Source: Microcaldota archaeon
Lineage (GTDB): Archaea; Micrarchaeota; Micrarchaeia; Micrarchaeales; Micrarchaeaceae
NCBI GenBank assembly: GCA_021816895.1
Contig: JAKAWW010000001.1
Span: 805,067 to 869,066, forward strand
Length of the DNA: 64,000 nt
Direction of reading: 5' to 3'
The translations under genes and the position numbers were made by a program. A model generated the notes under the pieces. That model did not search any database and was not told the DNA's origin. It saw only the letters and a list, made by a program, of their open reading frames with translations. Of the stretch, positions 1 to 64,000 are shown piece after piece; the stretch's first letter is position 1, and every line of letters begins with the position of its first letter.

Positions 1-1
1 G

Positions 2-784
2 ATTGACCTGCCACTGCTTGCGGGGCTGCTTTCGCTCGCGATACTGCTCATAATACACGAGTTCAGCCATGGCATACTTGCACGCATCTTCAAGGTAAAG
101 CTGAAATCGATAGGGATGCTCCTCTTTGGCATAATACCCATAGGCGCGTTCGTTGAGCCTGATGAGAAGATGGTAAAGAAGCTAAGCGCGCAGAAGCAGA
201 CAAGCATCTTCGCCGCTGGCATATCTGCAAACTTCGTTGCTACGCTTGCCTTCTTCGCACTCACGATGCTCATGGTGCTCGCGCTGGATCACGTGCTTAC
301 CTACAACGTTGTCATTACAAGCACTATGGCCGGCTATCCGGCAAACAACATCATTGCTCCTGGAACGATTGTGTACAGCTGGGACGGCCACATTGTCAAC
401 AACACAGCCACTTTGGAGAGCGCTGCGGCGCAGGACAAGCCGGGAAGCATAGTAAGCCTTGTAACAAACAAGGGCGCATACAAAATAAAAGCCATCGCAG
501 ATCCAACCAACAGCTCAAGGGGCCTGATAGGCGTGGAGCTTGCGCTGAAGCCAAACACAACTACCCCAATAGCGAAGACTACCTATTTCCTGTACATGCT
601 GTTCGCGCTTTCGATGCTGCTGAATTTCCTTGTTGCTGTGGTGAATCTGCTTCCTATACCGGGATTTGACGGCTGGCAGATCTTCAACGCAAACATTAAG
701 AGCAAGAAGGCGCTCAACGCGCTTGCAGCGGTAACGCTCGTCGCTTTCGTGATAAACTTCATACCGCTTGTTACATTCCTGTGA
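2..784 (+). CDS. Site-2 protease family (M50) membrane metalloprotease, 5' end cut
   Basis: The reading frame is already open at base 2, so the N-terminus lies before the window. The visible part starts with a hydrophobic segment carrying HEFSHG, the HExxH zinc site of M50 proteases. A central soluble stretch (about residues 85-170 of the visible part) has the size and position of a PDZ-like insert. A late membrane segment contains LLPIPGFDGWQIF, the family's (N)xPxxxxDG metal-binding motif. The enzyme is expected to cut substrates within the membrane; its substrate cannot be told. It ends in TGA at 782-784, 75 bases before a surface-protein gene on the same strand. The family call is firm; the physiological role is open. 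Confidence 0.85.
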   Translation: MDLPLLAGLLSLAILLIIHEFSHGILARIFKVKLKSIGMLLFGIIPIGAFVEPDEKMVKKLSAQKQTSIFAAGISANFVATLAFFALTMLMVLALDHVLTYNVVITSTMAGYPANNIIAPGTIVYSWDGHIVNNTATLESAAAQDKPGSIVSLVTNKGAYKIKAIADPTNSSRGLIGVELALKPNTTTPIAKTTYFLYMLFALSMLLNFLVAVVNLLPIPGFDGWQIFNANIKSKKALNALAAVTLVAFVINFIPLVTFL

Positions 785-859
785 TTTCTGCAATGGCGCA
801 ATGCGCAAAGCACACTGACAAACATATTTATTTCTTTTTTTGATAGTATTTGTGATAGC

Positions 860-1819
860 ATGCACAGGCAGGCAGTGCACTTAAGGCGCAATAAAGCCCA
901 AAGCGCGATGGAGTACCTGATGACATACGGCTGGGCAATCCTGATAATAGCGATCGTGCTCGCTGCGTTGTTTTCTCTTGGAGTTTTCAATCCGATGGCG
1001 TATGCGCCAAAGGCTCCGCCGGGCGCATGCCAGGTCTTCAGGCCTAATGGCCCTGGAACAACCTTTTACATAAACCTTGAGGGGATATGCAACGGTGAGT
1101 TGCCACAATATACCATGGCTTTTTCAAATACTTCTGTACACGGTGTTATAGTACAACAGTCACCATCAATGAGCACTGCTTGGGGTGGTGGTTCATGGAC
1201 TATAGCAACATGGTTCAAAGAAACCGCGTTACTGAATGCGAGCACCGGCAGAGATCTAATAGAAGAGAACACTGGCTGCACTTCGGGCTTGTGGGTTGGA
1301 TCATCTTCAGTGACACAGTTTTCTGTGTTCACAATCCAGTGGTATAGTTCTGGAGGTGCCTGTACTAATGAAGGTGCTGTAAGTGCAGGATATGGTGGCC
1401 TCCCTTACAACACATGGCTTTTTGTGGTTTCAACTTTCCATTATAATCCAGGTAACAGCTGGGTTGCCATATGCGTAAATGGCGTATGCAACAATTCAAC
1501 ATGGACTTCAGATAGCCCATCTGATTATGCTCAATACGGATTTACATTTAGCATAAATGACAATGACTGCTGTTCTGTACGCAGCCCTGGTGGAGAGTTA
1601 GCAAATGTGCAGCTCTATAACACCTCTCTTTCACAACAAGAGATTCAAGCTCTCTACCGAGAGGGCATAGGCGGCGCACCAATAGATTTGCAAAACCTTG
1701 TTGGCTGGTGGCCTCTCAACGGCAACGCTAATGACTATTCAGGTAATGGCAACAACGGAGAGCTTAATAATGTTGTACGGTTCGATGGAAACTGGTATCC
1801 AGATTACACGCCACCGTAA
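860..1819 (+). CDS. Class III signal peptide (pilin-like) surface protein with LamG-type domain
   Basis: A 319 aa protein with a short basic N-terminus, then AQSAMEYLMTYGW followed by about 20 hydrophobic residues. This matches the archaeal class III signal peptide (Q-x-S-x-E-like box before an H-domain) cut by a prepilin peptidase. The mature part, about residues 90-300, looks like a LamG/concanavalin-type beta-sandwich: a C-rich middle, then LVGWWPLNGNANDYSGNG, typical of LamG proteins of uncultured archaea. Likely assembled at the cell surface and possibly binding glycans or another cell; that role is inference. The ATG at 860 is the only good start, since other frames close quickly. Base composition of the LamG part is more AT-rich than its neighbours, so that domain may have been acquired. 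Confidence 0.75.
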   Translation: MHRQAVHLRRNKAQSAMEYLMTYGWAILIIAIVLAALFSLGVFNPMAYAPKAPPGACQVFRPNGPGTTFYINLEGICNGELPQYTMAFSNTSVHGVIVQQSPSMSTAWGGGSWTIATWFKETALLNASTGRDLIEENTGCTSGLWVGSSSVTQFSVFTIQWYSSGGACTNEGAVSAGYGGLPYNTWLFVVSTFHYNPGNSWVAICVNGVCNNSTWTSDSPSDYAQYGFTFSINDNDCCSVRSPGGELANVQLYNTSLSQQEIQALYREGIGGAPIDLQNLVGWWPLNGNANDYSGNGNNGELNNVVRFDGNWYPDYTPP

Positions 1820-1911
1820 ACGAATTAGAATGTACAGTACTTTGATGAAATGCGAACATCACGTGGGAGCACATCGGGAATGCAGTAGTAAAAGCCATAC
1901 ACACAAGCGCT

Positions 1912-2655
1912 TTACTGTGCCTGCTTGAGCTTGCCCACCTTGCCGAAGTCTATCGTGGAGCCGTAGCCTATTGCTATCGCATGCATCGCGTTTATGTCTA
2001 CATGCTTGAATATCGGAGAAAGCAAACGCTCAGGTGGCTCGAGCAGAAGGTCTGTGCCACTTGCGTAGAAGCTCATCGCGGGCAGCACAAGCAGCGGTAT
2101 TGACTTGAACGAGCCGAAGAGGAAGCAGCGAAGCCTTTCCCTCCTGTCTATCCTGTTTGTTACACCTATTGAAGGATGCTCGTGCCCCATCACAAGCATC
2201 TTTATACCCTTGCCTTCTATCTTTGGCATCTCCTCACCGTGGAAAAATAAGTACTTTCCTATTACGGCCTGCTGCCTGTACACATTTAGCTTGAATGGTT
2301 CCTTATAGCGCTCCACAAAATTGTCGTGGTTGCCTTTTATAAGGTACAGTGCTGCTTTCTTTTCCCTTGCGAAATTTATGAAATCGTAGAGCTCGTTGAA
2401 CTCGTCTGGCTCAACTGTTGAAAACTCGTTCTTTATGTCGCCGTCGATTATGATGCTGCGGGCATGAGTTTTGTCAAGGGCCTTTGTTATTAGTTCAAGA
2501 ATCTTTTTTAGGTTCACCTTTGGTGCGAAGATGCCGCTCTTTGCAAGATATGCTTCGTTGCCAAGATGAAGATCCGCTACGACAATCGCATTTATGCTGC
2601 GTATGAACGCTATCGGCAAGCCTTCCAATAGCTCTACGTCCTTGTTCAGCATCAT
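1912..2655 (-). CDS. Calcineurin-like metallophosphoesterase, partner of Lhr helicase
   Basis: A 247 aa protein with the metallophosphoesterase blocks VVADLHLG (D-x-H), a GD block (DGDIKNE), GNHD and GHEHPS, the ligands of a dinuclear metal centre. The ATG pair at 2655/2652 follows directly on the stop codon of the Lhr helicase gene (2656-2658), so the two are translationally coupled. Phosphoesterases of this ICC/YfcE-like group are often found beside Lhr-type helicases in archaea and bacteria, suggesting a joint DNA-repair role. Whether the substrate is a nucleic acid or a nucleotide is not visible in the sequence. Confidence 0.82.
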   Translation of the reverse strand: MMLNKDVELLEGLPIAFIRSINAIVVADLHLGNEAYLAKSGIFAPKVNLKKILELITKALDKTHARSIIIDGDIKNEFSTVEPDEFNELYDFINFAREKKAALYLIKGNHDNFVERYKEPFKLNVYRQQAVIGKYLFFHGEEMPKIEGKGIKMLVMGHEHPSIGVTNRIDRRERLRCFLFGSFKSIPLLVLPAMSFYASGTDLLLEPPERLLSPIFKHVDINAMHAIAIGYGSTIDFGKVGKLKQAQ

Positions 2656-5304
2656 CTACATGCCCTCAAGCCTTTCCATCACAAGCTTGTGGAGCTTCTG
2701 CAGGTATTTCCTGCGCTCCTTCATTAGTATCACATCGGCGCTTCCAAACGTAAGCATTGTATGAGAGAATGGCGACGGGACAGGAGTTCTTATGAGCTTT
2801 GTCTTTATCACTCCGCTGCTCATTCCTGAAAGCACCTGCTCTGCCCTGCGCATGTCCATTGTGTCTTCCAATATTTCCCTGTAGGCTTCCTTGAGCACGG
2901 GAAAATTTTTGTCTATCTCCTCGGTAGCCTTTAGCAATAGCTGCGAATTGATCTGCTGCTTACCCACGCTTATCTTCCAGCCCTTGTAGTTCCTGAGCAC
3001 CATGAAGCTCCTTGCTGCGACATGCCTGAACTTCCTGCGCATGAGCTCGGTGCGCCTTATGTTCTGCTTGAGCATGAGCGACATGCCCTCATGCTCCACC
3101 TCTGATATTACATCCTTGATGTTGCGCTCCGTTATCTTCTCGCCTTTTGGCAGGTTGAAGACGAAGCCGTTGTCACTCACCATTATGCTTATGTCCTCGT
3201 CAAGCATCTCCGCAAGCTCTATTGCAAGGGCTCTTGAGAGCGCATCGTTCACGCGCCTTCCGAAAAGCGCGTGGAATATGAGGTAGTTGTTGCCCGTTGC
3301 AGGGTCATGCGATTGCTCTACAAGCACGTACTTGTCGCTGGGAACCTCGCCTGAGAAAAGAACCTGCTCCATAAAGTAGTTTGCTATGGCAAGCCTTGCC
3401 TTCCTGTCAACAGGCATTTCAGCAAGGAACCCGTCTATGTCTTTAGGGAGCTTCTTGAATGTTGACATTGATTTCAGGCTTACGTGCTTCTTTATGAGCG
3501 AGTAGAGCTTTGCCCTGAATTTGCCTATCTCTATCGCAAGCTCATAGCTCAGTGGCAATTGCTCGGAGAACCATGGGGGTATGGTAGGAGCTGAAGCCTT
3601 CGCTTCGCTCACGTAGCAGCTCATGCCTCTCGAATTTTCGAACTTGTAGAGCCGGCCACCCAGTGTGAAAATATCGCCATGCTTGAGGTGCAGCAAAAAT
3701 TCTTCCTCTATGCTGCCTATCCACTTCTTGCCCATGTATACATTGACTGCGACCTCGTCGGGTATGGTGCCCGAATTAAGCATGTATATCACTTTTGTGA
3801 GCTTGCCGCGCCTTCCGAACATGTGCTCCTTCTCATCGTACCATATCTTCCCATAGACATGCCTGCTCTCCAAGCCAACATAGCTGCCTGCAAGGTAATT
3901 CAGCAAGGCGTCAAAATCATGCCTCTGCAGGTTGCTGTACGGGTATGCGGTCTTTATCAGCTCGTATGCATCGCTGTCTTTCCACTTCATGTTCAGGGCC
4001 ATGCCCACTATGTGCTGCGCCAGCACGTCAAGCGCGTCCTTAGGCACGGTGAATGAATCAAGGTGCTTTTTAAGCGCTGAATCCACCATGACAGCGCACT
4101 CTACCATGTCGTCCCTGTTAAGCACGAGAAGCTCCCCTTTTGCGACAGAATCAAAAGAATGCCCCGCCCTGCCTATTCGCTGCACCGCCCTTGTTATGCT
4201 CTTCGGAGAGCCGAGCTGCACAACGTTGTCTATGGTGCCTATGTCTATTCCGAGCTCCAGGCTTGTAGACGAAACGACGCACTTCAGCGAACCCTTCTTC
4301 AGCAGCTCCTCCACTTCCAGCCTGGAATCCCTTGAAAGGGAGCCGTGATGTGCTGCTATCTCCTCGCCGTACTTGAAACGCTTCTTGAGGTTGAACACGA
4401 CGCGCTCAGTGCCGCTCCTTGTATTGGTGAATATCAGCGTTGTCTTCGAGCTTTTTATTATATCATTGAGCTCCTTGTAGATTGAATCTTCGACTGCCTC
4501 GTCTTTCGTGTAGATCATGTCCCTTACAGGGCTTATCACCTTCACGTCAAGCTTCTTGCTCCACGAAGCATCTATTATTGTGCAGTCGTTCGCCTTGCCA
4601 TCCTTGAAGCCGACCAGGAACTTCGCCGCTTCGTCCAACGGGTATAGCGTCGCGCCCATCCCTATCTTTGTCAGGTCATGGCCAATGAGACCTTGCAGCC
4701 TTGCGACAGAGAGCGACAGATGCACGCCGCGCTTGTTGTTGGCGAGCTCGTGCAACTCATCTATGATTATATATTCAAGGCCCTTCATGTGCTCCATGAA
4801 GCGCTCCGAATTAAGTATTATAGCAAGGCTTTCAGGCGTTGTGACAAGTATGTTAGGCGGCCTTAGCAGCTGCTTGCGCCGCTCGCTCTGCTGCGTATCA
4901 CCTGTTCTAACTGCTATCGTGACCTGCTTTGCTGCACCCGTTGCATTAGAATCGCCGCTTATCATCTCGTATATCTCGCCAAGGGGCTTCGCTAGGTTGC
5001 GGTATATGTCGTTGTTGAGCGCCCTGAGTGGAGATATGTAGATGCAGTATATCCTGTCCTCAAGCTTGCCCTGCATGCTGTAATCGAACAGCCTGCTTAT
5101 TATGGAGAGGAAAGCGGAAAGGGTCTTGCCCGAGCCTGTCGGCGCGGTAATCAGCACATTCTTCTTCTCGCTTATCAGCTTGAAGGCGTACTTTTGCGGA
5201 GGGGTAAGCTGCTTGAAGTTCTTCTTGAACCACGCCCTAACATAAGGATTCAGCACGCTTAAGCTCTCCGCATCTGGAAATGGCTTGCTGAGATACTCGA
5301 ACAT
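2656..5304 (-). CDS. lhr: Lhr-type superfamily 2 ATP-dependent helicase
   Basis: An 882 aa helicase. Walker A is APTGSGKT (about residues 54-61), motif II is DELHEL, and the second RecA domain carries SSTSLELGIDIG and the motif VI block VQRIGRAGHS. The length and the roughly 400-residue region after the RecA domains (winged helix and Lhr-specific C-terminus) fit the Lhr core family, a 3'-5' DNA translocase linked to repair and recombination. The track of open codons reaches a GTG at 5307, but the ATG at 5304 is the better start. A TATA-like CATATAAAAGG lies about 25 bases upstream, so the message is probably nearly leaderless. The downstream phosphoesterase abuts it with no gap. Confidence 0.92.
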   Translation of the reverse strand: MFEYLSKPFPDAESLSVLNPYVRAWFKKNFKQLTPPQKYAFKLISEKKNVLITAPTGSGKTLSAFLSIISRLFDYSMQGKLEDRIYCIYISPLRALNNDIYRNLAKPLGEIYEMISGDSNATGAAKQVTIAVRTGDTQQSERRKQLLRPPNILVTTPESLAIILNSERFMEHMKGLEYIIIDELHELANNKRGVHLSLSVARLQGLIGHDLTKIGMGATLYPLDEAAKFLVGFKDGKANDCTIIDASWSKKLDVKVISPVRDMIYTKDEAVEDSIYKELNDIIKSSKTTLIFTNTRSGTERVVFNLKKRFKYGEEIAAHHGSLSRDSRLEVEELLKKGSLKCVVSSTSLELGIDIGTIDNVVQLGSPKSITRAVQRIGRAGHSFDSVAKGELLVLNRDDMVECAVMVDSALKKHLDSFTVPKDALDVLAQHIVGMALNMKWKDSDAYELIKTAYPYSNLQRHDFDALLNYLAGSYVGLESRHVYGKIWYDEKEHMFGRRGKLTKVIYMLNSGTIPDEVAVNVYMGKKWIGSIEEEFLLHLKHGDIFTLGGRLYKFENSRGMSCYVSEAKASAPTIPPWFSEQLPLSYELAIEIGKFRAKLYSLIKKHVSLKSMSTFKKLPKDIDGFLAEMPVDRKARLAIANYFMEQVLFSGEVPSDKYVLVEQSHDPATGNNYLIFHALFGRRVNDALSRALAIELAEMLDEDISIMVSDNGFVFNLPKGEKITERNIKDVISEVEHEGMSLMLKQNIRRTELMRRKFRHVAARSFMVLRNYKGWKISVGKQQINSQLLLKATEEIDKNFPVLKEAYREILEDTMDMRRAEQVLSGMSSGVIKTKLIRTPVPSPFSHTMLTFGSADVILMKERRKYLQKLHKLVMERLEGM

Positions 5305-5389
5305 CACTTATAACCTCTTGCCTTTTATATGCTAAACAAACAGTAGCATTAAGGATTAAGAAAAAGAAAGATAAAAAAGTGCCTGCAGA

Positions 5390-5764
5390 TTACTTGTATA
5401 TCGATACATACTTTGTGCCTGTGTCATCAGTTATGTGGATGCATTCGCCCTCGCACTCTATCAGGCATGCCTGGCACAGTATGCACGCGCTCCCGTTTAC
5501 CGCAACGGAGAGCCCTCCGCTCTTGCCGTCGTTGTCAGCTGCGAAATGCCTGTGGCCGTCGTTAACATTTGACCACTTGTCAACTATTGCCTGCTCTGTC
5601 TTGCCCTTCCATTTTGCCTCTTCCGGAGCGGTATCGGCATTTGCGCCCCCGGCATCAGGATTGTCCGGTGTGCCCCTGCCTTTCATCTCGAACACAGCCA
5701 CGGGGCAGACGTCCTTGCAGTGCTGGCAACCAGTACATTTGGTCTTATCAACATATACATCCAT
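5390..5764 (-). CDS. Two-cluster ferredoxin with a long central insertion
   Basis: A 124 aa ferredoxin. The first cluster ligands are C10, C13, C16 and C20 (KCTGCQHCKDVCP). The second set is C94, C97, C100 and C104, with an extra C108 (CILCQACLIECEGEC). About 70 residues rich in D, G and A separate the two, much longer than in a minimal 2[4Fe-4S] ferredoxin and reminiscent of the extended ferredoxins of thermoacidophilic archaea. It should carry electrons in the cytosol, for example between oxidoreductases and the NuoI-containing complex encoded at 43-50 kb; that partner is inference. The start is well set: GGTGAT at 5768-5773 lies four bases before the ATG, with a TATA box further upstream. 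Confidence 0.9.
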   Translation of the reverse strand: MDVYVDKTKCTGCQHCKDVCPVAVFEMKGRGTPDNPDAGGANADTAPEEAKWKGKTEQAIVDKWSNVNDGHRHFAADNDGKSGGLSVAVNGSACILCQACLIECEGECIHITDDTGTKYVSIYK

Positions 5765-5795
5765 TGCATCACCAATAATGCGCTCTTACATTTAA

Positions 5796-5807
5796 CATAT
5801 TTAAATT
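5796..5807 (-). promoter_or_regulatory. TATA box of the ferredoxin gene
   Basis: On the minus strand this reads AATTTAAATATG, close to the archaeal box A consensus. It lies about 35 bases before the ferredoxin ATG, leaving a short leader that holds GGTGAT. Confidence 0.6.
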
Positions 5808-5846
5808 GCTTTCACTTTTTTCGTGGTACTTGCAATCACAATATGC

Positions 5847-6155
5847 TCAGCCGAACAGGCTTGCCAATCCGCCAGCTGCTTCCTCTTCCTTCTTCTTTTC
5901 GTCCTCTTTCGACTCCTTTTCCTTCTTCGCTGCTGGTGCTCCGACCTGTGCCTGTGGCGCTGCTTGCGGTGCTGGTGCTGCCTGGGCATTTTTTATTATG
6001 TCCTTTATGTTTACTCCCTTCAGCGATGCCACCACTGCCTTTGCCTGCGCCTCGTCTGGCTCCATGCCAGCAGCTTTGACTACTTCCATCAGGTTCTTCT
6101 CATTTATCTCCTTGCCTGCTGAATCAAGGAGCAATGCAGCATATATGTATTCCAT
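5847..6155 (-). CDS. rpl12: Large-subunit stalk protein L12/P1
   Basis: A 102 aa archaeal P1/L12 stalk protein: helical N-terminal dimerisation region ([17 protein letters not shown]), an Ala/Pro/Gln-rich hinge, a charged [16 protein letters not shown] run, and the C-terminal GLASLFG that contacts translation factors. Two or three dimers bind L10 to recruit EF-1A and EF-2. An in-frame GTG at 6164 is part of the ribosome-binding sequence AGGTGA (6161-6166), so the ATG at 6155, five bases later, is the real start. Last gene of the L1-L10-L12 cluster, with 34 bases between L10 and this start. Confidence 0.95.
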
Positions 6156-6189
6156 TTCTTTCACCTTTTAGTATTAATCATCAATGCAT

Positions 6190-7032
6190 TTAAGCGTTGC
6201 CTCCGCCTGCGCTTCCGAGCGCCTTTGCCTGTGAGACTGCTTTTTCTATGAGCTTGTCCGTTATTCCATTTGCATATATGTTGGCACTTACGCCCAATGC
6301 GACAGCACCGGAATACGCCTTGCTTACCATAGAACTTATAGTATACGCGTTTATTATATTGGCAGAGAAGCTCAGTGCCAATGCCTTTGCAAAAGCCTCG
6401 TAAATGTTTGCTAGTGTGGTCTCCTTTGTGATTGACAGTGCATTGCTGCCAAACATAATGCCGTTGCTCATTATTGCGATAGGGGCTATCATTGCGGTAA
6501 AAGGCTTCACGCCGAGCATGTGAAGCGCCTTAGCGACCTGCAGCGATATTGAATCGCCTTTCTTCACTACGACCTTGTCGCTTGCTATGATGACCTTGCC
6601 CTTCTGTATCTGGACGTCTATGCCTGCGCTTTTAAGGTCCGTAACTGCTTGGCCGGGCTGCATGCTTGTCTCGCCTCCCTTTATCTCGACGTCGCTCGTA
6701 GCCACCTGGCCAGGCTTGGCCTCAAGCATTATTGACTTTGCCTTGAACTTTGCATTAAGCTCAAACGGGTCCTCGTTGCTGAGTATTATCGCAGAAGTGC
6801 CGGAAAGCTGCGATGCAAGCTTCTTTGTGCTTTCATTTGATTCCAGAATGCGCAGCAGCAGGCTCTTCCTGCCTATTATGAACCTTGCCTCGCTGCGCAT
6901 GCTGTTTTTTGCTGATTGAAGCAGCCGGTCTGGCACGCTGCTCAGGTTTACAACGCCTACGGTGCGGTAGCTTTGAAGCTCTTTTATTGCCGCTTCTACG
7001 AACCTTATCTTTTGATCCTTGTTCAGCATCAT
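6190..7032 (-). CDS. rpl10: Large-subunit ribosomal protein uL10 (P0)
   Basis: About 280 aa, fitting archaeal P0. The N-terminal rRNA-binding domain begins LNKDQKIRFVEAAIKEL and contains RFIIGRKSLLLRIL. The archaeal insertion domain follows, and the helical spine near the C-terminus binds L12 dimers. The C-terminus ends GSAGGGNA and lacks the acidic tail and the GLASLFG peptide found in many archaeal P0 proteins, so factor recruitment would rest on L12. A GTG at 7038 is possible, but the ATG at 7032, after the L1 stop (7040-7042) and a GAGTGG sequence, is preferred. Confidence 0.94.
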   Translation of the reverse strand: MMLNKDQKIRFVEAAIKELQSYRTVGVVNLSSVPDRLLQSAKNSMRSEARFIIGRKSLLLRILESNESTKKLASQLSGTSAIILSNEDPFELNAKFKAKSIMLEAKPGQVATSDVEIKGGETSMQPGQAVTDLKSAGIDVQIQKGKVIIASDKVVVKKGDSISLQVAKALHMLGVKPFTAMIAPIAIMSNGIMFGSNALSITKETTLANIYEAFAKALALSFSANIINAYTISSMVSKAYSGAVALGVSANIYANGITDKLIEKAVSQAKALGSAGGGNA

Positions 7033-7039
7033 TACCACT

Positions 7040-7669
7040 CTATATAAACTTCAGGGGCTTGCTCATGGTGAGCTTCACATATGCGGACTTTATGTGCTGC
7101 CTGCCTACTTTCTTTGACAATTGCGATATAACTTCATCGATGTTCGATATGATCTTTTGTATGTCCATCTTTTCTGAGCCGACGACACAGTGCACTGTGG
7201 GCAGGTACTTCCCCTTGCTCCTTATTGATATGGAGCTCAGCGAATCGCTCATTGTCTTTTTTATATCGCCCATCAGCGGCCTTGGCATCCTGTTCCTAGG
7301 TCCGAGGAAGGTTCCGAGAACCTTTGCAATCTGCGGCATCAGGCTTGGCTGCGCGAAGAGGTTGCTCGAAAGGAGCTCCCTCATCTTTTCCTTCTCGGTT
7401 GATATTGTCTGCAGCTGCGAGCTCGGTATCACTTTTATATTGAACTCTGAGAGCCTGTCTACGATACCGCGGTCGTCCGCAAACACTATTATGCTCGACT
7501 CCTTGCCGCGCCCGTATGGCAGCTTGACGTCCATGTTAATCCTGTTGTTCTGCTTGCTGAAATCCACATCGAAGAAGTTTATGGCGAGCTCTACGCTCTG
7601 GTTAAACTTGCGTTTGCCCTTGTTCTCTTCTATAAAGCTGCTTATCTTCTTTTGCGTCTCTTCGTCCAT
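7040..7669 (-). CDS. rpl1: Large-subunit ribosomal protein uL1
   Basis: A 209 aa L1 protein, normal for archaea. Recognisable blocks are KRKFNQSVELAINFFDVDF, the mobile domain ending LGPRNRMPRPL, and the C-terminal VGRQHIKSAYVKLTMSKP. The frame stays open for another 51 codons upstream, but the start is fixed by the AGGAGGGAG ribosome-binding site at 7674-7682, just before the ATG at 7669. L1 forms the L1 stalk at the E site. In methanogens and bacteria it also represses its own mRNA; the roughly 75-base leader here contains two small hairpins (see findings). Heads the L1-L10-L12 operon. Confidence 0.95.
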   Translation of the reverse strand: MDEETQKKISSFIEENKGKRKFNQSVELAINFFDVDFSKQNNRINMDVKLPYGRGKESSIIVFADDRGIVDRLSEFNIKVIPSSQLQTISTEKEKMRELLSSNLFAQPSLMPQIAKVLGTFLGPRNRMPRPLMGDIKKTMSDSLSSISIRSKGKYLPTVHCVVGSEKMDIQKIISNIDEVISQLSKKVGRQHIKSAYVKLTMSKPLKFI

Positions 7670-7766
7670 CTTGCTCCCTCCTGCAAACTGCAGTGCAACG
7701 GGAAAAACAGATTGCGATCTGTCTTTGATTGCGTGTAAAATTGCTAAAGATATTGACGCATAAAGA

Positions 7767-7774
7767 TATTTAAA
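7767..7774 (-). promoter_or_regulatory. TATA box of the L1-L10-L12 operon
   Basis: Reads TTTAAATA on the minus strand. It lies between the tRNA-Arg gene (3' end 7827) and the L1 start (7669). A start site about 25 bases downstream, near 7744, would give a leader of about 75 bases. Confidence 0.55.
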
Positions 7775-7826
7775 CATTGCTCTCATGCACAGAGCATGCA
7801 GAGCTGCGTCAATGCATAGCAATATG

Positions 7827-7920
7827 CGGATCTGGCGGGAGTTTCATTGCGTATGCAATTTTGAACCCGCAACCACCCGGTCCGAAGCCGGGCGCGCTGT
7901 CCAAGTTGCGCCACAGATCC
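7827..7920 (-). tRNA. tRNA-Arg, anticodon TCG, with a 19-nt intron in the T-loop
   Basis: On the minus strand a full cloverleaf can be drawn. The acceptor GGATCTG/CAGATCC has 7 pairs, with TG at positions 8-9. The D-arm is GCGC/GCGC. The anticodon arm CCCGG/CCGGG has loop CTTCGGA, so the anticodon is TCG (Arg, CGN codons). The variable loop is TGGTT and the T-stem GCGGG/CCCGC. The discriminator is G and CCA is not encoded. The gene is 94 nt; removal of a 19-nt insert from the T-loop leaves a normal 75-nt tRNA with T-loop TTCAAAT. There is no intron at the canonical 37/38 site. Confidence 0.95.
7841..7859 (-). other. tRNA intron at position 59/60 (T-loop) of tRNA-Arg(TCG)
   Basis: The RNA can fold as T-stem, 3-nt bulge ACT, a 4-bp central helix TTCA/TGAA, 3-nt bulge AAA, then intron helix TTGC/GCAA with loop ATAC. 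This is a canonical bulge-helix-bulge. Cutting each bulge between its second and third base, the rule for archaeal splicing endonuclease, removes exactly 19 nt and leaves TTCAAA joined to T. The resulting T-loop TTCAAAT is standard. Confidence 0.9.
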
Positions 7921-8007
7921 CTATCTACTTTGGGACGCAAATAATAATAGCTGTTCTCTTTTCTTTTCGGCTGGTTTGCTTATTCGAAAAATTAGTCGAA
8001 TAATGCA

Positions 8008-8760
8008 TTATGCATTATCTTTTATTGGTATGCCGAACTTGTCAAGCGTGGTCTGCTTTATGCGCCCGATGGTAGACCAGTAGCGCCTTATGTGCGGGTT
8101 GAGCCTGCCCTGCTTGTAATCCTGCCTTATCGCCTCTATGGTCTTTGCATCGCTTGGATATCCAGAGCCTATGTCTATTTTCAGCTCGCGCTTCAGCTTC
8201 TCTATGTCGGCATCGCGCGATACCTTGGCTATTATGCTTGCTGCTGAAACTACAGGGTACTTAGAATCTGCCTTGTGCTCCGCTATTACTTTTGTAGCTT
8301 TTATGCCTTTAGGCAGGCTCGCCCTTATGCCGGTTATCTTGGTCGGCTTGGAGCTTGACATGTTGAACCTTATCCCGAATTTCTCAGCTATCACATCGGG
8401 AGAATCAAGGTATATCTCACTTATCTCGCTCTGCATCATGTCGAAAAGCCTGGCGAAATGGGCAGCCTCTAGCTCGTTGAGCGATATGTGATTGCGCATC
8501 GCATCGTTTATCTCATCTGGCGTTATGCGATCAACCTTTATGTCAATCGCTATCTTGCTTATCTTTCCGTAAAGGCTTTTCCTCTTCTTTGCGGAAAGCA
8601 TCTTGGAATCCCTTACGCCTATTTCGGAGAGCTTGCGCTGGTGTTCTTTTTTTACTGCGACAAGGCTTAGCACAAGCGGGCCTATTACGGCACCTCTGCC
8701 CGCCTCATCGCCTCCGCAGATTATTATTTTAACCACCGCCGCGACATTATGCCTCGACAA
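8008..8760 (-). CDS. rnhB: Ribonuclease HII
   Basis: About 250 aa. GGDEAGRGAVIGPLV carries the first Asp-Glu pair of the D-E-D-D active site (about D18, E19). RDSKMLSAKKR is the conserved DSK block, YLDSPD supplies the third acidic residue, and KVSRDADIEKL the last. It cuts RNA in RNA-DNA hybrids and at single ribonucleotides, removing Okazaki primers. The start is uncertain: TTG at 8760 overlaps the preceding PRC-barrel gene by 14 bases and has a GGAAAGG sequence before it, while GTG at 8736 sits just after that gene and gives a 242 aa protein closer to the usual N-terminus. Confidence 0.93.
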   Translation of the reverse strand: MSRHNVAAVVKIIICGGDEAGRGAVIGPLVLSLVAVKKEHQRKLSEIGVRDSKMLSAKKRKSLYGKISKIAIDIKVDRITPDEINDAMRNHISLNELEAAHFARLFDMMQSEISEIYLDSPDVIAEKFGIRFNMSSSKPTKITGIRASLPKGIKATKVIAEHKADSKYPVVSAASIIAKVSRDADIEKLKRELKIDIGSGYPSDAKTIEAIRQDYKQGRLNPHIRRYWSTIGRIKQTTLDKFGIPIKDNA

Positions 8761-9007
8761 TGCCTTTCCTATCTACCATTATGTAGTCGTTTACTGCTGT
8801 AATTGAGTTGGCCGGCACCTTTATCTGCCCGTCCTCTGTCTTCATCCTTCCGGCGAGGCTGCTATCAAGATTGGGCTCTATCATTATGTTTATAAGCTTG
8901 CCAGAGACCTCGCTTATTTCAGCGTCGATGAACCTGCCGAGATCGAACCCGTCGCTTGTCACAACCTTCTTGCCAACCAGCTGTTTTGCAATAATATACT
9001 TCACCAT
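8747..9007 (-). CDS. PRC-barrel domain protein
   Basis: An 86 aa single-domain protein. VKYIIAKQLVGKKVVTSDG, FDLGRFIDAEISEVSGK and NIMIEP match the six-stranded PRC-barrel fold, found in RNA-processing RimM and in many small archaeal proteins of unknown role. A GGTG ribosome-binding sequence precedes the ATG at 9007, and the gene is overlapped by or abuts rnhB, so the two are probably co-transcribed. A second PRC-barrel gene lies at 25987-26238. The fold is well supported; the function is unknown. Confidence 0.8.
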   Translation of the reverse strand: MVKYIIAKQLVGKKVVTSDGFDLGRFIDAEISEVSGKLINIMIEPNLDSSLAGRMKTEDGQIKVPANSITAVNDYIMVDRKGIVEA

Positions 9008-9196
9008 GCTTACACCTTTAGTCGCTCTAATACTTATTGATAAGAAACATTAATAAAATAATGCTTTTTTGCTTTTTATTGAAGATTTTGTGCTTTTGCA
9101 TTTTTTATCTCATCAAAGGCGCTTTTTGCCACATAACATGTGCATATGCTATTGATATTTTGTCGACTGCATGCAACCGCGCAAAAGAATTTGCCG

Positions 9197-9712
9197 CTAA
9201 TTTGCAAACACCTTGTTAGTGATGCCGAAGCGCCCTCTGCGCACCATGTCGTTCATCTCAAGCTTCTTCAGCACCCTGTGCACCTTCACTTTCGAGAAGC
9301 CTGTACGTATTACCAGATCCGACTGCAGTATACCTCCGGGAGATGACTTCACTATGTCGAGCACCTTCCGCTCATCTTCGTTGAGGGCCATGTTGATTAT
9401 GCGCGTTTTTATGCGCTCCCTGTGCGCCTGCTCTACAGACCTGAAACGCCTGTATGATTGCGCGCGCGCAAAAGAGTTTATCGTAGAGCCCGCAAGGACA
9501 AGCAATATGCCGCCTATGAAAGGCAGCACGAAATCGAAGACAACCCTTATGACGCTTGCACTTAGGTCGTTTATTGTGTGTATCACTATGATGTTCTTGT
9601 AAAACGCTATGAGCATTGTGAAGCCCGTTATTATGGATATAAGGAGCAGTATTACACCCACTGCGATTAGCAGTATGGCGAAATTAATGTAGTGCATTTC
9701 GCTAGAAGCCAT
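9197..9712 (-). CDS. Membrane-anchored winged-helix transcription regulator
   Basis: From the ATG at 9712, 171 aa. Two strongly hydrophobic segments (about residues 8-35 and 55-85) are followed by a basic linker (AQSYRRFRSVEQAHRERIK) and a C-terminal winged-helix domain. ERKVLDIVKSSPGGILQSD and TGFSKVKVHRVLKKLEMND fit helix-turn-helix, and RRGRFGITNKV the wing. This layout is seen in archaeal membrane-tethered regulators. The open frame extends to 9778 inside the end of the nrdJ gene, but the N-terminal extra 22 residues look like translated intergenic DNA. Only 56 bases separate it from nrdJ, so it may share that transcript. The target is unknown. Confidence 0.75.
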   Translation of the reverse strand: MASSEMHYINFAILLIAVGVILLLISIITGFTMLIAFYKNIIVIHTINDLSASVIRVVFDFVLPFIGGILLVLAGSTINSFARAQSYRRFRSVEQAHRERIKTRIINMALNEDERKVLDIVKSSPGGILQSDLVIRTGFSKVKVHRVLKKLEMNDMVRRGRFGITNKVFAN

Positions 9713-9768
9713 GATTAATGTTACACATTCAAGGTTTTTAACATTTTTGAAAAGCGAAAAGAAGAAAA

Positions 9769-12054
9769 CTAACTGCACTCACTAAATCCGCACTTGGGGC
9801 AGGTATAGCAACCTTCGCTTGCAATCATTACTGTACCGCAATCGGGGCACTTGTGCTCCTTGTCAGTGGACAGCGTGTACGTCTGCGCCCTGGCCTTTAT
9901 CATTTCGATGCTTTCAGGAGGCTCGTCGGCTTTTTCATGCTTGCTTTTAAGCGTCTCGAGGCTCTTCTGGCCGGTAGGCGAGTACGCCTGCAATACCTGG
10001 GTGCTCTTTGAAGCATCCCTGTACACCGTTATGCCCTTGCAGTTAAGCTCGTATGCCATTGTGTATACCTTGTCTATGTCTTGCGGCGTAGCCCAGTTTG
10101 GGAGGTTTATTGTCTTCGATACTGCATTGTCAACATATTTCTGGAACGCAGCCTGCATCTTCACGTGCCACTCAGGAGCGATATCGTGCGCAGTGACGAA
10201 CAGCTTCCTCACCTCTTGCGGTATCTCCTCTACATCCTGTATGGACATCCTGCCCACGATCTTCTGCATCAGTTCATCAGAGTAGAAATTGTATTCCAGG
10301 GCGTATTCTTCAAACTCATTGTTCACTTCTATGAGGTTTGAGCCTAGGCTCTCCTGCACATTCCTTGTGTACACAACTGAGAATATGGGCTCTATGCCCT
10401 GCGATGCGCCTCCAGATATTATGCTTATGGTTCCTGTTGGCGCTATTGTGGTTACCGTTGAATTTCTCAATGGCTTGTAGCCGAGTCGCGCCCATATGCT
10501 GTTGCTGAATTCCGGAAACGGCCCGCGCTCCTCTGCCAGCTCCATGCTCATCTTACGGGCGTTTTCTGTTATGAACGACATTACCTTCTCTGCAAGAGCC
10601 AGCGCTTCATTGCTGTCATACCTTATGCCCAGCCTTATCAGCATGTCCGCCCAGCCCATCACGCCAAGGCCCACGCGCCTTATCGCTTTGGTTACCCTCT
10701 CTATGTCTGGCAGCGGGTATGCGTTGGCATCTATAACGTCGTCAAGGAATCTTATTCCGAGCCTTGTTATCTTTTTCAGCATGTCCCAGTCTATTTCATA
10801 ATGGCTGTTCTTCCTGTTCAGCATCTTGGAGAGGTTTATTGAAGCAAGGTTGCACGAGTCATATGGGTACAGCGGCTGCTCCCCGCACGGATTGGTCGAT
10901 TCTATGGGCCCAAAAGAGGGCACAGGGTTCGAATAGCTTGAATTCATCCTGTCTATGAAAACAACCCCCGGATCGCCGGTCTTCCATGCCATTGTTACTA
11001 TAAGGTTCCATACCGCCTTGGCGTTCAGCCTTGCGGTTACCGTGCCATCCCTTGGATTTATAAGCGGATAGTCGGTGCCCGCTTTGAGAGCGCGCATATA
11101 AGAATCGGTTACAGCAACAGAGATGTTGAAGTTGCTTAGCACGCCTTCGCTCTCCTTTGCAACGATAAAGTCAAGTACATTCGGATGGTCTATCCTGAGC
11201 ACGCCCATGTTGGCGCCGCGGCGCTTTCCCCCCTGCTTGATCTCCTCGGTTGCTGCGTCAAACACTTTCATGAAGGATATTGGCCCAGAAGCAACGCCAT
11301 GGGTAGACCTTACTATGTCATTTGCAGGCCTTAGCCTTGAAAATGCAAAGCCTGTGCCGCCGCCGCTTTGATGTATCATTGCTGCATATTTTACCGCATC
11401 GAATATCTCAGATATGGAGTCGCCGACAGGTATTACAAAGCATGCGCTGAGCTGGCCTTTGCGCGTTCCTGCGTTCATGAGCGTAGGCGAATTCGGCATA
11501 AAATAGAACTTTGACATTGCATCGTAGAACTCTCCGGCGATGCGCCTCACTTCCTCGTCGCCCTTGCCGTAATTCCTCTCGGAGCTTGATATCGCGTTTG
11601 CCACGCGCTCGAACATCTGCTTCGGGGTCTCTATTATCTTGCCTTCGTCGTTTTTGAGCAGGTATCTTGCAGCCAGCACAGTAAGCGAGTTTAACGGCAC
11701 CTTCAGCTCATCGGTTGGTATTCCTAGAGAAGCGCGCAGAGCGCGCATCTGAGCGTGCTTGCTCCTATACAGGATGTAGGCCTTGGCAACATTCGGATCG
11801 CTTTTCATCAGCACCATTTCTATTATATCCTGTATCTCTTCCACGCTCAACTCGTCCTTCTTCAGGTTTCTTAGCTCCTTTACCACGGTGCTTGTCACTT
11901 CCCTTGACTTGTCGCTATTCTGCTCGTCCGCATTTTTAGGGTATATTTCGGCAAACGCGCTATATATCGCATTTTCTATTTTCTGAGTGTCAAACTGCAC
12001 CCGCTCCCCGGTCCTTTTCACTACAAATTTAGGATAAAAATTTTCATCTGCCAT
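9769..12054 (-). CDS. nrdJ: Adenosylcobalamin-dependent (class II) ribonucleotide reductase
   Basis: A 761 aa protein. An ATP-cone occupies about residues 5-100 (FVVKRTGERVQFDTQKIENA). The catalytic barrel has SACFVIPVGDSISEIF, QSGGGTGFAFSRLRP, NPCGEQPLYPYDSCNLASINL and the phosphate-binding PTGTISIISGGASQGIEP. The C-terminus ends in two CxxC pairs (HKCPDCG, CYTCPKCG), the zinc-binding tail of NrdJ proteins. It makes deoxyribonucleotides without oxygen or a separate radical subunit, which implies access to B12. A TTG at 12057 is in frame, but ATG at 12054 has GGAGGCGGG at good spacing and a TATA box at 12092-12100. Confidence 0.95.
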   Translation of the reverse strand: MADENFYPKFVVKRTGERVQFDTQKIENAIYSAFAEIYPKNADEQNSDKSREVTSTVVKELRNLKKDELSVEEIQDIIEMVLMKSDPNVAKAYILYRSKHAQMRALRASLGIPTDELKVPLNSLTVLAARYLLKNDEGKIIETPKQMFERVANAISSSERNYGKGDEEVRRIAGEFYDAMSKFYFMPNSPTLMNAGTRKGQLSACFVIPVGDSISEIFDAVKYAAMIHQSGGGTGFAFSRLRPANDIVRSTHGVASGPISFMKVFDAATEEIKQGGKRRGANMGVLRIDHPNVLDFIVAKESEGVLSNFNISVAVTDSYMRALKAGTDYPLINPRDGTVTARLNAKAVWNLIVTMAWKTGDPGVVFIDRMNSSYSNPVPSFGPIESTNPCGEQPLYPYDSCNLASINLSKMLNRKNSHYEIDWDMLKKITRLGIRFLDDVIDANAYPLPDIERVTKAIRRVGLGVMGWADMLIRLGIRYDSNEALALAEKVMSFITENARKMSMELAEERGPFPEFSNSIWARLGYKPLRNSTVTTIAPTGTISIISGGASQGIEPIFSVVYTRNVQESLGSNLIEVNNEFEEYALEYNFYSDELMQKIVGRMSIQDVEEIPQEVRKLFVTAHDIAPEWHVKMQAAFQKYVDNAVSKTINLPNWATPQDIDKVYTMAYELNCKGITVYRDASKSTQVLQAYSPTGQKSLETLKSKHEKADEPPESIEMIKARAQTYTLSTDKEHKCPDCGTVMIASEGCYTCPKCGFSECS

Positions 12055-12091
12055 CAAACCCGCCTCCAGCGCTATCTAAATCATAATTAAA

Positions 12092-12100
12092 CTTTAAATA
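12092..12100 (-). promoter_or_regulatory. TATA box of nrdJ
   Basis: Reads TATTTAAAG on the minus strand, about 40 bases before the nrdJ ATG, leaving room for a short leader with GGAGGCGGG. Confidence 0.6.
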
Positions 12101-12210
12101 GCTACATGTAGGTTTGAACTAAATCTTCTACAAATACATATAGCAATGTAAAGATTTTGAAGCATGCGGTATTTAAATCATCTTGGCGCAGAAAAGCAAT
12201 TACGAGAGAA

Positions 12211-12642
12211 TCAGTCAACTGAATCGCATTCTACGGTAAGATTCTTCTCCAGTGCGCCCCACGCCTGCTTGAGCTGCTCGTGCATTGACTTGTCGACATT
12301 GAAGAAAAGCCAGTCAAAGAATATCTTGTCCCTTGCTGGCTTTGACATCGAGCCAAACGTGCGTACAACTTCCTGCACGTCGACGTTCCGTATGTGCTTC
12401 CAGTTTGATTTCCTTGCACTCTCGAACTCATCTTTCAGCTCCTGCGCAGCAGAGATAGGAGCGCCTTCAGATATCCTTTTATAGGTCTGCCACGAGAATG
12501 AAGAAGAGAATGAAGCAATTAGAACCCCGAGAGCTCGCAGGTTAAGTTCGTCTTGCGCGTATTCCGACTCATTTTTTGCTTGAAGTTTATGTATGCTGTT
12601 TGCAATGACATCGTAATTCATTAAGTTATACTTTATCGGCAT
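12211..12642 (-). CDS. Protein of unknown function (143 aa)
   Basis: A soluble, mostly helical protein with no motif I recognise. It begins MPIKYNLMNYDVIANSIHKL, with a possible second start at MNYDV. The middle is rich in Ser and charged residues, and the C-terminal half (RDKIFFDWLFFNVDKSMHEQ) has a hydrophobic helix pattern. It is flanked by about 150 bases to nrdJ and 200 bases to the next gene, so it is probably a single-gene unit. Codon use resembles the neighbours, which supports a real gene. No function is proposed. Confidence 0.55.
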   Translation of the reverse strand: MPIKYNLMNYDVIANSIHKLQAKNESEYAQDELNLRALGVLIASFSSSFSWQTYKRISEGAPISAAQELKDEFESARKSNWKHIRNVDVQEVVRTFGSMSKPARDKIFFDWLFFNVDKSMHEQLKQAWGALEKNLTVECDSVD

Positions 12643-12747
12643 GGGGATACACGCCTACAACATTTTGTAGATGCGTATTTATGTGACAGGTATAACATTT
12701 GCGCTCAAAGTATAATAACCTATCATTGCACATCGCACTTATTACCA

Positions 12748-12764
12748 TGTTGCATAATGCAACA
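12748..12764. promoter_or_regulatory. Perfect palindrome, candidate operator
   Basis: TGTTGCAT-A-ATGCAACA: two perfect 8-bp arms around a single base. It lies about 80 bases before the ATG of the 12843 gene and directly before AT-rich TATA-like sequences (12766-12794). This is the expected place and symmetry for a dimeric regulator site. No cognate protein is identified. Confidence 0.4.
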
Positions 12765-12842
12765 CTATATAATAAAATGCAAAAAATATTTAAATTGTTT
12801 TAGCGAAGCATATCTAGGCAAGTTCTTTGCGATGGTGGAAAA

Positions 12843-13262
12843 ATGAAGATATTCAACATATTTGGCAAAAAGGATGCTGCTTCTGATCTCACGGCAATGC
12901 TGCCGTACAAGCTTTCTGTGGAAATGGTCCCGTACAGGATTTATGCCAACAGGAACAGCTCTGCCACAATGATGGTCAGGCTGCAGAACAACACCGGTGA
13001 GATACTGCTTACCTCGCTCGTAGCAGAGCTTCCACAGCAGCTGGGCTTTGACGAGCTCGGGGTCTCAAAGCAAAAAGAGGTGCGGGTTGGGGAGATAGCA
13101 CCGCATGAAGAGAAGGAGATAAAGCTTGACATATACGGCGGCCTGAACTCGGATCCCGGAGAGTACACAGTATCGCTTACTGCAATAGCACATTACAGGG
13201 ATTACGGCCACGTGCTCAACGCCGTCAAAAAGCGCACTGTTGTAAACGTAGTTAAGATGTGA
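12843..13262 (+). CDS. Small cytosolic beta-sandwich (CARDB/NEW3-like) protein
   Basis: A 139 aa protein with no signal peptide. The alternating pattern SVEMVPYRIYANRNSSATM, VRLQNNTGEILLTSLVAELP and GEIAPHEEKEIKLDIYGG, then a final PGEYTVSLTAIAHYRD, is that of an Ig-like CARDB/NEW3 beta-sandwich, a fold normally found outside the cell. A related gene with the same strand order lies at 52681-53085 (KEL/RVGEIAP versus KTRIGILKPHSKIEKQVKLY). It is the only plus-strand gene in the first 17 kb after 1.9 kb and ends convergently, five bases from the next gene. Function unknown. Confidence 0.65.
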   Translation: MKIFNIFGKKDAASDLTAMLPYKLSVEMVPYRIYANRNSSATMMVRLQNNTGEILLTSLVAELPQQLGFDELGVSKQKEVRVGEIAPHEEKEIKLDIYGGLNSDPGEYTVSLTAIAHYRDYGHVLNAVKKRTVVNVVKM

Positions 13263-13266
13263 GTGG

Positions 13267-13620
13267 TCACGCCTCTTTTTTCGCCTGCTGGACCGGCTCG
13301 TTCAGGGCGGCATATGCACCATTCAGCATGTCAGCAAGCTTCATGCCTTTTTCCGTAAGCTTCACAAGCTTTATCTTGCCGTGCTTCTCGCTTGTCGTTA
13401 TGCCGCGCTTTTCGCACTCCTTCAGGAAATTGCACGTATGCACGTATGTGGCTCCGGCTGCTTTTGCAAGCGTAGATATGTACCACCCTTGCGCGCTGTC
13501 CTTGAGCGCAAGTATTATGAGGAGCTGCTTACGCTTGAACAGCATCTCGCTATCCTGTTCGGGCTCGGGCTGTTGATCGGCAGCTTTTATTGGCTTGTCA
13601 GACCTTTCTGCTTCTGCCAT
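13267..13620 (-). CDS. Winged-helix DNA-binding protein
   Basis: A 117 aa protein. After a 25-residue acidic, disordered-looking N-terminus comes a compact winged helix: KRKQLLIILALKDSAQGWYI, the recognition region STLAKAAGATYVHTCNFLKE, and a wing GIITTSEK-like stretch ending KLVKLTEKGMKLADML. The LTEKG-x(2)-A block is typical of MarR-like and archaeal wHTH regulators. It ends five bases from the convergent 12843 gene. It may be a transcription factor or chromatin-associated protein; the targets are unknown. Confidence 0.72.
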   Translation of the reverse strand: MAEAERSDKPIKAADQQPEPEQDSEMLFKRKQLLIILALKDSAQGWYISTLAKAAGATYVHTCNFLKECEKRGITTSEKHGKIKLVKLTEKGMKLADMLNGAYAALNEPVQQAKKEA

Positions 13621-13771
13621 AGTATAGCCTTGCAGGCAAAATATAAAAACGTTTTAATATATGCCAGAGCTTAGTGCAGATGCATTGCGATGCAGCACTG
13701 CAAGATTTGCGCCCTTATTCAGTATCTTGTGGCACATCCCTACACGGAAACAAAAACTTAAAACTAGACAA

Positions 13772-14683
13772 TCAGACAATTGCCACGACATCGCAGCTGT
13801 CCTTGCCCACTACCATCTCCGCCTCATGCTGCGATACTATTGCGCCTGAGCTTTCTACCAGCACGGGGTAGGAACTTATTGCGCCTGCGCGCATCAGGTC
13901 ATGTAGCGATGAGTAAAGAGCGAACCTGTCATTAAGCACGCTGCCAAGCCATCTTGCTGCAAAAGGCTCTGTGCTGTACTTTTCCATAATCGCCTTTAGC
14001 AGCTTCCTGGAATTTTCCATACGCACATTGGCGCTCTGCTCAAACTGGAATATCTCTTCTGCATCACCCTCAACTACAATACCCTTTCCGTTTTTGAGCG
14101 TTGCAAAGGGCTCTATTGCGATGAGCTGCCCTTCTTCCAGTGCAGTGTCGTCGCCATTGTCATAGTTGGGTATGAAGATATCAGCATGCAGGTTGTGCAC
14201 ACCAACGCCGTGGCCGCCGAGGTTCCTTATGGGCTGGAAGCCCTTTGCCTCTATCTTCGCGCTTATCGCTTTTCCTATGTCACTCACGCGCGCACCTGCC
14301 TTTACCATGCTTATCGCTTCGTCAAGTGCTTCTTTTGTTGCTTCAAGCATGCTTGCGTGCCTGTTGTCGCTTGCTGTGCTTACAGTAAGTGCAACATCAC
14401 CTAGCAAGCCGTCCTTGGCCGCGCCGAAGTCCAGCTTCACTATGTCGTTTTCGCCGAACGCAAGCTCATCGTTGAGCGATGGCGTATAGTGGGCTGCCTG
14501 GCCGTTTATCGATATATTTATGGGGAATGCGAAATCGAAGCCTTTTTCTGCAACATGACCTTCTGCTGCTTTTGCGACATCTATGAGCTTTGCGCCTGGC
14601 TTTATCATCTGCGCTGCTATATTCAATGCTTCTACTGATGCATTTCCTACCTCTTTCAGTTTTTCAACGTCTAGTTTTTCCAT
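13772..14683 (-). CDS. map: Type II methionine aminopeptidase
   Basis: 303 aa from the ATG at 14683. The pita-bread metal ligands can be placed: LDFGAAKDG and LLGDVALTVS (two Asp), GGHGVGVHNLH (His), AIEPFAT (Glu), and VSQHEAEMVV near the C-terminus (Glu). The roughly 60-residue helical insert before the last strands marks the archaeal/eukaryotic type II enzyme. It removes the initiator Met from nascent proteins. It starts four bases after the PolB stop codon, so the two form one transcript. The frame stays open another 12 codons into polB, but those residues are PolB sequence in another frame. Confidence 0.94.
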   Translation of the reverse strand: MEKLDVEKLKEVGNASVEALNIAAQMIKPGAKLIDVAKAAEGHVAEKGFDFAFPINISINGQAAHYTPSLNDELAFGENDIVKLDFGAAKDGLLGDVALTVSTASDNRHASMLEATKEALDEAISMVKAGARVSDIGKAISAKIEAKGFQPIRNLGGHGVGVHNLHADIFIPNYDNGDDTALEEGQLIAIEPFATLKNGKGIVVEGDAEEIFQFEQSANVRMENSRKLLKAIMEKYSTEPFAARWLGSVLNDRFALYSSLHDLMRAGAISSYPVLVESSGAIVSQHEAEMVVGKDSCDVVAIV

Positions 14684-14687
14684 TTTA

Positions 14688-17147
14688 TCACAGCTTCCTC
14701 TGCTTGCCCGAGCCTGCAAGCTCCTCCTCGCTCAGGTTAAGCTCCTTCAGTATGCGCATTGTGGCAGGTATTACCTGGTGGCTTATGTAATAGCTGGCAT
14801 CATAGTCTTTTGCAAACTCTGCAAGCTCGGCCTTTTCCGATATCGAAGAGCCGTGCTTTGTTATTACATAGCTTATGACAGAATGCTCCATTTCTTCCCT
14901 CTCCTTCAAGCCGCTGCGTATCGCCTTCTGCGCAGCTGCAAGCTCCGGGGACTTTGCGTCATATGCATCAATGCCCTTCCGCAGCTGCGTGCTTATGGCA
15001 AGGTCGCTTATCGGGACATTGCCCTCGTTGAGCCTCTGTATTGTATCTTTAACAATGGACACTGCCTTGTCTATGCTTCCTTCCTTGAGTATCGCTTCTA
15101 GCACCTTCCTTTGAGTTTCCCTAGCTATATTTGACCAGTCCCTGCGTACGAGCTCGAAGCCCTTGATTTTTATTCGCCCCGATTCCGAGATGAGCGCGTA
15201 TTTTTTCTTGGCGCCTGATTGCTCCTTCGCCGTCTTCTTGCCCACGAAGACACCCCTTGTATAGAAGTCCTCTAGCTCAAGCTCCATAGATTCAGGAAGC
15301 TCCTTGTTGAATCTGCCCATGAAGTTTATCACGTCGGCCTTTGTCTTGTTTCCAAGAAGCACTACAAGCGAATCAGTATCGCCATATATGACTTCGAAGC
15401 CAGCGGCAGAGGCCTCGTCCATTGCAGACTTTATGTACTGCCTGCCATATGCTGTTACGCTTGCGGCGCAATCCCTGGAATACCACCGCGACCTTGCGTA
15501 ACCGAGATAGCCGTAGAATGAATTTGCGGTAATCTTCAATGCCTGGGACCTTGCAGCCAGGTTCACGTTGTCAGGATATTTCTTGTAGAGCTTCTTCACC
15601 TCTGTCCTTTGGTCTATCAGCTGCTTCAATATTGTTGGCATTATGCTCTTCCTAGATTTGTCAAACCTTGTCCCTATGGGCGATTCATAATAGTCTTTTG
15701 CGCTAGGATTTACAGAAGACGGATCTATGTTGTGCGATATTATTATAGAGGGATACAGCCCCCTGAAGTCGAGTATGGCAAGGTTGTTGTATATGCCAGG
15801 ATTAGGTACCTTCACGTATGCGCCCTCTATGGGGTTTGCAAGGCGCTGCCTTATGTCAGATTCGTTGGGCTTGTTTGGTATGATCTCATTGAAGTTGTAA
15901 GCATAGCGCATCAGCAGGAACTCGACAAGCTGGCCTGTTGTGGAAACGCATACGTCGCTAAGCACGTCATAGGTTGTCTTGCTAAGCTCTACCATTATCG
16001 GTATGAATGTGTCAAATACTTCGTGCAGCGCTTCAGAATCGTTGAGATTGTATATGGCAAGCTCCTTTAGCTCTTCTGCGCTGCCGTCCCACATTTTGTA
16101 TATGTCTTTCTTCTCAACCATCACCTTCTTCTTTGAGCTTACCGCTTCGTAAACGGTCTTAAGCTTGAAATCGGTGAACTTGAGCACCTTCTCGGTGGCG
16201 CCGACAGTAGCGATAAATTTCGCTACGTTGTACATGTCGACATGCACCCTCCCGGATATTTTTACCCTTTCCAGCAGGCCATGGCTTTCTATGTGCGTGT
16301 CGCCTTCAAACCTGCTCATGTTGAAGCTCACACCGATTGCCTTGGCCCTTTCAAGCATGTATTTTACATCGAAATTTGCAGAGTTGTACCCTGTTACGAT
16401 GTCTATGTCGAGCTTGTTGAGAAGCTCTGCAAACCCTTCGAGCATGCTTTTCTCATCATTGGCAACGGTTACATGCTCCTCGTCGATTTTTTTGTAGGTT
16501 ATAACGCCCCTGCCCCTAGTTCCATTCGAATTGTAGGAATAGCTTATCATCAGTATAGGATCCTTTTCAGGCCTGGGCTTCACCAGCGGGTTGTAGACTT
16601 CTATGTCGAAGCATAGGACATTTAGCGCTATGTCCTTTTCTGTGCTTGACTTCTCTATCGAAGATAGCTCCAGCTTGCCTTCTCTTTTGCGGGCGCTTAT
16701 GCGGTAACTTGTGAGGGGCGCGATATTCGAATCTATGGCGTAGCGCTTTGCGAAAGGTATGTCGTGCTCGTAGCAATTGCCAAGCTGCTGCATTGCAGAG
16801 CTTAGCTTAGGCACAGCCGAAGGCAGCTTTGTATATATACGGTATGCTTCAACAGTATTTCCAAAAAGCTGCCTCTTTTCTTTCTCTACCATGGTAGGTT
16901 TGACCTGCTTGTTGTTGTCTATCGCGTATACGCCCATTATTTCATTCTCGCTTACGCTCCTTTCCGGAACGAGGTAAAAATAAGGCCTGAACTTTGCATC
17001 GAATATCTCATACACGTGGCCGTCTTCGCCCCTTACGGCAAGCCTTATGAAAGCAGAATCGTTCCTTATTATGTAGTCTATGTCAAAGATGACTCCATTT
17101 ATTGATATGAGCTCTGAAGGATCATTCCCTGCATTTTGCATGTCCAT
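14688..17147 (-). CDS. polB: Family B replicative DNA polymerase
   Basis: About 819 aa. The proofreading domain has Exo I (CFDIEVYNP), Exo II (GYNSANFDVKYML) and Exo III (YNLNDSEAL). The polymerase domain has motif A (DFRGLYPSIIISHNI), motif B (KITANSFYGYLGYARSRWY) and motif C (YGDTDSLVV). In motif A the usual Ser before LYPS is Gly. The N-terminal domain (SINGVIFDIDY, FRPYFYLVPE) is intact, so it is a full-length PolB like PolB1/Pfu. ATG at 17147 is preceded by GGGTGG; an in-frame ATG at 17171 would add 8 residues. It is followed by map in the same operon. Confidence 0.96.
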   Translation of the reverse strand: MDMQNAGNDPSELISINGVIFDIDYIIRNDSAFIRLAVRGEDGHVYEIFDAKFRPYFYLVPERSVSENEIMGVYAIDNNKQVKPTMVEKEKRQLFGNTVEAYRIYTKLPSAVPKLSSAMQQLGNCYEHDIPFAKRYAIDSNIAPLTSYRISARKREGKLELSSIEKSSTEKDIALNVLCFDIEVYNPLVKPRPEKDPILMISYSYNSNGTRGRGVITYKKIDEEHVTVANDEKSMLEGFAELLNKLDIDIVTGYNSANFDVKYMLERAKAIGVSFNMSRFEGDTHIESHGLLERVKISGRVHVDMYNVAKFIATVGATEKVLKFTDFKLKTVYEAVSSKKKVMVEKKDIYKMWDGSAEELKELAIYNLNDSEALHEVFDTFIPIMVELSKTTYDVLSDVCVSTTGQLVEFLLMRYAYNFNEIIPNKPNESDIRQRLANPIEGAYVKVPNPGIYNNLAILDFRGLYPSIIISHNIDPSSVNPSAKDYYESPIGTRFDKSRKSIMPTILKQLIDQRTEVKKLYKKYPDNVNLAARSQALKITANSFYGYLGYARSRWYSRDCAASVTAYGRQYIKSAMDEASAAGFEVIYGDTDSLVVLLGNKTKADVINFMGRFNKELPESMELELEDFYTRGVFVGKKTAKEQSGAKKKYALISESGRIKIKGFELVRRDWSNIARETQRKVLEAILKEGSIDKAVSIVKDTIQRLNEGNVPISDLAISTQLRKGIDAYDAKSPELAAAQKAIRSGLKEREEMEHSVISYVITKHGSSISEKAELAEFAKDYDASYYISHQVIPATMRILKELNLSEEELAGSGKQRKL

Positions 17148-17222
17148 AGCCACCCGCAGTATATGCAACATCTAACAATGAATGTAAAAAAGTAAAAAGG
17201 AAAAGGAAGAAAAGAAGCAATT

Positions 17223-17648
17223 TTACTTCTGCTCGGTCTGATCCTGTATCTTCACGCTGCTTACAACGAGCGGCGGTATCAAGCCAAGAGAGTATGCGAC
17301 AAGCGTGCCAGTTGCGCTGCACCTGAAGTTTAGCCCGTTTATTATTTCTTCTGCGAGCGATACTGGAAGCATGTGCTTTTCATTCCATCTCTTCAGCACG
17401 TCGTTTATCACTTCCTTTGATTCCTCCACTTCAACTTCGCCAGCAAGCTTCAGATGGCCTATGCTTTTTGCGTTCTTGTCATCGCTGCCGGCATAATCAG
17501 CAACAAAAGAATAATTTACCTTCAGCTTGGTTCCTTCTGAGCTGACCGATTCGAAGGTTGTATTAAGCCTAGGAAACTTTTGCTTTGCCAGCGAGTCCAC
17601 GGAATCTATCTTCCCTTCTACACTCAGTATTGAGAATCCTGTTATCAT
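17223..17648 (-). CDS. Conserved archaeal protein of unknown function (141 aa)
   Basis: Its first 100 residues have an alternating beta pattern (TTFESVSSEGTKLKVNYSF, IGHLKLAGEVEVEES). A helical end follows (PVSLAEEIINGLNFRCSATG), then a Pro-rich tail LIPPLV. I recall a widespread family of short archaeal proteins with this order, ending in a Cys-containing helix and a PPP stretch, but cannot name it with certainty; the topology is loosely SecB-like. It sits alone between polB and the methyltransferase gene. AGGTGTGATAAA precedes the ATG at 17648. Function unknown. Confidence 0.6.
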   Translation of the reverse strand: MITGFSILSVEGKIDSVDSLAKQKFPRLNTTFESVSSEGTKLKVNYSFVADYAGSDDKNAKSIGHLKLAGEVEVEESKEVINDVLKRWNEKHMLPVSLAEEIINGLNFRCSATGTLVAYSLGLIPPLVVSSVKIQDQTEQK

Positions 17649-17747
17649 TTTATCACACCTTTTATGCTAATACCCCAAAAGGAGATAAAGCCTATCTATA
17701 TTAAGAATAGAAAAACTTAATAAATATTAGGTATGGCCTTTGCTACA

Positions 17748-18866
17748 CTACTTTAGCTCGGCGAGCATTGTGAGCTCGCGCCTGTTATGGGGAAGCTTTT
17801 TGATGCGCACACTGCTGCATGCGCTGCCTATGCTTTCCGTTACGCTGCTTATGTGACCGCTTATATCGTAATCTATGAGCTTTATTGTCATTACCACAAG
17901 CGAACCGTGCTTCATGAAAGGCAACAGGCTTTTCATGAATGAGGCGCTTTGCTCCGGCGAGGTGTTGGCGTCTATGAACATAGCGTCAAACTTTGGCATG
18001 AGCCCAATAATCCTTAGGCTTTCGGCACAGACAGGAAGCTTTATGTGAACTAGCCTGCATGTTTTTGAGCATTCTGCTATGCTTGCATCATTGTCTTCGC
18101 TTATGCAGTTTGCGCCGCTTTTCTCAGCGCTGCTGGCAGCACTTGAATCACCATTTCTGCACACTACAGCCATGCTGCCGTGCGCTTTAAGCTTTTCATA
18201 GCGCAGCAGCGCGCCGTCAATCGCTATTACATTGAATCCATTCGCAAGCAGAAAATCAGTCCAGCCACCGGGAGACGCGCCTATGTCTAGGACAACGCCT
18301 GACCTGATTTTGATTCCGAAAAATTTGAATGCTTCATCAATCTTGTATTCAGCCCTGTTCAGGAACGCAGCGTTGGCGGAATTCCTGAAATAGTCGAGAC
18401 GCATGTTGCTGTCTAAAATGCCCATATACGCAGTGCTTCCGGCAAGCACTATCCCGACCTTGATTTCTGGCGTTTTGAGGTCGGCCTTGAAGCCCTGTGC
18501 CTCGAGTGCACTGCCGAGGCACACCTCGATTGCTTTTGCGCTGTCGCTTATTGTGGATCCTATTCTTTTCACCTCTAGCATAAAGCGGGCATTGCCATGC
18601 CTGCCGATTATTTCGGCCAACGCACTTACCATATCGCCGCACCGCGCCGCGTTGACAACGGTGCTAACCTCCATTATCGAGCTTACGTAGATTGATTTGC
18701 TTATCGCATTGCTTACGGCACCGTATGTGGCGTCTGCATTTATCAATATGATACCATGTTCCATGTCAGCGCGTATCTTTGCATTGTATTGCTTCAGTGA
18801 CTGGCGCAGCTCGCCGAGTTCAGCATTTATGAACTTGCTGTCGTTAAGTGCAAGGTACTGATTCAT
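17748..18866 (-). CDS. THUMP domain plus FtsJ/RrmJ-like RNA 2'-O-methyltransferase
   Basis: 372 aa. The N-terminal half (about 1-165) fits a THUMP RNA-binding domain, ending KVGIVLAGSTAYMGI. The C-terminal half is a Rossmann methyltransferase: VLDIGASPGGWTDFLL (SAM motif I), FNVIAIDGALL, FDAMFIDANTSP (catalytic Asp) and VVMTIKLIDY (catalytic Lys), as in the K-D-K-E family of RrmJ/RlmM. The order THUMP then RrmJ-type domain resembles bacterial RlmM (23S rRNA C2498), but the exact target in this organism is unknown. It is the last minus-strand gene before orc1, divergent from it over 144 bases. Confidence 0.8.
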   Translation of the reverse strand: MNQYLALNDSKFINAELGELRQSLKQYNAKIRADMEHGIILINADATYGAVSNAISKSIYVSSIMEVSTVVNAARCGDMVSALAEIIGRHGNARFMLEVKRIGSTISDSAKAIEVCLGSALEAQGFKADLKTPEIKVGIVLAGSTAYMGILDSNMRLDYFRNSANAAFLNRAEYKIDEAFKFFGIKIRSGVVLDIGASPGGWTDFLLANGFNVIAIDGALLRYEKLKAHGSMAVVCRNGDSSAASSAEKSGANCISEDNDASIAECSKTCRLVHIKLPVCAESLRIIGLMPKFDAMFIDANTSPEQSASFMKSLLPFMKHGSLVVMTIKLIDYDISGHISSVTESIGSACSSVRIKKLPHNRRELTMLAELK

Positions 18867-19010
18867 CGCATCACTATGTTTATGATTTGATATCAGTAGC
18901 AGTTTGTATAGCCAGTTTAGATATCTATCAGAGAAAAGATTATAAAGAAGTGCTTATCAATTATATAAATAGGGCATGCTTGCTAGCGTAATGCGTTACT
19001 GGGGGATCAG
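18867..19010. other. Divergent intergenic region before orc1, candidate origin and promoter
   Basis: This 144-base AT-rich region lies between two genes transcribed away from each other. It holds a TATA box (18961-18972), a short inverted repeat GTAA-TGCG-TTAC (18988-18999) close to the expected orc1 start site, and two GATATC sites. I looked for the archaeal origin recognition box and found no convincing copy. Gene direction switches here from mostly minus on the left to plus on the right, as expected at an origin. Confidence 0.35.
18961..18972 (+). promoter_or_regulatory. TATA box of orc1
   Basis: TTATATAAATAG, a strong box A match, 39-50 bases before the orc1 ATG. A GGGGGATC sequence at 19001-19008 serves as ribosome-binding site. 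Confidence 0.65.
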
Positions 19011-20204
19011 ATGTCGCTGAATGATATGCTTAAAGAGTCAAATATCTTTGCCAACAGGGAAGTACTCTCGCCGCATTACATACCAAAGAAGCTGCTCTTC
19101 AGGGAGAAGGAGATAGAGAACATAGAGAGGGCGCTGGCACCTTCGCTCAAGGGGGAGCGCGGCAGAAACCTGTTTGTATACGGCAAGACGGGCAGCGGCA
19201 AGACTTCATGCATGCGCTATGTCATAGAAGAGGTAAAGAACATACCAAACACAAAGGCAAAGCTTTCATACATAAACTGCCGCATATACAATACAAGGTA
19301 CAGGGTGCTGAACAAGATAGTAAGCGACCACCTGCCCACTTATGCAAAGAGGGGCTACGGCGCTGTCGACCTTTACGAGAAGCTCACGAGCTGGATAGAG
19401 GAAGACAGCAAGATACTTGTTGTAACGCTTGATGAGGTAGACATGGTAAAGGACCTTGACGACCTTGTATATACTCTTACAAGAATAAACAGCGACATAA
19501 AGGCAGGCGGGGTAACGATCATAGGCATATCGAACAAAGTTTCGTTCAAGGAAGACCTTGATCCAAGGAGCCTTTCAACATTGTATGAGAATGAGCTGGT
19601 TTTTTCGCAGTATTACGCCAACGAGCTCTATGCGATACTGAAGGACAGGGCTGAGGAGGGCTTCAGGCATGGGGTCATTGAGGATGACATGCTGCACTTC
19701 ATTGCAGCTACTGCAGCAAAGGAAGGCGGCGATGCGCGCATAGGGCTGAAGATACTCACTTCTGCTGGAGAGATCGCGGATCGCAAGAGCGAGGCCAAGA
19801 TAACTATAGAAGACACCGAAGAAGCAAAGAAGATAGCCGAGAATGACATTGTGTACGACGTGATCGTGACGCTTCCAGAGCACCAGAAGCTTGTCCTATA
19901 CTCGATAGCGCTGCTTACCGAAAGCGGAGGCGCCTACAAGAAACTTACAGACGGCGTTGACACTTACATTTTCAGCGGCGAGGTATACAACAGGTACAGG
20001 AGCCTTTCAGAAAGCATGCGCAAGGAAGTAAAAGGAGAGCGGTGGTACAGGAAGTACCTCTCGGAGCTTGAAATGCAGGGGCTTATAGTTGCATTTGAAT
20101 CAGGAAAGGGCATACGCGGTCACACAAAGCTGATAAAGCTGCTTTATCCACCGCAGAAGATAAAGGCGGCTCTCGAAAAGGACATTTTCGGCAGCCAGAA
20201 TTGA
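19011..20204 (+). CDS. orc1: Orc1/Cdc6 origin-recognition and helicase-loading ATPase
   Basis: 397 aa. An AAA+ core has Walker A YGKTGSGKT (about 57-65), Walker B VVTLDEVDMV and sensor 1 GGVTIIGISNKVSF. The arginine-finger region is near RSLSTLYENELVFSQYY, and sensor 2 is GGDARIGLKILTSAGEIA. The C-terminal winged helix (about 290-397) includes TDGVDTYIFSGEVYNRY and GLIVAFESGKGIRGHTKLI. It binds origin DNA and loads MCM. It heads a plus-strand run; its TGA overlaps the TTG/ATT start region of the RNase P gene by four bases. Genes for Orc1/Cdc6 often lie beside the origin they serve. Confidence 0.96.
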   Translation: MSLNDMLKESNIFANREVLSPHYIPKKLLFREKEIENIERALAPSLKGERGRNLFVYGKTGSGKTSCMRYVIEEVKNIPNTKAKLSYINCRIYNTRYRVLNKIVSDHLPTYAKRGYGAVDLYEKLTSWIEEDSKILVVTLDEVDMVKDLDDLVYTLTRINSDIKAGGVTIIGISNKVSFKEDLDPRSLSTLYENELVFSQYYANELYAILKDRAEEGFRHGVIEDDMLHFIAATAAKEGGDARIGLKILTSAGEIADRKSEAKITIEDTEEAKKIAENDIVYDVIVTLPEHQKLVLYSIALLTESGGAYKKLTDGVDTYIFSGEVYNRYRSLSESMRKEVKGERWYRKYLSELEMQGLIVAFESGKGIRGHTKLIKLLYPPQKIKAALEKDIFGSQN

Positions 20205-20734
20205 AAATTGGTTTCATGGACTATTATGACATTGTAATGGACTCCTGCAGCTTTCCAAGCGGATTTGAACATGCGCTTGGATTTAAGAGGGTTTTTGTTT
20301 CGGGCAGGGATTTTGAGCCGGCAAATACAGACAAGGGCGAGGACGCAAAAGGCAGATTGGCGATAGGGCACAGCTCAAAAAACCTTTTGCATGCTGCAAG
20401 ACGTTTTGCCGTGGCTGTAGTGCCGATGAATCTGGGGCTCGACAGGGCGTTTATCGAAACACTGAGGGAGAACTCTACGATACTCATCATACCTTTAAGT
20501 GTGACATACGGCGCTAGCAGTGACTTCGCGCTTTCAACCAACATGCATCTTGCAAGTAAGATGCTTGCATACGCCAATAAGAGAAAGGTACGCGTCGGCT
20601 TCGCAACAATGGCGCGCTCTTTTGAGCATATGGAATCTTATATGCAGCTCATAGAGCTTGCGAAGCTTATAGGAGCAAGCGAAGATGAGGCGCGGCAGGG
20701 CATTAGCCTTGCAGGAGATCTTTTCGGAAAATAA
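20201..20734 (+). CDS. rnp3: RNase P protein component 3 (Rpp30)
   Basis: 177 aa, shorter than the roughly 210 aa of many archaeal Rpp30 proteins. It shows the PHP/TIM-barrel pattern: MDYYDIVMDS at the N-terminus, RRFAVAVVPMNLG, then NMHLASKMLAYANKRKVRVGFATM and the closing helix LIGASEDEARQGIS seen in Rpp30. It supports catalysis by RNase P RNA in tRNA 5' maturation, working as a pair with Pop5, encoded next. Start: TTG at 20201 (overlapping the orc1 stop) or ATG at 20216; the TTG keeps the first beta strand. Confidence 0.8.
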   Translation: MKIGFMDYYDIVMDSCSFPSGFEHALGFKRVFVSGRDFEPANTDKGEDAKGRLAIGHSSKNLLHAARRFAVAVVPMNLGLDRAFIETLRENSTILIIPLSVTYGASSDFALSTNMHLASKMLAYANKRKVRVGFATMARSFEHMESYMQLIELAKLIGASEDEARQGISLAGDLFGK

Positions 20735-21117
20735 TGGTGGGTAATGCTTTGAAAACTAAATTCAGGTATGTATTGGTAAGGTCGACAACAAGCCTTGGCA
20801 CCATTGACGAGCATGAATTCAGCAAAGGGCTTATGCATTATATAGGCGCGACAAACTATTTCAAAGCCAATCCCAGGGTGGTCAAGAACATTGACGGTAA
20901 TTCATTCATAATGAAGGTCAGCCTTAGCGGTTATAGCGCGCTGATCGTTGCGCTAGCGCTTATGAAGCATGTCAGCGGCAAGGAATGCGGGTTCTTTACC
21001 ATATATGCTTCTGGCACCCTGAAGGCGCTGGGCAAGCACATTGGCACGCCAGGTACAGAAACCCATTCAAAAAGTTCAAATGACGTTGATAATTTTGCCA
21101 ATAATAACAACATATAA
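20734..21117 (+). CDS. rnp2: RNase P protein component 2 (Pop5)
   Basis: 127 aa. KFRYVLVRS at the start, NSFIMKVSLSGYSALIVALALMKH in the middle and YASGTLKALGKHI at the end match the Pop5 ferredoxin-like fold, which pairs with Rpp30 on the RNase P catalytic domain. The last 25 residues (Ser/Asn/Asp-rich, ending NNNNI) are a low-complexity tail. Its ATG overlaps the TAA of rnp3 by one base, so the pair is co-translated. The two genes sit upstream of proteasome alpha and exosome genes, as in the archaeal exosome superoperon. Confidence 0.82.
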   Translation: MVGNALKTKFRYVLVRSTTSLGTIDEHEFSKGLMHYIGATNYFKANPRVVKNIDGNSFIMKVSLSGYSALIVALALMKHVSGKECGFFTIYASGTLKALGKHIGTPGTETHSKSSNDVDNFANNNNI

Positions 21118-21152
21118 ATATTAGGAAAACGCAAACTGATTTTGTGATTAAG

Positions 21153-21443
21153 ATGCCGATTAACTACCTTAGGGTTAAAACTGGTGAAGGATCCAATGAG
21201 GGCAGTGAATGTAGAGATTCTTCGCAGATGCTCAGAAAAGAAAAATTAAAGGACAATTTAACTGCAATATTTGGCACTTCGGCGTTTACCATACCAGCGC
21301 CATTTCTGGCACTTTATGCTGCAAAAGGAGACATAGTAGGGGCGCTTGCTGCGTTATCTATCATAGTTGCTGGTACTGTTACATTTGTAATACGGCCCAA
21401 AGCCTTTGTCATAAAAACATATAATGTAAGCACCAAGGAATGA
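21153..21443 (+). CDS. Small membrane protein of unknown function
   Basis: About 96 aa from ATG 21153 (GTG 21144 would add three). A 45-residue polar N-terminus precedes two hydrophobic segments, AIFGTSAFTIPAPFLALYAA and VGALAALSIIVAGTVTFVI, separated by KGD. A TATA box (ATATAAATA at about 21112-21120) lies about 30 bases upstream, so it probably has its own near-leaderless promoter and is not a passive operon member. I do not recognise the family. It interrupts the rnp2-psmA part of the superoperon. Confidence 0.55.
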   Translation: MPINYLRVKTGEGSNEGSECRDSSQMLRKEKLKDNLTAIFGTSAFTIPAPFLALYAAKGDIVGALAALSIIVAGTVTFVIRPKAFVIKTYNVSTKE

Positions 21444-21656
21444 CTCTGTAATGTATTTGCATCTTTCTTTGCAATCAATGCCACATGCCATTACTTGTTT
21501 TGCAGGCCTGCCTTGCACGTGCACAATTGGAATATCGCACTACAAGGCAGTTAATGCCAAACATTATAAAGATTTATGTTGAATACTAAATAACCTTAAT
21601 GCGCATTACGGGCTAAAGGCGTTTCTTTATTGTAATGTTTATATACAGGTGAAAAT

Positions 21657-22352
21657 ATGTATCCAAATGTGCAAGCATATGACAGGGGAGTAATGTTCAG
21701 CCCTGACGGCAGATTGTTCCAGGTGGAGTATGCAAAAGAAGCAGTAAGGAGGGGCGCTACTTCGATAGGCATGATTGCCGACGATAGCGTTGTGCTGATA
21801 GCGCACAAAAATATAACAGAGCCGCTTGCGATACCGAGCACAATACACAAGATTTTCATGGTAGATTCTTACATAGGCGCGACTTACAGCGGCTTCGTAT
21901 CTGACGGCCTTCATGTGATAAGCGTGATGCGAAACAAAACGCAGACGCACAGGATGCTTTATTCAGAAACAGAATCGGTAGAAACGGTTGCAAAGGAGAT
22001 ATCTGAAGAGATGCAGATGGCAACACAGTACGGCGGCATAAGGCCATACGCGATATCTGTGCTTATAGGAGGCATAGACACGCACCCTAGGCTTTTTGAG
22101 GTTGAACCGGGCGCTTCCTACCAGGGCTACTTTGCAGACGCAATAGGCTCAGGCAAGAAGCTTGCAGAGGAGATACTCATAAAGAGCTACAAGCCAGAAA
22201 TGGACCCTGAGGAAGCAGTAAAACTGGGCATAGGCATAATCAAGAAGGTAGCGGAGACAAAAATAATGCCTGAGAACATTGATGTGTCTGTAATAACAAA
22301 GACAAAGGGCTTCGAGATGTTCGGATCAGAAAAAGTAGGCACATACTTATAA
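21657..22352 (+). CDS. psmA: Proteasome subunit alpha
   Basis: 231 aa. The N-terminal gate and H0 region YDRGVMFSPDGRLFQVEYAKEA is diagnostic for alpha subunits. RRGATSIGMIADDSVVLIA and TYSGFVSDG follow the family. There is no processed propeptide or catalytic Thr, as expected for alpha rings. It forms the outer rings of the 20S proteasome. A near-perfect AGGTGA ribosome-binding sequence precedes the ATG, and TTTATATAC lies just upstream. It opens the psmA-SBDS-rrp4-rrp41-rrp42 block. Confidence 0.96.
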   Translation: MYPNVQAYDRGVMFSPDGRLFQVEYAKEAVRRGATSIGMIADDSVVLIAHKNITEPLAIPSTIHKIFMVDSYIGATYSGFVSDGLHVISVMRNKTQTHRMLYSETESVETVAKEISEEMQMATQYGGIRPYAISVLIGGIDTHPRLFEVEPGASYQGYFADAIGSGKKLAEEILIKSYKPEMDPEEAVKLGIGIIKKVAETKIMPENIDVSVITKTKGFEMFGSEKVGTYL

Positions 22353-22366
22353 ATTTTGGAGATTAC

Positions 22367-23056
22367 ATGCCTTCGTCTAAATCTATAATAGTAAAGCTGA
22401 GCAAAAGCGGCGAAGAGTTCGAGATCCTTGTTGATTCTGAGCTTGCATACGAATATATAACAGGAAAGAGATCCGACCCCATGAGCGTGATAGAGGCGGA
22501 AGAGATATTCAAGGATGCGCGCAAGGGGGAGCGGCAGAGCGAAGGCAACATCAGGAAGGTGTTCGGCACTACAGAGCTTGCCAAGGTTGTCGAGTACATA
22601 CTGAAAAATGCAGACATACCATTGACTACGGAACAGAGGAACAGACTGCTCGAGGAGAAGAGGAAGCAGATAATAGACATAATCGCCAAGAATTCCATAG
22701 ATCCGAGGACCAATGCACCCAATCCACCATTAAGGATAGAAAACGCCATGAAGGAAGCACGTGTATCGATAAACCCTTTCAGGAGTGCAAGCGAGCAGAT
22801 AGAGGAAGTGGTTAAAAAGCTCAATGTTTACATGCCAATAAAATTCACAACCGTGAAGATAGAGGTAGTGATACCCCCAGAATTTGCAAACAGGTGCTAT
22901 GGCATACTTAAGCATTTCGGCTTGAAGGGGGAGCAGTGGCTTTCAAATGGCAGCCTTGAAGCCACTGTTGAGTTTCCTGCGGGCATGCGCAACGACTTTT
23001 TCGACAAGATAAACGGGGCGACGCAGGGCATGGCGCAGATAAAGATAGAAAGCTGA
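22367..23056 (+). CDS. sdo1: Ribosome maturation protein SBDS/Sdo1
   Basis: 229 aa. The N-terminal FYSH domain is marked by SGEEFEILVDSELAYEYITGKRSD, the middle helical domain by TTEQRNRLLEEKRKQIIDIIAKNSIDPRTNAPNPPLRIENA (quoted in parts: TTEQRNRLLEEKRKQ and SIDPRTN-PPLRIE), and the ferredoxin-like C-terminal domain ends the protein. In archaea and eukaryotes it helps release the anti-association factor aIF6 from 50S subunits together with an EF-2-like GTPase. It lies 14 bases after psmA and 4 before rrp4. Confidence 0.95.
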   Translation: MPSSKSIIVKLSKSGEEFEILVDSELAYEYITGKRSDPMSVIEAEEIFKDARKGERQSEGNIRKVFGTTELAKVVEYILKNADIPLTTEQRNRLLEEKRKQIIDIIAKNSIDPRTNAPNPPLRIENAMKEARVSINPFRSASEQIEEVVKKLNVYMPIKFTTVKIEVVIPPEFANRCYGILKHFGLKGEQWLSNGSLEATVEFPAGMRNDFFDKINGATQGMAQIKIES

Positions 23057-23060
23057 GAGC

Positions 23061-23669
23061 ATGAAGCAGATCGTTTTACCAGGAGAAAAGGTAGACTCAA
23101 GGGACAGGCATAACATATATGTAGAGCACAGCACCACATATTCTAAGGTTATGGGGCTTTACGACAAGCAGAACAATTCGATAATACCGCTTGAGGGCAC
23201 ATATGTGCCGCACGTCGGAGACAACATAGTAGGTATAATAGAATCTGAGAAGAATGGCGTTTATGAATTAGACATACAGCATTTCGACAGGTGCCTGCTC
23301 ATATCTGACAGGCATGATGAACTGATAGAGAACGGAGAGGTAATAAGCGCCACGATACGCGATATAGAGAACAAGAGAACCATTATAGTTGAGATGCCGC
23401 GCAGGCTGCGCGGGGGCGTGCTCATTCAGGTAAAGCCCACAAAGATACCAAGAATCATAGGCAGGAACGACACCATGGCAAAGATGATAAGCACTTATAC
23501 GGGCACGCACATTGTGATAGGTATGAATGGCCTTATATGGCTTGACGGCGGAGACGTGCCGCATGCCATAGAAGCCTTGCTGCGCGTCGAAAGAGAGGCC
23601 CATGTAGAGGGGCTTACTAACAGGATAAAGCTCATGCTAGAGGAGTGGAAGAACTCCACAAAAGGGTAA
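23061..23669 (+). CDS. rrp4: Exosome cap subunit Rrp4
   Basis: 202 aa. The N-terminal domain begins KQIVLPGEKVDSRDRHNIYV. A central S1 domain (VGDNIVGIIESEKNGVYELD) and a C-terminal KH domain (KPTKIPRIIGRNDTMAKMI, then GMNGLIWLDGG) complete the standard order. It forms part of the RNA-binding cap above the Rrp41/Rrp42 ring and feeds substrates to it. It starts four bases after SBDS and ends next to rrp41. Confidence 0.95.
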   Translation: MKQIVLPGEKVDSRDRHNIYVEHSTTYSKVMGLYDKQNNSIIPLEGTYVPHVGDNIVGIIESEKNGVYELDIQHFDRCLLISDRHDELIENGEVISATIRDIENKRTIIVEMPRRLRGGVLIQVKPTKIPRIIGRNDTMAKMISTYTGTHIVIGMNGLIWLDGGDVPHAIEALLRVEREAHVEGLTNRIKLMLEEWKNSTKG

Positions 23670-23673
23670 TTTG

Positions 23674-24420
23674 ATGAAAGCTAACAAACCCGAATTGATT
23701 GTAGATGGAAAAAGATTGGACGGAAGGGGCTTTGGCGACCTCCGAAGCATAAAGATAACCGCCAACGTGCTTGACAATGCCGATGGATCGGCATACATAG
23801 AATGGGGAGGCAACAAGATACTCGCAGCTGTGTACGGCCCTAAAGAAGTGTTTCCCAAGCATTTCGCAGACCCCACAAAGGCGAGAGTGAAATGCAGGTA
23901 TTCGATGGCACCATTCTCAAGCCTTGAAGAGCATGGCAGGAGCGGCCCTAACAGGAGAGCGATAGAGATATCGAAAGTTACCACAAACGTGTTCGAAAAC
24001 GTGATCATGCTTAGCGAGTTCCCTGGCAGCGAGATAGATGTTTTCATAGAGGTGCTGCAGGGAGACGGCGGCACCAGGGCTGCAGGCATAACAGCTGCTT
24101 CTGTCGCCCTTGCAAATGCGGGCATACACATGAAGGACCTCGTCTATGCGGTATCTGCGGGCAAGATAGGCGAAGACATAGTTATAGACCTCAACAAGAT
24201 AGAAGACAACTACTCTGACTGCGACATGCCGATGGCGATAGCACCAAGGAACAATGACGTGCTATTGCTGCAGATGGACGGCGGGCTTTCTAAGGAAGAC
24301 CTCAAGAAGGCGGTATCGATGGTCATAGAAGCTGGCAAGAAGATAAGCTCGGTGCAGAAGGAAGCGCTGAAGAAGGTATATACGGGCATAGCTGAAAAAT
24401 ACGAGAGCAATGGTGTTTGA
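23674..24420 (+). CDS. rrp41: Exosome catalytic subunit Rrp41
   Basis: 248 aa from ATG 23674 (a TTG lies one codon earlier). An RNase PH fold begins KRLDGRGFGDLRSI. RNA-binding arginines lie in RVKCRYSMAPFS, the phosphate-binding region is QGDGGTRAAGITAASVAL, and acidic catalytic residues are in NYSDCDMPMA. It performs phosphorolytic 3'-5' RNA decay and tailing as a hexameric ring with Rrp42. Its TGA directly abuts the rrp42 ATG. Confidence 0.96.
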   Translation: MKANKPELIVDGKRLDGRGFGDLRSIKITANVLDNADGSAYIEWGGNKILAAVYGPKEVFPKHFADPTKARVKCRYSMAPFSSLEEHGRSGPNRRAIEISKVTTNVFENVIMLSEFPGSEIDVFIEVLQGDGGTRAAGITAASVALANAGIHMKDLVYAVSAGKIGEDIVIDLNKIEDNYSDCDMPMAIAPRNNDVLLLQMDGGLSKEDLKKAVSMVIEAGKKISSVQKEALKKVYTGIAEKYESNGV

Positions 24421-25197
24421 ATGGATGCAATAGATGTTATCAAGACAAAGTATGTGAGGGAGCTGCTTGCAAATGGCAAGCGGGAAGATGGCCGCAGCAT
24501 TAATGATTTTAGGAGCATACGCATTGCCAACGACATAGTAAGCAGCGCAGAAGGCTCAGCTCAGGTTGACCTTGGAAGCACGCGTGTGCTTGTGGGGGTA
24601 AAGCTTGAGATTGACACGCCAATGGAGGACAATCCCGAAGAGGGCAACCTCACCGTGTCAAGCGAGCTGCTGCCTCTGGCATCTGCGGACTATGAGCCTG
24701 GACCACCGAGCCCAGAAGCGATAGAGCTTGCAAGAGTCGTTGACAGGGGCATAAGGGCTGGAAGCTGCGTGGACATGAAAAGCCTATTCATAGAAGAGGG
24801 CAAGGCGTGGTTTGTATATGCAGACATATACGTGCTGAATTATGACGGCAACCTCATAGATGCGAGCACAATGGCTGTGATGAGCGCATTGATGCACACC
24901 CGCGTTCCAAAGTACGAGGACGGCAAAATAATACGCGAAGAGAGCTCAGGCAAGCTAAAGATAGACAACATAGTTACGAGCGCCACATTCGGCAAGATAG
25001 ACGGCCATTTATTGCTTGACACTACAAAAAACGAGGAGAACGCAGCTGACGCAAGGCTAACAATAGCGACTGACGATAATTACGTGCGCGCAATGCAGAA
25101 AGGCCTGAGCGGAAGCCTCAGCACAAACGATGTGATAGAGCTTGCAGGACTGGCGTTCGAAAAGCACAAAGAGATAAAAGGTTATCTGAAAGAATAA
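24421..25197 (+). CDS. rrp42: Exosome ring subunit Rrp42
   Basis: 258 aa RNase PH paralogue: KREDGRSINDFRSIRI, GSTRVLVGVKLEIDTP and SCVDMKSLFIEEGKAWFVYAD (quoted in part, SCVDMKSLFIEEGKAW). The Rrp41-type catalytic acidic cluster is absent, which is normal for Rrp42, the structural half of the ring. It starts on the base after the rrp41 stop. Confidence 0.95.
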   Translation: MDAIDVIKTKYVRELLANGKREDGRSINDFRSIRIANDIVSSAEGSAQVDLGSTRVLVGVKLEIDTPMEDNPEEGNLTVSSELLPLASADYEPGPPSPEAIELARVVDRGIRAGSCVDMKSLFIEEGKAWFVYADIYVLNYDGNLIDASTMAVMSALMHTRVPKYEDGKIIREESSGKLKIDNIVTSATFGKIDGHLLLDTTKNEENAADARLTIATDDNYVRAMQKGLSGSLSTNDVIELAGLAFEKHKEIKGYLKE

Positions 25198-25228
25198 CTT
25201 TACTAATGTTTTATGGTTCGGTGATTAG

Positions 25229-25477
25229 ATGGCCAACGCAAGCATAAGGTACGGAGCAACACTCAGGAAGAGGCAGCGCGAGGTAAAGGAGGAAAAGCGT
25301 GCCAGCTACATGTGCGACATCTGCGGCAAGGTAGCGGTAAGGCGCATAGGCACTGGCATCTGGAAGTGCAGGCACTGCAACACTGTATATGCGGGAGGGG
25401 CCTATACTATGAAAACCGCAGCAGGCGAAGCGGCGAAGAAGCTCATAGAGGGCATTCAGGGCAACAGCGGTGCATAA
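25229..25477 (+). CDS. rpl37ae: Large-subunit ribosomal protein eL43 (L37Ae)
   Basis: 82 aa with the zinc ribbon CDICGKVAVRRIGTGIWKC-x2-C (four Cys) and flanking basic N-terminus RYGATLRKRQREVKEEKR. The C-terminus AGGAYTMKTAAGEAAKK is typical. Its place after rrp42 is the usual one in archaeal exosome superoperons. The next gene starts directly after its TAA. Confidence 0.95.
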   Translation: MANASIRYGATLRKRQREVKEEKRASYMCDICGKVAVRRIGTGIWKCRHCNTVYAGGAYTMKTAAGEAAKKLIEGIQGNSGA

Positions 25478-25834
25478 ATGGTAAAGATAAGCTACTCGCC
25501 AATAACAGAACTCGTAGTACACGAAGCGGTAAGGCTGGATTTTGACGACCTGCTCAGGGAGCGCATAACCCCTTCGGGCAACATGCCGCTTTACTGGTGC
25601 GACGGCATCCTCTTCACATTCAATTCCCCGCCATTGACAAGGGACATCATGCGCGACTACCTTAATGGAAAGATACACTGGATGGAGGCACATTACACCG
25701 ACATGAAGAAATACGAGCCTGTATTGGAGCTCAACGACGAGCAGTACAAGGCCACGCTAAAGATACGCGTTATAGACACAAGCAGGTCTTCGCTTCATGC
25801 TGAATTTGTAAAGTGGCTCAAGAGCAAGAGATGA
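25478..25834 (+). CDS. Unknown protein between eL43 and Rpo12
   Basis: 118 aa, starting on the base after the eL43 stop and ending four bases before Rpo12, so it is an integral operon member. The pattern is mixed alpha/beta: TELVVHEAVRLDFDDLLRER, a Trp/Cys-containing strand MPLYWCDGILFTF, and a final strand-helix KATLKIRVIDTSRSSLHAEF. In many archaea this neighbourhood holds the KEOPS subunit Pcc1. The last 30 residues vaguely recall Pcc1's final strand and helix, but the N-terminal 80 residues do not, so I leave it unassigned. Confidence 0.6.
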   Translation: MVKISYSPITELVVHEAVRLDFDDLLRERITPSGNMPLYWCDGILFTFNSPPLTRDIMRDYLNGKIHWMEAHYTDMKKYEPVLELNDEQYKATLKIRVIDTSRSSLHAEFVKWLKSKR

Positions 25835-25838
25835 TACT

Positions 25839-25970
25839 GTGGCTTACATATGCGCACATTGTGGCAAAAAAATAAAAGAAGTGGACCAGTTCATAAGGTG
25901 CCCCTACTGCGGCTATAGGGTACTGGTAAAAGCAAGGCCCAACATACCAAGAGAAGTCAAGACAGACTGA
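25839..25970 (+). CDS. rpo12: RNA polymerase subunit Rpo12 (RpoP)
   Basis: A 43-residue protein starting with GTG: AYICAHCGKKIKEVDQFIRC, then PYCGYRVLVKARPNIP. The CxxC...RCPYCGYR zinc ribbon is diagnostic for archaeal Rpo12 and eukaryotic Rpb12. It anchors the Rpo3/Rpo10 assembly platform of RNA polymerase. No in-frame ATG is available upstream. It is the last gene of the superoperon; the next gene is convergent. Confidence 0.92.
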   Translation: MAYICAHCGKKIKEVDQFIRCPYCGYRVLVKARPNIPREVKTD

Positions 25971-25986
25971 GTTTTCAGCGTGCTTA

Positions 25987-26238
25987 CTACGAAGGGCTCG
26001 GCGTTGCGCTCACTATGATAGTTTCAGATACGCTCTTCACGCGGCTGAATTTCACGCTGTTCTTGGCAAGTATCGAAGCGGTATTCTGGCTCCTTATCAT
26101 GTTGTCAACCTTCGTAAGAAGCAGGTCAGACACCGTTTTAGATTCGAAATCCAGTATTATATCCTCGACAAGGCCTATCTTCTTGCCGCTGTTCGTGATT
26201 ATCTGCTTCCCATATAAATCAGACATTAATATTGTCAT
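25987..26238 (-). CDS. PRC-barrel domain protein
   Basis: 83 aa. MSDLYGKQIITNSGKKIG, LVEDIILDFESKTVSDLLL and FSRVKSVSETIIV fit a PRC-barrel, related to the 8747-9007 protein. AAGGTG lies before the ATG at 26238; an internal ATG four codons on would give the more usual N-terminus. It is convergent with rpo12 (17 bases apart). The last residues, ATPSPS, are a short tail. Function unknown. Confidence 0.75.
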   Translation of the reverse strand: MTILMSDLYGKQIITNSGKKIGLVEDIILDFESKTVSDLLLTKVDNMIRSQNTASILAKNSVKFSRVKSVSETIIVSATPSPS

Positions 26239-26271
26239 TTTTTTACACCTTGTGCTTTCTGCATCCAGCTC

Positions 26272-26826
26272 CTAGCTTTTAATGCACATTATTTTTTTGG
26301 ATGCAAATATTCTTATTATGTACTCTTTAAGCTCATTTATAAACCCTTCGTGGTTGCTGTCTAGCTCTTTGAGCTCCTGGTCTGTGAAAAGCTCCCTGTG
26401 CTCCTTTACCAGGTCGTCAAGATATTCGTCAGTGAGGTAGTAGCTTTTTGTGCCGCACTCGCTGCATACATACAATGGCATCACGGGCACTGGATTCTCT
26501 TTGTGCAGTTCTGCGTATCTCTTGAGTGCCTTGGCGCCGCATTTTGGGCACGGCTTGGAGATAGTTATGCCTGTGTAAGGTGCGTGCTCAACCTTTGGTA
26601 TCATGCTTTCAGCTATCTTATTGTTTATGATGCGCTCTATGTCCTCTGCTGCTAGCTTCTCATATCTTTGCCTCAATACTGCTCCGTCGCCATCGAATAC
26701 TGTCTCTAGGACAGCCTCCTTCCTGAGCTCCCATGTCATATATGTTTTCCTGCCTTCCGTTACGCATTCAAGCTTGTATACGTTGCTGCCTTTCGATATT
26801 ATGGCAACGCCATCTTCAGCACCCAT
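26272..26826 (-). CDS. Zinc-ribbon protein of unknown function
   Basis: About 184 aa. The N-terminal 80 residues form a mixed alpha/beta region (KLECVTEGRKTYMTWELRKE). A zinc ribbon CPKCG...CSECG (about residues 93-128) and a charged helical C-terminus follow. ATG at 26826 comes just after the TGA of the histone gene; a TTG at 26832 overlaps it. Coupling to a histone suggests a nucleic-acid context, but no specific role can be read from the sequence. Confidence 0.65.
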   Translation of the reverse strand: MGAEDGVAIISKGSNVYKLECVTEGRKTYMTWELRKEAVLETVFDGDGAVLRQRYEKLAAEDIERIINNKIAESMIPKVEHAPYTGITISKPCPKCGAKALKRYAELHKENPVPVMPLYVCSECGTKSYYLTDEYLDDLVKEHRELFTDQELKELDSNHEGFINELKEYIIRIFASKKIMCIKS

Positions 26827-26828
26827 GT

Positions 26829-27044
26829 TCAACCGCCAAACCTAAGCTTATAGCTGTCTATATCGTCTTCTGTCACCATTCTACGCTTCTTCTGCTGTGC
26901 GCGCTTCACCGCGTACCTCGCTATGCTCGTGGCCTTTTTTTCGAGCATGCCTGCCAGGGCGTCGGCCGCATCATCGCTTATCGCTATGCCGAACTTGTCC
27001 TTGACAAGCTTCTTCAACACTGCCTTTGGTATCTTTGGCATCAT
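26829..27044 (-). CDS. Archaeal histone
   Basis: About 71 aa from ATG 27044 (the frame extends to 27068). A histone fold is clear: helix 1 PKAVLKKLVKDKF, helix 2 SDDAADALAGMLEKKATSIARYAVKRA, and the loop and helix 3 QKKRRMVTEDDIDSYKL (listed in parts). The RRMVTEDDI block corresponds to the RKTVKAEDI region of HMf-type histones. It dimerises and wraps DNA. It overlaps or abuts the zinc-ribbon gene downstream. Confidence 0.9.
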   Translation of the reverse strand: MMPKIPKAVLKKLVKDKFGIAISDDAADALAGMLEKKATSIARYAVKRAQQKKRRMVTEDDIDSYKLRFGG

Positions 27045-27167
27045 ATCAGCACTCAAGATCCTCGTCATTGCACGCGGCTCAGCACCTTGATTTCATCATC
27101 TTATTATCTTTATTCAAACACAATATTCGCATAGCAATTTATTTATAATGTATATGTGGTAATATAT

Positions 27168-27193
27168 ACTGCCAGGCTTGTGGCAGTTTTTTT
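27168..27193 (+). terminator. Hairpin plus T-run in the thioredoxin leader
   Basis: ACTGCCA-GGCTTG-TGGCAGT forms a 7-bp stem and is followed by seven T residues, the look of an intrinsic terminator. It lies between a TATA-like sequence (TTTATTTATAATG, about 27138-27150) and the trx ATG at 27222. It is therefore either a leader attenuator or the end of a short separate transcript. Confidence 0.5.
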
Positions 27194-27221
27194 CTCAATT
27201 ATGTGTAAAACAGTGGTATGA

Positions 27222-27545
27222 ATGAGCGTAATAGATGTAGACGAAAAAAGTTTCGAAACCGAGGTGCTGAAGTCACCTGTCCCGGTAGTCGTTGACGTTT
27301 GGGCAGAATGGTGCGGTCCATGCAGGTTTTTCTCCCCTATTATAGAGGAAACGGCAAAGGACTATAATGGAAAGGTCAAATTCGCAAAGCTTAATGCCGA
27401 CTTCAATGCAGCCATTGCGGCGAAATACAACATAATGGCGATACCTACAACCCTACTCATAAAGAACGGCGCGCTGAAGGCGATGAACGTAGGCGCCGTG
27501 CCCAAGGAAACGCTTAAGAGATGGATAGACAGCAACCTTAAATAG
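27222..27545 (+). CDS. trxA: Thioredoxin
   Basis: 107 aa classic thioredoxin: VVVDVWAEWCGPCRFFSPII with the WCGPC active site (about C31 and C34), KFAKLNADFN, the cis-Pro loop MAIPTTLLIKNG and a final helix. It reduces protein disulfides in the cytosol. It has its own leader, and hisS follows 36 bases later on the same strand. Note the extracytoplasmic CxxC protein at 36446, a separate redox system. Confidence 0.95.
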   Translation: MSVIDVDEKSFETEVLKSPVPVVVDVWAEWCGPCRFFSPIIEETAKDYNGKVKFAKLNADFNAAIAAKYNIMAIPTTLLIKNGALKAMNVGAVPKETLKRWIDSNLK

Positions 27546-27581
27546 GTAGCAATATAGTATATAACAGCATCCAACAAGCGC

Positions 27582-28868
27582 ATGATTGATATGGCTGACC
27601 TGCCTTTTCCGAGGGGAGTAAGAGACCTTATGCCTAATGAGGCGATATTCAAGAACGAGATGCTTAAAAAGGCAGAATATATACTGCAGCGCTTCGGCTT
27701 CACCACCATAGACACGCCTTCTTTCGAGTCGCTAAAGCTGCTTTATGCAAAGAACGCAATAGGGGAAGACACAAAGCTCATTTATGAGCTCAAGAACGAA
27801 GACCTGGGGCTGCGCTACGACAATACGGTATCGCTTGCAAGATATTTGAGCATGCATAAAGAGCTCCCGCTCCCGTTCAAGAGGTATTACATAGGCAAGG
27901 TGTGGCGCCGTGATGAGCCGCAGCACCTGCGCTACAGGGAATTCACGCAGATAGACGCAGACATATTGGGAGGCATGGAAACGCAGGCTGATGCTGAAAT
28001 CATAGCGCTTGCCATGACGCTGCTCGGCGAGCTTGGCATAGAGTGCACCATAAAAGTCAGCGACAGGCGCATAATTGACATGGTGCTTGCAAAGCTGGGA
28101 CTGGGCGCCGACAAGCACATGGAAGCGATGCGTGCGATAGACAAGCTGGAAAAGATCGGAGCCGAAGAGGTAGCCAAGCTGCTTGCAGGCATAGGCATGG
28201 AGCAGGACAATATAGACGCGCTTTCCGCTTTCATCGGGGCGAAGGGCAGCAATTCTGACAAGCTGGAGCATGCGGCGGGCTTGATCGGGGACAAAGTGCT
28301 TCCGGGAAAGCTCCAGGCGTTGCTTGACACTCTTGAATCGTATGATTTGAAAGGCAGCATAGAGGTTGACTTTTCGCTCATGCGCGGCTTTGACTATTAT
28401 ACTGGCACAGTCTTTGAGGTAAAGATAGAGGGAGAGAAAAACTCTTTGGGCGGCGGGGGACGCTATGACAAGCTTATAGGGCTATATAGTGGCAAGGACG
28501 TGCCCGCCGTGGGCTTTGCGATGGGAGTTGACAGGATACTAGAGTTTATGGGCATGTCGGCATCTAACCAGATGACCTATGCGAAGGTGTTTGTTGCTGT
28601 TGTAAATGAGAGCAACCATGCATATGCGGTAAAGGTGGCTAACGCGCTAAGGAAGGCAGGCATACCTACAGACCTGAACACAGCCGAAAAGAATCTGTCA
28701 AACCAGCTTAAGTATGCAAGTGCGATGAAGATACCATTCGTAGCCATTTTGGGCGACAGCGAGGAGAAGCAGAGCAAGGTAAAACTAAGAAACCTTGAAA
28801 GCGGCGAAGAGCAGGAGCTTGATATTAAGGATGCTGCAAATTCTATAAAGAGGAGTATTCATGGCTAA
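27582..28868 (+). CDS. hisS: Histidyl-tRNA synthetase
   Basis: 428 aa class II synthetase. Motif 1 is near FPRGVRDLMPNEAIFKNEML, motif 2 FKRYYIGKVWRRDEPQHLRYREF (part), and histidine A-box LMRGFDYYTGTVFEV. Motif 3 is VGFAMGVDRILEF. The C-terminal anticodon-binding domain (about 335-428) is complete. Two starts are close together: ATG 27582 and ATG 27591 (MADLPFPRG). The end overlaps the next gene by eight bases. Confidence 0.96.
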   Translation: MIDMADLPFPRGVRDLMPNEAIFKNEMLKKAEYILQRFGFTTIDTPSFESLKLLYAKNAIGEDTKLIYELKNEDLGLRYDNTVSLARYLSMHKELPLPFKRYYIGKVWRRDEPQHLRYREFTQIDADILGGMETQADAEIIALAMTLLGELGIECTIKVSDRRIIDMVLAKLGLGADKHMEAMRAIDKLEKIGAEEVAKLLAGIGMEQDNIDALSAFIGAKGSNSDKLEHAAGLIGDKVLPGKLQALLDTLESYDLKGSIEVDFSLMRGFDYYTGTVFEVKIEGEKNSLGGGGRYDKLIGLYSGKDVPAVGFAMGVDRILEFMGMSASNQMTYAKVFVAVVNESNHAYAVKVANALRKAGIPTDLNTAEKNLSNQLKYASAMKIPFVAILGDSEEKQSKVKLRNLESGEEQELDIKDAANSIKRSIHG

Positions 28869-29385
28869 ATCAGACGTTGAAGCTGTAACCGAAGAGAAGG
28901 TAAGCAAGGGCGGCGTCCTTGTAAGATTATATTTTGACATGCAGAATCCTGACAAGGAGAAGCTGCAGCCGCTTATGGCTGAGCTCATAAACGAGCACCT
29001 GCTAAAGGAGCCCGGGGTCGTATACTGCTATGGCGCGATAGACGAGCCCATGGAAAAGGACGGCATGTTCATAACCAATGCGGTGCTTACGCTGCTAGTA
29101 GACAACTTCATTCCACTTGTTGGCATTGCGCTGAGGTATTCGCCTGCTGGCATTGAGATCATCAAGCCATCAAAGGAGATGGTGTTCAAGATAAGCAGCC
29201 TGCAGTCAATGCTGATGGACCTGTCGCTGTTTTCACTCAACTACTCCAAGTACGTACTCGAAAAAGTGCTCAAGCCGGAGGACATCGAGAATATAAACAA
29301 CCAGATAAACAACAGGATAGAGCTGGGCAGGAAGCTTTTGGACAAGCGTGGCGACAGCGCCGGAAGCACAGACAACAAACAATAA
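28861..29385 (+). CDS. Conserved archaeal protein of unknown function (174 aa)
   Basis: Overlaps the end of hisS by eight bases and is therefore translationally coupled. After a polar start come KGGVLVRLYFDMQNPDKEKL and a strand-helix repeat, EPGVVYCYGAIDEPM and VDNFIPLVGIALRYSPAGIE. These suggest an alpha/beta domain with Cys-Tyr near the core. A long helical region (LSLFSLNYSKYVLEKVLK) and a disordered Asn/Asp-rich tail follow. I do not recognise a characterised family. It is convergent with cysS, three bases apart. Confidence 0.6.
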   Translation: MAKSDVEAVTEEKVSKGGVLVRLYFDMQNPDKEKLQPLMAELINEHLLKEPGVVYCYGAIDEPMEKDGMFITNAVLTLLVDNFIPLVGIALRYSPAGIEIIKPSKEMVFKISSLQSMLMDLSLFSLNYSKYVLEKVLKPEDIENINNQINNRIELGRKLLDKRGDSAGSTDNKQ

Positions 29386-29388
29386 GCA

Positions 29389-30825
29389 TCAGGTGCGCCG
29401 GTACCACAGCGGCCCGTATTCTGTATCTTCCACTACAGTGCCATATTCGTCAAGGAGCCTCTTCCTTATGGCATCGGCTTCGCTGAACTCGCCCGCTTTT
29501 CTCAGGATTTCGCGCTCTTCTATGAGCTTGTAGATGCCTTCTTCCAAAGGCTTCTTGTAGCCGTCGCCAGCAAGTATGCCTATTATCGAAGCGCATTCGA
29601 GCACAGCATCGATGGCGTGCTGCTTCGCGTCTTTGCTTATTGACTTGCCTGAGCTGGCAAGACTGCGCAGATCCTTTACGAAGATCAGCAGCTTTGAAAG
29701 TGCAAGCGGCGTGTTAAAGTCGTCATTCATCGCGCTTGAAAACTCATTAAGGAAATTTTTGGCAGAGCTTTCCACGTATTGGTCGGCATCACCGCTGCTG
29801 TCCGAAGCCTTCATATTGTAAAGAATGTTGAAAGAAGAGTATATGTAATAGAGATTGCGCCTTGCAAGGTCCATGTATGAATCGGTAAAATTTATCTCCT
29901 TCCTGTAGTGCGTCGATGCAACCATGAACCTGAGCATCTCTGCGCCATGCTCCTTTACGAAATCCCGTATAGGCACGAAATTCTTGAGGCTCTTGTGCAT
30001 CTCTTGGCCGCGTATGTTGAGCATCCCGGAATGCATCCAGTATCTGACAAATGGCTTAACGCCGTATGCAGCTTCGGCCTGCGCTATCTCGTTTGTATGA
30101 TGCGGGAATATCAGCTCCCTTGCCCCGCCGTGTATATCGTATTGCGGGCCGAATAGCGCATAGGTCATTGCCGTATCTTCTATGTGCCATCCTGGCCTGC
30201 CGCTCAGCTTTACCTCTTTGCCGTCAATGCTTATCGTTATGTCCCACTTCGGCTCGCCCGGCTTTGCAGCTTTCCAGAGGGCGAAATCATAGCTGTTGCG
30301 CTTTCCCTCCTTCGGCTCTATGCGGTGGTTGCTGAGCTCCTCTATGTTCATGCGCGAAAGCTTTGTGTAGTCGGCAAACTTCGATACATCATAGTATATG
30401 TCACCGCCAAGATAGTAGGCGTAGCCATTGTCGGCGAGGGCCTGTATCTGGTCCCTTATTGTATCTATGTACTCAGATGATTTTGGGTACATGTCAACAT
30501 CCTGCTTCACACCTATGCTTTCCATGTCTTCGAAAAAGCGCGTCTCGTAGTATTCCGCAAGGTCCATTGGATCCATGTTCCTTTCATGTGCGCGCGCTAT
30601 TATCTTGTCCTCGACATCGGTTATGTTCTGGATGTATTTTAGCTTGTATCCAAGGTGCCTTATCCATCTTGCCACTATGTCAAAGGCTATATAAGTTTTG
30701 GCGTGACCAAGATGAGCATCGTCATAAACAGTCTGGCCGCATACGAACATCTTGACACTGTTGCCTTCTAACGGCTTGAATTCCTCCTTTGAACCTGAGA
30801 GCGTGTTAAATATGTACAATGCCAT
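29389..30825 (-). CDS. cysS: Cysteinyl-tRNA synthetase
   Basis: 478 aa from ATG 30825 (TTG 30834 also in frame). Class I synthetase: FVCGQTVYDDAHLGHAKTY has the first zinc Cys and the HIGH-type site. The second zinc position, GRPGWHIE-C in E. coli, reads GRPGWHIEDTAM here, with Asp in place of Cys. FPHHTNEIAQAEA keeps the His/Glu ligands. The KMSKS loop reads MHKSLKNFV. The C-terminal helical anticodon domain is short. Two departures from the consensus sit in one otherwise intact gene (see findings). Confidence 0.95.
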   Translation of the reverse strand: MALYIFNTLSGSKEEFKPLEGNSVKMFVCGQTVYDDAHLGHAKTYIAFDIVARWIRHLGYKLKYIQNITDVEDKIIARAHERNMDPMDLAEYYETRFFEDMESIGVKQDVDMYPKSSEYIDTIRDQIQALADNGYAYYLGGDIYYDVSKFADYTKLSRMNIEELSNHRIEPKEGKRNSYDFALWKAAKPGEPKWDITISIDGKEVKLSGRPGWHIEDTAMTYALFGPQYDIHGGARELIFPHHTNEIAQAEAAYGVKPFVRYWMHSGMLNIRGQEMHKSLKNFVPIRDFVKEHGAEMLRFMVASTHYRKEINFTDSYMDLARRNLYYIYSSFNILYNMKASDSSGDADQYVESSAKNFLNEFSSAMNDDFNTPLALSKLLIFVKDLRSLASSGKSISKDAKQHAIDAVLECASIIGILAGDGYKKPLEEGIYKLIEEREILRKAGEFSEADAIRKRLLDEYGTVVEDTEYGPLWYRRT

Positions 30826-30842
30826 GCGTATCAACCATCATT

Positions 30843-31874
30843 TCAGGCTATGGACATGTTCACAAGTATGCCTGGCGCAGATATCGGCTTGGATGACAGG
30901 CTGAAGTCTCCCACTGCTATGAATTTCTCTACCTGGAGCACCTGTGCGACCACTCTCACTTGAACTATCTTCCCGATTACAGGCGTCAGGGGTATTGACG
31001 CATTCTGGAACGTTGCCTGGGCGTTTCCCTGTGAGGACACATTGAACGTATTGAAGTGCGCAACTATTGCCGGAGTGCCGTTCTGCAGAACCTCTACATA
31101 CAGCTGCCCCTCGGCAGGGCTTATAATCCTGAAGTTCAGGAAAGGCCTTGAGAAATTCGCAATGAAAGGCGCAGATGTAAGATTCCCAGGTGCATTGGTG
31201 AGGCCGCAGTTATAGGTAGTTGCAAAGAATGTGCCGTTGTAATTAGCCCAGGGCTGGCCGAGATAGCAGTTATGCGCATCCGCATACGTTATGTTGAGCG
31301 GGGCAAGGCCGAAGCCCTTGCCGCTTACATTCCATCCGGTATACTTGCCATTTGAGAACGCGCCGTTGTAGATATACTGATAGTATTTTTTAGGAGGCAC
31401 TGTCGTTGTGTTGAGCTTTACTATAGAATAGCCGCAGCTGGCGCTCTTGCCGCCTGTTGATATTGATATTTTGTAGTTCTGCGCAGGCGCTGAAAAATTG
31501 TCTATGAACGAAAGGCAGCTGTACGGAGCCGTGCCATTGAAATATGTCACGTTGTTAACGCCCACTATTGACACGTGGGCACCATAGTTTCCTCCTGCCA
31601 GCCATATGCCAAGGGTACCACCAGACCAGGAGCAGAGCCCGCGCTGCGTTGTATTTGGCGCAATAAGGTATATTTGGAAGTTTTGGCACGGGTATATGTA
31701 AGAATAATTCGCAGTGGTCGTGGCAGTGGTCGTTGCAGAAGTTGCATGCGATATGGTCGTTGTGGCTATTGATGACGAAGTGATAATCGGGGGCAGTTTG
31801 AAGCCCGTATAGATATAGGCCACTATGACCAACGCGATCAATACTATTATATACACTATTATTCCCTTGTGCAC
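30843..31874 (-). CDS. Surface glycoprotein with N-terminal anchor
   Basis: 343 aa, GTG start at 31874. One N-terminal membrane segment (IIVYIIVLIALVIVAYIY) is followed by a Ser/Thr-rich, mucin-like linker (ATTTISHATSATTTATTT) and a 270-residue extracellular part. That part has many N-x-S/T sequons, paired Cys residues and a carbohydrate-binding-like C-terminal half (WNVSGKGFGLAPLNITYAD, FLNFRIISPAEGQLYVEV). It is likely glycosylated and cell-surface. Start and topology are reasonable; function unknown. It follows cysS's promoter side divergently from eL41. Confidence 0.65.
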   Translation of the reverse strand: MHKGIIVYIIVLIALVIVAYIYTGFKLPPIITSSSIATTTISHATSATTTATTTANYSYIYPCQNFQIYLIAPNTTQRGLCSWSGGTLGIWLAGGNYGAHVSIVGVNNVTYFNGTAPYSCLSFIDNFSAPAQNYKISISTGGKSASCGYSIVKLNTTTVPPKKYYQYIYNGAFSNGKYTGWNVSGKGFGLAPLNITYADAHNCYLGQPWANYNGTFFATTYNCGLTNAPGNLTSAPFIANFSRPFLNFRIISPAEGQLYVEVLQNGTPAIVAHFNTFNVSSQGNAQATFQNASIPLTPVIGKIVQVRVVAQVLQVEKFIAVGDFSLSSKPISAPGILVNMSIA

Positions 31875-31933
31875 TTAATCACTTGAACTAGTATTATGTA
31901 TTTATTATGCATAATATAATTATTTATATCACA

Positions 31934-31975
31934 CTGCATTGCCCTTTCGGGCCGCCTCGCATCGGCCGCTTGCAG
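31934..31975. other. GC-rich, foldable island in an AT-rich gap
   Basis: Within an AT-rich 198-base gap, this island contains an outer stem CTGCA/TGCAG (31934-31938 with 31971-31975). Inside are GCCC-TTTC-GGGC (31941-31952) or, as an alternative, GGCCG/CGGCC. It has no ORF. It could be a small RNA or a structured boundary between two divergent promoters. Confidence 0.3.
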
Positions 31976-32015
31976 CATACAAACATATATATACATTTTT
32001 ATTGCATATCTTGTT

Positions 32016-32054
32016 AGCCTGCCTTTAGTAAGGATGTTTGACTTCAGGTAGGCT
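32016..32054 (+). promoter_or_regulatory. Leader inverted repeat before eL41
   Basis: AGCCTGCC (32016-32023) can pair with GGTAGGCT (32047-32054), eight pairs with one G-U, around a 23-base loop. It lies between a TATA-like TATATATAC (about 31986-31994) and the eL41 ATG, so it would be in the mRNA leader. Confidence 0.35.
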
Positions 32055-32072
32055 TTAGACTGTGGTGCTTAT

Positions 32073-32186
32073 ATGGGAAGCATACCTAGAAAATGGAAGA
32101 AGAAAGGAAGGATGCGCTGGAAATGGAAGAAAAAGCGCAGGAAGAAGCTCAAGAGGGCGCAGAAGCGCAGGGTAGGAAAGCTGTAG
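32073..32186 (+). CDS. rpl41e: Ribosomal protein eL41
   Basis: A 37-residue, extremely basic protein: MGSIPRKWKKKGRMRWKW, then KKKRRKKLKRAQKRRVGKL. The MRWKWKKKRRKKLKR core matches eL41, a 24-25 residue helix normally starting at that internal Met. GGTG six bases before ATG 32073 supports the longer form; ATG 32112 would give the classic short one. eL41 sits at the subunit interface. The TAG stop falls in a terminator hairpin. Confidence 0.85.
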   Translation: MGSIPRKWKKKGRMRWKWKKKRRKKLKRAQKRRVGKL

Positions 32187-32219
32187 CTTTCTATTCTTCT
32201 TTCTTTTTCTTTTTATTTT
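32176..32219 (+). terminator. Hairpin and T-rich terminator of eL41
   Basis: GAAAGC-TGTA-GCTTTC (32176-32191) is followed by a long pyrimidine tract dominated by T runs to about 32219. The stop codon TAG (32184-32186) is within the hairpin. Confidence 0.6.
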
Positions 32220-32305
32220 TAGCAAGGTTTTAATACATTAGTTGCAGAATGCTGATTGCATGACGCTCTGTGCATTATTGACGATAAGTTATTGCTGATG
32301 ATATT

Positions 32306-33604
32306 ATGGATTTGGGCGAAGGGCTGCGCCAGGCAATTGCCAAGCTGACAAGGGCTACGATAATAGATGCAAAGACCATAAAGGAGTTCAACAAGGAGCT
32401 CCAGAAGGTGCTGCTCAGCTCTGATGTGGATGTTAAGCTTGTTTTTGAATTTACCAAAAACATAGAGGAGAAAGCGCTGAAGAGCAAGCCTCCTGCAGGC
32501 TTGTCGCCCCACGACTATATAACCAATATAGTGTATGATGAGCTGGTCAAGCTTGTAGGCAGCACGTACGAGCCTGAGATGAAGAGGCGCAGGATACTGC
32601 TTGCAGGGCTTTACGGCTCTGGCAAGACCACTACAGCGGCAAAGCTCGGAAAGTTCTACCAGGACAGGGGGCTTAGCGCCGCGCTGATATGCTGCGACGT
32701 ATCGAGGCCTGCAGCGTATGAGCAATTGAAAACGCTTGCAGAGCAGGCAGGCGTGCCGTTCTTTGGCATTCCAGGCGAAAAGGATCCTGTGAAGATAGTA
32801 AAGCAAGCGCTAGAAAAATTCAACGACAAGGCGGTGCTCATATGCGATACCAGCGGCAGGAACGCGCTTGACAGCAAGCTAGTGACTGAGCTAAAAGGAA
32901 TCTCTTCCTCGTTCAAGCCAGACGAAAAGATACTTGTCATAAGCGCAGACATAGGCCAAGTAGCTGGAACCCAAGCGCATGAATTCAATGAGTCGATAGG
33001 CATTTCCGGGATAATCGTAACGAAGATGGATGGTTCAGGCAAGGGCGGGGGCGCCCTGAGCGCGGCAAACGCATCTGGGGCAAAGGTAATGTTCATAGGC
33101 ACCGGAGAGAAGCTTGCCAACATAGAGCCTTTTAACGCAGAAAAGTTTATCGGGGGTCTGCTTGGCGTCCCTGACATAGCGGGCCTGGTGGAGCACGTGC
33201 AGCAGGCAGTAAAAGAGGCGGCGCTAAAGCCTGAAGAAGTGGAGATGGAAAAGCTCAACTTCGACTCCTTTTACGCGCAGCTCAAGGCGATGGGCAAGAT
33301 GGGGCCGCTCAAGAATGTGTTCGGAATGATGGGCGCGCCCGACGTTCCTAATGAGCTGGTTGAGCAGAGCGAAGAGAAGCTCAAGAAATACAAGGTGATA
33401 ATAGGCTCAATGACAGAGAGAGAGCGCAAGGACGAGCACCTGCTTCACGAGAGCGGCAGGATAAAGCGCATCGCTAACGGCAGCGGCACTACCGAAAAGG
33501 ATGTGCACAGCCTGATATCTGATTTCAACAAGATGAAGAAGATGTTCGACATGTTCAAGAACGACCGCAACTTCAGAAAAAGATTCTCGAAGCTGGGCGT
33601 TTAG
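32306..33604 (+). CDS. srp54: Signal recognition particle GTPase SRP54
   Basis: 432 aa. N domain (1-90), G domain with P-loop GLYGSGKTTT (101-110), DTSGRNALD (G3), TKMDGSGKGGGALS (G4), and M domain (about 300-432, GPLKNVFGMMG then the RIKRIANGSG and FNKMKKMF helices). It binds 7S RNA and signal peptides and delivers ribosomes to the membrane. SecY is encoded 6 kb downstream. It sits between two tiny basic-peptide genes, eL41 before and the 12-codon ORF after. Confidence 0.96.
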   Translation: MDLGEGLRQAIAKLTRATIIDAKTIKEFNKELQKVLLSSDVDVKLVFEFTKNIEEKALKSKPPAGLSPHDYITNIVYDELVKLVGSTYEPEMKRRRILLAGLYGSGKTTTAAKLGKFYQDRGLSAALICCDVSRPAAYEQLKTLAEQAGVPFFGIPGEKDPVKIVKQALEKFNDKAVLICDTSGRNALDSKLVTELKGISSSFKPDEKILVISADIGQVAGTQAHEFNESIGISGIIVTKMDGSGKGGGALSAANASGAKVMFIGTGEKLANIEPFNAEKFIGGLLGVPDIAGLVEHVQQAVKEAALKPEEVEMEKLNFDSFYAQLKAMGKMGPLKNVFGMMGAPDVPNELVEQSEEKLKKYKVIIGSMTERERKDEHLLHESGRIKRIANGSGTTEKDVHSLISDFNKMKKMFDMFKNDRNFRKRFSKLGV

Positions 33605-33631
33605 TAAAAACAAAAGGATACGAGAGACAAA

Positions 33632-33674
33632 TAGAAAAAAATAAAAAACAAAAATAGGCTGTAACAACAGCCTA
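33632..33674 (-). terminator. Strong hairpin/T-run terminator of the 12-codon gene
   Basis: On the minus strand TAGGCTGT-TGTT-ACAGCCTA (8-bp perfect stem, 33655-33674) is followed at once by TTTTTGTTTTTTATTTTTTT. The orientation is clear, since the T-run lies only on the minus-strand 3' side. The first three bases of the stem are the TAG stop of the mini-ORF. Confidence 0.7.
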
Positions 33675-33710
33675 CTTGCGCTTTTTACCCTTTCCCTTTT
33701 TCTTTGCCAT
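33672..33710 (-). CDS. Candidate 12-residue Lys-rich peptide gene (MAKKKGKGKKRK)
   Basis: A short ORF with all parts of a transcription unit. A TATA box (33746-33753) lies about 36 bases upstream and GTGA lies shortly before the ATG at 33710. Twelve codons give MAKKKGKGKKRK, then TAG, which starts a perfect terminator hairpin. The product has a cationic composition like eL41 and ribosomal tails. It could be a tiny ribosome-binding peptide, or the ORF may be chance within a small non-coding RNA. I do not know a described family of this size; coding status is unproven. Confidence 0.45.
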   Translation of the reverse strand: MAKKKGKGKKRK

Positions 33711-33745
33711 TTATGTCACTTTGATTTTATATCGATTAACATATA

Positions 33746-33753
33746 TTTAAATA
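33746..33753. promoter_or_regulatory. Palindromic TATA element, possibly bidirectional
   Basis: TTTAAATA within ATATTTAAATAT reads as a TATA box on both strands. It is spaced for a start near 33722 on the minus strand (mini-gene) and near 33778 on the plus strand (GTPase, ATG 33793). Confidence 0.55.
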
Positions 33754-33792
33754 TGCGTAAGACAGATAAAAATACAAATAAACATATGTGTA

Positions 33793-34938
33793 ATGAAGTA
33801 TATAAAAAAGCATGGCAATAAATTTTGCATGGTGGGTCTTTTGGAATCAAAGCGCAGCGCACTTGAAGGGAAGCTTGACGAGCTCAAGGAAGAGTATTCC
33901 AAGACAAAGTACAACAAGGCCACAAACAAGCACCTTGGGATATTAAGGAGGAAGATTGCCGAGGTAAAGAAGGAGATTGTTGAATCAGGCAGGGGGAAGG
34001 CAGGCAGCGGGTTTTTCGTCAAAAAGAGCGGCGATGCGACTGTTGCACTTGTAGGATTTCCAAGCACAGGCAAGTCCACCATAATAAATGCGCTCACGGG
34101 AACAAGCTCTAAGACAGCGGCGCATGCATTTACGACTCTTGAGATACTGCCCGGCACGCTCGTCTATAGGGGTGCGCACATACAGATATTTGACATGCCT
34201 GGCATAATAGAAGGCGCACACATAGGAATTGGCGGAGGGAGATCCGTACTAGCGTCGCTGCGCAGCGTAAACCTGATAGTGTTTGTAGTTGATGCAACAG
34301 ATTACGGCAAGCTTGAAATGCTCATTGAAGAGCTGAGAAGGCTCAACATATTCGTAAACAGGGACAAGCCCAAGGTAAGGATAGATGCGGCAAGCGCGAA
34401 CATAGGCATAGCGATAGAGAGGAACAGCTCCTCGATAAGCGACAACGACATTAAGACAATACTCAAGAGCTTCAACATCTACAATGCGCATATTGCCATA
34501 GAGCAGGAGATAAGCACCGACGAGCTCATTGCGTTCGTGACCGGCAGGTCGTATTACTTAAAGGCGATAGTCGCATTGAACAAAATAGATATGGCCGGCA
34601 ATTACATAGCTATAGCAGAGAAAATTTCAAGCGCGTACGGCATGTACGTGGTGCCGATAAGCGCTATCGAAGGCACCAACATGGAAGAGCTCAAGGAAGC
34701 GATATACAACGGGCTGCAGCTTATTACCGTTTACCTCAAGCCCAAGGGCGGCAAAGCAGAGCCGCTGATATTGCATGGCGCAGCGACAGTCGCAGACGCT
34801 GCCGCAAAAGTACACAACGAGCTCAAGAACCAGCTCAAATGCGCATATATAAGTGGACCAAGCGCCAAGTTCAGCGGGCAGAAGGTAGGCGCAAACCACC
34901 TGCTCAAGAATGGCGACACTGTAACATTCATGAGATAG
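33793..34938 (+). CDS. DRG/Obg-family GTPase with TGS domain
   Basis: 381 aa (or 369 aa from the Met at 33829, which gives a more typical N-terminus). The N-terminal basic helical region YNKATNKHLGILRRKIAEVK is typical of DRG. G1 is GFPSTGKST (about 88-96), G3 DMPGIIEGAHIGIGGG and G4 NKID; a TGS domain forms the last 65 residues. Archaeal DRG proteins associate with ribosomes. The first 12 residues of the long form are AT-rich-encoded and may be untranslated. Confidence 0.92.
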   Translation: MKYIKKHGNKFCMVGLLESKRSALEGKLDELKEEYSKTKYNKATNKHLGILRRKIAEVKKEIVESGRGKAGSGFFVKKSGDATVALVGFPSTGKSTIINALTGTSSKTAAHAFTTLEILPGTLVYRGAHIQIFDMPGIIEGAHIGIGGGRSVLASLRSVNLIVFVVDATDYGKLEMLIEELRRLNIFVNRDKPKVRIDAASANIGIAIERNSSSISDNDIKTILKSFNIYNAHIAIEQEISTDELIAFVTGRSYYLKAIVALNKIDMAGNYIAIAEKISSAYGMYVVPISAIEGTNMEELKEAIYNGLQLITVYLKPKGGKAEPLILHGAATVADAAAKVHNELKNQLKCAYISGPSAKFSGQKVGANHLLKNGDTVTFMR

Positions 34939-34977
34939 CTTTTTATCTTTGCAATACATAATAGAAATTAAAGCAGA

Positions 34978-35487
34978 GTGGGTAATGTGCCTATCAGATA
35001 TTGGGAATTTGAAGACGCGCCGCTTAAGGAGAAGCTGAAAAATGTAAATGTCAAGGACATAGCGAAAGTGTTCTTTGACAATGACACGGAAGCATACAGG
35101 TTTGCTTTGCTGCTTCTTGAAGTAAAAAAAGCAGGACAGCTGAGGCTCAAGCACGCGCCGAAAAGCATACCAACAGCAACTGCCAAGAGGTACCTTGATT
35201 TCGGCGTAGAGCTTGGACTGCTGAAGCATGAAAGCAACGCTTATGAGCTCACTGACAGGTTTTCGAAGCCTTTCAGGAACATAGCTACATATATCAAGGC
35301 ATGGATGGACAGCAATTCAAATGAAGACATTGCAGTTGAATTTGCAAACGCGCGCACCGACAAGCAGCATAAGCGCGGAGGGAGGAGGTTTTCTGCTGAT
35401 AATGAAGAAAGCGCTCCTGATGGAACTAAAGCCGGCGGAAGCAGCAATGCCGAGGAAAAAGAAGCGGGCCCGGCGGGAGTTCCATGA
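34978..35487 (+). CDS. Predicted winged-helix protein, unknown function
   Basis: About 169 aa, GTG start (34978 or 34987). The core has a helical DNA-binding look: PIRYWEFEDAPLKEKLKNVN, KAGQLRLKHAPKSIPTATAK and YLDFGVELGLLKHESNAYEL (strand pair like a wing). A 50-residue, low-complexity polar tail follows. The last 8 codons run antisense through the acceptor and T-stem of the minus-strand tRNA-Arg gene (35465-35572). I do not recognise a named family. Confidence 0.6.
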   Translation: MGNVPIRYWEFEDAPLKEKLKNVNVKDIAKVFFDNDTEAYRFALLLLEVKKAGQLRLKHAPKSIPTATAKRYLDFGVELGLLKHESNAYELTDRFSKPFRNIATYIKAWMDSNSNEDIAVEFANARTDKQHKRGGRRFSADNEESAPDGTKAGGSSNAEEKEAGPAGVP

Positions 35488-35572
35488 GCATCCATGCGTA
35501 TGGATACTTATTTTGAACCCGCGACCTTCAGCTTAGAAGGCTGCCGCTCTATCCAAGCTGAGCTACGGGCCC
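35465..35572 (-). tRNA. tRNA-Arg, anticodon TCT, with a 33-nt intron in the T-loop
   Basis: The minus-strand cloverleaf has acceptor GGGCCCG/CGGGCCC (7 pairs), TA at 8-9 and D-arm GCTC/GAGC. The anticodon arm GCAGC/GCTGA has one G-A mismatch at 27-43; its loop CTTCTAA gives anticodon TCT (Arg, AGA/AGG). The variable loop is AGGTC, the T-stem GCGGG/CCCGC, discriminator G, and CCA is not encoded. The gene is 108 nt; excising 33 nt from the T-loop gives a normal 75-nt tRNA with T-loop TTCAAAT. Its 5' end directly abuts the stop codon of tatD, so the two may be co-transcribed and the tRNA released by RNase P. Confidence 0.94.
35479..35511 (-). other. tRNA intron at position 59/60 (T-loop) of tRNA-Arg(TCT)
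   Basis: The fold is T-stem, bulge ACT, central helix TTCA/TGGA (one T-G), bulge AAA, then an 11-position intron helix with one mismatch closed by loop ACGC (ATCCAT/ATGGAT at its tip). Cutting each bulge after its second base removes 33 nt and restores TTCAAAT, the same position as in tRNA-Arg(TCG). Confidence 0.88.
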
Positions 35573-36364
35573 CTAATGGCGTACAAAGCCAGCATCAATA
35601 CCGAAGAATTTTCTCGTGTTATAAAAAAGCACCTCGGCAGCCTTTTCGAAAGACATGCCTTTTGCAGATGCAATTATCTCTATCGATTTCTTCACATCAA
35701 GCGGACTTGTGCCTGCTGCAGGCGCGTCGCTTTCTGCCAGTATATTATCTATTGCTACATCTTTTATAACCCTATCCCTCCTTGAAGACTTGAATGGGGG
35801 TATCGATATCATGTAGCCGCGCCGCTCGGCCCTCTTTGCCTGTTCTGCATTTCCCTCGAAAAAATGCAGATGCGCCTTTGCTATGTTCTTTTCCTCAAGC
35901 ATGAGCAACACGTCTTCAACAGCGTTGCGGGCATGAACGCTTACCGGAAGATTGAGCGAAACTGCCAGATCGAGGAATCTGTCGAGCACTTCGCGCTGCC
36001 TTTTCAGCAAGTTTGCATCTGCAGTGATCTTGTTGTCAAGCCCTATTTCGCCTATTGCTACTATGTGCTGCCTGTTGCTTTCAGCAAGATGAATGTTGAA
36101 TTCGAGTTCCTCGCCACTTATGTTGGAATGTTCTGGATCGATGCCCACAGCGGCAAAAATATTTATGTTGTCAGCAAGCTTTAGCGTTGCCATGTTGGAC
36201 TTTGTATCTACGCCATTGGTTATTATAACCCGCACGCCACTTTTTATGGCGTTGCTTATTTCTTCAGCACTGAGCATATCCAGATGGCAGTGCGCATCGG
36301 CCATTCTTGTTATTGACGCTTCTTTCGCACTTGATATTGCAAGCGTCTGCTCTTTTTGTGGCAT
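35573..36364 (-). CDS. tatD: TatD-family metal-dependent nuclease
   Basis: 263 aa. The metal site residues can be placed: DAHCHLD (H25, H27), GEIGLD, SVHARNA, the AHLHFFEG His and AESDAP near the C-terminus. TatD enzymes are 3'-5' DNA exonucleases in repair and degradation. The ATG at 36364 is about one TATA-to-start distance (25 bases) from TTTATAAAG, so a leaderless message is likely; an internal ATG (residue 21) matches the usual family start. tRNA-Arg follows without a gap. Confidence 0.9.
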   Translation of the reverse strand: MPQKEQTLAISSAKEASITRMADAHCHLDMLSAEEISNAIKSGVRVIITNGVDTKSNMATLKLADNINIFAAVGIDPEHSNISGEELEFNIHLAESNRQHIVAIGEIGLDNKITADANLLKRQREVLDRFLDLAVSLNLPVSVHARNAVEDVLLMLEEKNIAKAHLHFFEGNAEQAKRAERRGYMISIPPFKSSRRDRVIKDVAIDNILAESDAPAAGTSPLDVKKSIEIIASAKGMSFEKAAEVLFYNTRKFFGIDAGFVRH

Positions 36365-36445
36365 AGTTTTATTGCTGCGGTTATCTTTATAAATATATAT
36401 AGAGCAATAATAAGTAGGTATAATTTGTTAAAGAGAGGCAATAAT

Positions 36446-37585
36446 ATGGATAGGCAAGTTGATGTAAGCGAAGTAAAAAAAGAGGAGAAGGGCGTAGAAA
36501 GACACATTTCTGACATCGAAAACAGGCTATGGATCATGCAAATGATAAGCGTGGTGCTCGTAATATTCATTATTGCTGCAATAATCTATTCGTTCCTAAG
36601 CATAAACGGCATAAATTCCAGGCTCTCCGTTATGCAGTCAGAGATAAAAAGCATTTCTATAACCGCGATTGGAACTAGCCTCAATTCTACTGCTGTATCA
36701 AACAGCACTTTCGGGCACAGGCTTACTAATATAGACGTGCCTTTTAATACTACTGAGCTTGCAGCGATCAACAATGCCCCAAACAGCTACTTTGAGCAAG
36801 CAGGAGAGATGGTATTCAACACTTCGGCGGGCAACCCGTTTGGCGAAACATATTCGAATGGCAATTATATCGGCACCGTATTCCTTACAAAACCCATAAC
36901 AGTAACCCCTTATATTGTGAATGGAAAGCCTAGCGTTATATACCTGGGAGCAATCTCTTGCGTGTTCTGCGGAGAGAACAGGTGGTCTATGGCCCTTGCG
37001 CTATCGAGATTCGGCTCTTTCAAGAAACTGTTCACGGGTTATAGCTCGTTTGGCGATGAGGATGTGCCTACGATATACTGGAACAAAGACAACTATACCA
37101 CTGCTGCAGGCGCATCATTTGGCAACATGTATTCCAGCAGCTACATAAATTTTATATCGGCAGACTATGATTCTCCGATAGTGCAGGGCTTTCAGTTCCC
37201 GCCAAGCGGACCCAGCTATTTTGTGGGCTTGGCGCCAAACAGCACGTACAGGAATGCGTACTCCCTGATAAATAAGACGGGCCTCTTCGGAGGAACGCCG
37301 TTTACAATATGGGGGAGCGTGGTCCAAAGCGGCGCAGATGTGATTGCATTTGGCACGGTGCCGCCAGGCCAGTCAAGCAGCCTTCTCGGGATATCATACC
37401 TTACGCACGGGCAGCTTTTGAGCCAGATTGCAAACTTCAACACCACAGTAGCGAAAGAAGAATATGCAGGAGCAGACGTATATATAGCAGATATCTGCCC
37501 CGCAATAAACAACTCTGCGCCTGTATGCTCGCTGCCAGCAATACAGAAAATGGAGGAGGTTATGGGCCTTAATGCAACGAAGTAG
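36446..37585 (+). CDS. DUF929 extracytoplasmic thioredoxin-like protein
   Basis: 379 aa from ATG 36446. A 30-residue charged cytosolic start, one membrane segment (WIMQMISVVLVIFIIAAIIY) and a large outside domain. The domain carries IYLGAISCVFCGENRWSMAL with a CxxC pair and the ALSRFG signature of DUF929 proteins, found mainly in thermoacidophilic archaea. A second Cys pair lies near the end (ADICP, VCSLP). The pattern points to a membrane-tethered thiol-disulfide protein; the partner is unknown. It is followed five bases later by a membrane-protein gene. Confidence 0.8.
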   Translation: MDRQVDVSEVKKEEKGVERHISDIENRLWIMQMISVVLVIFIIAAIIYSFLSINGINSRLSVMQSEIKSISITAIGTSLNSTAVSNSTFGHRLTNIDVPFNTTELAAINNAPNSYFEQAGEMVFNTSAGNPFGETYSNGNYIGTVFLTKPITVTPYIVNGKPSVIYLGAISCVFCGENRWSMALALSRFGSFKKLFTGYSSFGDEDVPTIYWNKDNYTTAAGASFGNMYSSSYINFISADYDSPIVQGFQFPPSGPSYFVGLAPNSTYRNAYSLINKTGLFGGTPFTIWGSVVQSGADVIAFGTVPPGQSSSLLGISYLTHGQLLSQIANFNTTVAKEEYAGADVYIADICPAINNSAPVCSLPAIQKMEEVMGLNATK

Positions 37586-37590
37586 TTAGC

Positions 37591-38109
37591 ATGGCATTGC
37601 AAACGTTGAAAATGGTATACAAGCCGCGTTACTTGGCACTAAATGTAGCTATAGCGATAGCGTATTTTTATTTCATCAAGTACCTTATAGCATTCCAGGA
37701 CAAAGGAGTTTTTATCGCAAGCATACCAATATACATGCTGGTAATTTTGAGTATAACATCGGCCATAACCTTTACCATCGCAATCTATTCTATAAACAAC
37801 ACGCGCAGGAACCAGGCTAAAATCACGGCTTCAACGACAAGCGTGCTGAGCGTGGTGGCGAGCGCCATGATTGGCGGGTGTGGATGCCAGGTAAGCATTC
37901 TTGCAGGGCTTGCTGGCATTGTGGCAGGCGCCAGCGGGGCATTTGCACTGAATGTGGTGCTGGCAGAAAATTCATTTTACATAATTTCGGCAATAGTGGC
38001 AATAAACATCCTCCTTGCAATCTACTATGTGAATAAACTTTCAAAGCCCGCGTGCTTGATAAGCAAAGGTGGCGGCAATGCAGAGCAAAAGCGCAATAAG
38101 AAGGGGTAA
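37591..38109 (+). CDS. Four-helix membrane protein with GCGC motif
   Basis: 172 aa, four or five hydrophobic segments (around residues 14-33, 40-65, 82-125 and 130-150). The third contains MIGGCGCQVSILAG, a Cys-Gly-Cys in a membrane setting, then short loops and a basic C-terminal tail. It starts just after the DUF929 gene and overlaps the next gene by 32 bases. Proteins like this accompany DUF929 genes in my recollection of thermoacidophile genomes, but I cannot name the family. A role with the upstream CxxC protein is inference. Confidence 0.6.
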   Translation: MALQTLKMVYKPRYLALNVAIAIAYFYFIKYLIAFQDKGVFIASIPIYMLVILSITSAITFTIAIYSINNTRRNQAKITASTTSVLSVVASAMIGGCGCQVSILAGLAGIVAGASGAFALNVVLAENSFYIISAIVAINILLAIYYVNKLSKPACLISKGGGNAEQKRNKKG

Positions 38110-39163
38110 TAAGGGCAGGAAGGAGCTTGTGAAGGCGCATAGACGCATTGCAAGCCGCATGCATGCTAATGCCAAGAAGAGAGGCCACGCTAAATCATTG
38201 TATAAAAACGCAATAACATACCAAGCAGCAGCCGCTTCATATACCGAAGCAATGCTCAGGAACATACTGAATGCCAATGACAACCGCGTAAGCCAGAATG
38301 CATCGCTTTTGATGCACTGCATTACAAGCATTGCTGATGGCATGCGCACCGAAGCATACAGAAACGGCTTTTCCATAGGCAAGGAGCTCTACAGAATGCT
38401 AAATTCAGATAAGCACTATGAGACATACGAAGAAAGCATACCTGGCCTTGTTTCTTTCTTCGAGAACGCCGGGCTTGGAAATGTAGCGTATGCAGCTTTT
38501 GAGGACATGTTGAGTCTAGACGTTTACAGCAACGAGCACAGGTATGTGGGCTCTAGCATACATGTGTTTGAATCAGGCATCATATCGGGCTTTGTTAGCT
38601 CTGGGCGCAGAAATTACTCCATAATTAGCGAGCGCGCATGCGCCAACAACAATTCAGATCATTGCGAATTTGTGCTGGAAGGAACAGGCTACCGCGGCGC
38701 TGAGCCTGTTAATGGCAACATAAAAGGCAAGGAGCTGCTTGACATGCTCCTTGGGCACATACACAGGCCGCATTACAGCAACGAGTATCTTTCAAGCAGT
38801 TACATGGCGCTTCTTTCTGCCGTAGTTGCGGATCGCAGGTATATAGGAGAGATGAACAGCATAATGAGGTATATAGGCAGCAGCATAGGCGATACATTGG
38901 CAAAAAAGGGCGCCAGCAGCAGGTTGCAAGGCATGCTCAATGTGCTAGACAGCATTTATACGGGAATGGTAGAAGTAAGAAGCAAGAAGCCGATGAGCTT
39001 TATAATGAGTTTCGACGGAACCAAGCTCAACGAGGCATATGTTAGGCTTTCCCTGTCGCTTGTTGAAGGCATTTTCTCCAGGGCATACAGCACAAAAAAG
39101 ATGAAAGCAATAGAAATAAATAGATACAACTTGCATAAGATAAAGATTGCTGAAGAGAGGTAA
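38078..39163 (+). CDS. V4R-domain protein
   Basis: 361 aa from ATG 38078, preceded by GGTGG. The first 45 residues are strongly basic (KAHRRIASRMHANAKKRGH). The region around residues 130-200 (SSIHVFESGIISGFVSSG, NYSIISERACANNNSDHCEF) matches the V4R domain: ESG-I-G, then C...HCEF, a small-molecule or metal-binding module also used in transcription regulators. A helical C-terminal half follows. It overlaps the preceding gene and lies six bases before secY. Its function is unknown; a link to membrane protein insertion is possible from position only. Confidence 0.68.
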   Translation: MQSKSAIRRGNKGRKELVKAHRRIASRMHANAKKRGHAKSLYKNAITYQAAAASYTEAMLRNILNANDNRVSQNASLLMHCITSIADGMRTEAYRNGFSIGKELYRMLNSDKHYETYEESIPGLVSFFENAGLGNVAYAAFEDMLSLDVYSNEHRYVGSSIHVFESGIISGFVSSGRRNYSIISERACANNNSDHCEFVLEGTGYRGAEPVNGNIKGKELLDMLLGHIHRPHYSNEYLSSSYMALLSAVVADRRYIGEMNSIMRYIGSSIGDTLAKKGASSRLQGMLNVLDSIYTGMVEVRSKKPMSFIMSFDGTKLNEAYVRLSLSLVEGIFSRAYSTKKMKAIEINRYNLHKIKIAEER

Positions 39164-39169
39164 ATAGCC

Positions 39170-40636
39170 ATGGCCCTGGAATTCATGGATCACATATCCA
39201 AGTTTATACCATCGATAAAGTCACCCATGAGGCCGCTGTCGCTAAGGGAAAAGATGAAATGGACAGCAATAGTGCTCAGCATCTATTTCATACTTTACAA
39301 CACTTACGCAATAGGGGTCAGCCCTTCAGCGGTCACACAGCCTTATCTTCAGCTCATAAGCATAATATTCGCTGCTAGAATAGGAAGCCTCATTACAGTA
39401 GGCATAGGGCCCATAGTGCTTGCAAGCATAGTGCTGCAGCTCGTAGCTGGCTCCGGATTGCTCAAGGTGGACTTCAATGATACAGTGCAGAAAGCAAGAT
39501 TCCAGGGCCTGCAGAAGCTTGCTGCAATAGTCTTGGCAGTAGGCGAAGCCGTTATATTCGTATCAACGGGATACGTGCCAATAAGCACGCCTGCGGATTT
39601 TGGCATCGTCGCGCTGCAGATTGCGATAGGCGCCATTATAATAATTTACCTTGACGAGACAATGTCAAAGTACGGCATAACTTCTGGAATAAACCTGTTC
39701 ATAGCGAGCGGGGTGTCGTTCGCAATTGTGGCAGGCACTTTCAGCATACTTATACCCGAGGCTGCGCAAGCGATAACTAATGGCGGCGCCGCGGCGCTCT
39801 CTGCTGCAGTGCTTGCTTTCGGGCCGCTCATATTTGCGATAGCCGTGTTCCTTATTAGCATTTACGTTTACGAGATGAAGGTAGAGCTGCCGCTTGCTTT
39901 CGAGCAGTTCCGCGGCGTTGGAGGCAGGCTGCCGCTTCCGTTCCTTTACGTAAGCGTGCTTCCCGTCATACTTGCGTCTTCACTTGAGCTGAGCTTCACT
40001 GTGTGGTTCCGGTTTCTTGCTGGAGTAAAAGGATCTCTGGCTAACCTTGCCAAGTTCATAGCATATTACCAGCCAGTGGGCACGAGCGCAGGCACCACGC
40101 TGCAGCTCAACGGCGGCCTTACATATTTGATATCTCCATCGTTTCCATTGCCGTATTCAGCCAATTATGGTGGTATAGGAGGCTATGGCACCTACTTTAC
40201 ATATCTTGCAACGCACACTACAGACCTTTTCCTGCCTTGGGGTGGTATGGTGCTTGTGCCAGAGTGGGTGCACGTAATTGTGTACACTGTTGTTCTTGTG
40301 CTGCTTTGCATTGTTTTCGGTAAGTTCTGGATCGAGCTCACTGGGCAGAGCCCGAAGAACCTCGCGGAGCAGCTAGGCGGCCAAGGCTGGCAGATACCAG
40401 GCTTCAGGCGCGATCCGCGCATCGTAGAGAACGTGCTCAAAAAGTACATACCAACGCTCACCGTGCTTGGCAGCGTGTTCGTAGGCTTGCTTGCCGCACT
40501 AGCAACGCTCACAGGCGCGATAGGCAGCGGCATGGGCATACTCCTTACCGTTGGAATAATATACATGCTTTACCAGCAGCTGCAGCAGGAAAGGCTGATG
40601 GAAACCTACCCGCTTCTCGAGAAAGTGATAAAGTAG
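39170..40636 (+). CDS. secY: Protein translocase channel SecY
   Basis: 488 aa with ten membrane segments in SecY order. FIPSIKSPMRPLSLREKMKW begins the first helix, VQKARFQGLQKLAAIVLAVG marks TM2b-3, FEQFRGVGGRLPLPFLYVSV the cytosolic loop and TM7 region, and SPKNLAEQLGGQGWQIPGFR (with RRDPR) the C-terminal loop. It is the Sec channel for export and membrane insertion. It follows the DUF929/membrane/V4R genes rather than the ribosomal protein L15 gene that precedes secY in most archaea. Confidence 0.97.
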   Translation: MALEFMDHISKFIPSIKSPMRPLSLREKMKWTAIVLSIYFILYNTYAIGVSPSAVTQPYLQLISIIFAARIGSLITVGIGPIVLASIVLQLVAGSGLLKVDFNDTVQKARFQGLQKLAAIVLAVGEAVIFVSTGYVPISTPADFGIVALQIAIGAIIIIYLDETMSKYGITSGINLFIASGVSFAIVAGTFSILIPEAAQAITNGGAAALSAAVLAFGPLIFAIAVFLISIYVYEMKVELPLAFEQFRGVGGRLPLPFLYVSVLPVILASSLELSFTVWFRFLAGVKGSLANLAKFIAYYQPVGTSAGTTLQLNGGLTYLISPSFPLPYSANYGGIGGYGTYFTYLATHTTDLFLPWGGMVLVPEWVHVIVYTVVLVLLCIVFGKFWIELTGQSPKNLAEQLGGQGWQIPGFRRDPRIVENVLKKYIPTLTVLGSVFVGLLAALATLTGAIGSGMGILLTVGIIYMLYQQLQQERLMETYPLLEKVIK

Positions 40637-40682
40637 CGGTAGCCCATTTGTGCTTATGCATGAGAGCAGAGAGTTACAAGCC

Positions 40683-40695
40683 TTTTAAATATTTA
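40683..40695 (+). promoter_or_regulatory. TATA box of the glycosyltransferase gene
   Basis: TTTTAAATATTTA ends about 18 bases before ATG 40713. A start site 25 bases from its centre would fall at the ATG, so the transcript looks leaderless. Confidence 0.6.
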
Positions 40696-40712
40696 ATTGG
40701 TTAATTCTCTTT

Positions 40713-41852
40713 ATGCTCAAACTCATAATAGCACAGGCGAACCTTATCTTCAAGGGCGGCGCCGAGAGGGTGGTGCTCAAGATAGCACAGCACTACAAGG
40801 CCAAGATTTACACCGCCGAATATTCAAAAGAGAATACATTTGAAGGATTCAAAGACCTTGACATAGAGATTATAGGGAAAAGCGCATTTGCCAAGCTTCT
40901 CCCATATGGCAGGGCTGCGCAAGGCCTGAATTACGGGCTCTCTTTTTACAACTTCAGGATAAAAGATGATTATGACGTGATAAATGCCCACATCGCCCCG
41001 AGCCATTGGATCAGGAACAAGAACGAGCGCGTGCTCTGGTACTGCCACACACCGTTAAGGGATGTGTATGACTTGTACGACTACAGGCTGTCCCTGAAGA
41101 AAAGCTATCAAAGGCCGATATATGCGATGGGCGCAGGAGCCGTGCGGCTGATAGACAAGGACGTAGTCAAAAGGATAGGCTACATTGTCGCAAACAGCAA
41201 CAATACCAAGTCGAGGATAGAGAAATATTACGGCAGGCGCGACGCCCTGGTGCTTGGCGGCGGCGTTGATTATGAGATGTTTAGCAATGAGGGAGATGAC
41301 AGGTATTTCTTTTATCCGTCGCGCATCTCGCCAAACAAGAGGCAGGATTACGCTATGCGTGCCTTTGAGATATTCAAAAGCAGGGTAAAAGGCTACAAGC
41401 TCATTATAGCTGGGGATGTATCGAAGGACAAGCTCTATTATGATTACTACACTTACATAAAGGATCTTGCCAGCAAGATAGGCGACGTTGAGATAATCGT
41501 CGGAGCTTCAGACAAGAAGCTCAATGAGCTGTACGCAAGGTCTACTGCTGTGCTATTTGCCGCAATGAACGAAGATTACGGGTTGGTGCCGCTAGAGGCG
41601 ATGGCAAGCCGCAAGCCAATCATATCTGTTAATGAAGGAGGGCCCATTGATACAATAGTAAACGGCAAAACAGGATACCTTGTCAACAGCATCGAAGAGA
41701 TGGCAGCAAGAATGGAGCAGGTGTCAGAGGACCAGCAGCTCGCTTCAGAGCTCGGCAGGAACGGCAGGAGAAGGATGATATCAAAATACTCGTGGAAACA
41801 CTTCTTCTCTAGATATGACAAGATACTTGCAAAGGCGAAGTCAGGCTCCTGA
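40713..41852 (+). CDS. GT4-type glycosyltransferase
   Basis: 379 aa GT-B fold enzyme. The N-terminal Rossmann domain has FKGGAERVVLKIAQHY and NAHIAPSHWI; the donor domain has YPSRISPNKRQDYAMRAFEI, then LIIAGDVSKD and the EX7E motif NEDYGLVPLEAMASRKPII. The donor sugar cannot be predicted. It probably builds N-glycans or other surface glycans, consistent with the sequon-rich surface proteins in this window. It converges on the half-TBP gene with a 12-base overlap. Confidence 0.88.
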   Translation: MLKLIIAQANLIFKGGAERVVLKIAQHYKAKIYTAEYSKENTFEGFKDLDIEIIGKSAFAKLLPYGRAAQGLNYGLSFYNFRIKDDYDVINAHIAPSHWIRNKNERVLWYCHTPLRDVYDLYDYRLSLKKSYQRPIYAMGAGAVRLIDKDVVKRIGYIVANSNNTKSRIEKYYGRRDALVLGGGVDYEMFSNEGDDRYFFYPSRISPNKRQDYAMRAFEIFKSRVKGYKLIIAGDVSKDKLYYDYYTYIKDLASKIGDVEIIVGASDKKLNELYARSTAVLFAAMNEDYGLVPLEAMASRKPIISVNEGGPIDTIVNGKTGYLVNSIEEMAARMEQVSEDQQLASELGRNGRRRMISKYSWKHFFSRYDKILAKAKSGS

Positions 41853-42137
41853 AGGGGCTTTCTCCTCGCTAGATGATATAACATATTTAGATATGACCTT
41901 TGCTGCATACTCAAGCACGCGCTTTATGTTTGCCTCTGTGCTGGAGCCGGTGCATATCATCTTGCCGTTCTTGAACAGTATTATTACTGCCTTTGGGTCG
42001 CTTATCCTGAATATGGCGCCGGGAAACTGCTCGGGCTCATAATCGACAGCCTTTACCTCTTTTGAGAGGGCATACAGGTCTATCACGGCGTGAAGATCGC
42101 CGCTCACCACTATGTTTTGCACCTTTATGGATGGCAT
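41841..42137 (-). CDS. Single-repeat TATA-binding protein (half TBP)
   Basis: Only 98 aa. VQNIVVSGDL, DYEPEQFPGAIFRISDPK and VIILFKNGKMICTGSS match one TBP repeat, closest to the C-terminal repeat of archaeal TBP (VQNxVxSGD, YEPEQFPG). The two DNA-intercalating Phe positions are kept, F38 and F55, with the correct 17-residue spacing. A normal TBP has two repeats and about 180 aa. The 120 bases upstream cannot hold the missing half, and the other side is the intact reductase gene. It would need to act as a dimer, or beside a full TBP elsewhere. The upstream frame is open but lacks a good start codon. Confidence 0.85.
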   Translation of the reverse strand: MPSIKVQNIVVSGDLHAVIDLYALSKEVKAVDYEPEQFPGAIFRISDPKAVIILFKNGKMICTGSSTEANIKRVLEYAAKVISKYVISSSEEKAPSGA

Positions 42138-42139
42138 GC

Positions 42140-42199
42140 CTATGTGCGCTTTCGCGCCGCCTTTAGCAACAACATTAGCGTTATCTGCCGTTTTATCAC
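42140..42199 (-). other. Possible upstream ORF in the half-TBP leader
   Basis: A 19-codon ORF in another frame runs from GTG 42199 (or ATG 42175, reading MLLLKAARKRT) to TAG, two bases before the TBP ATG. A GGTTGGTGAT sequence lies at its start. It may couple translation or may be chance. Confidence 0.3.
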
Positions 42200-42260
42200 C
42201 AACCTTTAATAACTTATGAAAGGAAACATTTTTATATATCTATCAAAGAGCGGCTTTGGT

Positions 42261-43352
42261 ATGAAGGTTGTAATAGTAGGTGCAGGCGTCATCGGCCTCG
42301 CCCTTGCAGGAGAGCTTTCACGGATGGGCATACACACAGAGGTCTATGACAAGAAAAAAAGCATAGCTTATGGTGCGGAGAAAGCTTCAGGGGTGCTTTC
42401 AATTGACGGGCTCAATGCTTCAGGCTTGCCATATTCAAAATCAATACTCAACACGCTTGACGGCGCAGTGCTATATGCAGGCAGCCAGAAGCTCGTGGTA
42501 AAGTCGAAAACCCCGAAAGCATATGTGATAGACAGGGCGCGGCTCCTTCAGGATACGCTAGAAAGCGCGGAGAGCGCAGGCGCAGCGGTTACTCTTGGAA
42601 GGGGCGTTAGCAAAGATGAGCTTCTGAAGATTGCAAGCTCCGGTGACATAGTGGTAGGTGCCGATGGTGCCATCTCGTATACGGCAAGCGCATTCGGCTT
42701 CCCAGGCATAGGAGAATTCGCACTGACGTACAAGGCAACCTACAAGCACGCTGAATTGATCCCCAAAGACATGGTAGAGCTTGTATTCTCAAATGCGACG
42801 CCTGGATTTTTCGGGTGGACGGTGCCTTACGGCAATGGCATAGTAGAGATAGGTGTTGGGGCGAGCACAAAAGCGAAGAAAAACAGCAGCAAGGCGTTCC
42901 AAGAGTTCTCAAAAAGCGACGTTGTGCTTGCGCATATCGCGAATGCCGAGAAAATCAGCGGCTATGCAAGCCTGATACCGCTTTCGACACGCAGCATCAC
43001 GGTCAAGGGCAACGTTGCGCTTGTTGGCGACGCTGCAGGCCAGGTGAAGGCCACCACTGGCGGAGGCATAATATTCGGCGTCGCATGCGCAAAGATACTT
43101 GCAAGATCGATAGGCGAGACAATAAGCAAGGGCACATCTCTTGAAGCTTATGAAAAGAGATGGCGCAAGGCATACGGCCACGACCTGAAGCTGCATGCAC
43201 TTGCACATGCATACTACTCTTCTCTGAATACAAAAAATTTCGAAACGCTGTTCAAGCTTTCCAGGCTGTTCGGCTTAGAGGGCTTTCTCGGAAAGTATGG
43301 CGACATGGACAGCCCCAGCAAGATAATAAGGCGCTTTTTCCTACGGAGATGA
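42261..43352 (+). CDS. Geranylgeranyl reductase family FAD-dependent oxidoreductase
   Basis: 363 aa. MKVVIVGAGVIGLALAGEL is the FAD-binding GxGxxG strand. YGAEKASGVLSIDGL, GDIVVGADGA and ALVGDAAGQVKATTGGGII (the GD motif) follow the family order. Enzymes of this group saturate archaeal membrane lipid isoprenoid chains; other members act on other polyprenyls, so the substrate is not certain. The frame extends upstream to 42216, but ATG 42261 begins exactly at the Rossmann strand and fits a leaderless start after TTTTTATATA. It overlaps the nuoN end by 12 bases on the opposite strand. Confidence 0.85.
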   Translation: MKVVIVGAGVIGLALAGELSRMGIHTEVYDKKKSIAYGAEKASGVLSIDGLNASGLPYSKSILNTLDGAVLYAGSQKLVVKSKTPKAYVIDRARLLQDTLESAESAGAAVTLGRGVSKDELLKIASSGDIVVGADGAISYTASAFGFPGIGEFALTYKATYKHAELIPKDMVELVFSNATPGFFGWTVPYGNGIVEIGVGASTKAKKNSSKAFQEFSKSDVVLAHIANAEKISGYASLIPLSTRSITVKGNVALVGDAAGQVKATTGGGIIFGVACAKILARSIGETISKGTSLEAYEKRWRKAYGHDLKLHALAHAYYSSLNTKNFETLFKLSRLFGLEGFLGKYGDMDSPSKIIRRFFLRR

Positions 43353-44738
43353 AGCAAGGCTGAACAGCGAGCTGCTGGCCATGCTGGCAGCATGTATTAC
43401 AGGCTCAGGGTATATGCCAAGAACAACCACAACAGCCAATACTACGACAACAACAGCCGCAATGCCTATGTTGAGCGGTATGCGCCTGCGCTCCTTCTGC
43501 GTGAACATCACGCTTATGAGCTTGCCGTAATAGTATATGGATAGGAAGCTGTTTACGACTCCGAGCACTGCAAGAATTAGCATGTTCGCGCTTATTGCGC
43601 TTGAGAATAGGAGCAGCTTGCCGTCGAACCCCAATAACGGCGGTATTCCGGCCATTGACAGCATTATGATAGTCAATGATACGGCAGCGAACCTGCTCCT
43701 CGAAGCAAGCCCGCTGTAATCATCAATGCTTCTTATGTTTATCGTCTCAAGCCACATTATCAGTGCAAATGCGCCTATGATCATGAATGCGTGGGCTATT
43801 ATCTGCACTATGCTCGCCTCGACGCCGTACTGGGTTGCTACTGCTACTCCTATCATTATGTAGCCAGCCTGCGAAATAGACGAGTAGGCAAATAGCCTGC
43901 GCACCCTCTTCTGGACCATCGCGGCAAAGTTCCCGTAGAACATCGTGAGCACGGAGAGCAGGGCAAGCAGCGGCGAATATATACTGCCAGAGCTTGCAAA
44001 AAATACGAACAGCACTTCGATTAGCGCCACAAAGGACAGCTTTTTGCCTATGCCAGCTATAGTAGCCGTGACATTGGCGCTGGCACCTTCGTAAACATCA
44101 GGCACCCATAGATTGAAAGGAAACATCGCAGTATCGAAAGACATCGCCGCTATGAAGAAAACCAGAGCTAGCAGGAGCATAGCGCTTCCTGCAGCAAGCG
44201 AAGCGGATGCAGGCGCAAGCAGCATGCTGCCATTATAAGGCAGCATGAGGGCAAGCGCAGCCGAAAATAGAGCTATTGAAGCGGCACTGAGCACGAAGAA
44301 TTTTACCGCTGCTTCAGTATGGCTTTTGCCTTCTATGATTATCATGAATGTAACCATTACCGAGAAGAGCTCTAGCCCTATGAATATTTCTATTATGCTT
44401 GTTGCAGACGGCACCACAAGCAACGCTATGAATGCGAACCCTATGAGGATCTGCATGCCTGCAAAATTCTTGCTGGCAAACGAAAGCACCTCTATGAGCA
44501 TCATAAGCACTGAAAACAGCAATACGAAAAGCATGGAGAACGGGTATATGTGCACTATCCCTAGCATGGTGTAATTGGCTCCGCTGCCCAGCAGGTATGC
44601 GGATAGTATTGCCGCAAATGCAAGCAGCACCATGCCGGAAGCCAGCGCGAAGCGCCTGCTTTTTGCCATTGCTGAAGCTATGCCGAATACTGCAAGCAAT
44701 GCAGCAGCAAAGACAAGCGCCAATGATATTATATGCAT
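43341..44738 (-). CDS. nuoN: Complex I antiporter-like subunit NuoN
   Basis: About 465 aa with 14 predicted membrane helices of the proton_antipo_M family: GLELFSVMVTFMIIIEGKSH (conserved Glu before TM5), FNLWVPDVYEGASANVTATI (a lysine/helix loop), YSSISQAGYIMIGVAVA and SMAGIPPLLGFDGKLLLFSS (parts quoted). It is the smallest antiporter-like subunit, next to NuoJ/K in the membrane arm. ATG 44738 (TTG 44747 possible) follows the nuoM stop. Last gene of the nuo operon. Confidence 0.9.
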   Translation of the reverse strand: MHIISLALVFAAALLAVFGIASAMAKSRRFALASGMVLLAFAAILSAYLLGSGANYTMLGIVHIYPFSMLFVLLFSVLMMLIEVLSFASKNFAGMQILIGFAFIALLVVPSATSIIEIFIGLELFSVMVTFMIIIEGKSHTEAAVKFFVLSAASIALFSAALALMLPYNGSMLLAPASASLAAGSAMLLLALVFFIAAMSFDTAMFPFNLWVPDVYEGASANVTATIAGIGKKLSFVALIEVLFVFFASSGSIYSPLLALLSVLTMFYGNFAAMVQKRVRRLFAYSSISQAGYIMIGVAVATQYGVEASIVQIIAHAFMIIGAFALIMWLETINIRSIDDYSGLASRSRFAAVSLTIIMLSMAGIPPLLGFDGKLLLFSSAISANMLILAVLGVVNSFLSIYYYGKLISVMFTQKERRRIPLNIGIAAVVVVVLAVVVVLGIYPEPVIHAASMASSSLFSLASSP

Positions 44739-44748
44739 GATTGCCAAG

Positions 44749-46155
44749 CTAATGCACCATATTTAGCAGCACGAAAGGCAGAATGCCGAATACAAATATG
44801 AAAGCAATGAATATGCCGTAGCCTATCTTCTGGCTCACTCCCAGATATGCAACGTTCCAGTTTCGGTCCCTGCTTGAGAGCACTGATTTGTTGAGCAAAT
44901 AATACATGTAGGCTACCATCAGTATAATGGCGAATAAAGGCACCAGGCCATATATTGAGAAGGACTTGTAAGCGCCTATGAATATCAGCAGATCAGCTAT
45001 AAATCCAGATGTGAGAGGCAGGCCTGAAAGCGCAAGCACGCCCACCACAAGGGAATATGCTGATGCCTTGGCATTTGCTATTACGCCCTTGAGAAGGCGC
45101 ATGTCGCGCTCTCCGAATTCAAACACAATTGCACCGGCAATGAGGAACATGAACGCTATGGTTAAGCCCTGTGCGAGCATGCCGTACAGGGCACCGTATG
45201 TGCCAAAAACATTGAAGGCGCTTATGCCAAGTGCTATTATACCCATCTCTACCATTGCGGCATATGCTATGATGCGTTTTATGTCTGTCTGGGAAAGCAT
45301 GACGATGCTCGCATATATAGAGGACACTATCGCCAGGCCTGCCACATATATCGAATAATGAGAGGCTATGGGAAGCATCTCAAACGTGAGCAGCAGTCCG
45401 AACGCGCCGAATTTTGAGAGTATGCCAGCGAGCGCCATCGAGCCTTGGGTTGATGCTTCTGCATATGCTCCGGGAAGCCACGAATGGAATGGGAACAAAG
45501 GCATGTTGACCATGAATGCAAGTGCCATGAAGAAGAATATGAGCCCTTGAGCAGAAACGGGCATGCTGTTCGAGCCTGATATTATGGCCTGTATGTTGAA
45601 TGTATGCAAAGGCGTCCCAAAATAGATGAGCAGTATGGCAAAAAGCAGCATGGCGCTAGCAAATATCTCATATATAAGGAAGGTCATTGATGCCTTTTTG
45701 CTGCTTGCGGTTCCAAGCGTATTTATCATCACGAAAGCAGTTATCACGCCAATGTCCCAAAAGATGAAGAACTGTATAAGGGTTCCAGAGGTGAATATGC
45801 CTGTGGCGGCAAGCTGGAAAAGGAGCATTAGCGCAGAGGACAGCTTTGCCCTCTCGGCACCAATGTTGCCGCTTATCGAAGCCACGAACAGCACAACAGA
45901 CGCCATAAGCAGCAGCATCAGCGATGCTATGTTCAGGTACAGCGATATGCTGATGCTAGGCGCTATTATATACGCATAGCTTTGCGCGACCAGTATGCTG
46001 CCGTGGATGAAGCCAACGACAAGAAGATATGATACGATTGCAAGCATTATGAAAGTTGATATGGAAACTATTGTCAGAGAGTACCTCTTGCTGAGCGCAA
46101 TCTCAGCTAGAAGCGCTATTAGAGGCAGTATTATCATTATGGCGATTACATTCAT
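44749..46155 (-). CDS. nuoM: Complex I antiporter-like subunit NuoM
   Basis: 468 aa, 14 membrane helices. FFIWDIGVITAFVMINTLG (conserved E/D region reads D), PLFPFHSWLPGAYAEASTQG with the HSWLP-AxxEA signature, AYAAMVEMGIIALG and LSGLPLTSGFIADLLIFIG are the diagnostic blocks. The Glu of the usual WE motif in TM5 is replaced by Asp (FWDIG). The ATG overlaps nuoL by four bases (ATGA). Confidence 0.92.
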   Translation of the reverse strand: MNVIAIMIILPLIALLAEIALSKRYSLTIVSISTFIMLAIVSYLLVVGFIHGSILVAQSYAYIIAPSISISLYLNIASLMLLLMASVVLFVASISGNIGAERAKLSSALMLLFQLAATGIFTSGTLIQFFIFWDIGVITAFVMINTLGTASSKKASMTFLIYEIFASAMLLFAILLIYFGTPLHTFNIQAIISGSNSMPVSAQGLIFFFMALAFMVNMPLFPFHSWLPGAYAEASTQGSMALAGILSKFGAFGLLLTFEMLPIASHYSIYVAGLAIVSSIYASIVMLSQTDIKRIIAYAAMVEMGIIALGISAFNVFGTYGALYGMLAQGLTIAFMFLIAGAIVFEFGERDMRLLKGVIANAKASAYSLVVGVLALSGLPLTSGFIADLLIFIGAYKSFSIYGLVPLFAIILMVAYMYYLLNKSVLSSRDRNWNVAYLGVSQKIGYGIFIAFIFVFGILPFVLLNMVH

Positions 46156-47936
46156 TTGAACAGCACCATTATGAGCAGCAACATTATCCCTAGCACGAAT
46201 GCTATTGCGTATATGTTGGTCTGCCCGTTTTCAACTTTCCTTACAAGATTTCCAAACATCACAAAGCTTCTCCCTCCTGCGCTTGCAAACCCTAGAAGCG
46301 CGTAATCGAATGCCTCAAAAGCCTTTGAGAGAATCAAGAACGCCTTCCCAATGTAATAGTATACAGCATTAGATGCAACGCTGTTGTACGCAGATAAAAA
46401 TACATACCTGTGCTTTTCCTTGAGCTTTGATGCATAAGGATGCAATTTGAATATGTAAAGTGCTATAAATGCGCCCAACACTACTGCCACAGTCTCTGCC
46501 GATGCGCCGACCACTGAAAAGTGCATCTGCGCGCTTGAATATGATCCAAGCATTGATGGTATGTAAATGTATGCAATGCCAGCCGCTATGACTATCCCGG
46601 CAAGCAGATACTGCGGCACCATCATTGACTTTGGAGTAAGCTTGTAGTTCCAGGCCGTGGCATTCTGGTCATAGACGCTACTCTGATGGCGCATTGGCAG
46701 AAGCAGCCACTTGAATATGTATATGCTGCTCAGCATGTCTATTGCAAGCAGCACCGCATACGCATAAATGCTTGTAGCAGATATCTCTACACCTAGCTTG
46801 CCGAAGAACCCGCTAATGGGGAATATGCCAGCTATGGAGAGCACGCCTATGAGCATCACGATAAAGAGGGGCTTGTACGACGATGACCCATACAATGCAT
46901 GTATGCTGCGGCTTTCATCATTTGCGCGCATTATAGTGCCGGCATTCATGAACAACAGCGCCTTGTAGAAGGCCTGCACTACGAAAAGCAGCATTGCCGC
47001 GATGAGCGAGCCGAAGCCGAGAGCCACAAACATGAGCCCCATGTCTTCTATGGTGGAATATGCAAGTATGCGCTTTATGTCAGATTCGGCAAGCGCGTTA
47101 AGAACTCCTATGATTGCAGTTACGATGCCGAATATTACGAGAAGCGTGCCCATGTGCAGTTCCATGTACAACGGCAGCAATGCTGCGATTATGAAAACTC
47201 CCGCCTTGACCATAGTAGAAGAATGCAGGAATGCAGAAACCGGAGTAGGCCCTTCCATTGCGTCTGGAAGCCATTCATGGAACGGAAACTGGGCTGACTT
47301 TGTAAACGCGGCAAACATGACAAGGAGCATTGCAATGTAGAGTGCTGCACTGCTCTGCGCGCGGAGCAACAGCGAAAAGTTGAACGTGCCATAAGACACC
47401 CATATGATTACCATTGCTGCCAGCATCATCATGTCGCCAATGAACACTATGGTTATTGCCTTTCTTGCCGCATTTGGAGGCGCATCGCGCCTGTGCCAGA
47501 AGCCTATGAGCAGGTAGCTGGTTATGCCGAGCATCTCCCAGCCTATCAGCATAGCTATGAAGTTGCCAGACATCGCGAAGAGCATCATCGCCGCTGCGAA
47601 GATGTCCAGCTCGAAGTAGTAGCGCGCCTGCTCGCTTGGCACGCCCATGAATCCTATTGAATATGCAATGATGAGCGGGGTTATTATCGCTATTATGTAT
47701 AGCAGCAGCATGTTCAGGGCGTATGTCTGTGTGGTGATATGGAATGCATAGCCGCCAATAGAGAACCATGTTATGCTCTGCGTGCCTGCAGGCGCAGTTC
47801 CCAGCACTGCTATTAGGATAAGTGAAACTATGCTTGCTGCAAGCGACAGATAGCGCACGGCATCGTAACGGCTCTTTAGGATAGGCGAAAGGAGCGCTGC
47901 TATGGCCAGCGGCACTATTGCAAGCAAGGCAAGCAT
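46152..47936 (-). CDS. nuoL: Complex I antiporter-like subunit NuoL
   Basis: 594 aa. Standard NuoL blocks: GWEMLGITSYLLIGFWHRR (TM5 Glu), TKSAQFPFHEWLPDAMEGPT PVSAFLHSST (quoted as two parts; the HEWLPDAMEGPTPVSAFLH box is diagnostic), AYSTIEDMGLMFVA and AGIFPISGFFGKLGVE. The C-terminal part has the extra helices and the lateral helix region of NuoL (ends YAIAFVLGIMLLLIMVLFK). It abuts nuoK directly. Confidence 0.93.
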   Translation of the reverse strand: MLALLAIVPLAIAALLSPILKSRYDAVRYLSLAASIVSLILIAVLGTAPAGTQSITWFSIGGYAFHITTQTYALNMLLLYIIAIITPLIIAYSIGFMGVPSEQARYYFELDIFAAAMMLFAMSGNFIAMLIGWEMLGITSYLLIGFWHRRDAPPNAARKAITIVFIGDMMMLAAMVIIWVSYGTFNFSLLLRAQSSAALYIAMLLVMFAAFTKSAQFPFHEWLPDAMEGPTPVSAFLHSSTMVKAGVFIIAALLPLYMELHMGTLLVIFGIVTAIIGVLNALAESDIKRILAYSTIEDMGLMFVALGFGSLIAAMLLFVVQAFYKALLFMNAGTIMRANDESRSIHALYGSSSYKPLFIVMLIGVLSIAGIFPISGFFGKLGVEISATSIYAYAVLLAIDMLSSIYIFKWLLLPMRHQSSVYDQNATAWNYKLTPKSMMVPQYLLAGIVIAAGIAYIYIPSMLGSYSSAQMHFSVVGASAETVAVVLGAFIALYIFKLHPYASKLKEKHRYVFLSAYNSVASNAVYYYIGKAFLILSKAFEAFDYALLGFASAGGRSFVMFGNLVRKVENGQTNIYAIAFVLGIMLLLIMVLFK

Positions 47937-48233
47937 TCAATCCCTCAATTTAGAGAGCCTGCCCACATCGAGGCTAAGCTCTGCCCTTTCAAGGTACCTG
48001 TACAGCACTACGGCGACCATGACTTCTATAGCAGCAATTGACCATATCGCTAAAAGCAGCAGAAGCACGTTTCCCGAATAGTAGTAGAACGAGGAAAGCG
48101 CAAGCAGCGAGCTGCCGAGCAGCATAAGCTCTACAGACACGACCATTATTATGAAGTGCCTGCTTGTCGCAATGCCTGCTAGGCCTATAGAGATTATTGC
48201 AAAGCCCAGCATCAATACATATGCAAGCATCAT
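47937..48233 (-). CDS. nuoK: Complex I subunit NuoK
   Basis: 98 aa, three membrane helices. GLAGIATSRHFIIMVVSVEL carries the conserved TM2 Glu, and LLLLAIWSIAAIEVMVAVVLYRYLE the TM3 Glu (parts quoted). The E-channel Glu pair is intact, so proton pumping is plausible. It overlaps nuoJ by four bases. Confidence 0.92.
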   Translation of the reverse strand: MMLAYVLMLGFAIISIGLAGIATSRHFIIMVVSVELMLLGSSLLALSSFYYYSGNVLLLLLAIWSIAAIEVMVAVVLYRYLERAELSLDVGRLSKLRD

Positions 48234-48694
48234 TCAGCACCCAGTTTTTTCAGCAGCTCTATCGCGCCAAGGCCCACTCCGAAAAGCACTATCGCAAGCA
48301 TATAAAGCACGCTTATGCTAGAACCCACGTAATTGGCTATCATTTGGCGCGTAAGCACGTTCGATCCTGCAGTGTTGATGCCAATTGAAGCGTATGCGAG
48401 CAGCAGGAATGATGCTATTGCAAGCACTGCAAGCGGCAAATAGTACGTATGCTTGAATTTAGAAAGCCCCGCAGAGGCGACCCCTATGAAGAAATATGTA
48501 AGCACCCCGCCGACAATCACAAAAAGCTGCAAAAGGGCAAGCAGGGGCTGCTGCAACGCCGCAAACAGGAGCGAGCCAACAAGGAATGCTATTGCAAGCA
48601 TTATTATGGAGTGCATCACGTTCTTGAATAAGAATATCAGCGCAGCTGCAAGAAGCTCTATGAAAGCAAGCACTGCAAATATTGCAAAAAGCAA
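48230..48694 (-). CDS. nuoJ: Complex I subunit NuoJ
   Basis: 154 aa with five hydrophobic segments. FKNVMHSIIMLAIAFLVGS and the conserved VGGVLTYFFIGVA stretch correspond to the NuoJ TM2-TM3 region with its pi-bulge. The likely start is TTG at 48694, five bases after the nuoI stop, with GTGATT before it. Confidence 0.85.
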   Translation of the reverse strand: MLFAIFAVLAFIELLAAALIFLFKNVMHSIIMLAIAFLVGSLLFAALQQPLLALLQLFVIVGGVLTYFFIGVASAGLSKFKHTYYLPLAVLAIASFLLLAYASIGINTAGSNVLTRQMIANYVGSSISVLYMLAIVLFGVGLGAIELLKKLGAE

Positions 48695-48698
48695 ATAA

Positions 48699-49061
48699 TC
48701 ACTTCAGTTCTTCAGGCCTCTTCACAAATTCCCTTCTGTCATACTTCTCGAAGTCGTAATCCTTTGTGAGCACCAGGCATTTCGTTGGGCATACCTCTTC
48801 ACAGAGGGCGCAGAAGAGGCACCTCTCTAGGTTTATCTGGGGCATCTGCTTCGTGCCCCTGCTTGTTTCCGTATCAACCATCGTTATGGTCTGGTTAGGG
48901 CATATCCTGGCGCAGGCTCCGCAGCTTATGCACGTTTCTATGTCAAGCTTTTCTATGCCGCGATAGTTGTCGGTGAGGCTCTCCTTGTGCTCCGGGTATT
49001 CCATCGTGGCTGGCGCCTTGGCCGCTTCCGCAATTGCTTTTGCTATTGGGGTAAGTATCAT
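48699..49061 (-). CDS. nuoI: Complex I iron-sulfur subunit NuoI
   Basis: 120 aa from ATG 49061 (the frame reaches 49085, overlapping nuoH by 20 bases). It has two 4Fe-4S motifs, CISCGACARICP and CLFCALCEEVCP, separated by TITMVDTETSRGTKQMPQINLER (in parts). These are clusters N6a and N6b. It is the only hydrophilic Q-module subunit encoded here. Confidence 0.93.
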   Translation of the reverse strand: MILTPIAKAIAEAAKAPATMEYPEHKESLTDNYRGIEKLDIETCISCGACARICPNQTITMVDTETSRGTKQMPQINLERCLFCALCEEVCPTKCLVLTKDYDFEKYDRREFVKRPEELK

Positions 49062-49065
49062 TATA

Positions 49066-50100
49066 TCACTTAATGAATATAACAAATGTAATAAATAAAT
49101 TGATTATTGAAAGCGGCATAAGGTAGAGCCATCCTGTGCGCAGTATGCGGTTTATCTTCATGCGCATCAATGATGCCCTTATGAACATTATGAAGAACGT
49201 AAGTATCACAACCTTCACCAGCAATGCCACTATTTGCGGCAAAGGGCCAAGGCCTAGCCATCCGCCGAGGAACAGCACCGTTATCAGTAGAGTGCCTACG
49301 AACATGCGGGTATAATCCAGGAACAATGATAACCCGTAGTAGTTTGCGCCGTAATCGTTGAGCCATCCTGCTATGAGCTCGCTGTCAGCTTCTGTCATGT
49401 CGAACGGCGTTCTCTCCAGCTCTGCCAGCATCACTATGAAAAACACCACAAAGCCTATGGGCATCAGCTCCGCGAACCAGTAGCTGTGCTGCGCTGCGAC
49501 TATGCTTGTCAGGCTGAAGCTGCCTGCGAGCATTACCACAGCGACTATGGAAAGCAGCATTGGCGCCTCATAGCTTACTACAACAGTTGCGACCCTTTGA
49601 GCGCTTATCGAGCTGAACTTGTTGCCGCTGGCCCATGCGGCAAGGAACAGCAGCAGCGGCGAGAATGACAGAAGCACAAAAACAGCGAGCAGGCCGATAG
49701 TGGTATTTATACCTACAAAGCCTTGCGTAAACGGTATGAACGCCAATATCAAAACAAATACGGCAAACATTATCGGGAGCACAGTGCTAAATATTGGCTT
49801 GTCGGCCCCTTGCGGCACTATGTTCTCCTTGGAGAACAGCTTTATCACATCGGCAAAATTCTGCAGGAAGCCGAAAGGGCCCAGGTAGGTAGGGCCATGC
49901 CTTGCCTGTGCGCGCGCTATCACCTTGCGCTCAAGCCAGCCGAACATGTATGCAAAGACAACTATGAGCACAGCCAGCGCTATGGCGAAAACTATCAGCG
50001 AAAGAAGGAGTGCGATTGCTGCGCCGTACTGCCCGTAAAGACCGAAGATCCTTGCAAAATATGATGCATAAGCTGCTATGAAGGGCGAAGCGATATTCAT
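49066..50100 (-). CDS. nuoH: Complex I subunit NuoH
   Basis: 344 aa, eight membrane helices. FGWLERKVIARAQARHGPTY LGPFGFLQ (quoted in two parts; the ERKVIARxQxRxGP box is diagnostic), AELERTPFDMTEADSELIAG and NDYGANYYGLSLF are the quinone-site loops of NuoH. First gene of the operon: ATG 50100 follows a TATA-like TATTTAAAAATG (50125-50136) at a leaderless-type distance. No nuoA, B, C or D precedes it; the next gene is divergent. Confidence 0.94.
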   Translation of the reverse strand: MNIASPFIAAYASYFARIFGLYGQYGAAIALLLSLIVFAIALAVLIVVFAYMFGWLERKVIARAQARHGPTYLGPFGFLQNFADVIKLFSKENIVPQGADKPIFSTVLPIMFAVFVLILAFIPFTQGFVGINTTIGLLAVFVLLSFSPLLLFLAAWASGNKFSSISAQRVATVVVSYEAPMLLSIVAVVMLAGSFSLTSIVAAQHSYWFAELMPIGFVVFFIVMLAELERTPFDMTEADSELIAGWLNDYGANYYGLSLFLDYTRMFVGTLLITVLFLGGWLGLGPLPQIVALLVKVVILTFFIMFIRASLMRMKINRILRTGWLYLMPLSIINLFITFVIFIK

Positions 50101-50180
50101 GCAATCATTTCAATATAATGTAAACATTTTTAAATATTCAATTACCTTTATTAATGCTTTTGCTTTTCTTAGTTGGTACC

Positions 50181-50441
50181 ATGGATGTAAAGGACATAAT
50201 AGGAAGGAACGAGATAAGGATAAGGGTCAAACGCACCGGCATGTACCAGGTGCTTACCTTCTCGATTAAGAAAGTTCCGCTTGGCGATACGTATTTCGTT
50301 GAGCTGTACACAAAGAAGGTTCTTGACTTAAGCGAGCTGAAGCGCGTCGCGAATGAGACAGGGCTGCCCGTAGAAGCTGAAAACAGCAGGGCGTTCCCCG
50401 AAGGCAAGGGTGCCACCGATTTTATTGGCATGCTTGGATAG
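50181..50441 (+). CDS. Small protein of unknown function (86 aa)
   Basis: Starts at ATG 50181 (nine extra residues possible from 50154, where AT-rich DNA gives MLLLFLVGT). Soluble: VKDIIGRNEIRIRVKRTG, then a short strand and helix YFVELYTKKVLDLSELKRVA, ending in a polar stretch. No known motif. It shares an intergenic region with nuoH and is divergent from it; it is convergent with the 50464 gene. Function unknown. Confidence 0.55.
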   Translation: MDVKDIIGRNEIRIRVKRTGMYQVLTFSIKKVPLGDTYFVELYTKKVLDLSELKRVANETGLPVEAENSRAFPEGKGATDFIGMLG

Positions 50442-50463
50442 CACCGCGCTGCACTTGTGCATG

Positions 50464-52149
50464 TCACCCAAGGCCATATGATGTTATGTTTAGCGTGCCT
50501 GCAAGCTCCCTTGTGACGTTCATGTAAGTATAGTTCATTGACATGTTATAGCTATAGCCGGTGCTTACTACAGGCAGGGCTATCGACTCGCAGCTCGCGC
50601 TTGCTGTTATCGAATTGCCAGGCGCTATTGTCTCGTTTACTGTCTCGTTGAAACGCATAGCGCTCAGCATGAAGCAGGAGAGGCTGTTTATTCGTACAGG
50701 CGAATTGAGCTTGTTCGTTATGCTTATGCTTGCGGTGCTTGAAGAGTAATTGTAGGATTTTACACTGCAGCCTATGCTTGAATTTGAGAATGCGCAGTCA
50801 TTTTTGAATATTGAAACCCATTTGAGGCTGCTGCCGAGGCCAAGCGAGCCCATGAGAGAGACTGCGCTGGCGTGAGCTGCAAGTAGCAGGCTTTCGTTGG
50901 TAAGCGAATAGAGCGTGGCGGTGTAGTTTTTAGTAATGATTGTTGAGTTTACCATCCCGTACTGCTGGAGCGCCTTGCCGCTCCTTGGCATCACATAGAC
51001 AGAGCATACGCTTGTGTTGCTCTGGTTGTAGAGAATGCCATAGCATGTGTTCTTGATTGTGGGAGTTTCGCGGCTTATTATGCCCGCAAAAACGCCATAG
51101 TTGTTTTGGAAAAGGTTCATGGCGCTCGTTTTAACGCTGCTATAAGAAAGCAGCGATCCCATGTTTGTGGAATTTGAATATATTAGCTTGGATTGGTATG
51201 CAGAGAGATTCTTGTTGGTGGCCAGGACGCCCACAAGCACATTGCTTTCCGATGGCTCATATTTGTGCGCTATGAGCGAGGTGCATGTTTCGCTTGTTGT
51301 GCTTATGTTGTCAAACGCTACAAGCTTCGTCCAGCCCTGCTGGTAAAAGACGCACACGCTTGTGCTGTTGCCGATGCGCCATATGTTTGCACCAGTGCCG
51401 TTCACATTTGCATACGAATGGGTTAGGTTGAACGTCATGAGCATTGAATTTAGCGCTGCAGGCGATATTGTGCCTTTAAGCCAAAGAGTGTAAGCGCTGG
51501 TGCCATTCGAATAGGTTGCAAGGGCGCCGTTCGCATAAGCTACATACGGATACAGGTTCTCGAATACCTGGGGGAGCACTGCACTTGTAGGGCCAAACGA
51601 ATTGCTGAACTCGCTTACGTTGTATATGTATGCTAGTACAGATATGCCATGCATGCCCTGCCCTGAAAACGTAAAGCTTGTCGTGTTTTCAATTGCACTA
51701 TTAGGCATCGATGTATAGATATTCGGGCTGCTGCTCTGGTTTACATGTACAGTTATGCTCGCACTCGCTGCTTTCCTATCGGCAATGTTGAGCAGGTGTG
51801 CAGGGTCTGCGATCGCGCTAAAGACGTATGTGCCATTATCAGCATACGTATAATTCGCCAGTATGCTTGTGCTTTCCCCGTGGGGGATGGATATCTTATA
51901 CTCCTTTATGGAGGTGCCGTTGACATAAAGCCCGAACACGAGGTTGCTTATTGAGCTCCCTTCATTCTTCAGCGTTATGTTGAAGAACGTTGTGTTGTAT
52001 GGATAAAGGTTTGACACTGGGCTCGTCGACATTGATACCTGCAATGCGTATTGCGAGGGGTATGCTGCGTGAACAGCCTCTGCTATCGCTATTGCCGCAA
52101 GCACTACAACCACCATGTACAGTGCAAGTTCATTTTTTTTGTTTTCCAT
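50464..52149 (-). CDS. Large secreted surface protein with CARDB-like N-terminal domain
   Basis: 561 aa from ATG 52149, where GGTG lies just before; the longer frame extends into the upstream regulator gene. A short basic start and a signal-anchor helix (LALYMVVVVLAAIAIAEAV) are followed by a CARDB/NEW3-like beta-sandwich (PYNTTFFNITLKNEGSSISN, EYKISIPHGESTSILANY). A middle domain has many sequons and a few Cys, and the C-terminal region (about 480-561) is again beta-rich. Probably an N-glycosylated cell-surface protein, of the kind abundant in Micrarchaeota. The next gene upstream, an HTH protein, ends eight bases away. Confidence 0.65.
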   Translation of the reverse strand: MENKKNELALYMVVVVLAAIAIAEAVHAAYPSQYALQVSMSTSPVSNLYPYNTTFFNITLKNEGSSISNLVFGLYVNGTSIKEYKISIPHGESTSILANYTYADNGTYVFSAIADPAHLLNIADRKAASASITVHVNQSSSPNIYTSMPNSAIENTTSFTFSGQGMHGISVLAYIYNVSEFSNSFGPTSAVLPQVFENLYPYVAYANGALATYSNGTSAYTLWLKGTISPAALNSMLMTFNLTHSYANVNGTGANIWRIGNSTSVCVFYQQGWTKLVAFDNISTTSETCTSLIAHKYEPSESNVLVGVLATNKNLSAYQSKLIYSNSTNMGSLLSYSSVKTSAMNLFQNNYGVFAGIISRETPTIKNTCYGILYNQSNTSVCSVYVMPRSGKALQQYGMVNSTIITKNYTATLYSLTNESLLLAAHASAVSLMGSLGLGSSLKWVSIFKNDCAFSNSSIGCSVKSYNYSSSTASISITNKLNSPVRINSLSCFMLSAMRFNETVNETIAPGNSITASASCESIALPVVSTGYSYNMSMNYTYMNVTRELAGTLNITSYGLG

Positions 52150-52157
52150 AGCACCAC

Positions 52158-52622
52158 TTACAGCTGCCTTGACTTCAGCTCGGCCAGCACGCTCGATAGC
52201 TTGCCCTTTATGGGGTTCACCCTTGAATCTATGTAGCTGCTTACCCATTGGCCCACATCGCTTGGCTCGCCGGTATCGGGCTTGCGGAGCGAATATTTGC
52301 CTTTGGCATTTTCCACTATGCCTGCATGCTTCATCTGTAGCAGGTGGTAGCGCAGTGTTTTCTCGTTAATAGGGTTCCATGCGCTGCTTATGTACTGCGA
52401 AAGCTCGGCTACATTTGGATCCTTGTGCTCCTGGAACTGGTAGTAGAGTATAGCGTCAAGCACAGACACTGCGGAAAGCCTCGATTCGCCTGGGCTTATT
52501 ATGCCAAGCGCCAGCGATAGCCATCGCAGTATGGACCTTCTTGTTTCAGTGACGTCATTGGTGATGTGAAGGTCGCGCAGCGTAAGCTCGTTTATTATAA
52601 GCTTCGACTCGTTTATCTCCAT
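52158..52622 (-). CDS. Winged-helix regulator upstream of the surface protein
   Basis: 154 aa from ATG 52622. The first 60 residues are helical (ESKLIINELTLRDLHITND, RRSILRWLSLALGIISPGES). A winged-helix domain (LSAVSVLDAILYYQFQEHKD, NPINEKTLRYHLLQMKHAG, then wing IVENAKGKYSLRKPD) follows, and a helical C-terminus. The recognition region NEKTLRYHL is the usual winged-helix position. It is eight bases before the surface-protein gene in the same direction, so it may control that gene and itself. Confidence 0.7.
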   Translation of the reverse strand: MEINESKLIINELTLRDLHITNDVTETRRSILRWLSLALGIISPGESRLSAVSVLDAILYYQFQEHKDPNVAELSQYISSAWNPINEKTLRYHLLQMKHAGIVENAKGKYSLRKPDTGEPSDVGQWVSSYIDSRVNPIKGKLSSVLAELKSRQL

Positions 52623-52680
52623 AAAAATGCCATTTTCATTTATTAAGTTAAGTATAATAATGCTTTTATCTATTATCTTT

Positions 52681-53085
52681 TTGCAAAATCTACCTACAGG
52701 CGATAAATTGGGCACTATAAATATAACATCACGCGTAGAGCCGCCGCTGCTTAGGGCTTATTCAAAAAACGAGGCATTGCTGCACTTGTCATTTGAAAAT
52801 GTTGACGGATCAAAGCTCCTATGGTGCGAATCCGAAGTCCACGTGGACAAGCCGCTTTCGCTTGCGCCTGACAAGGAACTCAGCGTAGGCAAGACAAGGA
52901 TAGGCATACTGAAGCCCCATTCGAAGATAGAGAAGCAGGTGAAGCTTTACACCATGCCGAACAATTTTCCTGACGACTACAAGTTCACCATAGTGCTCTA
53001 TGCATATGATGAAGAGGGCGCAATAGCAGAAAGAGCAGAGCATTCAAATACGATAAGGTGCGCTGAAAATGCCAAGGAGGTATAG
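52681..53085 (+). CDS. CARDB-like beta-sandwich protein, start uncertain
   Basis: About 134 aa from TTG 52681. A longer form from ATG 52627 adds 18 hydrophobic residues, but that leaves only four bases to the divergent regulator and no room for a promoter. The strands ALLHLSFENVDGSKLLWCES, KTRIGILKPHSKIEKQVKLY and PDDYKFTIVLYAYDEEG parallel those of the 12843 protein, so the two are paralogues. The last 17 bases overlap the next gene. Function unknown. Confidence 0.55.
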   Translation: MQNLPTGDKLGTINITSRVEPPLLRAYSKNEALLHLSFENVDGSKLLWCESEVHVDKPLSLAPDKELSVGKTRIGILKPHSKIEKQVKLYTMPNNFPDDYKFTIVLYAYDEEGAIAERAEHSNTIRCAENAKEV

Positions 53086-53320
53086 GATAAGCAAGGGCGA
53101 TGATTTCATAATCGTTACTGTTGATGACAGCGGCGCTTACATAATACAGGACAATGCGGGGCGGAAGGTTTTCCTATCTAGGTACCAGGCAAAGCTCATG
53201 AAGTTCGGCATAGATAATATATTGGGCGGCGCGTTAGGAGACACGGACACAAAAGACGTAAAAATCGAAGAGATCAAAGACCAGAACAAAGACAATAAAG
53301 ATGAAAGCGAAAAAAGATAA
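53069..53320 (+). CDS. Small protein of unknown function (83 aa)
   Basis: Overlaps the preceding gene by 17 bases, indicating coupling. MPRRYRISKGDDFIIVTVDD and GAYIIQDNAGRKVFLSRYQA suggest a small beta-rich domain. The last 25 residues are highly charged (KIEEIKDQNKDNKDESEKR), probably disordered. It ends 25 bases from the convergent eL24 gene. No family recognised. Confidence 0.5.
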   Translation: MPRRYRISKGDDFIIVTVDDSGAYIIQDNAGRKVFLSRYQAKLMKFGIDNILGGALGDTDTKDVKIEEIKDQNKDNKDESEKR

Positions 53321-53345
53321 CAGCATGCGCGAGCGCTTCGCTGCA

Positions 53346-53507
53346 CTATGATACAGTCAATGTGCTGCTTCCCTTTATTTTCCTTGAATGCTGTATTCCG
53401 TTCTTGTAGCATTTGGAAGAGCAGAAATAGGTGATCCTGCCGTCCCTAAAGACGTACATTATCCCCATGCCCTTCTTTATCTCGTTTGAGCAGTATGAGC
53501 ACTTCAC
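53346..53507 (-). CDS. rpl24e: Ribosomal protein eL24 (L24e)
   Basis: A 53-residue zinc-binding ribosomal protein: KCSYCSNEIKKGMGIMYVFR, then DGRITYFCSSKCYKNG. The CxxC...FCSSKC pattern is diagnostic for L24e. GTG at 53507 is the only start before an in-frame stop (53520-53522). It follows S28e by seven bases. Three ribosomal genes eL8-eS28-eL24 in a row is the normal archaeal order. Confidence 0.93.
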   Translation of the reverse strand: MKCSYCSNEIKKGMGIMYVFRDGRITYFCSSKCYKNGIQHSRKIKGSSTLTVS

Positions 53508-53514
53508 ACAACCA

Positions 53515-53754
53515 CTACTTCACTTTTATCTCGCGCGCCTCCCTGCTTGTGTCTGGCAGCCTTATTATGTCGCCGACTTTTATCGGGCCAAGCACAGTGC
53601 GCCTTATTATCCTGCCCTTGTCGTTGCCCTCCATTATCTGCGCCGAAACCAGGTATATCTCTCCCGATACGCCGGTTTTCTGCCTCTTGTTCACGCTGAC
53701 AATCTCTGCAAGGAATCCGGAAAACTGCCTCCTTTGCTCTTCTTCGCCTGCCAT
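53515..53754 (-). CDS. rps28e: Ribosomal protein eS28 (S28e)
   Basis: 79 aa from ATG 53754 (an in-frame GTG at 53763 is less likely). FLAEIVSVNKRQKTGVSGEI, then RRTVLGPIKVGDIIRLPDT and the final SREAREIKVK match S28e, including the conserved VLGPIxVGDIxRLxDTxREAR box. It lies between eL8 and eL24. Confidence 0.95.
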   Translation of the reverse strand: MAGEEEQRRQFSGFLAEIVSVNKRQKTGVSGEIYLVSAQIMEGNDKGRIIRRTVLGPIKVGDIIRLPDTSREAREIKVK

Positions 53755-53785
53755 AAACGCCACACTAAAGAACTATAGCATTATT

Positions 53786-54223
53786 TTACTTTGGCTGCTC
53801 CTTCTTAGGCTCTGCCTTCTGGTCGCTTGCCTTCTGCTCCTTCGGCTTCTCAGATTTCTGCGAAACGCCGGTTATCTTGGCTATTATGTCCTTTATTGCC
53901 TGATCAGCCTTGCCCCGGTTTTCCACTGCAACAGCAGTGCACGGCACACTGAGGCCTATGGACTTGCCGAGATCGAGCTTGCTTGTAACATATGAATAAG
54001 GAACTTTCTTCTGCTCACAGATAGTGGGTATGTGCATTACTACCTCTTCCGGGTCGACATCGCCGGCAATCACGACAAATGAAGCAAGGCCGCGCTCAAC
54101 GCTCTTTGTAACTTCGTTGGAGCCTTTCCTGACCACGCCTGACTGCTTGACAAGCTGCAATGCCTCGTATGTCTTTGCAACGACATCGTTTGATACTTCG
54201 AACTTCACGTAGGATTTTGCCAT
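53786..54223 (-). CDS. rpl7ae: Ribosomal protein eL8 (L7Ae), kink-turn RNA-binding protein
   Basis: 145 aa from ATG 54223 (GGTG upstream). LQLVKQSGVVRKGSNEVTKS is the k-turn recognition helix (GxNExTK), and LASFVVIAGDVDPEEVVMHI and PYSYVTSKLDLGKSIGL complete the fold. A 25-residue low-complexity Lys/Glu/Pro tail is extra. Besides its ribosomal place, archaeal L7Ae is part of box C/D and H/ACA RNPs and RNase P. TATA box CTTTAAATA at 54291-54299. Confidence 0.95.
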   Translation of the reverse strand: MAKSYVKFEVSNDVVAKTYEALQLVKQSGVVRKGSNEVTKSVERGLASFVVIAGDVDPEEVVMHIPTICEQKKVPYSYVTSKLDLGKSIGLSVPCTAVAVENRGKADQAIKDIIAKITGVSQKSEKPKEQKASDQKAEPKKEQPK

Positions 54224-54290
54224 ATACAACACCGTCCGTTTGTCACTTCATCCAGTGGATAAAGAGTAATAGAGTTTATCCCCATTAAGG

Positions 54291-54299
54291 TATTTAAAG
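54291..54299 (-). promoter_or_regulatory. TATA box of the eL8-eS28-eL24 operon
   Basis: CTTTAAATA on the minus strand, about 70 bases before ATG 54223; the start site near 54267 would give a 45-base leader. No convincing k-turn was found in it. Confidence 0.55.
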
Positions 54300-54455
54300 T
54301 TTTGCTTTGCTCGGTGCTTGCCATGCAATAGATAGATACCACTTTTTGTTTGGCAGGCATTTTCCATCTGGGTGCACCATATGCAAAAAAATCATAGAGA
54401 GGTTACCTTGAGTCAGATGTGCTATGCCTGCAATGAGAACCCGCAAGCGCAAAGA

Positions 54456-55334
54456 TTACAGGAGCGCAAGCATTACATATCCAATCGTGGCTACTGCAAA
54501 TCCTACTTTTTGCATCTTTGTTATGCTTTCTTTGTATATAAGTAATCCAACGAGCCACACCAGTATGGGCTCCATGGTAAGTATTATGCTGCCTATCACG
54601 ACCTTGTTGCTGAAAGAGACGAACGAAAACAGTATGTTTCCAAAGCCGTCCAGAAGACCTGATACCAGCACAAGAGCTATAACCGTCAACGATATTCCAA
54701 CGCCCCTTGGAATTGGATTGCTGTTCGCTGATGCGAAATATGCGAACGCGAACACTGCAGATAGTATCCTCACGAGCAGCAAAGGTAGGATAAAATTGTG
54801 GTAGTAGAGCACAGCTATTATCACAGCAAACCAATATATCGCCCACATTATGTTGCCGAATGCTGTTGGCAGAAGCTGCCGGTTTATGCGGAGGCGGCCA
54901 GAAACTATGATAAGCATGAGCCCTGCAAACACAATCAGCATGCTAGTTATCTGATAAATGTTTAGGTGCTCTCCCAGCGCGAAAATGCCGAATATTACTA
55001 GCAGCACGGGCTGAAGCTCAATGAATATAAAAGAATTTGCCACACCTTCCTTTGAGACAGATTTGTATACAAGCAGGAAGCCCAGGAACAGCGCAGCTCC
55101 GCCTATCATGCTTGTTGCGATTAACAATGGCAGGTTTGCTATGCTATATGTGCCAATGCTTGCACCATTGCCAATGGTAAAAAACAGCACAAGCATGGGT
55201 ATTATGCCGGAAGCAGTGACAACCAGCACCGAGAATTCGGCGCCAAGCCTCTTGATAAATATTTTCGAAGCCGAGTCTATGCCAACCCACGATAGCACTG
55301 CAAGGAGCGATGCAAGTATTATGGTGCTATACAC
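54456..55334 (-). CDS. EamA/DMT-family transporter
   Basis: 292 aa with ten hydrophobic segments in two EamA repeats: IILASLLAVLSWVGIDSASK starts the first, and AFGNIMWAIYWFAVIIAVLY opens the second. The repeat ends VFGIFALGEHLNIYQITSML and VGLLIYKESITKMQKVGFAV carry the family's Glu after a Gly-rich turn. Drug/metabolite exporters of this family have varied substrates; none can be predicted. It appears to be a single-gene unit between the eL8 operon and the editing-domain gene. Confidence 0.85.
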   Translation of the reverse strand: MYSTIILASLLAVLSWVGIDSASKIFIKRLGAEFSVLVVTASGIIPMLVLFFTIGNGASIGTYSIANLPLLIATSMIGGAALFLGFLLVYKSVSKEGVANSFIFIELQPVLLVIFGIFALGEHLNIYQITSMLIVFAGLMLIIVSGRLRINRQLLPTAFGNIMWAIYWFAVIIAVLYYHNFILPLLLVRILSAVFAFAYFASANSNPIPRGVGISLTVIALVLVSGLLDGFGNILFSFVSFSNKVVIGSIILTMEPILVWLVGLLIYKESITKMQKVGFAVATIGYVMLALL

Positions 55335-55396
55335 GCCATTACCACTGCTTTGCTTGATATTGCTAACGTTATATTTTTATTCCATGCGGTACAAGG

Positions 55397-55792
55397 TCAA
55401 ACAATCCTGGACTGCCTTGCAAGCCTGTGCCCTTTTGCCTTGAGCTCGATCTCGTAGAACCAGCCGAACGCCAGCTTCTTCACATCGAAGCCCTTTGAAA
55501 GCTCTTCTGCAAGGCTTGCGGTAGCGCTCTGAGCGAATTCAGGGCTTGAGAGCTCTCCGAACATGTGCGCGAACGGATTCAATATTATTGTATTGGCGCC
55601 TACACTCCTTGCTATTTCAGATATGGCAACGGCACTCTTCTCAACTATGTCGGCTCGCTGCTCGTCCTGCTTCTCGAAACTTTCAAAAACAAGCAATGCA
55701 GAGCCTGTGCTTATCTGCTCCGCTTCCTCATATATTTTTGACCTGCCGCGCTCTGTAGGGACAGCCTTGAAGTATTCGACATGCCATGCCAT
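55397..55792 (-). CDS. Free-standing archaeal ThrRS-type editing domain
   Basis: 131 aa. The start MAWHVEYFKAV, the middle ANTIILNPFAHMFGELSSPE and the end LAFGWFYEIELKAKGHRLAR match the archaea-specific N-terminal editing domain of threonyl-tRNA synthetase, a D-aminoacyl-tRNA deacylase-like fold that removes Ser from tRNA-Thr. Here the catalytic synthetase is not attached, so it would edit in trans, as in some Crenarchaeota with split ThrRS. An 11-codon gap separates its start from the EF-2 end. Domain call confident, role by family. Confidence 0.82.
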   Translation of the reverse strand: MAWHVEYFKAVPTERGRSKIYEEAEQISTGSALLVFESFEKQDEQRADIVEKSAVAISEIARSVGANTIILNPFAHMFGELSSPEFAQSATASLAEELSKGFDVKKLAFGWFYEIELKAKGHRLARQSRIV

Positions 55793-55805
55793 GAATCGCA
55801 TTTGC

Positions 55806-58007
55806 TCAATCCAGGAACTGGCTTGCAGTCGGCGGCTCTGGGGGCTGGCCCTTCCTTGTGCGTATCTCCCTAACTATCTTGTCCTGCAGCTCCTTTGGCA
55901 GCTTCTCGTATCCTGCAAACTCGTAGTACCATATGGCCCTGCCCTGTGTAAGGCCCCTAAGGTCATTTGAGAATCCTTTTATTACTTCGGAAACAGGAAG
56001 CTTGGCCACTATCGCGACGCGCTCGCGCTCCTGCTCCACGCTTTCCACCAATGCCCTCTTGCTCTGCAGGTATGTTATTACATTTGACATATATTCAGGC
56101 GTAATGTTTATCGTGAATTTCTGCTTCGGCTCGAGCAGCTTCACCCCTGCGGTGAGCATTGCTGCGTATATGCCGCGCCTTATTGCTGGTATTACCTGCG
56201 CAGGGCCCCTGTGCACCGGATCCTCGTGTATTGTGGCATCAACGACCTCAACCAGCACGCCAGAGCACTTCTCCCTTGCAAGAGGCCCGTCCTTCACCGC
56301 TTCTGTGAAGCCGTCGACTATCAGCTCCATTACCTCGTTCATGTACTGCACGCCTTTCGTAACATCTGCAAGTATGCAGTTGTTCGATATGTATACAACG
56401 CTCTTTGCTATCTGCCTGTCCAGCCCTGAGGAAACGAGCGCCTCTATCGCAACTTGGCCCTTCGGCGCGCCCTCTCTTATCGTGCCTTCGTCAAGGCCCT
56501 TGAGCACCGACTCGCTCAGCGGCTCTACCTGTATGTAGAACCTTGAATGCCTGTTAGGGGTCTTTCCTTCTATCGGGCCTGCCTTCGACTCTATGGTCTC
56601 GTGGTATACGACAATGGGCTCGCTCGTTATGATCGGTATGTTGAATTCGTCGCGCAGCTTGGTCTCTATTATTTCAAGGTGCAGCTCTCCCATTCCGCTC
56701 ACAAGGTGCTCTCCTGTTTCTTGGTTTATCTCTATCTTTATGGTCGGATCCTGCTTTGAGAGTTCTCTGAGCGCCTCTATCAGCTTTGTTGTATCCCTTG
56801 AATCCTTGGCCTCTATGGCCTTTGTTACCACAGGCTTCGAATAATGGACTATCTGCTCAAAAGGCTCTATCAGCTTGCCCTCGCTGAGCGTGTCTCCGAC
56901 AGACACGTCTTTGAGCCCTACAAGCGCAACGATATTGCCAGCAGGCATGGAGTTTACTGCAACCCTGTCATGACCCATGTATATGCCGACCTGCTGCAGC
57001 CTTTGCGTCTGGGCCCTTCCAGAGATATAGAACTCTGTGCCCTTCTTTACCGTTCCTGAAAATATCCTCCCTACTGCCACTTCACCGCTGTGCTCGTCGT
57101 ATGTTATTCCGAATATTACCACGTTTGCAGGGGCATTTGCATCTACGCTAAGCATGGACTTGCCTTCCTGCGTGGCAAGGTCGCCGTGCCATATCTGGGG
57201 TATCCTGTACTGCTGCGCCTCCTTTGGCGAAGGCAGGTGATCAACTACCATTGAAAGCGTTGCCTCGTCTATTGGCGCTATCTCCTGGAGCTTCTTAAGG
57301 CCTTCTTCGCCTTGCGATGTGAGCTCGAAAACGTGCTTGAAGTTCACGTTGTTTTTCTTCATTAAGTATGTTGATATGGCCCACTTGTCCATTGCAGAGC
57401 CGAAGACAACGCTTCCTGCTTCTACGCTCACATGCCACTTGTTCATGAACTCTTCAGGCACGTACTGGTCTATCAGCTTGTTTATATCGTTGACAAGGGT
57501 TTGAAGGCGCTCGAATGTCTGCTCAGGGGTGAGCCTAAGCTCGTTTATGAGCCTGTCTACCTTGTTTACAAAAAGCACGGGCTTTGCCTTTTCCTTCAGG
57601 GCCTGCCTCAGCACGGTCTCAGTTTGGGGCATTACGCCTTCGACAGGATCGACGAGAAGCACAACGCCGTCGACAGCGCGCATAGACCTTGTCACATAGC
57701 CGCCAAAATCGACGTGGCCAGGAGTGTCTATCAGGTTCACGATGTACTCCTTTCCCTTATAGTCAAAACCAAGCGATATGTTGGCAGATTTTATCGTGAG
57801 CCTGCGATCCTTCTCTATCTGCTCGTAGTTTGTGTAGAGCACCTCCCCGGCGACGCTTTTTGATATTATGCCGGCTTGGGCGAGCAGCGAATCTGTGAGC
57901 GTGGTCTTGCCGTGGTGAACATGGGCTATTATCGCTATGTTGCGTATCTGCTCTATATTGCTCATCAGCTTCGATATCTCTTCAACAACATATTCCTTTC
58001 TTACCAT
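55806..58007 (-). CDS. fef2: Translation elongation factor EF-2
   Basis: 733 aa, full length for archaea. The G domain begins NIEQIRNIAIIAHV and the P-loop reads AHVHHGKTT: residue 31 is His where almost all translational GTPases have Asp (AHVDHGKTT). Later motifs are normal (DTPGHVDF, NKVDRLI). The diphthamide site DPVHRGPAQVIPAIRRG in domain IV is intact. It drives ribosome translocation. It follows rps7 by 11 bases, forming part of an S12-S7-EF-2 unit. Confidence 0.96.
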   Translation of the reverse strand: MVRKEYVVEEISKLMSNIEQIRNIAIIAHVHHGKTTLTDSLLAQAGIISKSVAGEVLYTNYEQIEKDRRLTIKSANISLGFDYKGKEYIVNLIDTPGHVDFGGYVTRSMRAVDGVVLLVDPVEGVMPQTETVLRQALKEKAKPVLFVNKVDRLINELRLTPEQTFERLQTLVNDINKLIDQYVPEEFMNKWHVSVEAGSVVFGSAMDKWAISTYLMKKNNVNFKHVFELTSQGEEGLKKLQEIAPIDEATLSMVVDHLPSPKEAQQYRIPQIWHGDLATQEGKSMLSVDANAPANVVIFGITYDEHSGEVAVGRIFSGTVKKGTEFYISGRAQTQRLQQVGIYMGHDRVAVNSMPAGNIVALVGLKDVSVGDTLSEGKLIEPFEQIVHYSKPVVTKAIEAKDSRDTTKLIEALRELSKQDPTIKIEINQETGEHLVSGMGELHLEIIETKLRDEFNIPIITSEPIVVYHETIESKAGPIEGKTPNRHSRFYIQVEPLSESVLKGLDEGTIREGAPKGQVAIEALVSSGLDRQIAKSVVYISNNCILADVTKGVQYMNEVMELIVDGFTEAVKDGPLAREKCSGVLVEVVDATIHEDPVHRGPAQVIPAIRRGIYAAMLTAGVKLLEPKQKFTINITPEYMSNVITYLQSKRALVESVEQERERVAIVAKLPVSEVIKGFSNDLRGLTQGRAIWYYEFAGYEKLPKELQDKIVREIRTRKGQPPEPPTASQFLD

Positions 58008-58018
58008 AAAAGCACCGA

Positions 58019-58756
58019 TTATTTAGCGCTCCTTGCCATCCTTTCTATCTCGTTCTTGCGCTTTATGGCATAGCTGTTAACGTCGTTCCTAGATGCAAGG
58101 ATAAGCTCGCCTGCAAGCGCATCCACGATCGTCTTTCTGCTTGCGAATGCGCCTATTATAGTAGCCATCGCTATGTTTTTCAGGGCTATGTCAAGCCTTC
58201 TGCTAGCGCTCACATCTACAGCCACGTTTGATGTTATGCCTCCGTATATTACCCTCGTTGTGTCCTCTATGGGAGCGCTGTATTCCAGCGCGTCAACGAG
58301 CACCTGGAGCGGATTTATGCCAGTCTGTGAGTGCACAAGATCAAACGCCTGCTCTATTATCTTGGTGACCTTTAGCTTCTTGCCCTGCAGCCTGCCTTCC
58401 GTCCTTATCACATGGCCGCTTAGCTTTTCGCCCGTGCCCCCGCGCATGAGTGAGTTTGCAAGCCTTTCAATTATGTTTATGCGCGCCTTCGAGAAATCAA
58501 TACTGCTTTCGCGCCTGTATGAATTGGGATATGCTTCCTTCTTAAGATTTATGTAGTTGCGCAGGCTTGGATCGTGCACCTCGACATCGTAGCTGTACTT
58601 GTTGAACAGCAGTATTTCGTTAATGCCTATTTCTGAAGTGCTCACGGCCTGCCTTGCAGGTTTCCTTCTTGCTTTTTGGGGCTCTGGCTTTGGAGCTGCA
58701 CTGGCTTGCTCTGCTGCCTTGACTTCTTGGCCTTGCTGATTTTTCACTTCCTCCAT
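58019..58756 (-). CDS. rps7: Small-subunit ribosomal protein uS7
   Basis: 245 aa, longer than many archaeal S7 proteins because of a 40-residue Ala/Pro/Lys-rich N-terminal extension. The core (EILLFNKYSYDVEVHDPSLR, ERLANSLMRGGTGEKLSGHV, and the beta hairpin VIYGGITSNVAVDVSASRRL) is standard. It assembles the 30S head. It starts five bases after S12. Confidence 0.95.
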   Translation of the reverse strand: MEEVKNQQGQEVKAAEQASAAPKPEPQKARRKPARQAVSTSEIGINEILLFNKYSYDVEVHDPSLRNYINLKKEAYPNSYRRESSIDFSKARINIIERLANSLMRGGTGEKLSGHVIRTEGRLQGKKLKVTKIIEQAFDLVHSQTGINPLQVLVDALEYSAPIEDTTRVIYGGITSNVAVDVSASRRLDIALKNIAMATIIGAFASRKTIVDALAGELILASRNDVNSYAIKRKNEIERMARSAK

Positions 58757-58761
58757 GCAGA

Positions 58762-59190
58762 TTACCTCTTGGGCTTCTCCTTCTTGCCTGTCCTTATAAG
58801 GTTCAGGTTTACGCCGTTTATTTCGACTACCTTGTACTTCATGCCAGGTATGCTGCCCATCTGGCCGCGCTGGGATCCGCCTAGGCCCTCTATGGTTACC
58901 TCGTCATGCTCATCTATGAAGCCTATGGAGCCGTCGCCAGGCACGTAAGCACCGACTATCTTGCTGTTCTTTATGAGCTGTACCTTTACGCATTTTATCT
59001 GGCCGGAGTGCGGCTGCTTCTGCCCAACGGCAAATTTCTGCAGCACTAGCGCCCTTGCCCTCGGCACTGGCCCCATCGGGTCATACTTTTCCTTCAGGTT
59101 GAACATCTTCCTCTTCAGCCACTTTTTGAGAAGCTTCTGATGCTTTCGCTGCCTTACAAGCTTCCTTGCTGCAAATTCACCGTTTGGCAA
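58762..59190 (-). CDS. rps12: Small-subunit ribosomal protein uS12
   Basis: 142 aa. PNGEFAARKLVRQRKHQKLL, GPVPRARALVLQKFAVGQKQ (part), PHSGQIKCVKVQLIKNSK and GLGGSQRGQMGSIPGMKYKV match archaeal S12 including the decoding-centre loop. The start is TTG at 59190, since no in-frame ATG exists upstream; it begins at the normal PNGxxAARKL position. It decodes with the A site. Confidence 0.95.
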   Translation of the reverse strand: MPNGEFAARKLVRQRKHQKLLKKWLKRKMFNLKEKYDPMGPVPRARALVLQKFAVGQKQPHSGQIKCVKVQLIKNSKIVGAYVPGDGSIGFIDEHDEVTIEGLGGSQRGQMGSIPGMKYKVVEINGVNLNLIRTGKKEKPKR

Positions 59191-59226
59191 TCAATCACTC
59201 TTTTTCCTATTCAATGTTATGAGATG

Positions 59227-59538
59227 TCAGCTTACACTTTCCTTTGCTGCTTCGATTATGTTCGAGTTTCCTTGGTCTATTATGGAAAGCATTGAAACAG
59301 AGAAAGGCTTTCCGCACACAGCGCCAAGCGCCATCGGATTGCCCTTGAACTCTATTATGCTTATGCCAGCAATCTTGGCCATGTGCCGTATGTCCTCGCT
59401 ATCAGTTTTTCTGCTGCTTGAAGCCACTATTACAAGCTTTGCATCTCCTTTCTTTATGCTGCTTGCAACGCTTCTGACTCCTAGCGCTACCTTTCCGCTG
59501 TCTACAGCTAGACGTATTCCGCTAGATAAATCTGCCAT
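59227..59538 (-). CDS. rpl30e: Ribosomal protein eL30 (L30e)
   Basis: 103 aa of the L7Ae/L30e fold: SGIRLAVDSGKVALGVRSVA, AKLVIVASSSRKTDSEDIRH and NPMALGAVCGKPFSVSMLSI. Only 36 bases separate it from S12, and the nusA gene normally found between them in archaea is missing. The RNA polymerase genes usually upstream are also absent here. Confidence 0.93.
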   Translation of the reverse strand: MADLSSGIRLAVDSGKVALGVRSVASSIKKGDAKLVIVASSSRKTDSEDIRHMAKIAGISIIEFKGNPMALGAVCGKPFSVSMLSIIDQGNSNIIEAAKESVS

Positions 59539-59612
59539 GCCATCAACATGAAAAGCGAGCAGCAGCTTTGCTTTAAGTGATTAATATTATGAAGGGAAAG
59601 GTATAAAAAGTA

Positions 59613-60386
59613 TTATTTATTTGCATTCTTGCTTTTCGCTGCGGGCCTGCTTTCCTGCCTTAGCAGCTTGATCGGATTTCCGACCATCGGCTCTATGTGC
59701 AGGTTAAGTATGCTCTCGAAAAGCTCTTCTTTGCTCAGCACCCTGTAGGAATTCAGCTTATTGTCGAGGAATGCTTTTATGTCATGCTCCGCATGGCCAT
59801 TTACCATTACGTATTCATCGGCAAACTTGTACCTGTCCTTGCCGCGCTCGCCCCATTTTACACTGTCGTATTTGTATACTATTACCATGTGAAACCCTGC
59901 CGCGCGGAGCAGCTGCTGCTTGTTCATGAAGGCTTCGTCGATGTTGACATGAGGGTTTATTATTACTATCCTGCCTGCTTCATCGACCATGCCCGTTATG
60001 AAGTCTGGAGGGTGTATGTATTTGTCATCAAGGACAAATTCTGGCTCGTACACTGCAGGCACATTGTTAGAGAGCAGCCACTTCTTTACAAAATCTTCAT
60101 AGATGCCGGTTACGTCAAGATTGTAAGAGAGCAGTTTCCTGCTTAGATGCTGCTTTGCAGTTTCACTACTGACAGGCTCCGCTATAACATGCGATCCTTT
60201 GAGCATTGCACCTGCATTGGCCTCCTTATTGTCAGTGGTGCGCAGAAAGAATTGCGCCTTTTTTGGCATGCTGCTCTGGTATTGCTGCATGTCTTCCTTG
60301 GCGCCGATGGCGCTTGACGCTGTTAGCTCCGTGCTGCTGCTCCCATCACCCGACACAGCATAACGTTGCATAATATATATTCTCAT
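59613..60386 (-). CDS. Unknown protein, possible degenerate nuclease fold
   Basis: About 257 aa; the first 35 residues are polar and may not all be translated (internal ATGs at residues 6 and 33). The middle YEPEFVLDDKYIHPPDFITG, then VDEAGRIVIINPHVNIDEAF recalls a PD-(D/E)xK core (E...PDF...strand), but the catalytic ExK position reads INPH. A helix-strand pair GFHMVIVYKYDSVKWGERGK follows. It lies upstream of eL30 in the same direction, 75 bases away. No confident family; nuclease activity would not be expected from what is seen. Confidence 0.45.
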   Translation of the reverse strand: MRIYIMQRYAVSGDGSSSTELTASSAIGAKEDMQQYQSSMPKKAQFFLRTTDNKEANAGAMLKGSHVIAEPVSSETAKQHLSRKLLSYNLDVTGIYEDFVKKWLLSNNVPAVYEPEFVLDDKYIHPPDFITGMVDEAGRIVIINPHVNIDEAFMNKQQLLRAAGFHMVIVYKYDSVKWGERGKDRYKFADEYVMVNGHAEHDIKAFLDNKLNSYRVLSKEELFESILNLHIEPMVGNPIKLLRQESRPAAKSKNANK

Positions 60387-60431
60387 TGCATATTTAAGTC
60401 TTTTTGAAAAAGCAGCGCTTTTTAGTAAATG

Positions 60432-61442
60432 CTAATGCTGGGTGACGAAATTGCAGCCTGCAGGCTGGGAAAAACTGTTGCTCAGTATAAGCTTTATGTA
60501 GCCGATATACGGCACCGATGCTACCACCTTGCCTTCTATGTCGCTCAACTTTATTGGATAGTTGCCGTACTGCATGTCTAAGCCAGGATTATTGTCCCCT
60601 TTTGTAAGCACATAGTAATTGCCGCTTGCATTTATTATTGCATAAATGCGGTGCACAACATATGCATCGCCTTCTTGATAGAATGAGTCTTCAGGTATGG
60701 TCTTATAAACGATGACGCTGTTGTTCCTGTCGCCTATTATGGTGTCGCCTGCTATTGTTATCGCGGTTGTATATGCCTCGCGCATTGTAGTGCCGTTCTG
60801 GAATGTGACATTTCTTGATCCACAAGTATAGGTTATTGCTCCGGTCTGCTCACCCTGGCTTACTATGCGATTCAGCGCGCTGTCGTAAAGCCCGATGGAA
60901 TAGCCCTTGTATATATATTGCGATACGGTTATGGTGTTGTGCGTGACATTATACGCGACGCAGCTCAGAAACTCGCCGTCCATGCTGCGATTCATTGCAT
61001 CAAACTCGCTTGCAGTCATGCTCACCACGGGAGCCTTCAGATCTCTTATGCTTTGCACGCCTTCTATGGCGATCATATCGCCCCTGTGCAGGTATGGCAG
61101 CATGCTGCAGCTCGGCACCACATTGAGCGGCGCGCTTGTGTGGAGCGCTGCGCCGAGGCCGAGCCAGAAAGCCACTACCACGACTACAGCTATTACTACT
61201 TCTATTACATTCTTTGCATAGCCCTCTTCGCGCACGCCGTTTATGAATTCAAGCACTATGAGTATTATTATCATGAAGAAAAGCACCGCGCCAATTATGA
61301 TGGAAATCGATGCGCTGCGCTGAAATAATATGTAAAGCACGAAAAGCAGGATTATCATTATATATATGGGCCACGTCTTCTGCTGCCTGCCTTTTGGCTT
61401 TTTAGCATTTGGCACGCTCTCGCGCGCCTGTTTTCTTGCCAT
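60432..61442 (-). CDS. sec11: Signal peptidase I, archaeal/ER type
   Basis: 336 aa. Three membrane segments (about 25-40, 46-66 and 80-100) precede the catalytic domain. VPSCSMLPYLHRGDMIAIEG has the nucleophile Ser (about residue 113). YVVHRIYAI has His in place of the bacterial Lys, as in ER-type Sec11. LTKGDNNPGLD has the Asp. A roughly 110-residue insertion with many N-x-S/T sequons separates the first and second boxes. It cleaves signal peptides of Sec-exported proteins. It ends just before the SMC gene's stop in the same direction, nine bases apart. Confidence 0.92.
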   Translation of the reverse strand: MARKQARESVPNAKKPKGRQQKTWPIYIMIILLFVLYILFQRSASISIIIGAVLFFMIIILIVLEFINGVREEGYAKNVIEVVIAVVVVVAFWLGLGAALHTSAPLNVVPSCSMLPYLHRGDMIAIEGVQSIRDLKAPVVSMTASEFDAMNRSMDGEFLSCVAYNVTHNTITVSQYIYKGYSIGLYDSALNRIVSQGEQTGAITYTCGSRNVTFQNGTTMREAYTTAITIAGDTIIGDRNNSVIVYKTIPEDSFYQEGDAYVVHRIYAIINASGNYYVLTKGDNNPGLDMQYGNYPIKLSDIEGKVVASVPYIGYIKLILSNSFSQPAGCNFVTQH

Positions 61443-61451
61443 CAAATCCGC

Positions 61452-64000
61452 TCATCTGCTACTATTGTCATGCGCCTGCTGCTCGTTAGCTTTCAGCGCA
61501 GATACCTCTATGCCGAAAGCCCTTGACTCGCCGTTTGTCTTGGTAACGCCTATTGCAGTGTCTGCCGCCACGATCATATTGTCGTTGTGGCTCACGATTA
61601 TCATCTGCGACTTCTTGCTTATCTCTTTTATTACCCTCGAGAGCTTCTTCGTGTTTTCCTTGTCTAGCGCAACATCTATCTCATCAAAGATGTATAGCGA
61701 CATGGGCTTGCACATCTGTATAGCGAACAGCAGCATAAGCATGTGCAGAGACTTCTCGCCTCCGGAAGGCACGATTGGAACCTTCTCCTTGCTGTTCGGG
61801 CCTTTTACCTTTATGAGAAGCCCAGAATTGAACGGATCCTTGCTGTCCTCTAGCTCCAGATAGCCTGAATCAGGAAAAGCGTAGCTGTACAGCTTCTTGA
61901 AATTTTCATTGACCGCCTTGAATGTATCGGTGAAAACACTTAGTTTCTTCGCGTCGATCTCGTTCATCATTGATATTATGGAATCCTTCTCGCTCCCCAG
62001 AACGGATATCTTTTGCCTTGCCTCGTTCACATCCCTGCTTTTCTCCTCGTATATCTCAGGCGCCTTCATGTTCACGGCACCGAGATTTTCTATGTCGGCC
62101 TTCCACAGCACGAGCTGCTTTTCAAGCTCTGCAGTGTCCTTGTCGAGCTCCTGCACAGAGCCGTAAGAGAGGAACTCGGCCTTTATGTCGTTGAGCCTTG
62201 TCTCGGCCTGCGCCTTCGCCGCCTCTATGCTTGCAAGGTCCCTCCTCAGCTTCTCGATGTCGCTGGACAGCCTGCCACGCTGCTGCGCAGCCTGCGACAC
62301 GCGCGCATCAAGCTCAGTGATCTGCTTGTATACTGCTGCAGATTTTTCGTCATGGCTCTTTATCTTTTCCTGCAGTACTTTTGCATCTTGGGAAAACTTT
62401 TGGATATGCTGCGCCGCGTCTTGCTTTTCCTGCCTCTGCGCCTTTTCATCAGCATCAATTGCTGCTATCTCATTAGTGATAGATTTCATCCTGGCTTCAA
62501 TCATCTCGTTTTCCTTTGACGCGGTGGCGATCTTTATCTTCAGCGATTCTGCACTGCTGCGCAGCTCCTTTATCCTAGAGGCGCTCTTTGCGCTCTGCGC
62601 GCCATGCGCGCCTGCAGCATAGGCATAAAGCATGTCGCTATTGCTGCGCAGCTCAGATATCGATGCATCAACGCTTGAAATCTCGGATTCTATGCGCTCC
62701 AGCTCTTTCTTCGCTTCAAGCATATTCTTCTCGCTGTCTTTTGACAGATTCTTCAGCTCTGAAGCCTTTGAAGCTGCAGCCTCTATGGAGCCTTTAGCGC
62801 TCTTTGCTTCGGATGCAAGGCCAAGCAGCTCTGCCTGCTTGCCTGCTATGCTCCTGCCTAGGCTTTCCATCTCGCTGCTCGATTCGCGCATATCCTTCTC
62901 AAGGGCTGCCCTTTCGGATTCAAGCGCCTTTAGCCTTGCGGCGAGCTGGGCAGGAGACTCCTTCATCGAGCCGCCGCTTATTATGCCTGCAGGCTCTATG
63001 ACTTCGCCTTCCAGCGTGACAAACCTGTGTTTGCCTATGCCTATTGATTTTGCTGCTCCTACATCATCAACAAGAAATGTGTTTGAGAATATGTACCTGA
63101 ACACCTTTTCATATGCCTTGTCGAAAGACACCAGGCTTATGAGCGGCACCGCGCCGCCCACATGCTCGGTATCGCCTTTTACAGCAAGCTCTTTTATAGG
63201 TATGAAGGTCGCCCTGCCAAGGTTTTTCGACTTTAGTATTTCTATCGCTTTCGAAGCGTCATCTATGGTGTCCATGACGAAGTAGCCCATCCTGCCTGAG
63301 GCTGCAGCCTGTATCGCAACAGCATATTTGCCTTCGTACGTGCACAGCTCCTCCGCAGTGCCGCGGAACCCCTTGGCTCCTTTCAGCGATGCGCTGATGC
63401 GCGAGCTGCTTCCGCCGAGCATTGCTAGCCGTTCCCTTATGTCTACGCTTTGCCTGTAGTTTTCATCAGTTCTGGCACGTATTGAATCGATGTGCAACTT
63501 TATGCTATTGAGCTTCTTGTTGAGCATCTCAAGCTCTTCATTGGAAGAGCGCATCGTGGCGTTGAGCTTTTCCAGCCTTTCATTTGCAGTGCTGGCTTCG
63601 CTCTGCACTGCACTGATGTCGTTTTCGGCGCTCTCGCGCTGGGCGGACCATCTTGCAATAAATGATTCGATGGAAGCTTTATTTGCTATTAAGCTCTCCT
63701 TTTTCGCATTCAAGTCATATAAGCGCTTCTGGTTGGATTCGTATGCGCCCTGTGAATCGCTTGAAGCGGCCTGACCAGGCAGCTCCAGCCTTGAAAGCTC
63801 GGCCTGCGCTGCTGCAAGTTCCTTTGACAAGCTTTCTATGGAAAGCCTGTTTTTGCCGAGCCCGCTTTCGAGCTTTGCGCTTTCCGCGGAAAGCGCCTTT
63901 CTGCGCTCGGCCATTTCGCCGATGCGCGCTTCGCTCGCCTTTATGCTTGCTTCCAGCAGAGCCATCTGCTTGCTTATCTCTTCGAGTGCCTTGCTCGCTT
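61452..64000 (-). CDS. smc: SMC chromosome partition ATPase, N-terminal part outside the window
   Basis: At least 849 aa; the frame is open to the last base, so the N-terminal Walker A head is beyond the window. Present are much of the first coiled coil, the hinge (KGFRGTAEELCTYEGKYAVA, FDKAYEKVFRYIFSNTFLVD), the return coiled coil, and the C-terminal head. The head has the ABC signature region VPSGGEKSLHMLMLLFAIQM (P in place of the usual L of LSGGE) and Walker B LYIFDEIDVALDKENTKKL. It organises and segregates the chromosome. Signal peptidase follows in the same direction. Confidence 0.94.
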   Translation of the reverse strand, partial: ASKALEEISKQMALLEASIKASEARIGEMAERRKALSAESAKLESGLGKNRLSIESLSKELAAAQAELSRLELPGQAASSDSQGAYESNQKRLYDLNAKKESLIANKASIESFIARWSAQRESAENDISAVQSEASTANERLEKLNATMRSSNEELEMLNKKLNSIKLHIDSIRARTDENYRQSVDIRERLAMLGGSSSRISASLKGAKGFRGTAEELCTYEGKYAVAIQAAASGRMGYFVMDTIDDASKAIEILKSKNLGRATFIPIKELAVKGDTEHVGGAVPLISLVSFDKAYEKVFRYIFSNTFLVDDVGAAKSIGIGKHRFVTLEGEVIEPAGIISGGSMKESPAQLAARLKALESERAALEKDMRESSSEMESLGRSIAGKQAELLGLASEAKSAKGSIEAAASKASELKNLSKDSEKNMLEAKKELERIESEISSVDASISELRSNSDMLYAYAAGAHGAQSAKSASRIKELRSSAESLKIKIATASKENEMIEARMKSITNEIAAIDADEKAQRQEKQDAAQHIQKFSQDAKVLQEKIKSHDEKSAAVYKQITELDARVSQAAQQRGRLSSDIEKLRRDLASIEAAKAQAETRLNDIKAEFLSYGSVQELDKDTAELEKQLVLWKADIENLGAVNMKAPEIYEEKSRDVNEARQKISVLGSEKDSIISMMNEIDAKKLSVFTDTFKAVNENFKKLYSYAFPDSGYLELEDSKDPFNSGLLIKVKGPNSKEKVPIVPSGGEKSLHMLMLLFAIQMCKPMSLYIFDEIDVALDKENTKKLSRVIKEISKKSQMIIVSHNDNMIVAADTAIGVTKTNGESRAFGIEVSALKANEQQAHDNSSR

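Follow-up and report, generated by a model that had tools for sequence, protein, structure and literature searches.

The window analyzed here, a 64,000-nucleotide stretch of DNA, encodes a TATA-binding protein (TBP) with a single repeat, and the genome from which it comes probably assembles its TBP from two half-proteins of this kind. The gene, which we call paralog A, lies on the minus strand at 41841–42137 when read from its called ATG and encodes 98 amino acids with one TBP repeat. The source genome, from a member of the Micrarchaeota, is a single contig of 928,770 bp that is estimated to be 95% complete; near relatives with named loci are likewise assigned to Candidatus Micrarchaeota. Searches of this genome with Pfam and with a profile built in this analysis gave exactly two TBP matches, the window gene and a second gene at C1:207535–207777 (paralog B), both of which are single-repeat. 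Neither search found a full-length TBP in the source genome; the completeness estimate allows for ∼5% of the genome being absent, but the assembly is a single contig and the relatives concur. The genome has one TFB gene, which is intact and encodes a zinc ribbon as well as two cyclin repeats. The initial annotation of this DNA had proposed a genome search for other half-TBPs, of which paralog B is the one found, and it had also considered a half-TBP acting beside a full TBP, which does not hold in this genome, as both search models return just the second half-TBP.

That paralog A has only one TBP repeat, as previously claimed, is confirmed by both its profile match and its single-lobe fold. 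The single match to PF00352 covers profile positions 2–85 of 85 (E 9.9e-25), which is the whole model with nothing else in the ORF, and its score is 86.7 bits versus a gathering score of 22.9. The strong phmmer matches of paralog A are TBPs only. An AlphaFold2 model of the protein is a confident single lobe (pLDDT 86) that, in most of the top Foldseek matches, lies within ∼0.8–1.3 Å of one lobe of solved TBPs over 83 columns, and all 44 of the PDB matches at E ≤ 0.001 are TBP or TBP-containing chains. At 86.6 bits, paralog A is below the NCBIfam whole-protein cut-off for a TATA-box-binding protein (≥181 bits), and it lacks the two repeats per polypeptide by which a canonical TBP is recognized. 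No second TBP repeat was found near paralog A or in frame with it, either in the ORF list for every frame or in the genome profile searches. There is also no room for one, because a convergent glycosyltransferase-like gene (40713–41852, plus strand) overlaps the end of paralog A by 12 nt and a divergent gene, probably for a geranylgeranyl-reductase-like flavoprotein (42261–43352, plus strand), begins on the other side; both of these neighbors are named from sequence alone.

Paralog A shares its fold, its intercalating Phe residues, and its TFB-binding Glu pair with canonical archaeal TBPs (PDB 1mp9, 2z8u, and 1pcz; NCBIfam PRK00394), and it is 38–40% identical to the archaeal TBP structures over one lobe. 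The canonical archaeal protein has two repeats per chain that are 34–53% identical, whereas the source genome encodes only one repeat per chain. The initial annotation placed the lobe closest to the C-terminal repeat; this stands for the comparison with Pyrococcus TBP, in which the C repeat scores higher, but not for Sulfolobus TBP, in which the N repeat does, and the tree does not decide between them. A distant single-lobe relative with the TBP fold is the N-terminal domain of RNase HIII (PF11858/DUF3378). The match of paralog A to DUF3378 is weak (E 0.063, 13.9 bits versus a cut-off of 27), and, unlike RNase HIII, paralog A has no RNase H domain in its 98–116 amino acids.

The residues for DNA and TFB contact are retained in this lobe. 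In the translation, the first intercalating Phe, Phe38, is encoded at 42024–42026 and the second, Phe55, at 41973–41975 (both minus strand); their retention, noted earlier, proves to be general, as both are invariant in paralog A, in paralog B, and in all other single-repeat relatives. The stirrup YEPEQ (Y33–Q37; 42027–42041, minus strand) contains E34 and E36, which we equate with the TFB-binding Glu pair of the canonical C lobe (C.L3.2 and C.L3.4); the pair is defined in PMC7221094, and the mapping of positions is ours. In our alignment, E34 and E36 are kept at 98–100% in A and B, and the first Glu of the pair is mostly absent from canonical N repeats. Together with N8, V10, F38, and F55 on the DNA side, these TFB-side residues vary little or not at all across A, B, and the other single-repeat proteins, and they are also kept in both repeats of tandem relatives. 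Fixed differences between the two paralogs include H16, S25, V28, and I53 in A versus G/N16, A25, S28, and L53 in B.

Phylogenetic analysis places A and B in separate supported clades (support 98 for A and 99 for B of the family). The window gene has both marks of clade A, its position within that clade and its site between the glycosyltransferase-like gene, a conserved neighbor of paralog A, and the reductase-like gene, which adjoins paralog A across the family. Close pairs within clade A have dN of 0–0.05 and dS of 0.3–1.7, with differences that are almost all silent, and paralog A is under strong purifying selection. Clade B genes, most other single-repeat TBP genes, and most two-repeat TBP genes adjoin the gene for ribosomal protein eL21, which is the ancestral TBP site. 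Because B occupies the eL21 site and A a different one, B is the inherited TBP and A an added copy; because single-repeat and two-repeat TBPs are both found at eL21, changes in the number of repeats have taken place at a single chromosomal site.

Nearly all of the 25 same-family genomes listed contain two half-TBPs, at separate places, and exactly two TBP matches were obtained in 65 of the 83 family genomes sampled, most of those with fewer being incomplete. In one genome of the family, G009, a canonical two-repeat TBP (L003) is encoded as well, on another contig (C43); it is probably foreign and due to contamination by a Thermoplasmatales-like host. Many genomes of the sister family, including G025 (97% complete, 3 contigs) and G027 (93% complete, 1 contig), contain only one half-TBP, B. 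Because such genomes exist, a half-TBP must suffice in the sister family, where B would most simply work as a homodimer; and because many of these genomes do not have A, a functional TBP does not generally require it. One half-TBP is also found in other Micrarchaeota families (f8, f9, f10, f13–f15, f17, and f25), up to three half-TBP genes occur in f11 (L090, L091, and L092 in G064; L094 and L041 in G071), and a two-repeat TBP of ∼200 amino acids occurs in families f3, f6, f7, and f20. Two viral contigs contain a TBP-like stretch with 35% identity (L298 and L299).

The extent given for paralog A in the initial annotation, 41841–42137, is a genuine ORF on the minus strand, but its start is probably farther upstream. 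Upstream of the called ATG, the frame continues without a stop as far as an ACG at 42191–42189 (minus strand) that follows the sequence GGTGAT, a Shine-Dalgarno element (42195–42200, minus strand), and the probable full gene (41841–42191, minus strand) encodes 116 amino acids. In a comparison with the genome, the spacing of five between GGTG and the codon corresponds to one of its two modes. Of 24 family orthologs of paralog A, 18 have a Shine-Dalgarno-spaced ACG, in several of them directly behind an in-frame stop, and 8 have no in-frame ATG, GTG, or TTG before the TBP domain. Orthologs with this putative ACG start include L028, L029, L059, L067, L075, L079, L081, L082, L084, and L088; one further relative (L117) has ATA in place of the ACG. 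In the part of this genome that was sampled, genes do not usually start at ACG, and paralog B genes start mostly at ATG. A conserved ACG seems to be the start of most paralog A genes, probably including the window copy, and the non-AUG start suggests that the amounts of A may be limited.

Between the divergent starts at 42191 (minus strand) and 42261 (plus strand) is an A/T-rich, TATA-like element (42230–42240, in a stretch at 42225–42266), and this stretch is at a plausible distance from both starts. Paralog A and its divergent neighbor may both use this element in their promoters. Most sister-family genomes have, upstream of their half-TBP gene (TBP-B loci of family f2, e.g. L005, L009, L014, and L039), a conserved stretch resembling ATATAAATACCTTT that may be a TATA box combined with an autoregulatory site.

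Taking these data together, we consider it probable that TBP in this organism is assembled from two half-proteins, with B/B as the basal form and with A adding an alternative saddle, probably A/B; the stand-alone half is consistent with the dimer-forming state that the initial annotation had suggested. Dimerization, DNA binding, TFB recruitment, A/B pairing, and low translation of A are each predictions from sequence. Two half-TBPs would come together around the pseudo-dyad by which N and C repeats are normally related, and the saddle that they form on TATA DNA would have four intercalating Phe residues and, on either side, a stirrup for TFB. Paralog B, which occupies the ancestral locus, would be the basal subunit, and B/B homodimers would be enough, as they would be in B-only relatives. 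Paralog A, which is kept in almost all family genomes, would be an added subunit that most likely pairs with B, and the resulting asymmetric saddle would serve some or all promoters. The direction of transcription would be set by TFB reading its BRE, and the level of A would probably be held low by its non-AUG start codon. Promoter palindromy was used as a test of a symmetric TBP: a first motif search returned coding-like signals, and a second, performed without a canonical control, found a palindromic core, TATATA, in a B-only genome and TATAAAAA in the source genome and failed in a two-repeat genome.

A second arrangement, which we regard as possible but a good deal less likely, is that A and B form separate homodimers, B/B as the general TBP and A/A as an alternative one that serves a subset of promoters, by analogy with the multiple TBPs of haloarchaea. 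The two paralogs are old, distinct clades with fixed residue differences, they occupy separate loci and differ in start codon, which suggests that they are expressed separately, and B alone suffices in relatives; but no A-linked promoter class was found, and pairing agrees just as well with the presence of both genes in nearly all genomes of the family. The TFB-facing residues are the same in A and B, so the sequence does not demand A/B over A/A and B/B. It is unlikely that A is instead a regulator or antagonist that, by pairing with B or TFB, modulates or blocks the basal TBP. The conserved weak start (ACG and, once, ATA) hints at low, controlled amounts of A, as such a role would predict, but A keeps all of the DNA- and TFB-contact residues that were checked, some of which a blocker would be expected to lose.

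The two-repeat TBPs of Micrarchaeota and Iainarchaeota (e.g. L109, L113, L179, and L188) have an FKNGK signature in both repeats, like the half-TBPs, and most are found at the same eL21-linked site as the singles, but they have two repeats per chain. The identity between repeats is 52–80% in the two-repeat TBPs of Micrarchaeota and mostly 52–65% in those of Iainarchaeota, compared with 34–53% in ordinary archaeal ones; loci with unusually alike repeats are L109–L113, L157, L172, L175–L180, L183, L186–L191, and L227–L251. A natural tandem relative is predicted to fold as a whole TBP (pLDDT 91, TM to target 0.83–0.90 for most matches). In domain trees of 85–86 columns, all Micrarchaeota and Iainarchaeota halves are on one side versus the canonical N and C repeats (support 98 and 96). 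Grouping the canonical N repeat with the Micrarchaeota N repeat is disfavored when Iainarchaeota are left out (p 0.038), but not when they are included (p 0.28).

On the RpoB′ tree there are at least three changes in repeat number among Micrarchaeota and Iainarchaeota, or four when the canonical outgroup is counted. In this species tree, RpoB′ of the order that contains f1 and f2 (L221, L224–L226, L268, and L269) has a long branch (0.63), which suggests fast change of the transcription machinery in that order. The placement of all single-repeat Micrarchaeota in one clade is rejected (p 0.01), whereas one clade of two-repeat Micrarchaeota is not (p 0.45), and this difference favors an old single-repeat state in the phylum. 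It looks like the ancient TBP duplication was repeated in Micrarchaeota, although homogenization of old repeats may be an alternative to re-duplication. Reduction from a full TBP, which the initial annotation had offered, fits the species tree, with singles widespread and deep in Micrarchaeota. We think it very improbable that the single-repeat TBP of Micrarchaeota is a never-duplicated relic of the pre-duplication ancestor; the grouping of the halves against both canonical repeats and the apparent age of the single state agree with such a relic, but the split in the tree may reflect just long branches and few columns, and the root would have to lie next to the Micrarchaeota group, the canonical two-repeat TBP being, to our knowledge, otherwise general in archaea and eukaryotes. 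Finally, a truncated, frameshifted, or misassembled full-length TBP, which is suggested by the short length only and which the initial annotation had rightly doubted, is ruled out by half-size orthologs throughout the family and in tens of independent genomes, conserved sites, purifying selection, the absence of a full TBP from the genome, and the lack of a second repeat nearby in any frame.

Single-lobe TBPs of archaea are reportedly mentioned in a 2013 study by Brindefalk and colleagues. According to Ravarani et al. 2020 (PMC7221094), which cites Brindefalk et al. 2013, single-lobe archaeal TBPs exist in which, as in paralog A, one TBP lobe is the whole protein, and paralog A very probably belongs to this reported class. 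We found no account of half-TBPs as the sole TBP in the literature, in which Brindefalk et al. 2013 was represented by the citing paper. Nor did the accessible literature contain the A/B pair, the absence of a full TBP, the eL21 site, two-repeat forms whose repeats are near-identical, or the ACG start, and its papers on cultured Micrarchaeota make no mention of TBP. The initial annotation contained neither the phylum-wide spread and the single-gene relatives nor the near-identical two-repeat forms and the non-AUG start, because other genomes are needed to see them.

TBP is thought to descend from a duplicated half-sized protein that formed dimers, and we know of no described living system that relies on TBP halves. 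With half-TBPs apparently the sole TBP in a phylum that has cultured members, this dimer-first hypothesis becomes testable in living cells, among relatives that have one half, two different halves, or two fused near-identical halves at the same site. An analysis of 34 species (PMC4910066), in which the TBPs are two-repeat, takes the duplication as single since the N and C repeats form two clades, and the species list as printed there contains no Micrarchaeota or Iainarchaeota; that single-duplication assumption, used to gauge TBP evolution from repeat divergence, is put in question. The fuller proposal, to which we would give slightly less than an even chance, is that the basal TBP in Micrarchaeota is a homodimer or A/B heterodimer of half-size chains, that the half-TBP was re-duplicated and re-fused in sister lineages, and that one subunit is dosed by a non-AUG start in this family. 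These organisms thus open an experiment on the cost of losing the asymmetry of TBP and on how promoter direction is set.
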